Below, one piece after another: positions 1 through 25,011 of a stretch of 25,011 nt of DNA. The DNA lies in the IMG/VR virus record IMGVR_UViG_3300048837_000418, positions 1-25,011 of that record; one strand, 5' to 3'. The notes beneath the pieces were generated by a model. The model had not been told where the DNA came from and ran no database searches. It saw only the letters and a list, made by a program, of their open reading frames with translations. The DNA is from a virus. A program made the translations under genes and the position numbers. Every line of letters starts with the position of its first letter. The first letter of the stretch is position 1.

Positions 1-247
1 GATCGGCACCAAATTCGCACGACCTAAATGCGTTGGGGTGACTCCCACTAAGCCGGGAGAACCCGGTTTAGGCCACGCAACCTACCTGCCGGGTCTATCG
101 GTACCGCTAGTCACGGAAACGGGCAGGGTGCGAACCAAATTCGCTGCGACCCTCCCGCTGCGAAATCTCGCAAGTCGTGGTCACGACGTAAGCGAGCGCC
201 ATCGGGCTGACCGCCGTGGGTGGCACCTACAAGGGCGTGTCGTCGTT
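1..247 (+). other. Structured non-coding region of unknown identity
   Basis: No convincing protein gene is seen here. The sequence forms a chain of strong hairpins on the + strand: a 10-bp stem with an AGAA loop at 48-71, a long imperfect hairpin around 120-165 (CGGG-AGGGT pairing with ACCCT-CCCG, with an inner GCGAA/TTCGC stem), and a nested hairpin around 167-210 (TCTCGC/GCGAG enclosing GTCGTG/CACGAC). This density of pairing suggests a functional RNA. It could be a 5' extension of the permuted tmRNA precursor, the pseudoknot domain of an ordinary one-piece tmRNA whose 5' half lies upstream of the window, or a separate small RNA. I found no tag-like reading frame ending in AA in the first 40 bases, which argues weakly against the one-piece tmRNA reading. 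Identity is not established. Confidence 0.35.
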
Positions 248-600
248 GGCACCCTGTATTGCTGTGTGAAGTTTCGGTTCACTGTTTCGGACGGCGGTTC
301 AATTCCGCCCGGGTCCACCAGAAAGCGCCCTCATGCTACGTCAGGGCGCTTTCTCATGGGCCTGCAAGGTTTCGACGGGACGGAATGCGCCGCGATGGAC
401 AGCACGATAGCCGACTGCCGTAAGCAGCGGAAAACCTCAAGCGCCAATGATCCGGTGTTTGCTCACGCCCAAGCGGCCTGAGCCGGAGTCCGCGCACTCT
501 GTTACCAGACGCGCAGCCGGGATTTCTCCCGGCACCTTTAACCCTGCCGCGCGCCGAACGCCACAAGGGCTTCGCGCGGTTTGCCCGAACGCCACGGGCA
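248..600 (+). ncRNA. ssrA: Circularly permuted (two-piece) tmRNA
   Basis: tmRNA rescues stalled ribosomes and tags the unfinished protein for degradation. The acceptor piece comes first: a T-arm (GGCGG-TTCAATT-CCGCC, about 293-309) and an acceptor 3' strand ending in encoded CCA at 320. A spacer with an 11-bp hairpin (321-331/343-353) follows. The coding piece starts at about 358 as GGGCCTG, then the conserved GGTTTCGACGGGA. GGGCCUG pairs fully with CGGGUCC of the acceptor strand (five Watson-Crick and two GU pairs), so both pieces fit one molecule. ACAGCA near 400 can pair with TGCTGT near 265 as helix 2. The tag frame is at 443-481, and pseudoknot-like pairings (547-553 with 573-579) follow it. 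The 5' boundary is a guess. Permuted tmRNAs are known in alpha- and betaproteobacteria and cyanobacteria. The alternative is an ordinary tmRNA end followed by a second, truncated copy. Confidence 0.72.
443..481 (+). other. tmRNA proteolysis-tag reading frame
   Basis: Twelve codons from a GCC resume codon read ANDPVFAHAQAA and stop at TGA (479-481). Natural tmRNA tags commonly begin AN(D) and end in two alanines, as here. It sits 85 bases into the coding piece, just after a small pseudoknot-like fold (CTGC/GCAG with CCG/CGG, about 410-430), which is the usual position. The last four residues are AQAA rather than the common ALAA. The mature tag would have a tRNA-delivered alanine before these codons. 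Confidence 0.68.
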
Positions 601-623
601 CCGGCATCCCGCCGGTTTTCTTT
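594..623 (+). terminator. Intrinsic terminator after the tmRNA
   Basis: CCGGC (601-605) pairs with GCCGG (611-615) across an ATCCC loop, with extra GC-rich flanking sequence upstream, followed by TTTTCTTT (616-623). It would end the tmRNA transcript and separate it from the phage lysis genes. Confidence 0.65.
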
Positions 624-683
624 GATCGCCAGTCCGCGATTCTGCAAAAGCTTCGCGCAAGGCATTGAATCCGATACGGAAGA

Positions 684-704
684 TTGCTTGATCGTTGCTT
701 GATC
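684..704 (+). promoter_or_regulatory. Tandem direct repeat upstream of the first phage gene
   Basis: TTGCTTGATC occurs twice, at 684-693 and 695-704, with an 11-base period, about one DNA turn. The second copy runs into a TTGATCAA palindrome. It lies about 45 bases before the lipoprotein start, in the only spacer between the tmRNA terminator and the structural operon. A repeat of this spacing on one DNA face could bind an activator or repressor of late transcription. I could not identify a convincing -35/-10 pair, so this is a site candidate only. Confidence 0.3.
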
Positions 705-747
705 AAGTCGAATCCGTGTGGGCGTTATCTGCAATCCGAGGCCAACA

Positions 748-1401
748 ATGCGAATTCTCCTAGCCATCGCTGCGATTCTGGCCTTGGCCGGATGCGCTGC
801 GTCTCGAAATGCCCACTATGCGGCGCAGAGTGAGTACCGCAACGCCATCGCGCAACAGAACGCCGCGAAATTGGCGTCTGTCCAGTCTGCCGCTGCGACG
901 TGTGCGGATGACGTGTGCCGGGTGTCCGTGGCTGCTATGGCCGCGCTGGTCCAGTCTGAGCGGATCGAGCGGCCGGCGCAGTATCAGAGTGAGGCGGTGT
1001 CTGTCCTCGGGCTGGTGGAACGTGCGCTGAGCGTCGGCGCAGCGGTGTACGGGCAGAAAATCCAGGGCGATTCACTCGTCGAGCTGGCCGGTGTCGTTGC
1101 TGACAGTGCCGGCGACCGCAGCCAACATTTCGACTACAGCGACAACAGCACGACGGACAACAGCGTCAGCATTGCCGACAGCTACAACGCCGACAACGAC
1201 ACCAGCGGCGACACGATCAGCGACAGCTATAACGGCGACAGGATCGGCCGCGACGTGATCGGCGGCGATCGCACGGACAACTCCGGGGTCATCGGCGACG
1301 GCAACCGCTTCGAGTCTCCGGGGCCGATTGACAACAGCGACCCCGGGGATGACTGCAGCGGGGAAAGCTGCAACCCGACAACGCCAGCGGAGGGCGGCTA
1401 A
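748..1401 (+). CDS. Phage lipoprotein with Asp/Asn/Ser-rich repeat tail
   Basis: The start ATG at 748 follows GAGG at 738-741. The protein is 217 aa. It opens with a lipoprotein signal peptide ending LALAGC, so Cys16 should be lipidated and the protein exported to the cell envelope. Residues about 17-115 look helical with two cysteines (CADDVC). From about residue 120 the sequence turns into an acidic Asp/Asn/Ser/Gly-rich stretch with recurring DNS, DSYN and GD units, resembling a repetitive beta-solenoid or a Ca-binding linker. Its place at the head of a lysis cassette suggests a role in lysis or in the envelope, for example as an outer-membrane partner or an exclusion protein. The family is not recognised and the function is inferred only from position and signal. 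Confidence 0.75.
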   Translation: MRILLAIAAILALAGCAASRNAHYAAQSEYRNAIAQQNAAKLASVQSAAATCADDVCRVSVAAMAALVQSERIERPAQYQSEAVSVLGLVERALSVGAAVYGQKIQGDSLVELAGVVADSAGDRSQHFDYSDNSTTDNSVSIADSYNADNDTSGDTISDSYNGDRIGRDVIGGDRTDNSGVIGDGNRFESPGPIDNSDPGDDCSGESCNPTTPAEGG

Positions 1402-1403
1402 GG

Positions 1404-1682
1404 ATGTCACGACCGGAATTCGCCTCGCGCGTCAGCCTCGGTGACATCGTGACCGCGGTCGTGGCGATCATCGCTGCGGCCGGGTTCGCTTGGTCCACCC
1501 AAGCCGAAGTCCGGGTTCAGGCCCAGCGGATCGACGCGCTCGAATCGGTGCGCCAGTCCGACGAACGCAATCACGAACGGGACGATGCGAAACTGGAGGC
1601 ATCGTTGCGCGACATCAAAGAATCAATGCGTCGCCTTGAAGACAAGGTTGACCGGATCGCGGAGAAGGATCGTAGGCCGTGA
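1404..1682 (+). CDS. Membrane-anchored coiled-coil phage protein (possible i-spanin)
   Basis: The protein is 92 aa. One transmembrane helix at residues about 13-31 (IVTAVVAIIAAAGFAW) is followed by a highly charged heptad-like coiled coil to the end. This is an N-in, C-out layout with a periplasmic rod. It starts 2 bases after the lipoprotein stop with AAGG just upstream, and its end overlaps the endolysin start by 4 bases (GTGA), indicating translational coupling. An inner-membrane spanin subunit or a holin/antiholin-like accessory protein both fit. The single helix and long coiled coil favour a spanin-like role. Similar small TM plus coiled-coil proteins of unknown role are common in phage lysis regions. 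Confidence 0.65.
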   Translation: MSRPEFASRVSLGDIVTAVVAIIAAAGFAWSTQAEVRVQAQRIDALESVRQSDERNHERDDAKLEASLRDIKESMRRLEDKVDRIAEKDRRP

Positions 1683-2077
1683 GCCTGACACCACGCGACC
1701 TCAAGCGCCTTGAAGGCGTCAACGCTGACCTTGTGCGCGTTGTGAAGATCGCGGCCGGCATGGTCCCGCTGATGGTCATCGAAGGACTGCGCACGCGCGA
1801 GCGGCAAGCGGAACTGTACGCCATTGGCCGCACGAAGCCGGGCAAGCCGGTGACGTGGACACTCAACAGCAAGCATTGCGATGGGATGGCGGTTGACGTT
1901 GCGCCGCTCCCGCTGGACTGGAACGACCACAAAGCATTCTTCACCGTTGCTGGCGCGATGCACGCAGCCGCACAACGCATCGGCGTGACCTTGCGTCATG
2001 GCGGTGATTGGGATGGTGACGGCATCTATGGCGAGCGCGGGGAATCGGACCTGCCTCACTTCGAACTGAGGGACTGA
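1679..2077 (+). CDS. Endolysin, peptidase M15-type (D-Ala-D-Ala carboxypeptidase/endopeptidase fold)
   Basis: The protein is 132 aa and starts at GTG 1679, overlapping the preceding gene by 4 bases. It has the zinc-peptidase signature of the M15 family: SKHCDGMAVDV (the SxHxxGxAxD metal-site motif, residues about 62-72) and the C-terminal DLPHFEL motif that supplies the last zinc histidine. The upstream REGL-like helix motif is present as IEGLRTRERQAELY. These enzymes cut the peptide cross-links of peptidoglycan and release progeny phage. There is no signal peptide, so it should need the holin encoded next. The length is typical of single-domain M15C phage endolysins. Confidence 0.88.
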   Translation: MSLTPRDLKRLEGVNADLVRVVKIAAGMVPLMVIEGLRTRERQAELYAIGRTKPGKPVTWTLNSKHCDGMAVDVAPLPLDWNDHKAFFTVAGAMHAAAQRIGVTLRHGGDWDGDGIYGERGESDLPHFELRD

Positions 2078-2079
2078 CC

Positions 2080-2370
2080 ATGCTCGCGAAACTGAAAGCG
2101 TTCCTGGCCCTCCTGCGCCACGGCGAGGAAGTGTCCAACGTCGAAGCATGGAAGCGCCGCCAGATCACGGCCGGAATGCTCGTTTCGCTGCTGGCCGCTG
2201 CTGTCGCATTGGCGCGAAGCTTCGGAATCGAGATCGACACGAACAACGTGCAGCTCGAAAGCGTCGCGCTGGGCATCCTCTCAATCTACGGCCTTGCCGA
2301 TTCGGTGCTGACTGCGATCACGTCGAAGCGGGCCGGTGTGCTGCCGAGCAAGAAGCCGAAGCCCGAATGA
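2080..2370 (+). CDS. Holin
   Basis: The protein is 96 aa. After a charged N-terminal segment there are two hydrophobic stretches, residues about 30-47 (ITAGMLVSLLAAAVALA) and about 60-79 (VALGILSIYGLADSVLTAI), then a basic Lys/Pro-rich tail (KKPKPE). This matches a small two-helix holin. It lies directly after the endolysin, 2 bases from its stop, with GAGGGAC as ribosome-binding site. Its stop overlaps the start of the next lipoprotein gene (ATGA). Holins permeabilise the inner membrane at a set time and let the endolysin reach the wall. Confidence 0.75.
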   Translation: MLAKLKAFLALLRHGEEVSNVEAWKRRQITAGMLVSLLAAAVALARSFGIEIDTNNVQLESVALGILSIYGLADSVLTAITSKRAGVLPSKKPKPE

Positions 2371-2585
2371 TCCGCCTCGCGCCGGCCCTGCTACTCGCCG
2401 GCTGCGCTACTTGCAACGTATCCCCGCACGCATTGCCCGCGTGCCCGCACGACATGCCCTGTCAGTTCACCGACAGGGGCGCCATCGTCTACCTGGAGTG
2501 TTCCGAACATGAGCAAGCTCATCGCGATCATCAAGATCGTCGCGCAACTGTTGCCGGCGATCATCGAAGCCATCCGAGCAATTGA
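2367..2585 (+). CDS. Small lipoprotein, o-spanin-like
   Basis: The protein is 72 aa, and its ATG at 2367 overlaps the holin stop. It begins MIRLAPALLLAGC, a very short signal peptide with a clear lipobox (LAGC, lipidated Cys13). The mature part is only about 60 aa, rich in Cys, Pro and His. Small outer-membrane lipoproteins next to holin and endolysin are usually o-spanins (Rz1 type), which fuse inner and outer membranes at the last step of lysis. The last 77 bases overlap the next gene in another frame, so its C-terminus is encoded over that gene's start, an overlap common for spanin genes. Partner candidate: the coiled-coil protein at 1404-1682. Confidence 0.6.
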   Translation: MIRLAPALLLAGCATCNVSPHALPACPHDMPCQFTDRGAIVYLECSEHEQAHRDHQDRRATVAGDHRSHPSN

Positions 2586-2772
2586 GGCCGCGATCCCGCA
2601 GTCGGGACAGGGCGCGCAGAAACTTGCGCTTGTCCGCGAGCTGATCGAAGCCGCGTTTGAGGCCGTGCAGGATGCCGGCGTGACGTTCGCGGAAGTCTGG
2701 CCGGCCATCCAGCGCATCGTTGCCAAGATCGTCGCCGCGTTCAACGCCTCCGGCATCTTCGCGAAGGGCTGA
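2509..2772 (+). CDS. Amphipathic helical phage protein, unknown
   Basis: The protein is 87 aa, nearly all predicted helix, with Ile/Ala-rich amphipathic segments (MSKLIAIIKIVAQLL at the start; IQRIVAKIVAAF near the end). No enzymatic motif is visible. GGAG precedes the ATG by about 10 bases. Its stop overlaps the HNH gene start by one base. It lies at the end of the lysis cassette and could be a membrane-active accessory or antiholin-like protein. The function is unknown. Confidence 0.6.
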   Translation: MSKLIAIIKIVAQLLPAIIEAIRAIEAAIPQSGQGAQKLALVRELIEAAFEAVQDAGVTFAEVWPAIQRIVAKIVAAFNASGIFAKG

Positions 2773-3113
2773 TGCCTCGCGCACCCTCCACGCTCCGCGT
2801 GCAGCGCCCGACGACACCCGTCGTGCGCTATGCAGAGCGTGAGGCCGTCGCCAGCCGCCAGCATCGCCGGGCACTGGCCACGAACAGCGCGGCATGGCGT
2901 GCCATCCGCGCGAGCGTGCTGCGTGCTGAGCCGCTGTGTCGGGTATGCAAGGCGCGCGGACGATTCACCGCAGCCAGCTGCGTCGACCACGTCGATGCCA
3001 ACCCTGGCAACAATGACCTGACCAACCTGCAGCCGCTCTGCTCACCCTGCCACGCCCGCAAGACCGCGGCGGAAGATGGTGGGTTCGGCAATCGTAAGAA
3101 GGCGCGAGCGTGA
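2772..3113 (+). CDS. HNH endonuclease
   Basis: The protein is 113 aa. The HNH domain occupies residues about 45-105: CRVC (first zinc pair), CVDHVD with the catalytic-region His, then LTNLQPLCSPCHARKT carrying the Asn, the second CxxC pair and the final His. Phage HNH nucleases next to the terminase genes are known, for example in HK97-type phages, to be needed with TerL for cos cutting. The gene is immediately upstream of a non-coding 145-base gap and the small terminase, as expected for that role. The basic N-terminus probably contacts DNA. Confidence 0.88.
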   Translation: MPRAPSTLRVQRPTTPVVRYAEREAVASRQHRRALATNSAAWRAIRASVLRAEPLCRVCKARGRFTAASCVDHVDANPGNNDLTNLQPLCSPCHARKTAAEDGGFGNRKKARA

Positions 3114-3258
3114 AACATCGCGTTCCACACTACGCGAGTTTGCCGCGCGCTCGCGGGGCCCCGCCCGGGGCGGGTCAAAACTCTGGGGCCTTTGACCACG
3201 ACACGGGCTGCCTAGGCAAATTTTCGCACCGTCAGAATTTTGATCCGGAATTTCAGAC
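3114..3258 (+). other. Candidate packaging (cos) region
   Basis: A non-coding gap between HNH and small terminase, the usual site of cos in HNH-encoding siphophages. It contains a GC block with GGGGCCCC and CCCGGGGCGGG (about 3155-3174), a dyad GGTCAAA (3173-3179) / TTTGACC (3191-3197), and a perfect 10-bp palindrome TGCCTAGGCA (3209-3218). AT-rich DNA with TTTT follows up to the TerS start. The dyads could be terminase-binding and nicking sites. No cohesive end can be assigned from sequence alone. Confidence 0.4.
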
Positions 3259-3681
3259 ATGGCCCGCAAGCCGACTCCGCACAACCTGAAGGTGATCGCC
3301 GGGACGGATCGTCCTGACCGTGCGCCGCCGAAGGACATGCCGGAGTTCGACTCGGTTTCGGTGATGCCGGCGCCGCCGCAGCATCTGAATCCGGATGGCC
3401 GGGAAATGTGGTTCGACATCGGCGGCAAGTTGGTCGACGCCAAGGTGCTGCAGTCGGTCGACCTGTACGCGCTCGAACAACTGTGCGTTCGCTGGCAGTC
3501 GCACCGCCAGCTCGCGAAGGCGGGCATCCCGGCGACGGCTGCTGACGACAACGCGCTGAAGGCGCTGTTTTCCGAGTTCGGCCTGACGCCGGCGAGCCGT
3601 CGAAAGGTGGGAGTGAGTGACACGAATGGCCGCCAAGGCAACGCGTTCAAGCAACGCGGCGCCGCCAACCGGCCCGCGTGA
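3259..3681 (+). CDS. terS: Terminase small subunit, P27 family
   Basis: The protein is 140 aa. The overall pattern is that of P27-type small terminases: basic N-terminus (MARKPTPHNLKVIAGT), a middle helix set (DLYALEQLCVRWQ), and the C-terminal signature LTPASRRKV. The small subunit binds the packaging site and hands the DNA to the large subunit. The end overlaps the start of the large-terminase frame by 65 bases. The ATG at 3259 has only a weak ribosome-binding site (GGAA), but no better start is visible. Confidence 0.88.
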   Translation: MARKPTPHNLKVIAGTDRPDRAPPKDMPEFDSVSVMPAPPQHLNPDGREMWFDIGGKLVDAKVLQSVDLYALEQLCVRWQSHRQLAKAGIPATAADDNALKALFSEFGLTPASRRKVGVSDTNGRQGNAFKQRGAANRPA

Positions 3682-5362
3682 TTTCGTCCAGGTCGCGACC
3701 GCGTACGCGCGCGAAGCGACCGCCGACCGAAAGGGCAAGAAGTTCGGGAAGTGGATCCGGCTCGCCGCCGCCCGCTTCCTGCGTGACCTGAAGACTGCGA
3801 AGTCCAAGGGCGCGCCGTTCAAGTTCGACCCTTGGTGGGCGAACGATGTCTGCCTGTTCGCCGAATCGCTGCCGCATGTTGAAGGCGTGTGGGACACGCC
3901 GACGATCGTGCTGCACCCGTCGCACGTGTTCTTCCTGGTGAACCTGTTCGGGTTCCGGAAGCCGGACGGCACGCGCCGATTCACCACCGCGCTGTTCGCG
4001 GTGGCGCGCAAGAACGCCAAGTCGACGCTGGCGGCGATCATCCTGCTGTACTGCCTGTGCTGCGAAGGCGAGGTCGGGCCGCAGGCGATCACCGCAGCCA
4101 CGACCGGGCAGCAGGCCCGTATCGTGTTCAACGTCGCGAAGCGGATGGTCGAGAAGACCCCGGACCTGCGCGAGGCGTTCAACTTGGAACCGTTCGCGAA
4201 CGCCATCGCGGCGTATGCGAACGGCGGGACCGCGAAGCCGATCAACGCGAAGGCGAGCACCCAGGACGGCTTGAACCCGTCCATGGTGTCGCTGGACGAA
4301 GTCCACGCGCACAAGACGCACGACTTGCTGAACGTGCTGAAGTCGGCAGCCGGTGCGCGCAAGAACCCGCTGTTTCTGTACACCACGACCGAGGGCTACG
4401 AATCGCCAGGGCCGTGGCCGGAGCAGCGCCGCTTCGCCGAGCAGCTGCTCGAACAGGCGGTGGAAGCCGAGCACTACCTCGCGCTGATCTACTCGGTCGA
4501 CGAAGCCGACCACGACTTCGACCCGAAGTGCTGGATCAAGGCCAATCCGCTGGCCGACGTGAACGCGATCCTGCTGAAGGAGATCGCGAAGGAAGCGATC
4601 GAGGCCAAGGCGATGCCAGGCCGGCACGCCGAGTTCAAGATCAAGCGCCTGAACCGGCGCGCCGCGGCGGCGAATGCGTGGGTCAACATCGAGCGGTGGC
4701 TCCGGTGCTCAGGCGACGCCGACGAAGAAGTGCTGCTGCGCACGCCGTGCGTCGGCGCGCTCGACCTCGCGAGCACGCGCGACATGTGCGCGTTCGCGCT
4801 GGTCTGGCGCATCGGCGACCGGTGGGTGGTCCGGGTCTGGTACTGGGTGCCGGCAGATGCCGTGGCCCAGCGCACCGAGCGCGGTACCGTGCCCTATGCC
4901 GGATGGGTGGCCTCCGGGCACATCACGCAGACCGATGGCGACGTCACCGACTACGCGGCGATCGAGGCCAAGGTCAACGAACTGCGCGAGCGGTACCAGG
5001 TGACGCAGATCGCCTATGACCAGTGGAACGCGAGCGACTTGGTGAACCGCCTGGTGGCCGACGGCGCGCCGATGGTGCAGTTCATCCAGGGCGCGCGCAG
5101 CTACCACCCGGCCATGCAGGAACTGGAAATGGCCTACACCTCCGGGCGCCTGGATCACGCCGGCAACCCGGTGCTCACCTGGAACGCGGCCAACCTGGTC
5201 GCGCGGCAGGACCAGAACCTCAACAACGCGCCTGACCGCAAGCGGTCGGCCGACAAGATCGACGGCATGTGTGCGGTGCTCATGGGCATCGGCACGACGC
5301 TGGCGAAACCCGAACCCACCCCGCAGTCGGTCTATGACCGGCGCGAAATGCTGATGGTGTGA
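3617..5362 (+). CDS. terL: Terminase large subunit (packaging ATPase/nuclease)
   Basis: The protein is 581 aa from GTG 3617 (AGGTGG six bases before). An ATG at 3626 is a less well-spaced alternative. The ATPase domain has a Walker A-like loop VARKNAKS (residues 129-136) and Walker B MVSLDE (Asp227, Glu228). The second half is an RNase-H-like nuclease, with the first acidic residue likely Asp383 in GALDLAST and later acidic positions around IAYDQW. The sequence fits the HK97-like Terminase_1 group in length and motif order. It drives DNA into the prohead through the portal and cuts the ends, probably with the HNH protein. Confidence 0.95.
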   Translation: MTRMAAKATRSSNAAPPTGPRDFVQVATAYAREATADRKGKKFGKWIRLAAARFLRDLKTAKSKGAPFKFDPWWANDVCLFAESLPHVEGVWDTPTIVLHPSHVFFLVNLFGFRKPDGTRRFTTALFAVARKNAKSTLAAIILLYCLCCEGEVGPQAITAATTGQQARIVFNVAKRMVEKTPDLREAFNLEPFANAIAAYANGGTAKPINAKASTQDGLNPSMVSLDEVHAHKTHDLLNVLKSAAGARKNPLFLYTTTEGYESPGPWPEQRRFAEQLLEQAVEAEHYLALIYSVDEADHDFDPKCWIKANPLADVNAILLKEIAKEAIEAKAMPGRHAEFKIKRLNRRAAAANAWVNIERWLRCSGDADEEVLLRTPCVGALDLASTRDMCAFALVWRIGDRWVVRVWYWVPADAVAQRTERGTVPYAGWVASGHITQTDGDVTDYAAIEAKVNELRERYQVTQIAYDQWNASDLVNRLVADGAPMVQFIQGARSYHPAMQELEMAYTSGRLDHAGNPVLTWNAANLVARQDQNLNNAPDRKRSADKIDGMCAVLMGIGTTLAKPEPTPQSVYDRREMLMV

Positions 5363-5366
5363 CTCA

Positions 5367-6617
5367 ATGGCATGGCTTGACTGGCTGCGGACCCCGAAAA
5401 ATCGAGCGTCCGGCGCCGGCGGTGCGCGTGCCGCATTCGAAGCGCTGGATCTGAACGATCCGCTGATTGCCGAATTCCTCCGCAATGGCGAGCTGGCAAA
5501 CAGCGGCGCGACCGTGAACCGCGACAGCGCGATGCGCGTGGCCGCGGTCTATGCCTGCGTCCGCATCATCGCCGGCGCGGTGTCGTCGATGCCGCTGAAG
5601 CTGTACACGCAGCAGGATCGCACCCGCGTCGAGGCGTCCGACCATCCGATCAATCGGCTGATCGCCCACAAGCCGAACGAATGGCAGACATCGAAGCGCT
5701 GGCGGCACCTGATGCAGTCGCACATGCTGCTCGACGGCAACGGCTACTCGCTGATCGCGGGTGGCCGCCGTCGTCCGCTGGCGCTGTATCCGCTCGATCC
5801 GAAGCGCATGCAGGTCGAACAGAAGGCCGACTTGTCGCTGTCGTACCGGTACGAAAAGAAGAACGGTCATAGCGTCACTTTCGACCAGGACGAGATCCTG
5901 CACCTGCGCGGCATGTCGCTCGATGGCATCACCGGCCTGTCGCCTGTTGCGTACGCGCGCGAAGCCATCGGCCTGGCGATTCAGGGCGAGCGCCACGGCG
6001 CGTCGCTGCACAAGAACGGCATGCAGGTCGGGTCTGTGCTGAAGTTTCCGAATGGCTTGTCCGATGCCGCCTACAAGCGGCTGAAGGACGGTCTCGAACA
6101 GTTCCGCGGCACCGCCAACGCGCACAAGAACCTGATCCTCGAAGAGGGCGGCGACTTCGCGGCGACCATGAGTAACGTCGACGCGCAGTGGCTGGAAAAC
6201 CGCAAGTTCCAGCGCGGCGACATCTTCATGTTTTACGGCGTGCCACCGCACATGGCTGGCGACACCGAGAAGTCGACCAGCTGGGGCACCGGCCTCGAAC
6301 AGCAGTCGCAGGGATTCGTCAGCTACACACTCGACGACTGGCTGACCGAGTGGGAGCAATCCCTCGCGGCTGCGCTGGTCACCGACGACACCCAGTATTT
6401 CAAGTTCACGCGCGCCTCGCTGGTGCGCGGCGACATCAAGACGCGCTACGGCGCCTACGCCGTCGGCCTGACCAACGGATTCCTGACCCCGAACGAATGC
6501 CGCGCAATGGAAGAACTGCCTCCGATGGACGGCGGCGACACCCTGCGCGTGCCTCTGAACACGGCACCGATCACCGACGCGAAGGAAACGGAAGATGAGC
6601 CTGCGACCCCTGCCTGA
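5367..6617 (+). CDS. Portal protein, HK97 family
   Basis: The protein is 416 aa, the usual length for HK97-type portals. Recognisable features are AVYACVRIIAGAVSSMPLKLY near residues 55-80, the stretch LLDGNGYSLI (about 120-130), EILHLRG, and the C-terminal FYGVPPHMAGD segment. The dodecameric portal sits at one capsid vertex and is the channel for DNA entry and exit and the docking point for head-tail connectors. It begins 4 bases after the terL stop and ends 23 bases inside the protease gene. Confidence 0.95.
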   Translation: MAWLDWLRTPKNRASGAGGARAAFEALDLNDPLIAEFLRNGELANSGATVNRDSAMRVAAVYACVRIIAGAVSSMPLKLYTQQDRTRVEASDHPINRLIAHKPNEWQTSKRWRHLMQSHMLLDGNGYSLIAGGRRRPLALYPLDPKRMQVEQKADLSLSYRYEKKNGHSVTFDQDEILHLRGMSLDGITGLSPVAYAREAIGLAIQGERHGASLHKNGMQVGSVLKFPNGLSDAAYKRLKDGLEQFRGTANAHKNLILEEGGDFAATMSNVDAQWLENRKFQRGDIFMFYGVPPHMAGDTEKSTSWGTGLEQQSQGFVSYTLDDWLTEWEQSLAAALVTDDTQYFKFTRASLVRGDIKTRYGAYAVGLTNGFLTPNECRAMEELPPMDGGDTLRVPLNTAPITDAKETEDEPATPA

Positions 6618-7428
6618 AATCCGGGCGGATGCATCGATCCAGAACGCGCGCTGGGAAGTCCGGCCGGATGCGCTGGAGCGGTTCATCCCGCACGCCGCCG
6701 ACGCCGGCGACCCGGAAACCATCACGATCTATGACCAGATCGGCGTCGACGTATGGACGGGCGAGGGCGTCACCGCCAAGCGCATCGCCGGTGCGCTCCG
6801 CTCGATCGGCGAACGCGATATCCGCGTGAACATCAACAGCCCCGGCGGCGACTTCTTCGAAGGCGTCACGATCTACAACCTGCTGCGCGAGCACAAGGCC
6901 AAAGTCACGGTGCGCGTGCTCGGTGTGGCGGCGTCGGCGGCGTCGATCGTCGCCATGGCCGGCGACGAGATCGAGATCGCCGTGGCCTCGCACCTGATGA
7001 TTCACAACGCCTGGGCGGTCGTGGTCGGCAACCGGCATGACCTCGAACAGGCGCAGAACGCGCTCGCATCGTTCGATGGCTCGATGGCCGACATCTACTC
7101 GGCCCGCACCGGCATCGATCGCAAGAAGGTCGCGTCGATGATGGACGCCGAGACGTGGATCAGCGCCGACGCGGCCGTGTCCGGCGGCTGGGCCGATCGC
7201 AAGATCAACGAGCCTGCGAAGCCGGAAGGCATCGAGGCCAAGCAGACCCGCACGCTCGCGGTCGCCGAAGCGGCGTTCGCGCGGGCCGGGCTGTCCCGCA
7301 GCGAGCGCCGCTCGCTGTTGAAAGACCTGACGAATTCCAGTGGCACGCCGAGCGCTGCCGCGTACGCCATGCCGGGCGCTGGCGACCTTGCTGCAGCTCT
7401 GCAGCGTCTCCAAAGCAACCTCAAGTAA
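6595..7428 (+). CDS. Head maturation protease, ClpP-like (S14)
   Basis: The protein is 277 aa. A Clp protease fold spans residues about 45-205. INSPGG (80-85) is the oxyanion-loop motif. Ser114 in GVAASAAS aligns with the ClpP nucleophile and His137 in MIHNAW with the catalytic histidine. The catalytic acid probably lies near DAETWISADAAV. The protease is expected to remove the N-terminal scaffold segment of the capsid protein encoded next and then degrade itself. The start ATG at 6595 follows GGAAACGGAAG and overlaps the portal end by 23 bases. The C-terminal about 70 residues are a less conserved tail. Confidence 0.93.
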   Translation: MSLRPLPEIRADASIQNARWEVRPDALERFIPHAADAGDPETITIYDQIGVDVWTGEGVTAKRIAGALRSIGERDIRVNINSPGGDFFEGVTIYNLLREHKAKVTVRVLGVAASAASIVAMAGDEIEIAVASHLMIHNAWAVVVGNRHDLEQAQNALASFDGSMADIYSARTGIDRKKVASMMDAETWISADAAVSGGWADRKINEPAKPEGIEAKQTRTLAVAEAAFARAGLSRSERRSLLKDLTNSSGTPSAAAYAMPGAGDLAAALQRLQSNLK

Positions 7429-7439
7429 GGGAGTCACCC

Positions 7440-8732
7440 ATGAAGAACCATGCACTGTCGGACGGTATCCGTCGCGGCATCCAGGCCGTGCGCGCCGAAA
7501 CGGTGTCGCTGGCCGATCTCGTTCGCAACGTCGAAGCCGTCAATCGCGCCTTCGAAGAGTTCAAGGCCACGAACGACCAGAAGCTCGCCGCGCTCGCCAA
7601 GTCCGGTTCGGTTGATGCGCTCGTGACCGAAAAGCTCGACCGCATCAATGCCGACATCACCAAGCACCAGGCGGCGATCGACGAAACCACCAAGATCCTC
7701 GCGCGCATCCGCGCCGGCGGTGCTGGTGGCAACGAACTGTCGCCCGAAGCCTCGGCATACCGCGGTAACTTCAATGCCTACTTCCGCCGCGGCGAGAACG
7801 AGGGTGAGGTCAAGCAGTTCAACGCGGCAGCCACGCGCGGCTCGAACCCCGATGGCGGCTATCTGGTCCCCGACCAGATGGAAAGCACCATCGACCGCGT
7901 GCTCGGCACCGTTTCGGCCGTGCGCAGCATCGCCCGCGTCATCAGCATCAGTGGCGCCAGCTACTCGAAGTTGGTGAACCAGGGCGGCGCAACGTCGGGC
8001 TGGGTGGGCGAGAACGATGCGCGCGGCTCGACCAGCACGCCGACGCTCTCCAAGCTGGAATTCCAGGCCATGGAGATCTACGCCAACCCGTACGCCTCGC
8101 AGACGCTGCTCGACGATGCATCGGTCGACATCGGCGCCTGGCTGGCTGATGAAGTCGCGATCGAGTTCGCCGAGGAAGAAGGCGCTGCCTTCGTCACCGG
8201 CAACGGCGTCGCCAAGCCGCGCGGCCTGCTGTCGTACGACTTCGTCGCGAATGCGTCCTGGTCGTGGGGCAAGGTCGGTTACGTCGCCAGCGGCAAGTCC
8301 GCAACGCTCGACACCGACACCGGCAAGAACGGCGCGGAGAAGCTGATCTCGCTGATCCACGCGCTGAAGCAGGGCTATCGTCAGAACGCCCGCTTCATGA
8401 TGAACACGACCACGCTGGAAACCCTTCGCTCTCTGAAGGACGCCAACGCGCAGTACGTGTGGCAGCCGTCGATCAAGGAAGGCGTGCCGGCCACGCTGTT
8501 CGGCTACCAGGTCACCGACGACGACAACATGCCGAACATCGGCGCGGACCAGTACCCGATCCTGTTCGGCGACTTCCAGCGGGCCTACCTGATCGTCGAT
8601 CGCCAGGGCATCCGCGTGTTGCGCGATCCGTACAGCAACAAGCCGTACGTCAGCTTCTACACCACGAAGCGCGTCGGCGGCGGCATCCAGAACTTCCAGG
8701 CCATCAAGGCGCTGAAGATCGCGACGTCGTAA
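7440..8732 (+). CDS. Major capsid protein, HK97 gp5 family
   Basis: The protein is 430 aa from ATG 7440, which is preceded by AAGGGAG at good spacing. Open frame continues upstream but lacks a comparable start signal. Residues about 1-95 are charged, helical, coiled-coil-like sequence, the scaffolding delta-domain that the upstream protease removes. The mature shell domain starts near NPDGGYLVPDQM and contains the usual E-loop/P-domain landmarks (FVTGNG, GYQVTDDDNMP, and YIVDRQGIRVLRDP-like sequence near the end). Cleavage should occur between the coil and the shell domain, around residues 95-130. Confidence 0.95.
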   Translation: MKNHALSDGIRRGIQAVRAETVSLADLVRNVEAVNRAFEEFKATNDQKLAALAKSGSVDALVTEKLDRINADITKHQAAIDETTKILARIRAGGAGGNELSPEASAYRGNFNAYFRRGENEGEVKQFNAAATRGSNPDGGYLVPDQMESTIDRVLGTVSAVRSIARVISISGASYSKLVNQGGATSGWVGENDARGSTSTPTLSKLEFQAMEIYANPYASQTLLDDASVDIGAWLADEVAIEFAEEEGAAFVTGNGVAKPRGLLSYDFVANASWSWGKVGYVASGKSATLDTDTGKNGAEKLISLIHALKQGYRQNARFMMNTTTLETLRSLKDANAQYVWQPSIKEGVPATLFGYQVTDDDNMPNIGADQYPILFGDFQRAYLIVDRQGIRVLRDPYSNKPYVSFYTTKRVGGGIQNFQAIKALKIATS

Positions 8733-8738
8733 CCGAAT

Positions 8739-8768
8739 GCGGGCTCGGGCCACGTGAGCCGAGCCCGC
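8739..8768 (+). terminator. Strong stem-loop after the capsid gene
   Basis: A perfect 10-bp GC-rich inverted repeat (8739-8748 with 8759-8768) starts six bases after the capsid stop. No T-tract follows, so it is not a classic intrinsic terminator. It could stabilise the upstream capsid message against 3' exonucleases, which would fit the need for many capsid copies. Confidence 0.4.
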
Positions 8769-8794
8769 TCACTCACCCCATCGGGAGAAACACC

Positions 8795-9214
8795 ATGCGT
8801 GACTTGATGAACCAGATCCACGTCAAGCGGGCGATCTCGCCCGTTTCGGTGGCGGACAACACCGCCCAGACGGGCGAAGTCGTCGACCTGCAGGGCTACG
8901 ATTCCTGCACCTTCGTCATCGCCACCGGCTCGATCGGCGATGCCGATGCCACGTTCGCAGTCGAGGTCCAGGAATGCGATACCTCGGGCGGAACCTACAC
9001 CGCCGTCGCGGACGCCAACCTCGTCGGCACCGAGGCCCTGGCGGGCTTCCAGTTCGACGACGACAACGAGTGCCGGAAGATCGGCTACATCGGCTCGAAG
9101 CGCTACGTGAAGCTCGTGATCACCCCGGCGGCCAACGCATCTGCGGCGCTGTTTTCCGCCGTGGCCGTGCTCGGCCATCCGAACCGCGCTCCGACCTCCA
9201 ACCCGCCGGCCTGA
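8795..9214 (+). CDS. Putative head decoration/stabilisation protein
   Basis: The protein is 139 aa and starts at ATG 8795 behind GGGAGA. The sequence alternates short beta-prone stretches (TFVIATGSIG, ATFAVEVQEC, YVKLVITPA), with no enzymatic motif. It is immediately after the major capsid gene and closed by a strong terminator, the normal position and expression pattern of a capsid decoration or cement protein. Proteins of this type are also annotated simply as conserved phage structural proteins. The role is inferred from position and predicted fold. Confidence 0.6.
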   Translation: MRDLMNQIHVKRAISPVSVADNTAQTGEVVDLQGYDSCTFVIATGSIGDADATFAVEVQECDTSGGTYTAVADANLVGTEALAGFQFDDDNECRKIGYIGSKRYVKLVITPAANASAALFSAVAVLGHPNRAPTSNPPA

Positions 9215-9236
9215 TCCGGCTGACGCAGTAACCCAA

Positions 9237-9269
9237 GGGCGGCCCGGCAACGGGTCGCCCTTCTTCTTT
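9237..9269 (+). terminator. Intrinsic terminator closing the head-gene unit
   Basis: A 10-bp stem (9237-9246 with 9251-9260, one GT pair) is capped by a GCAA tetraloop and followed by TTCTTCTTT. It overlaps the ribosome-binding region of the next gene, so read-through or a local promoter is needed for the connector genes. Confidence 0.85.
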
Positions 9270-9279
9270 GGAGCAGTCG

Positions 9280-9864
9280 GTGAACTGGACCAGTCTCAAT
9301 CGAACTGCAGCGCCCGCCGAATATCCGGTGTCGGTCGCGCACGCGAAGGAACACCTCCGCATCGAGTCCAGCCAGATCGCCGACGATCAGTTGATCCTGC
9401 GCTACATCGCCGCCGCGACCGACTGGGTCGAGAAGGAAACCAACCGCGCGCTGGTCACCCAGACCTGGGCGATGCGACTGGATGACTTCCCGCGCTGCGA
9501 CGGCACGCGCGGACGCTACATCGAATTGCCGAAACCGCCGGGCGTGTCGGTGACCTCGATCACCTACGTCGACAGCGCCGGCGTCACGCAGACGCTCGCG
9601 ACCGACCGCTATGCCGTCGTCGCCGACGAATGGCAACCCTTCGTCTGCGAAGCCTACGGCACCACCTGGCCGAGCGTGCGCGCACAGCCTGGCGCCGTCA
9701 CCGTGACCTACGTCGCGGGCTATGACGACGTTCCGGATGCGCTCAAGGCTGCGATCTGGATGCACGTGCAGGGCCAACACGACAACCTTCCTGCGGCGGA
9801 CTGGCAGGCGCTCGAACGCGCCATCCGCAACATGGTCCTGCCGTTCCGCGTGCCGGTGATCTGA
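9280..9864 (+). CDS. Head-tail connector protein, phiE125 gp8 / gp6-like
   Basis: The protein is 194 aa from GTG 9280, chosen because GGAG at 9270-9273 lies six bases upstream. A TTG twelve bases earlier has no such site. The N-terminal half carries the connector signature: PVSVAHAKEHLRI, then DDQLILRYIAAATDWVEK, a helical ring-forming segment. The C-terminal half is specific to the phiE125 gp8-like group (TWPSVRAQPGAVTVTYVAGY). The protein forms the ring under the portal that begins the neck. Its stop overlaps the next ATG (TGATG). Confidence 0.88.
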   Translation: MNWTSLNRTAAPAEYPVSVAHAKEHLRIESSQIADDQLILRYIAAATDWVEKETNRALVTQTWAMRLDDFPRCDGTRGRYIELPKPPGVSVTSITYVDSAGVTQTLATDRYAVVADEWQPFVCEAYGTTWPSVRAQPGAVTVTYVAGYDDVPDALKAAIWMHVQGQHDNLPAADWQALERAIRNMVLPFRVPVI

Positions 9865-10190
9865 TGCTCGCCCAACGCCTACGCCACCAGGTCAAGCTGC
9901 AGTCGCAGTCGACCAGTCTGGACAGCTACGGCGGCAACACTGGCACCTGGTCGGACGTGGCCACGGTGCGCGCGGGCATCGAACCCATCGGCGGCACCGA
10001 GGCGATGCGCAACGGACAGAACGCGGGCGAGCAGATGGTGCGCGTGGTCATGCGCTACCGCGCCAGCGTCACGCCGCAGATGCGCATCGTCTGGGGCAGC
10101 ACGATCTACACCATCGTCGCCGTCGCCAACCGCGACAGCGCAAACCGCATGCTTGAACTGACGTGCAAGACCGGAGGCGGCGAATCGTGA
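9864..10190 (+). CDS. Head closure protein (SPP1 gp16-like / HK97 gp6-7 type adaptor)
   Basis: The protein is 108 aa and beta-rich. It has the family landmarks of head-tail joining proteins: start LRHQVKLQSQS, then TWSDVATVRAGIEPI, a middle VMRYRASVTPQMRI and C-terminal IYTIVAVANRD. It should form the second ring below the connector and seal the DNA inside the full head. It overlaps the previous stop by one base and the next start by four bases, so these neck genes are translationally coupled. Confidence 0.87.
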   Translation: MLAQRLRHQVKLQSQSTSLDSYGGNTGTWSDVATVRAGIEPIGGTEAMRNGQNAGEQMVRVVMRYRASVTPQMRIVWGSTIYTIVAVANRDSANRMLELTCKTGGGES

Positions 10191-10642
10191 TCAGCGCGCG
10201 CATCACCGGCATGGCCGAACTGACGGCCGCGCTCAAGGCGTTGCCGAAGGAGATCGCCAGCAAGAACGGCGGGCCGCTGCGGCGCGCGCTGCGTTCCGCC
10301 GCGCGCACGGTACAGATGCGCGCGCGCGAACTGGCGCCGAAGGAATCCGGCCGGCTGACCCGCGCCATCGTGATTCAGCTTGACCGCAATCCGCGCAACG
10401 TGACCGAGCGCATGGTTGTGCGGCCGCGTGCGGGCAAGTCGCGCAACGACGAGAAGGGCGCGTGGTACTGGCATTTCGTCGAGTTCGGCACCGTGAAGAT
10501 GCCGGCCCATCCCTTCATCCGGCCCGCCTTCGATGCCGTCAAGGACGAAGCGCTGGCCGAATTCAAGCGCCACCTCACGCAGGGCATCTTCCGTGCCGTG
10601 CGCAAGGTGCGCCGACTGAGCACGGTGCGCCCGCGTGGCTGA
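10187..10642 (+). CDS. HK97 gp10-like tail-completion protein
   Basis: The protein is 151 aa from GTG 10187, preceded by GGAGG at 10173-10177. The start overlaps the previous stop as GTGA. The pattern fits the HK97 gp10 family: ITGMAELTAALKALP at the N-terminus, RALRSAARTVQMRARELAP, and the conserved WYWHFVEFGTVKMPAHPFIRPAF core. Members help finish the tail top and join it to the neck. The basic C-terminal end overlaps the following gene by 8 bases. Confidence 0.88.
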   Translation: MISARITGMAELTAALKALPKEIASKNGGPLRRALRSAARTVQMRARELAPKESGRLTRAIVIQLDRNPRNVTERMVVRPRAGKSRNDEKGAWYWHFVEFGTVKMPAHPFIRPAFDAVKDEALAEFKRHLTQGIFRAVRKVRRLSTVRPRG

Positions 10643-11015
10643 CGAATCGACCATCCGCGCGCTCCTGGTCGCGCACGCCGGCTTCGCCGCGCTGGTGCCG
10701 GCCGCGCGCCTGTTCGACCAGGTCGCACCGACGAACACGCCGACGCCGATCGCGCGGCCGTTCGTGGCCATGACCACCGTCAGTGATGTGCCGTTCAACC
10801 ACGTCAGTGGCGCGCCGGCGTCGGCCGGCATCCGCGTGCAATTCGACATCTACGCCGACACCAAGGCCGGCGCCAAGGCGGTGCTGGCGCAGATCCGCGC
10901 CGCGCTGCATGCCGCCGGCCACGGCGGCTGCGAAGAACTGTCGCAAGACCTGCCGGCCGATGACCCGGCGCTGCGCCGCATTTCCAGCGATTGGCTGTTC
11001 GTCCTGAACCGCTGA
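10635..11015 (+). CDS. Tail terminator/completion protein, DUF3168-like
   Basis: The protein is 126 aa from GTG 10635. The order of motifs (STIRALLVAHAGFAALV, RPFVAMTTVSDVP, VQFDIYADTKAGAKAVLAQIRAAL, DWLFVLNR end) is that of the DUF3168 phage family, homologues of tail-terminator proteins that cap the tail tube. It is the last gene before tandem terminators, which separate it from the tail tube gene. Confidence 0.82.
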   Translation: MADESTIRALLVAHAGFAALVPAARLFDQVAPTNTPTPIARPFVAMTTVSDVPFNHVSGAPASAGIRVQFDIYADTKAGAKAVLAQIRAALHAAGHGGCEELSQDLPADDPALRRISSDWLFVLNR

Positions 11016-11042
11016 TCGACCGCATCCCGAAAGGGTAAACCG

Positions 11043-11065
11043 ACCGCCGCAAGGCGGTTTTTTTT
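11043..11065 (+). terminator. Intrinsic terminator, first of a tandem pair
   Basis: ACCGCC-GCAA-GGCGGT stem (11043-11058) runs into eight T residues. It ends the neck-gene transcript. Confidence 0.92.
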
Positions 11066-11067
11066 CG

Positions 11068-11089
11068 ACCGCCGCAGGGCGGTTTTTTT
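11068..11089 (+). terminator. Intrinsic terminator, second of a tandem pair
   Basis: ACCGCC-GCAG-GGCGGT stem (11068-11083) runs into seven T residues. It is a near-exact duplicate of the unit 25 bases upstream, differing by one base in the loop. It directly precedes the ribosome-binding site of the tail tube gene. Confidence 0.9.
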
Positions 11090-11107
11090 GTTTTCTGGAG
11101 AACCGTC

Positions 11108-11575
11108 ATGGCCAATCTCAAGACCCAGGGCACCCAGCTCTGGATGGTGACTGCCGCAACGACTTCGGTCGAAATCGGCAACATCACCAGCTTCAACCCG
11201 CCGTCGCCGGCCGCCGACGAAATCGAGTCGACCAATCTGGCGTCGAGCGCGAAGGAATTCGTGCAGGGCCTGATCGATTACGGCGAGGGCTCGTTCGAGG
11301 TGAACTTCGATCCGTCGAGCGCCGCGCATCAGGCCGTTTTGACCGGCCTCGCCGCCGGCACCACGCGCGAATTCCTGATCGGCTTCAGCGACGCGACCAC
11401 GGCCGTTCCGTCGGTCACCGGCAGTTCGTTCGGCACCCCGCCGACCACGCGCTCTTGGATCAAGTTCACGGGCTTCGTCAAGGGCTTCGTGATGCAGGGC
11501 GGCACCAACGACCTGGTCAAGGCCACGCTGACGGTCCGCAACAGCGGTTCGCCGACCTACACCTGGAAGGTCTAA
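11108..11575 (+). CDS. Major tail tube protein
   Basis: The protein is 155 aa from ATG 11108 with CTGGAG upstream. The sequence is beta-rich, with tube-protein features: GTQLWMVTAATTSVEIGNIT, the ADEIESTNLASSAKEFVQGL segment and FVKGFVMQGGTNDLVKATLTV near the end. It polymerises into the tail tube around the tape measure. It is flanked by strong terminators on both sides, a single-gene unit consistent with very high expression. Confidence 0.85.
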   Translation: MANLKTQGTQLWMVTAATTSVEIGNITSFNPPSPAADEIESTNLASSAKEFVQGLIDYGEGSFEVNFDPSSAAHQAVLTGLAAGTTREFLIGFSDATTAVPSVTGSSFGTPPTTRSWIKFTGFVKGFVMQGGTNDLVKATLTVRNSGSPTYTWKV

Positions 11576-11597
11576 CCCGCGCTTCAGGGCGGCACTT

Positions 11598-11626
11598 GCC
11601 CGCGCAGGACCCGCGCGGGCCTTTTT
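11598..11626 (+). terminator. Intrinsic terminator after the tail tube gene
   Basis: An 8-bp stem GCCCGCGC/GCGCGGGC (11598-11605 with 11613-11620) and a 7-base loop, followed by CTTTTTCTT. Confidence 0.85.
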
Positions 11627-11686
11627 CTTCGCGGCGTGCGCTGAACCGCGCGCCGCACCCCATCAAAACAAGACGAGAGACCACCC

Positions 11687-12055
11687 ATGAAGATTCAGGA
11701 TTTCCTCGCTGCGGGCGATCTGCAGCCGGTGCGTGTAGACGGCGAGCTGGTCGAAGGCGTGAAGTGCCGCCTGCTCACGCTCGACGAAGTGTCGGCGCTG
11801 ATTGGCGATGGCGTGAAGAACGCTGTGAAGTTTGGCGCATCGCTGCTCGCTGTCGCACTGGTCGACCCCGATGGCAACCCGGTCGGTGATGCCGCGACGT
11901 GGCTGCGCATGCCGTTCCGTCAGCAGTCGAAGTTCGAGGCGCTGGTGAACGAGGTCAGCCGAATCAATGGCCTGCTCCAGGCCGCGCAGGTGGAAGACCT
12001 GGGAAAGTCTTCCGAGACGACTGGCGCGTCCGACTCGAGTTCGAACTCTGCCTGA
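11687..12055 (+). CDS. Tail assembly chaperone (G-type product)
   Basis: The protein is 122 aa. MKIQDFLAAGDLQPVRVDGELVEGVKC opens an alpha/beta domain, followed by a helical segment and a Ser/Asn-rich tail after residue about 108. The gene lies between tube and tape measure genes, overlapping a second frame, like lambda G/T. These chaperones coat the tape measure and recruit tube subunits but are absent from the virion. Ribosomes that slip at 12001-12007 make the longer GT form. The Ser-rich last 15 residues belong only to the unshifted form. Confidence 0.82.
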   Translation: MKIQDFLAAGDLQPVRVDGELVEGVKCRLLTLDEVSALIGDGVKNAVKFGASLLAVALVDPDGNPVGDAATWLRMPFRQQSKFEALVNEVSRINGLLQAAQVEDLGKSSETTGASDSSSNSA

Positions 12056-12348
12056 GGCTCGGGAAAACCCGCGCGGAATTGCGCGCGGGCATGAGCTATC
12101 GCGAGTTCACCCAGTGGGCGGCGTGGAATGCCCACTCGCCCATCGGCGACGAGCGATGCCATGACCTCGGCCCTGCGCTGATCCGCCAGATGACGGCGCA
12201 GATGAACAGCAAGCGCGGCTCCAAGTTCCCGCTTGAGGATTTCCTCCCGTTCGCACGGCGCGACGAACCCCAGAACGTCAACGAGGCCGAAGCCGCGCTG
12301 ATCGCGTGGGCCAAGGCCAATGGCACCCGAGAGAAACGAAAGGAGTAG
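11687..12348 (+). CDS. Tail assembly chaperone GT fusion made by -1 frameshift
   Basis: Codons CTG GGA AAG at 11999-12007 contain the slippery heptamer G GGA AAG (12001-12007), the same heptamer used by lambda G-T. A -1 shift continues as GKVFRDDWRVRLEF and runs to 12348. The T-like extension has LRAGMSYREFTQWAAWNAHSP and a helical end (EAEAALIAWAKANG). This frame has no start with a good ribosome-binding site near the overlap, so a shift is the natural way to express it. In lambda the two products are needed in a fixed ratio, and GT links tape measure and tube protein. The fusion would be about 219 aa. Confidence 0.82.
12001..12007 (+). promoter_or_regulatory. Programmed -1 frameshift slippery site GGGAAAG
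   Basis: X XXY YYZ heptamer in the correct phase relative to the chaperone start at 11687 (offset 312 to the CTG codon). It lies 48 bases before the zero-frame stop. I did not identify a definite downstream pseudoknot; lambda itself works without a strong one. Confidence 0.82.
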
Positions 12349-12352
12349 CACC

Positions 12353-12610
12353 GTGGCAGACCCCTATGATTCCGTCGCCTCCGGCATGGACTCGCCCGCG
12401 AGCAGCGCCGAGGCGATCACGCCGAACGACTCGACCGACCTCACCACGATCCCGCGCGCGCTGCTGATCGCGTCCGCGGGCAACCTGAAGGTCACGATGA
12501 AGGGCGGCCAGACGGTCACGCTCCCAGTCGTTGCCGGATACAACCCGCTCCGCGTGACGCGGGTGTGGTCGACGAGCAAGACTTGCGGCGACGTGTTCGC
12601 GATCTGGTGA
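12353..12610 (+). CDS. Small conserved phage protein, possibly spike-base type
   Basis: The protein is 85 aa from GTG 12353 with AGGAG eight bases upstream. After a low-complexity Asp/Ser-rich start come ITPNDSTDLTTIPRALLIASA, then VTMKGGQTVTLPV and a beta-rich end RVTRVWSTSKTCGDVFAIW. This pattern recalls small proteins annotated in phages and gene-transfer agents as spike base proteins. The match is from memory of the pattern and not certain. Its place just before a tailspike gene agrees with a role in mounting receptor-binding parts. Confidence 0.6.
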   Translation: MADPYDSVASGMDSPASSAEAITPNDSTDLTTIPRALLIASAGNLKVTMKGGQTVTLPVVAGYNPLRVTRVWSTSKTCGDVFAIW

Positions 12611-12614
12611 TGCC

Positions 12615-12755
12615 ATGCCACTCGGTCTGAGCCTCGGCATCGGCGCATCCCTATCCGCCGGCGACGCGGTCTATCCGAATCCGGGCGACTACCTAGTCAC
12701 CGCAATCGGCGGAGACAACCTCACTGACGAATCCAACAACCAGTTGACGGCATAA
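12615..12755 (+). CDS. Small phage protein, unknown
   Basis: The protein is 46 aa: ATG at 12615, stop TAA at 12753-12755. It starts MPLGLSLGIGASLSAGD and continues with GDYLVTAIGGDNLTDESNNQL. It lies in tight order between two phage genes with 2- and 9-base gaps, and its stop is followed at once by the AAGGA ribosome-binding site of the tailspike gene. Short proteins with GDxLxTE-like phrases are common in this position in phages. The function is unknown. Confidence 0.5.
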   Translation: MPLGLSLGIGASLSAGDAVYPNPGDYLVTAIGGDNLTDESNNQLTA

Positions 12756-12764
12756 GGAATCACC

Positions 12765-15089
12765 ATGGCAAACGTTGCAGTTCCATCCATCGCCACAGCC
12801 ACGCCCACCGACGCCGACACTGTCCTTGGCGTCCAATCAGGGGCCGTTCGGCGGTTCAGTGTTGCAAATATCCGCGCGGCAGACGATGCCATCGCTCCGA
12901 TAGGCATCAGCGTAGATTTGCACGCCGCGGTCGGCGACGGTACGACCGATGACACTCTTGCGATTCGCGCGGCGATCACCGCCGCGGGGGTCGGCGGGAC
13001 GATCCTGTTCACGCCAGGGAAGACGTATCTGGTATCCGGCTCGCTGACGCCGCTTGAAGGGCAGACGTTGTGGGGGTATGGCGCGGCTATCAAGCGGGCG
13101 GCACAAACCTCGACGACAACCACGGCGTCGATCACGACAGGATCGACCACATCGTTCGCAGTCGTCGACGCGTCGCCTTTTTTTGTCGGGCAATCTGTCG
13201 CACTATTCAACGGGACGCACAATAGCGGGAACGCGACGATCACGACAATCGTCGGTAATACGATCACTGTGTCGTCTGCCGTCACTCTTTATTCCGGGTC
13301 GCCGTTCAGCGGGACGACGACGGTAGCGTTGTCGTTCACTACCATTCGCGCGGCAGCGGACGGAATCCGGGTTGTAGGATTGGAAATTGACGGCAACCGC
13401 ACAAACTGGACTCACCACCACTGGGAGACGGCCAGCGAGGTCTATCTCGGCAACGTCAGCGACATCGTTGTCGATGGCTGTCATATCCACGACGGCCCGT
13501 GCGAGGGCATACAGGAATCGGGCGGGCTCACCGAGTCAACGGCAAAGACAGGGCGCCGCTACACGAACAACGTCATCGAACAAATGGGCGGCAACGGAAT
13601 TCATTTGTCCGGCAGCGGCGGAACCTTGATACAAGGCAATCGCATCACGGACTGCACACTAGACGCGTCGAACGGGCACGTCGGCGGGTGCGTTACGTTC
13701 TCGTGGGGCGGGCGCTACGCGCAGATCGTCGATAACTTTTTCGCACGCGCTCGGCGTGGTGTAGGCGAAATCACGAACTCGGCATGCGACCACGCGTCGA
13801 TCTGCGGCAACACGTTCCAGGACATCGCGTTGACTGCCGATCATGTCGCGAACGGGCTGAATGAATCGTTCGCTATCGAGGTCAGCGGATCAACCAAGGA
13901 CGGCTTGGCATCTGACATCACCATTTCCGGGAACAAGTTCATCCGGTGTTCGCCGGTGATCTTCCGCACCATGCTGATTTCCGGCGTCACTGCAGCACAG
14001 GCAATCACCGGAATTGCGAACGGGACGGACACAGTCATCACATGCGCCGGGCATCCTTTCGTGCTATGGGCGAAGGTGCTGATCGCTGGCGTTGCAGGGA
14101 TGACGGAAATCAACGGCGTCGAATGCCGCGTCGTGGCCGTGACTGCAAACACATTCACAGTTGACACCGACAGTTCGACGTGGGGAACGTACACGAGCGG
14201 CGGAACCGCGTCCGGGATGTACCCGAAACGCTACGTTTTCACGGGCAACGTCATGGAAGACTGCGATGGGCTCACAAACACGCCCGTAACAAAGGGGGCA
14301 GTGAGCGTGACCGCGTACTATTCCGGCACGCGCGGCCCGAACGGTGTCGTGATTGCAGACAACATCATTCGAATGAAGGCCGTTGCGGTGCCCGACACGA
14401 ACGAAAATGCAATTTTCGTTGGCTATTCGGACAACGTACTGGTTGCAGGGAACCGCATTGATGGCGGGCACTACGGCATCTATGCGGAATACGGCTGCAG
14501 CAACGTCAACGTCACTGGTAACAATCTCAACGGCCAATACTGGAAGGGGATTATGGGGCAGTACAACGCCGGCAGTGGGATATTGATCAGCAACAATACT
14601 GTCGTTGGAGACGCGGCAGCATCGGCGTCGAACTACGAATGCATCAGCGTTCCGACTGTTGCGACCGTCATCGGCAACGTTGTCTCGCTGTCACAGGGGG
14701 ACGCCGGAATTTTAATCGCGGGTGGTGCTAATTGTGTTGTCCGCAACAACACGATTACTGCGGGGGGAACGACAAAAAGCATCCGCATCAGTTCCGGCTC
14801 CACGGGATATGTGCTGACTGACAACGTGATGAATGTCGCGATCACTAACAGTGCGGCAGGCGCGGGCAACTTCGGAACCGCGACAATCGCATCAGGGACG
14901 ACATCAATCGCTGTGACGCACAATGTCGGATACACACCTGACGTTGCGAGCATCAGCATCACGCCGACGCTGCTATCCAACGCTGCAAAGTGGTGGATCA
15001 GCGCAACGACATCGACGACGTTCACGATCTCGGTTGACGCCGATCCCGGCGCAAGTACCGCCACGTTCAAGTGGCGAATCTCGACGTGA
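12765..15089 (+). CDS. Tailspike, right-handed beta-helix (pectate-lyase-like fold)
   Basis: The protein is 774 aa. Residues about 1-40 would attach it to the virion. Residues about 48-115 have the pectate-lyase-3-type opening DLHAAVGDGTTDDTLAIRAAI, then LFTPGKTYLVSG and the LWGYGA turn. Residues about 200-690 repeat short N/G-rich rungs (ISGNKFIRC, VTGNNLNGQY, ISNNTVVG), the mark of a parallel beta-helix. The last 70 residues (GYTPDVASISITPT, then WWISATTSTTFTISVD) form a beta-sandwich cap seen at the ends of such spikes. Function: receptor binding, often with polysaccharide cleavage; catalytic residues cannot be named by eye. GC content is visibly lower than in neighbouring genes, suggesting acquisition by exchange. 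The location before the tape measure is unusual. Confidence 0.85.
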   Translation: MANVAVPSIATATPTDADTVLGVQSGAVRRFSVANIRAADDAIAPIGISVDLHAAVGDGTTDDTLAIRAAITAAGVGGTILFTPGKTYLVSGSLTPLEGQTLWGYGAAIKRAAQTSTTTTASITTGSTTSFAVVDASPFFVGQSVALFNGTHNSGNATITTIVGNTITVSSAVTLYSGSPFSGTTTVALSFTTIRAAADGIRVVGLEIDGNRTNWTHHHWETASEVYLGNVSDIVVDGCHIHDGPCEGIQESGGLTESTAKTGRRYTNNVIEQMGGNGIHLSGSGGTLIQGNRITDCTLDASNGHVGGCVTFSWGGRYAQIVDNFFARARRGVGEITNSACDHASICGNTFQDIALTADHVANGLNESFAIEVSGSTKDGLASDITISGNKFIRCSPVIFRTMLISGVTAAQAITGIANGTDTVITCAGHPFVLWAKVLIAGVAGMTEINGVECRVVAVTANTFTVDTDSSTWGTYTSGGTASGMYPKRYVFTGNVMEDCDGLTNTPVTKGAVSVTAYYSGTRGPNGVVIADNIIRMKAVAVPDTNENAIFVGYSDNVLVAGNRIDGGHYGIYAEYGCSNVNVTGNNLNGQYWKGIMGQYNAGSGILISNNTVVGDAAASASNYECISVPTVATVIGNVVSLSQGDAGILIAGGANCVVRNNTITAGGTTKSIRISSGSTGYVLTDNVMNVAITNSAAGAGNFGTATIASGTTSIAVTHNVGYTPDVASISITPTLLSNAAKWWISATTSTTFTISVDADPGASTATFKWRIST

Positions 15090-15223
15090 TATACGCAGCG
15101 GGCGCGCTCAACATCGCAAAATCGCCGATCTGGTGCAGCTCGGCCCGGACGATCCGGATCGCGGCGAACATCAGGACCGTCGTGGCTGTGGGCAATGTCG
15201 CGCAGTTGGCGGGGTGCTTGTGA
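15086..15223 (+). CDS. Micro-gene overlapping the tailspike stop
   Basis: The protein is 45 aa from GTG 15086, which overlaps the tailspike stop as GTGA. A second in-frame GTG lies at 15071. It starts MIYAAGALNIAKSPIWC and continues with ARTIRIAANIRTVVAVGNVA. Very short proteins with repeated RTxxVAA phrases occur between tail fibre/spike and tape measure genes in other phages, but no function is known. The stop overlaps the next GTG, so expression would be by translational coupling. Confidence 0.45.
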   Translation: MIYAAGALNIAKSPIWCSSARTIRIAANIRTVVAVGNVAQLAGCL

Positions 15224-15321
15224 CCTACCTGCTCGCATGGCTGATCCTTGCCGCACCGGGCGCGCTGCTCATTGGCGGCGGGGTGTGGCACGAGTGGCGC
15301 GCGCTCGGCGAACTGAACTGA
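15220..15321 (+). CDS. Single-helix micro-membrane protein
   Basis: The protein is 33 aa from GTG 15220, overlapping the previous stop (GTGA). Residues about 3-22 (YLLAWLILAAPGALLIGGGV) are a clear transmembrane helix, followed by a short charged tail. It ends just before a terminator. Possible roles include an accessory lysis, antiholin-like or exclusion protein. It may also be an insignificant frame, though two coupled starts in a row and the hydrophobic pattern argue that it is translated. Confidence 0.45.
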   Translation: MTYLLAWLILAAPGALLIGGGVWHEWRALGELN

Positions 15322-15342
15322 CGACGCAAACAACCGACCCGG

Positions 15343-15371
15343 GGCCCGCGATTGCGGGCCTTGTCATTTTC
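15343..15371 (+). terminator. Intrinsic terminator before the tape measure
   Basis: GGCCCGC (15343-15349) pairs with GCGGGCC (15354-15360) around a GATT loop, followed by TTGTCATTTTC. This placement means the tape measure gene needs read-through or its own promoter. Confidence 0.75.
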
Positions 15372-15396
15372 GCTTTCGCTGACTGGACTCTGCCAC

Positions 15397-18300
15397 GTGA
15401 GTGAATCCCTTGCCCGCCTTGCCGTCGATCTGACGGCCAACGTCGCCGGCTTCGAGTCCGACCTTGGCCGTGCGAATCGCATGGCCGAGAAGTTCAGTCG
15501 GCAGGTTGAAAAGGATCTCGGAAAGATCGGGGCGGCCATCGCCGCGAATATGACGGTGGCGTTTGCCGTCGTTGCGGCGGGCGCGAAGAAGGCGATCAAC
15601 GACCTCGATCGCATCGGCGACGTGTCTGCGCGCATCGGCGTGGGCGTCAAGGCGCTGCAGGAACTCGGCTATGCCGCGGCGCAAAGTGGCACGAACGCCG
15701 AAACGCTCGAGAAGGGTCTCGCCAAGCTGTCGCGCACCATGGCCGAATCGGCCGCCGGTGGCGCGGCGCAGAAGGCGCTGTTCACGGCGCTCGGCGTGGC
15801 CGCAACGGACGCGACCGGCAAGCTGCGCCCGGTCGAAGAAGTGTTCGTCGACCTGTCCGAGAAATTCCGCCAATACAAGGGCGGCGCGGGCGAGGTGAAG
15901 ATCGCCACCGAACTGTTCGGCAAGGCCGGCGCCGACCTGATCCCGGTGCTGAACGAGGGCCGGGCCGGGCTGCGCGGATTCGCCGATGAAGCGGCGAACT
16001 TCGGTGTGGTCGTCGGCGAGGATGCCGTCGCCCAGGCGCAGGCGTTCAACGACAACCTCGACAAGCTTCAGACCATCCTGAAGGGCGTCTTCAACGACGT
16101 CGCCAAGGACCTGCTGCCAGCGCTGGTGTCCCTGTCCGGCCTGTTCGTCGACAACGGCACTGCCGCGCGGAAGGCTGGTGAAGACTTCTCGATCCTGCCC
16201 TACGTGATCAAGGGCGTGATCATCAGCGGCATTGCGGTCAAGAACATCATCGAAAGCATCACCGATGTCCTCGCCTTCGGCGTCGACATCATCATGGCGA
16301 ACATCGAAGTCTGGAAGGCGTTCGGCAACGTGCTGTCGACTGTTGCCGGCGCACAGGCCAAGGCGCTACAGGGCGACTTCCAAGGTGCATGGGAAACCAT
16401 GCAGAAGGGTTCGACCGAAACCGCGCAGATCACCAGCGAGGCATTCGCCAAGCTGCGTGGCGGCTGGGAGGCGCTCAAATCCGGCTTCCAGAACTCCGGC
16501 TCGGATATCGCTGATGCGATCGAGCGGATCTACAACCCGATCGAGAAACTGGGCGAAGAGGCGAAGAAGGCCGGCGAGGATGTAGGCACGGTAGAGGCGC
16601 CCATCGTCGACACCGGCAACGCGGCCGGCAAGACCGAGCCGAAGATCAAGAAGCTCAAGGACACGACCGCGCAGGCGGCCCGAGAGGCCGAGGAATGGCG
16701 CGAGCGTTTGCGCGATCTTGCGGCCGAAATCGAGGGCCCTGTTGCGCAGGCGAACGTCGAACTGGATCGCCAGCTTGATGAACTTGGCGATGCCTACGGC
16801 CGCGGCGCGATCTCGGCGGAACAGTTCGCCGAGGCAAAGAAGAATCTGATCGAGGCGCACAAGCGCGAGATTGGCCAGATCAAGACCGCCCGCACGCCGA
16901 TGGAGCAGTTGCTCGAAGATCTCGAATTCGAGATCCAGTTGCTCGGCATGTCGAACGAGGAGCGCGAGAAAGCCATCGCGCTGCGCGGGCTTGAAGCCGA
17001 TGCCACCGAGGAACAGAAGCGCCAGCTGGAGAACCTGCTGAACCAGCGCCAGTTCCTCGAAAACTCGAAGGCCCAGGCCGCCGAGTGGACGGCCATCTGG
17101 CAGGACGCGTTCGGCCAGGTCGCGCAGTCGCTGCTCGCGGCGTTCGCGAATGGCGACGGCATCGGCGACGCGCTGAAGAATTCGCTGCAGGGTGCGCTGA
17201 ATGGCGTGCTCGACAAGAACATCAAGAAGTTCACCGACGCGCTCGGCCAGTGGTTCAGCGGCGGCGGCACCGGTGGGCTCACGGCGCGTGGCGCGAACGG
17301 AATGCCGAACTGGGCAAACGGGGCACTGGCGCTCGGCGCGGGCCTCACGCAGGGCTGGATTGGTTCAGAGAACACGGCGCAATCGGCGTTCGGCGGTGCG
17401 GCCAATGGCGCCGCCCTCGGCACGCAGTTCGGCGGAGTGCCCGGCGCGATCATCGGCAGCATCCTCGGCGCGATCGTCGGCGCCATCAGCAGCCAAAAGC
17501 CCTACCTCGAAGTCAGCAGCAGCGCGAGCAACATCAACCGCGGCCGCGTTGAAGGCACGGCCACGTCGCAGCTTGGCCGCATCTTCGTCGGCAAGGATGA
17601 CCTCACGCTGCCGGGCAATATGTCGAGCCAGCAACTGGCCGACAACATCGCGAAGTTCGACAACGCGATCGCCACGATGCTCAATTCGTCCGAGCTTCAG
17701 GCCGCGCAGGCCGCACTGTCGCGCTTTGACGTGAACCAGAGCGGCAGCGGCGCGATCGATACCGAGGAAATCCTCAGCCAGCGCTTCAACGCGGTGATTC
17801 GCGCCATCGAGCCACAGTGGGCGGCCTTCCTTGGCCGCATCGACGACCTGCAGGAGCGCGTGAAGGCGCTCGAAGGCCTGCGCGTCCTGTCGGACTGGGT
17901 GGAAGACTTCGGCGACGTGATCGACGGGCTCGACCCCGATCCGCTGCGTCAGCTGCAGAACCAGCTGCACAACCTCGACAAGGCGGTCACCGACACAGCT
18001 GACCAGCTGGCGGCGGCCATCGACGCCCAGGACCCGGCGGCGATCCTCGAGGCGGCCAACGCCGCGCAGCAAGCCGTCACGCGCCGCTATCAGGCGGAAG
18101 TCGATGGCGTGCGCAACCTGCAGGCCGCAATCGCGCAACTGGACGAACAGGCACGCGCGTTCCGCACGAACATCGCGCAGCGGCTGCTCGACGTGGGCGG
18201 GCTCAGCATCGGCCAGCTGGCGTCCAGTCAATTCGCCGACATTGGTGCCGCGCGCGGCAGCGTGCTGAACGCGGCCGACACGCAGACCGCGCTGGCCAAT

Positions 18301-19509
18301 CTCGACCGGTTCGTCGCGTCCGTCGACGCCTGGCTGCAGTCGGCCCGTGCCGAAGTCGATGCCTGGGCCGCGCAGTCGCGCGCACGGGTACAGGCCGCGC
18401 TCGCCGCGCTGGACACCGAACAGAACAGCATCATGGCGGCCGCGCAGGCGCGCATGGCGCAGCAGCAGGCTGCCGCGCAGCAGTTCGCCGCGCAGCAGCA
18501 GGCGGCCCAGCAGGCGCAACTGCAGGCCCTGCAGCAGCAGCTGGCGGTCGCCCAGCAGTGGGCCGGCGTGCTGCAGAGCGCGCAGCGCATGCTCGACCAG
18601 ATGGCCACCGGCGCCGCGAACCCGCTGTCGGGCTTCTCGCGCCTGGCCCTGCTCGACGAGCGCATCGCCCAGCTGCGCGGCAACCTATCCGGCGCCACCG
18701 GCGCGAACCGCGCGACCATCGCCCAGGAACTGCTCGCGGCGCTCAACGAGCGCCTGCAGCTTGCGCAGGGCCAGTTCCAGCGGCCGTCGCCGGAATACAT
18801 GGCGATCTTCAACGCCACCGTGCGCGAGACCGCCGGGCTGCGCGACATCGCACAGCAGGAGGCCGACCGCGCCGCCGAGCTGCAGGAACTGATCGCCTCG
18901 CTGCAGCAACAGACGGTCGACGCCGTCGGTGGGCTCGGCGACGTGATGTCGTACCTGTCGACGGACGAGGCCGAGCGCCTGACGGCGATCGAGGCCGAAC
19001 GCACCGCGCTGCAGAATGAATTGATCGAGATCGACCGCGAAGCGCAGCGCCGACTGGACGAGATCAACGCCACGGCGCGCGCGCAGTACGAGTGGGCGCA
19101 GACCACGTTCGAAGAACTGAATGCGGTACGCCATGCCGAACTGATCGCGCAACTCGAAGCGATCACGGGCGGGCTCGACCCGGACAGCTTCATCGCCCAG
19201 CGCATGGCCGAGACGACGGACCTGCTGACCGACATCCGCGACGGCATCGCCGAATTCCTCGGCAGCATCAGCGCCGGAGGCGGCAATGGAGGCACCAGCC
19301 CCGCGCCGATCGAGCCCGGCATGCCGCGCGACCCGGACAACCCGAGCCAGCCCTATGTGCCGGCCGGAACGAGCAACGTGATCACCATGCCGCTGGCCAT
19401 CGACCTGAACCTCGAAGGCGGAAAACTGGCCCGCTACGTGGTCGATGTCGTCGTCGACAAGGCCGGGCTGGTCGCGCCGGCCATGAAGCGCGCAGCGCGG
19501 ACGGCCTGA
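15397..19509 (+). CDS. Tail tape measure protein
   Basis: The protein is 1370 aa from GTG 15397; the frame is open further upstream, but that part lies in the terminator. The N-terminus has the usual LAVDLTANVAGFESDLGRA coil. A hydrophobic segment lies at about 268-302 (VIIIS-like helix, MANIEVW end), a Gly/Ala-rich membrane-like stretch at about 629-699 (GAIIGSILGAIVGAI), and a Gln/Ala-rich coiled coil at about 1009-1055. The rest is mostly heptad-like helix. It sets tail length, serves as scaffold for the tube and is ejected ahead of the DNA. At the common rule of about 1.5 angstrom per residue the tail would be near 200 nm. An EF-hand-like loop at residues 780-791 is unusual. Confidence 0.93.
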   Translation: MSESLARLAVDLTANVAGFESDLGRANRMAEKFSRQVEKDLGKIGAAIAANMTVAFAVVAAGAKKAINDLDRIGDVSARIGVGVKALQELGYAAAQSGTNAETLEKGLAKLSRTMAESAAGGAAQKALFTALGVAATDATGKLRPVEEVFVDLSEKFRQYKGGAGEVKIATELFGKAGADLIPVLNEGRAGLRGFADEAANFGVVVGEDAVAQAQAFNDNLDKLQTILKGVFNDVAKDLLPALVSLSGLFVDNGTAARKAGEDFSILPYVIKGVIISGIAVKNIIESITDVLAFGVDIIMANIEVWKAFGNVLSTVAGAQAKALQGDFQGAWETMQKGSTETAQITSEAFAKLRGGWEALKSGFQNSGSDIADAIERIYNPIEKLGEEAKKAGEDVGTVEAPIVDTGNAAGKTEPKIKKLKDTTAQAAREAEEWRERLRDLAAEIEGPVAQANVELDRQLDELGDAYGRGAISAEQFAEAKKNLIEAHKREIGQIKTARTPMEQLLEDLEFEIQLLGMSNEEREKAIALRGLEADATEEQKRQLENLLNQRQFLENSKAQAAEWTAIWQDAFGQVAQSLLAAFANGDGIGDALKNSLQGALNGVLDKNIKKFTDALGQWFSGGGTGGLTARGANGMPNWANGALALGAGLTQGWIGSENTAQSAFGGAANGAALGTQFGGVPGAIIGSILGAIVGAISSQKPYLEVSSSASNINRGRVEGTATSQLGRIFVGKDDLTLPGNMSSQQLADNIAKFDNAIATMLNSSELQAAQAALSRFDVNQSGSGAIDTEEILSQRFNAVIRAIEPQWAAFLGRIDDLQERVKALEGLRVLSDWVEDFGDVIDGLDPDPLRQLQNQLHNLDKAVTDTADQLAAAIDAQDPAAILEAANAAQQAVTRRYQAEVDGVRNLQAAIAQLDEQARAFRTNIAQRLLDVGGLSIGQLASSQFADIGAARGSVLNAADTQTALANLDRFVASVDAWLQSARAEVDAWAAQSRARVQAALAALDTEQNSIMAAAQARMAQQQAAAQQFAAQQQAAQQAQLQALQQQLAVAQQWAGVLQSAQRMLDQMATGAANPLSGFSRLALLDERIAQLRGNLSGATGANRATIAQELLAALNERLQLAQGQFQRPSPEYMAIFNATVRETAGLRDIAQQEADRAAELQELIASLQQQTVDAVGGLGDVMSYLSTDEAERLTAIEAERTALQNELIEIDREAQRRLDEINATARAQYEWAQTTFEELNAVRHAELIAQLEAITGGLDPDSFIAQRMAETTDLLTDIRDGIAEFLGSISAGGGNGGTSPAPIEPGMPRDPDNPSQPYVPAGTSNVITMPLAIDLNLEGGKLARYVVDVVVDKAGLVAPAMKRAARTA

Positions 19510-19510
19510 C

Positions 19511-22500
19511 ATGCCACAAGTCGCCACCACCCACTACGCCTGCTTCGCCCGATGGACCTACAGCGCCGTCGACTACGCGGTCGGTACCGACGAAGGCTAT
19601 CGTTCGGGCACGAACCACGACCCGGTGCTCACCACCGACGCCGACCTGCAAACGCAGTTCCGCGAGGGCGTGGTCGACGGCAATACGCTCACGCTGACGA
19701 TCGCGGACGGCATCGGCGGCACGTACCGGACGCTGGTTACCGGCAACGTGCTCGATGGCACCGCGGTGACGGTCGAAACCGTGTGCACGCTCACGTACGA
19801 CGACGGCACCACCGCGGAGCAGACCGCCTCGCAGACGCTGACGGTGCAGGGAACGGCCGTCGAACCGGGCAAAGTGCACCTCACGCTGATCGACCTCGAA
19901 GACGCGCGCCTCGCCACGCTCTACCCGAGCAACACCTACACCGCCGATCTGTTCCGCGACCTCGACGGCGGGTTCGCCGGCCGCGCGATTCCGTATCCTG
20001 TGGGCACCTGCCGCAAGTTCACCTGCCCGCAGTTGTTCGCCGATTCGGCGCGTGCGCAGTGGTTCCACTCGGTGTGCGATGCGAGCGGCTTCCTCACGCT
20101 GACGATTGCGGCGATCAACACCGGCGCGAAGACCTTCAGCGTGGCCGGCGACTACGCCGACCGCATCAGCGCAGGCACTGTGATCTATGCCAACGCCGCG
20201 AGCGCGAACCCGGGCCGCTACACCGTCACCGGGGCGGTGTTTTCGACGCCGAACACCGTCATCACCGTGTCCGAAACCATCAGCAGCGGCACGGTGTCTG
20301 GCGCGCTGATCGTGCCGCCCACCGTGCTGGCGGTCTATCGCGACGGGCGCCTGGTGGCGTCGAGCGAATACACCGTCGAACTCGCGTGGCCGGCGAGCGG
20401 GCAGTTGGACGACAGCGATTTCGACAACTCGCCGGCCGTGTGGACGGCCGCGGGCGTCGGCACCGGCACGGCCACACTTACCGGAGGCGTGGCGCGATTC
20501 ACCGGAGACGGCACCGCGACCAACTACGGTCGCGTGAACTACGGCGGCGCTACCCGCACCGCGTTGCCGCGCGCCTACGTGCTGGCCACGCTCACCTTGG
20601 CCGCCGGCTCGCGCGCGCGCCTGGCCACAACCGCAACGGTTACTGCGGGCACCGTGATCACATCCTCCGGAACGCACACCGCGCCGGTGCAGGTGGCCAA
20701 TTCCACGGGCAACATTGATCTGTACATCGGCAACGCCAACACCGGCAGCGCCACAACGGTCGACGTGGACGACCTGTCGATGAACACCACGCACACCCTG
20801 CTGATGTTGCGCTTCGTTCGCGAGCAGGTCGGGTTCGACGGGCGCCCCTACAGCATCCAGGCGGACGTGCGCGGGATCGTGTCGCGCAACGTCGCCGACG
20901 AGATCAGCCGCTTGCTCACCGCCGCCGGCGCCACGCCGGACGCCACCAGCTTCGCCGCCGCGCAGACCTACGCCACCACGCACGGCATGCTGGTCGATGT
21001 CGACCACGGCCGTGGCGACGACCGCGAGGGCGGCCAGCGCACGCTGCGCGCGTTGCTCGACGACCTGCTGTTCATCGCCCGCGCCACGCTCAGCCGCAAT
21101 TCGTCCGGCCACTGGGTCATCACCCAGGACAAAACCGCCAGCACGGCCGAAACACTGGACGAAGATGCGGGCGATCTGGTTGAAGTGCGGCGCCTTGACC
21201 AGCCCCCGAAGCCCGTCAGCATCGGCATCCGCTTCGCGCCGAACCCGCGCGACCCGGCGAACCTCACCTACACCATCACGCGCACGGTCTCGGGCGGCAC
21301 GCTGCCGGCCGAGCAGCCGCGCGACGTGCGCTATCTCACCGACGCCACCGCCGCCGATCGGCTGGCGTGCTATCTGGCACTGCGCGCACAGTACGGCGCG
21401 CGCCTGAAGTTCCGGCGCTGGCTCGCCGCGCGCACGCTGGGCGAAGTGGTCAACCTCACCAGCACGCCCACCTACCCCGGCGCGCGCGACTGGTTCATCG
21501 ACCAGGTGCAGCAGATCCCGGGCGGCGTGCAGTGCGAGGCGCGGCAGTACGCCGCCGCCGTGCACACCTACAGCGCCGGCACGCTGCCGAACGGTGCGAC
21601 CACGGCGTATCAACCCGACTATTCGCAGACGCCGCCGAGCGCACCCACGGGCATGGCGATTACCGCCGGCAGCGTGGCCACCGCGAACGACGGCACCATG
21701 ACCGCACGCGTCACCGCGAAGGCGACGCCGCCCAGCGTCAACTGGGCCGAGCTGTGGCTCACCGCGATCCACAACACCACGAACGAGATCTCGGCGCTGG
21801 TGCGGGCCGACAGCATCGGCGGCGGCGAATACGGCGCGACGCTGACCGGCTTGCGCCCGGGCGAGGTGTACAAGCTGCAGAGCTACGCGGTGAATGCGTT
21901 CGCGGTGCAGGGCAGTGTCGCGACCACGTTCAACGCCACCGCCATCGGCGGCGGCGCGACCGACACGACGTTCACCGCGCCGGGGCAGACGACGTTGCCA
22001 GGCGACGTGGCCAGCATCAGCGCGACGCAGCGCATGGGTCGAATCGTCGAGGTGACGTGGACGGCGGTCAGTGCCGCCGCGCTGTGGGGCTACGTGCTGG
22101 AACGCGAGGTGTCGGGCGTCTGGACCGAGGTCTGGCGCGGCCAGGCGACGAACTACCGCGACACCGACGTGACCATGGCCACCGCCTACCGCTACCGCGT
22201 GAAGGCGCGCGATACCTACGGCAACGTCTCGGCCAATTGGGCGACCAGTGGCACGGTGACGCCATCGGGCAATGTCACGGGCGGCAGCGGCGGCGACCTG
22301 GGAACGGATACGGTGGAGACCAGCAACCGCACTGCCACGAACACGTTCAGTGTGTCCTACACGAACCCGGGGGCGCTGCAGGCGCAGACGCAGAGCCTCA
22401 CGCACAGCCTGGGCAAGGTGCCGCTGCTGACGATCGACACCGCGGGCAAAGCGTCGGTTCTGGTCACCCTGAAGAACGTGACCACGACGGCCGCGGACGT

Positions 22501-22615
22501 GCTGATCGTCGGCACCGGCAACGGATCTACAAACCCGGTATCGCCGACCGATCCGCATGACCACCTGCTGCTCGGCTTCACCGAGGCCGGCACCGTCTAC
22601 GTGAGGGTCTGGTAA
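19511..22615 (+). CDS. Tail tip hub / host-specificity protein with FN3-like repeats
   Basis: The protein is 1034 aa, beginning 2 bases after the tape measure gene. The N-terminal about 290 residues are beta-rich (HYACFARWTYSAVDYAV, CRKFTCPQLFADS). Residues about 295-425 look like an inserted carbohydrate-binding-type jelly roll (TGTATLTGGVARFTGDG, LYIGNANTGSATTVDVDD). The sequence then returns to hub-like structure (VREQVGFDGRPYSIQADV and RDWFIDQVQQIPGG). Two fibronectin-III-like modules follow at about 707-810 and 830-920 (YVLEREVSGVWTEVW, YRYRVKARDTYGNVSANW). The C-terminus is another small beta domain. Position after the tape measure and domain order fit the central tail hub that closes the tube and contacts the host. 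Confidence 0.8.
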   Translation: MPQVATTHYACFARWTYSAVDYAVGTDEGYRSGTNHDPVLTTDADLQTQFREGVVDGNTLTLTIADGIGGTYRTLVTGNVLDGTAVTVETVCTLTYDDGTTAEQTASQTLTVQGTAVEPGKVHLTLIDLEDARLATLYPSNTYTADLFRDLDGGFAGRAIPYPVGTCRKFTCPQLFADSARAQWFHSVCDASGFLTLTIAAINTGAKTFSVAGDYADRISAGTVIYANAASANPGRYTVTGAVFSTPNTVITVSETISSGTVSGALIVPPTVLAVYRDGRLVASSEYTVELAWPASGQLDDSDFDNSPAVWTAAGVGTGTATLTGGVARFTGDGTATNYGRVNYGGATRTALPRAYVLATLTLAAGSRARLATTATVTAGTVITSSGTHTAPVQVANSTGNIDLYIGNANTGSATTVDVDDLSMNTTHTLLMLRFVREQVGFDGRPYSIQADVRGIVSRNVADEISRLLTAAGATPDATSFAAAQTYATTHGMLVDVDHGRGDDREGGQRTLRALLDDLLFIARATLSRNSSGHWVITQDKTASTAETLDEDAGDLVEVRRLDQPPKPVSIGIRFAPNPRDPANLTYTITRTVSGGTLPAEQPRDVRYLTDATAADRLACYLALRAQYGARLKFRRWLAARTLGEVVNLTSTPTYPGARDWFIDQVQQIPGGVQCEARQYAAAVHTYSAGTLPNGATTAYQPDYSQTPPSAPTGMAITAGSVATANDGTMTARVTAKATPPSVNWAELWLTAIHNTTNEISALVRADSIGGGEYGATLTGLRPGEVYKLQSYAVNAFAVQGSVATTFNATAIGGGATDTTFTAPGQTTLPGDVASISATQRMGRIVEVTWTAVSAAALWGYVLEREVSGVWTEVWRGQATNYRDTDVTMATAYRYRVKARDTYGNVSANWATSGTVTPSGNVTGGSGGDLGTDTVETSNRTATNTFSVSYTNPGALQAQTQSLTHSLGKVPLLTIDTAGKASVLVTLKNVTTTAADVLIVGTGNGSTNPVSPTDPHDHLLLGFTEAGTVYVRVW

Positions 22616-23046
22616 TGGCTGCACATCGCATCGTCCTGTTCGACGCCGCCGGCAACGCATTGATGGGCGCCGACATCCGCACCGGCGGTGCTGCGATGGC
22701 TGCATGCTGGATCGAGGACGCCACTGCGCACCTGGAAGCCCATGGCATCACCGGCGTGGTTGCGGTCGAGTTCGATCCGGACGAAGGCGGCGACTACGCA
22801 GCGCGCCGCGCCATTGAATGTCACACGCTGAAGCTCGAAACCCGCCAGCGCCCGGACGGCGCCCGAGAATTCGTGGGCATGCACCACGCCGACAACCGCC
22901 GCGCTCAGGGCAGGGGCCACCGGATCCTGCACAGCACCGTGCCGGGCCTCGCCGCCGCCGCAACCCTTCGGAGCAGCGGAAAGCCGCTGGCCGAACTCGC
23001 CGCACAGCACCGCACCCGCAACCCGCGCGCCTGGGGAATTCGATGA
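22615..23046 (+). CDS. Distal tail-region protein, unknown
   Basis: The protein is 143 aa, and its ATG overlaps the hub stop (TAATG). The N-terminal about 90 residues look alpha/beta (IVLFDAAGNALMGADI, GITGVVAVEFDPDEGGDYAARRAI). The C-terminal part is Arg/His-rich and helical. No known motif is seen. It overlaps the next gene by 4 bases. It could be a chaperone or adaptor for the tail tip; the family is not recognised. Confidence 0.6.
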   Translation: MAAHRIVLFDAAGNALMGADIRTGGAAMAACWIEDATAHLEAHGITGVVAVEFDPDEGGDYAARRAIECHTLKLETRQRPDGAREFVGMHHADNRRAQGRGHRILHSTVPGLAAAATLRSSGKPLAELAAQHRTRNPRAWGIR

Positions 23047-23804
23047 CCGCCAAGCTCTACTACTCGCTGCATACGCCGTCATCGTGGTCAGCGACCAGCG
23101 CGAAGTCGGGCTACAGCGCCAGCAACGCCGGATCGACCGGCATCAAGCGCCCGTGGGCGTCGAATGCCACCGGCGCACAGCAGCTGATTGCCGACCTCGG
23201 AAGTTCGAAAACCATCGTGGGATTGGGCATCCAGTCGTCGCCGGTCAGCGCCATCGATGCGCGCGTGGACGGCAGCGCTACGCCCACGACCTCGCGCGGC
23301 ACCATCACCCCGGCCCAGGCATCCCACGGCATCTACCGCGGCTTGCTCGCCATGAACGTCTCGGCGCGCTACGCCAGCGCCTACTTCGACAGCCCGGCGC
23401 TGCTCGGCGCCAATGCCGGCGTCTATTCGATCGAGCCAGCGGCGTACGAGGTGGGCGCGCTATACGCATTCGGCGCGGTGATGGATCTGCCCGTCGAGCC
23501 GCTGATCGACTCGGACATTGATGCCGTCTGGCCGCAGTCCAACGAACGCCTTCCGAACGGCGCCGAGATGGTGATCACCCGCGGCGCGCCGTATCAGCGC
23601 ATCAACCTGCGGTTCCGGCCCGGCCCTGCGCACGACATCGAGAAGATCGCCCGCATCGCGCGCGCCGGCCTGTGCTGGCTCGACCTTGGCGTCGCGAGCC
23701 GCCCCGAACTGTCGTGGCCGGTGCGCTGGACGGACGACAACGCCCAGCGCCGATTCTCCGGTGGCCGCGACCAGGTCGCGCTGTCGTTCCGGGAGATCAC
23801 TTAG
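23043..23804 (+). CDS. Minor tail protein, unknown family
   Basis: The protein is 253 aa from ATG 23043 (ATGA overlap with the previous gene). The N-terminal region (SWSATSAKSGYSASNAGS, then LIADLGSSKTIVGLGIQS) resembles a discoidin-type beta-sandwich, a common carbohydrate-binding fold. The C-terminal part (LRFRPGPAHDIEKIARIARAG, RFSGGRDQVALSFREI) resembles distal-tail structural domains. As the last structural gene it may form part of the adsorption tip. Its end overlaps a convergent gene by 8 bases, with no terminator between them. Confidence 0.65.
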   Translation: MTAKLYYSLHTPSSWSATSAKSGYSASNAGSTGIKRPWASNATGAQQLIADLGSSKTIVGLGIQSSPVSAIDARVDGSATPTTSRGTITPAQASHGIYRGLLAMNVSARYASAYFDSPALLGANAGVYSIEPAAYEVGALYAFGAVMDLPVEPLIDSDIDAVWPQSNERLPNGAEMVITRGAPYQRINLRFRPGPAHDIEKIARIARAGLCWLDLGVASRPELSWPVRWTDDNAQRRFSGGRDQVALSFREIT

Positions 23805-24189
23805 CCGAGTGTGCGGGAATGTCCTGCGGCGCCTTGGGATATTTCGCAGCGTCGAACAGGACAATTCGGGCCGTGCCGTTCGCAGCGCCGCGCAGCACCA
23901 CCCAGGTGCCGGCCGGCTTGTAGAACGTCTTGACGACGGTCGCCGACACATCTGGCGATCCGGTCTCGACCGCCGCCGCCTGCGTCTGGATGACCGCAAC
24001 GGTGTAGCAGTGCACGTGCAGGTCGGCACCGGCCTGCAGCTTGTACGGCACGACGCAGGCGCCGTTGGTCGCGGGCATCTGGATGAAGGATTCGGGCGCG
24101 TCCGCCGCGCGCACAGGCGCCGCCGTTGCGATCAGGGTCGCCAGAATTGCGGACCGAAATCGCCGAGGCGGACCGAAAAGTCCCAACAA
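23797..24189 (-). CDS. Putative secreted protein, moron candidate
   Basis: The protein is 130 aa if started at TTG 24189 (another TTG at 24186). A signal peptide is clear: basic FGPPRRFRS, hydrophobic AILATLIATAAP, cleavage near VRA-AD. The mature part of about 100 residues is beta-prone with two cysteines (GACVVPY, VHCYTVAV) and an ending KYPKAPQDIPAHSAK. No family is recognised. An ATG at 24288 with GGAG eight bases upstream would read in frame through the tRNA fragment but place the signal peptide far inside. It is opposite in strand to all phage genes, overlaps the last tail gene by 8 bases and abuts the att-like site. This is the classic place for a lysogenic-conversion gene. Confidence 0.6.
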   Translation of the reverse strand: MLGLFGPPRRFRSAILATLIATAAPVRAADAPESFIQMPATNGACVVPYKLQAGADLHVHCYTVAVIQTQAAAVETGSPDVSATVVKTFYKPAGTWVVLRGAANGTARIVLFDAAKYPKAPQDIPAHSAK

Positions 24190-24383
24190 GATCGGGCCTG
24201 AAACCCTTGGTGCCGGTGGAGGGACTCGAACCCACACTGTGTCACCACAAACGGATTTTGAGTCCGGGTCACTTGTTCGCGCGATCATGAGGATAGCTCC
24301 GTTTCTGGTCCGCAATCGGTTATGAAAGCGGGCCTTGAGCGCCAATAACGGCGCGGGGTCGGTCGGAATTGCGGACCGGAATT
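24144..24383. repeat. TTGCGGACC-centred repeats flanking the tRNA fragment (integrase arm-site candidates)
   Basis: Four related copies: + strand 24144-24160 (AATTGCGGACCGAAAT core), + strand 24167-24180 (GGCGGACCGAAAAG), - strand 24301-24318 (ATTGCGGACCAGAAAC) and + strand 24365-24383 (AATTGCGGACCGGAATT). Two lie on each side of the tRNA-Leu fragment. Short repeats in mixed orientation on both arms of an att core are what tyrosine phage integrases bind. The left pair is also inside the signal-peptide coding part of the convergent gene. Confidence 0.5.
24208..24266 (-). other. 3' fragment of tRNA-Leu(CAA): attachment-site core
   Basis: On the - strand, positions 24266 to 24208 read as the last 59 bases of a class II tRNA-Leu: anticodon loop CTCAAAA with stem CGGA/TCCG, a long variable arm (TTTGTGGTGACACA), T-loop TTCGAGT, acceptor strand CACCGGC, A and encoded CCA. 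The T-stem has one mismatch. Upstream (higher coordinates) there is no D-arm or acceptor 5' strand; the similarity to a tRNA stops within the anticodon stem. This is not a functional tRNA. Phages that integrate into tRNA genes carry exactly such a 3' piece so that the host gene is restored. Confidence 0.8.
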
Positions 24384-24385
24384 CT

Positions 24386-24511
24386 TCACTTCGTCGGGCT
24401 CGTTTTGTCGCCGCGGCGCCGACGCACGTACGCCTCGGTCATCGTCACCGACGAGTGTCCAAGCTGTTGCTGCGCCTGGCGAATGTCGCCGGCTGAAGGG
24501 GCGTTCGATGA
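24386..24511 (-). pseudogene. int: Truncated tyrosine integrase (C-terminal remnant)
   Basis: The open stretch codes for 41 residues ending GDIRQAQQQLGHSSVTMTEAYV and a basic tail RRRRGDKTSPTK. LGHSSVTMTEAYV contains the conserved LGH box and the catalytic tyrosine region of phage tyrosine recombinases. The preceding catalytic domain (including the HxxR motif) and the N-terminal arm-binding domain are missing: an in-frame stop at 24512-24514 and unrelated sequence follow. It ends about 120 bases from the tRNA-Leu fragment, the normal int-att spacing, so it probably was the integrase for that site. Confidence 0.82.
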
Positions 24512-24553
24512 TCATGGGTCTGTCGTTATCCCGTCGATCCGTGCGGAAAATTC

Positions 24554-24602
24554 GGCTACGCGGTGTTAGTCCGACTTTTCAGTCGGAGAATGGGCGTTCG
24601 GC
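24554..24602 (+). other. Degenerate attC-like site, left side of cassette
   Basis: On the + strand the site has GGCTAC, GTGTTAG, then a perfect 7-bp hairpin TCCGACT-TTTC-AGTCGGA (24570-24587), and ends GGGCGTTCGGC. The final G-TTCGGC (24596-24602) matches the R' crossover box G^TTRRRY except at one base. It is shorter (about 49 bp) than most attC sites and its R'' box is poor, so it may be decayed. The hairpin could alternatively be a transcription terminator remnant. Confidence 0.4.
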
Positions 24603-25000
24603 CTCACGACACATCGATCATGTTGTGCACTCCACGATTGGCGCGGATGTCGGCAACCAGCGAGCGCGCATTCCTGCTGGCCGCACGTTGCGAACTCCCT
24701 CCGCATCTGTTGCGAGCCGCCCAATACTTGACCGCGCCTTTCGGTTCGCACATCGGGCAAGGGATGTCCTCGCCGGGCTCGTACAGGTTGCCTTCATCGT
24801 CGCAGTCGTCGGCGTCGTACAGTTTGCCGTCAATGCACACGCTGTCCGGGTAGTTGCCAGCGCCGAATTCGTAGCCCGAGTAGTTGCACATCACTGTCCT
24901 CTCGCTTCGGCACAGAGGCCGAACCATTCGTTGCAGCGGAGCCGCGCCGGCCTCGTTGCAACCTATCGCCGCCAGGCGGGCGGCCCGCTGAACTCAAACG
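24597..25000 (+). mobile_element. Integron-like gene cassette
   Basis: The unit runs from the crossover after G24596 to G25000. Its first nine bases (TTCGGCCTC, 24597-24605) are perfectly complementary to GAGGCCGAA at 24915-24923, just before and in the R'' box of the attC at its other end. That complementarity is a hallmark of genuine cassettes, because both boxes pair in the circular form. The cassette is about 404 bp and carries one gene on the opposite strand. No integron integrase is visible in the window. A further cassette may start at 25001 (TTATCC). Confidence 0.55.
24604..24891 (-). CDS. Small acidic Cys-containing cassette protein
   Basis: The protein is 95 aa from ATG 24891 with GAGAGGA five bases upstream. 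A longer reading from 24927 lacks such a site and runs into the attC. The N-terminal half is acidic with MCNYSGYEFGAGNYPDSVC, KLYDADDCDDEGNLYEPG and a CPMC zinc-knuckle-like pair. The C-terminal half is basic and Arg/Ser-rich. The stop overlaps the cassette boundary. Small CPxC proteins of this look are scattered in proteobacterial genomes, but I know no function. It reads against the cassette orientation, so it would need its own promoter. Confidence 0.6.
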   Translation of the reverse strand: MCNYSGYEFGAGNYPDSVCIDGKLYDADDCDDEGNLYEPGEDIPCPMCEPKGAVKYWAARNRCGGSSQRAASRNARSLVADIRANRGVHNMIDVS

Positions 25001-25006
25001 TTATCC
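24915..25006 (+). other. Integron attC recombination site
   Basis: R'' box GCCGAAC (24918-24924), then CATTCGTTGCAGCGG. The right half is CCGCTGAACTCAAACG followed by the R' crossover box G^TTATCC (25000-25006). GTT-CAGCGG pairs with CCGCTG-AAC leaving one unpaired G at 24933, equivalent to the extrahelical base used for strand choice. Both halves closely resemble the well-known aadA-type attC (TAACAATTCGTTCAAGC and GGCTTAACTCAAGCGTTAG). The central part is an imperfect GC-rich palindrome. Total length is about 89 bp. The R' box departs from GTTRRRY at two bases. Confidence 0.6.
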
Positions 25007-25011
25007 AGCAT

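Follow-up and report, generated by a model that had tools for sequence, protein, structure and literature searches.

A permuted tmRNA gene upstream of a phage lysis cassette

The window, by which we mean the whole stretch of DNA analyzed, is a linear virus record from IMG/VR, 25,011 bases long. Near its left end we found a permuted tmRNA directly upstream of a phage lysis operon, as the original prediction had claimed; the tmRNA is recognized by the Rfam model RF04321 and by ARAGORN, and the lysis genes by an endolysin match. The elements of the tmRNA gene and the site that follows it are listed here.

223 to 541, + strand: permuted (two-piece, beta-type) tmRNA gene (RF01850 full-length, RF04321, ARAGORN tmRNA*)
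260 to 320, + strand: acceptor (tRNA-like 3') piece (RF04321 alignment, direct reading)
293 to 309, + strand: T-arm, GGCGG-TTCAATT-CCGCC (direct reading)
310 to 316, + strand: acceptor 3' strand, CGGGTCC (direct reading)
317 to 320, + strand: A (discriminator) and encoded CCA, the latter at 318 to 320 (direct reading)
321 to 357, + strand: intervening segment, presumably removed on maturation (inverted repeat, fold, stem comparison with relatives)
358 to 541, + strand: coding (mRNA-like) piece (RF04321 and RF01850 alignments, acceptor pairing)
358 to 364, + strand: acceptor 5' strand, GGGCCTG (direct reading)
443 to 481, + strand: tag reading frame, ANDPVFAHAQAA, with stop TGA at 479 to 481 (ARAGORN)
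600 to 624, + strand: intrinsic-terminator-like site, stem at 600 to 616 plus a T-rich tail (terminator scan)

The Rfam search proposed with the original prediction was run on the whole window, and tmRNA_permuted (RF04321) was the one gene over threshold in its 25,011 bases. The match covers positions 260 to 481 of the + strand with 94.9 bits (E = 1.6e-17; cut-off, 47), and the model is covered completely, from 1 to 213, above its curated cut-off. Under permissive settings, RF01850 (beta_tmRNA) aligned end to end with positions 223 to 541 (model positions 1 to 331; E = 1.6e-24), with some non-standard helix pairs and a score of 79.7 bits (gathering score, 84), which leaves the gene 4 bits short of that cut-off. 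ARAGORN reported a tmRNA* (permuted) at 228 to 572, and the sequence from 228 to 626 folds 3.6 standard deviations more stably than shuffled sequences. The interval first proposed for the feature, 248 to 623, thus marks the right region but misses about 25 nt on the 5' side of the gene and overruns the end of the RNA (about 541) into the terminator. We also considered a standard tmRNA extending from upstream bases through 320, accompanied by a second partial copy. This arrangement was ruled out: there was neither an RF00023 match nor a second RF04321 match, no second tmRNA was found in the whole viral record, and the permuted model spans both halves as one gene.

Direct reading and the RF04321 alignment both place the CCA end (320) before the 5' end (358), as had been predicted. 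The two strands had been described as pairing perfectly; all 7 of the 7 acceptor pairs do form, but two of them are G.U, so this wording needs qualifying. One of the G.U pairs corresponds to G3.U70 in alanine tRNAs, the pair that alanyl-tRNA synthetase (AlaRS) uses. A perfect 12-bp stem (320 to 331 with 343 to 354) closes the intervening segment, and we rejected this hairpin as an intrinsic terminator because no T run follows it. The predicted tag frame is present, starting at the resume codon and ending with a stop; its product ends in QAA instead of the usual L/I/V/M-AA, an ending unique to the window among the sampled viral tags. A 159-amino-acid open frame (window positions 2 to 481, + strand) spans the tmRNA gene in frame with the tag and is probably a chance frame in GC-rich DNA. 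The terminator expected after the tmRNA corresponds to the terminator-like site at 600 to 624, although the scan found 1 such site against 2.2 expected in shuffles, no more than chance would give and weak evidence alone. A search for a sigma-70-like promoter for the tmRNA found none. As judged from these features of its sequence, the window contains a complete and probably functional permuted tmRNA gene.

Phage cargo or host gene

Downstream of the tmRNA, and on the same strand, lies a contiguous siphophage late region that opens with the lysis cassette. We list its genes together with a partial tRNA gene near the right end of the window.

748 to 1401, + strand: lipoprotein-like first downstream gene with a LAGC lipobox (from sequence; no PHROG or Pfam match)
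1404 to 1682, + strand: membrane-anchored coiled-coil protein, phrog_5962 (PHROG match)
1679 to 2077, + strand: endolysin, M15 peptidase type (phrog_465, E = 4e-37; Pfam match below cut-off)
2080 to 2370, + strand: putative holin-like small membrane protein (sequence reading; no family match)
Between the holin-like gene and the terminase in the listed order, + strand: HNH endonuclease
3259 to 5362, + strand: terminase small and large subunits (phrog_83, phrog_9)
5367 to 8732, + strand: portal, head maturation protease and major head protein (siphophage late region)
24208 to 24266, - strand: partial tRNA-Leu(CAA) gene, 3' half only, resembling an attP core (tRNA match)

Genes for a head-tail adaptor, a major tail protein and a tape measure protein follow further along the same strand. 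Between the tail genes and the tRNA-Leu half, positions 23797 to 24186 (- strand) encode a possible secreted protein with a signal-like start and no family match.

The right side of the tmRNA therefore consists of phage genes, while on the left side the record holds only 222 nt, without a match. Two origins had been offered, a gene borne by the phage or one of the host at the edge of a prophage; our analysis favors the former and disfavors the latter, with the upstream 222 nt too short to settle the matter. In positions 1 to 222 we found no recognizable phage gene, no match to the phage collection at either the DNA or the protein level, and no Rfam family except the tmRNA. A structured RNA or gene in this flank was rejected as a candidate, as its fold is no better than that of shuffles (z = -1.0) and it lacks matches.

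The short, matchless flank is one reason to consider that the tmRNA is the host's own permuted ssrA, with a prophage integrated beside it. Another comes from phages with related terminases, which do adjoin host ssrA: a Dyella prophage (terminase match, 62%; L246:5994-6345) abuts a standard-form host ssrA, and a viral record (L003; 69%) terminates within a standard tmRNA, in its 3' part (L094), which suggests that ssrA is the attachment site of phages with related terminases. In these relatives, however, the ssrA gene is of standard form, at the tail end and in the opposite orientation, whereas the window has an intact permuted gene at its lysis end. We tested 24 IMG/VR records with related terminases and found no permuted tmRNA above the cut-off in any of them; within the sampled part of this phage lineage, then, the gene is not conserved.

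The tRNA-Leu half also bears on this question. It matches a Dyella-family genome at 97% over 59 nt, whereas the best match among sampled genomes of the order Burkholderiales reached 90%, and this comparison suggests that the host of the phage lies in or near the Dyella family. Since phage-like sequence flanks the half tRNA on both sides, it would be better explained as an attP or a tandem junction than as the border of host DNA. This attP-like site is 23.7 kb from the tmRNA, and its presence as a separate site means that the tmRNA is not the recognizable attachment site. Nor does the record look like one in which ssrA was the point of attachment: its tmRNA gene is intact and single, and its right end shows tRNA-Leu, not tmRNA. 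Beside the tRNA half, positions 24384 to 24509 (- strand) encode a possible integrase C-terminal remnant of about 42 amino acids with an in-frame stop just upstream; it has no Pfam match and weak matches to phage integrases only, and the phage may have lost its integrase.

When 234 genomes of the Dyella family were searched, strong permuted matches were found in 2 (136.8 and 134.1 bits), and all others scored at or below about 52 bits, the level at which standard tmRNAs cross-react with the permuted model. Both strong copies lie within prophages: the first has Erf and exonuclease genes as neighbors, and the second (L249) is flanked by DnaB helicase and terminase genes, at the early/late border. 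Each of the two genomes has a standard ssrA as well. In a host of this family, a permuted copy would thus be an extra, mobile gene. The acceptor stem likewise argues against a host gene: GGGCCTG/CGGGTCC fits the phage type and occurs in 0 of 28 sampled cellular permuted genes, which have GGGG-type acceptors and short stems. Sampled phage acceptors are mostly GGGCCTG/CAGGTCC, a figure favored by the GGGCCTG-containing pattern with which most phage rows were found. The closing stem has a median length of 12 bp in viral copies and reaches at least 7 bp in 58 of 65 of them, compared to 5 of 28 cellular ones. On this evidence, and since the record itself is viral, we regard a host ssrA at a prophage edge as unlikely. 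We think it likely that the tmRNA is cargo of a temperate-type siphophage, placed where the late region begins, and that it is an ordinary two-piece tmRNA for ribosome rescue.

Relatives in phages and chromosomes

The best match in the phage collection was Stenotrophomonas phage vB_Sm_QDWS359 (ON331942; about 72% DNA identity), which has a permuted tmRNA scoring 108.7 bits. Xanthomonas phage Rb1 and Stenotrophomonas phage DLP_6 also have permuted tmRNAs that their records leave unannotated, so that three public Xanthomonadales phage records (ON331942, PQ569993 and KU682439; L082, L317 and L318) carry such unannotated genes; in QDWS359, an annotated hypothetical protein runs antisense across the gene. 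An exact-pattern scan of IMG/VR for the window tmRNA gave no match. Another pattern scan returned at least 120 loci, dozens of which are permuted tmRNAs by ARAGORN, and such genes are common in IMG/VR. We found no structural genes common to the window and the tmRNA-bearing contigs beyond weak matches.

In phylogenetic trees, all phage copies fell outside the alphaproteobacterial clade (100/100) and grouped with beta-type genes. Copies from Xanthomonadales phages and prophages form a supported clade (100/100) with three IMG/VR contigs and four chromosomes, and the window copy lies outside it, on a long branch (0.42 to 0.45) with no well-supported sister. In a first tree, cellular beta genes appeared nested among phage ones; this was dropped, as most moved outside when five beta genes were used, and we make no claim of origin. 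A long branch, an RF01850 score below the cut-off, an unusual tag end and, at the far end of the contig, no more than a remnant of a possible integrase would all suit a decaying, functionless relic of a captured tmRNA. We consider this improbable, given that no damage is seen in the acceptor, T-arm, CCA, closing stem or tag stop and that the fold is well above shuffles.

The four chromosomes in the supported clade belong to the Dyella order (L320 to L323, in genomes G683, G503, G688 and G589, respectively). Their permuted copies have apparently non-phage surroundings, a separate standard ssrA in the genome and odd tags such as ANADYYDQNEQDTLLAA and ANDPYYNQIEQKELLVA, and are possibly retained phage tmRNAs. 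In another genome of this order (G438; L319), the permuted tmRNA is of the alphaproteobacterial type and lies close to a thyA-like gene, and a search of that genome found no standard one; this case could be misplaced, mixed or transferred.

Proposed mechanism and place among known tmRNAs

We propose that the tmRNA gene sits at the start of the late region, between early genes outside the record and the lysis cassette, and that it would be transcribed whole as a single precursor. The 12-bp stem would draw the 5' end close to the CCA end, and host tRNA-processing enzymes would excise 321 to 357, with RNase P cutting at 358 and 3' processing proceeding to the CCA at 320. The two pieces would stay joined by pairing through the acceptor and neighboring helices, and host AlaRS would charge the CCA end via G3.U70. 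With host SmpB, the RNA could then rescue stalled ribosomes of the infected cell, presumably to the benefit of the phage, adding ANDPVFAHAQAA and stopping at the TGA. The terminator-like site would separate the tmRNA from the lysis genes, and the position of the gene could couple it to late transcription.

The adjoining lysis genes raise another reading, in which the RNA acts as a regulator or decoy that affects lysis timing, by competing with the host tmRNA or by tagging without ClpXP delivery, and not in ordinary rescue. One phage contig (L099) likewise has a permuted tmRNA between endolysin and spanin/holin genes, the QAA tag end is non-canonical, and there is a precedent in the phage tmRNA of DS6A, which lacks a CDS and inhibits endogenous tmRNA in E. 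coli (PMC11915505). The window tmRNA, however, has a full tag frame and charging determinants, and other relatives adjoin recombination, replication or tRNA genes, which leaves no fixed link to lysis; we hold this reading to be quite unlikely. Because the relatives occupy several different positions, we claim no lysis function for the phage-borne rescue RNA that we favor.

Phage tmRNAs have been reported before: 53 two-piece calls were made among 18,146 phage genomes, with one described in Methylophilales phage Melnitz (PMC9004378), and 79 bacteriophage tmRNA sequences, all forms together, have been compiled (PMC11915505). The window feature is a real tmRNA gene, probably phage-borne, of a sort already known from other phages. 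It shares with RF04321 and RF01850 the order of acceptor piece, intervening segment and coding piece, the tRNA-like domain, an AND-type tag and, for the beta model, the full-length alignment, and it departs from them in its RF01850 score, its GGGCCTG/CGGGTCC acceptor, its long closing stem and its tag end. The QDWS359 gene is likewise permuted, with a GGGCCTG acceptor, a 12-bp closing stem and the tag ANDSVYAQAIAA, but its intervening segment is 110 nt long and it sits between tRNA and ribonucleotide reductase genes, not in a lysis cassette. Melnitz also encodes a permuted tmRNA, for which the authors discuss a possible link to nearby lysis-timing genes, but its two-piece ssrA is of the alphaproteobacterial type, in a myophage and associated with a glutamine riboswitch (PMC9004378). 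Mycobacteriophage tmRNAs, the comparison made in the original prediction, resemble the window gene in being phage encoded, with matches of only 34 to 36 nt. The locus had been predicted to be notable, which holds only in part; permuted tmRNAs in phages are already known (PMC9004378) and abundant in IMG/VR, and what is specific to this copy is its lysis-adjacent position in a siphophage together with the QAA tag end.

A broader conjecture, to which we give little credence, is that a distinct phage lineage of two-piece tmRNAs has been spread by phages of gammaproteobacteria with one-piece tmRNAs, that some chromosomes have kept these as an additional tmRNA whose tag is altered, and that the QAA tag beside the lysis genes might direct products to a fate other than ClpXP degradation. 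The interest of the finding lies mainly in the fact that the likely hosts of the phage use a one-piece tmRNA. Described phage permuted tmRNAs are few, and the finding adds to them a copy next to the lysis genes of a siphophage; it also points to a group of unannotated permuted tmRNAs in phages of the Xanthomonadales, the order of their hosts, which mostly has standard ssrA. Since phage and host RNAs are unlike in both gene form and tag, the products of the two would be distinguishable in infected cells, which would make a clean test system.
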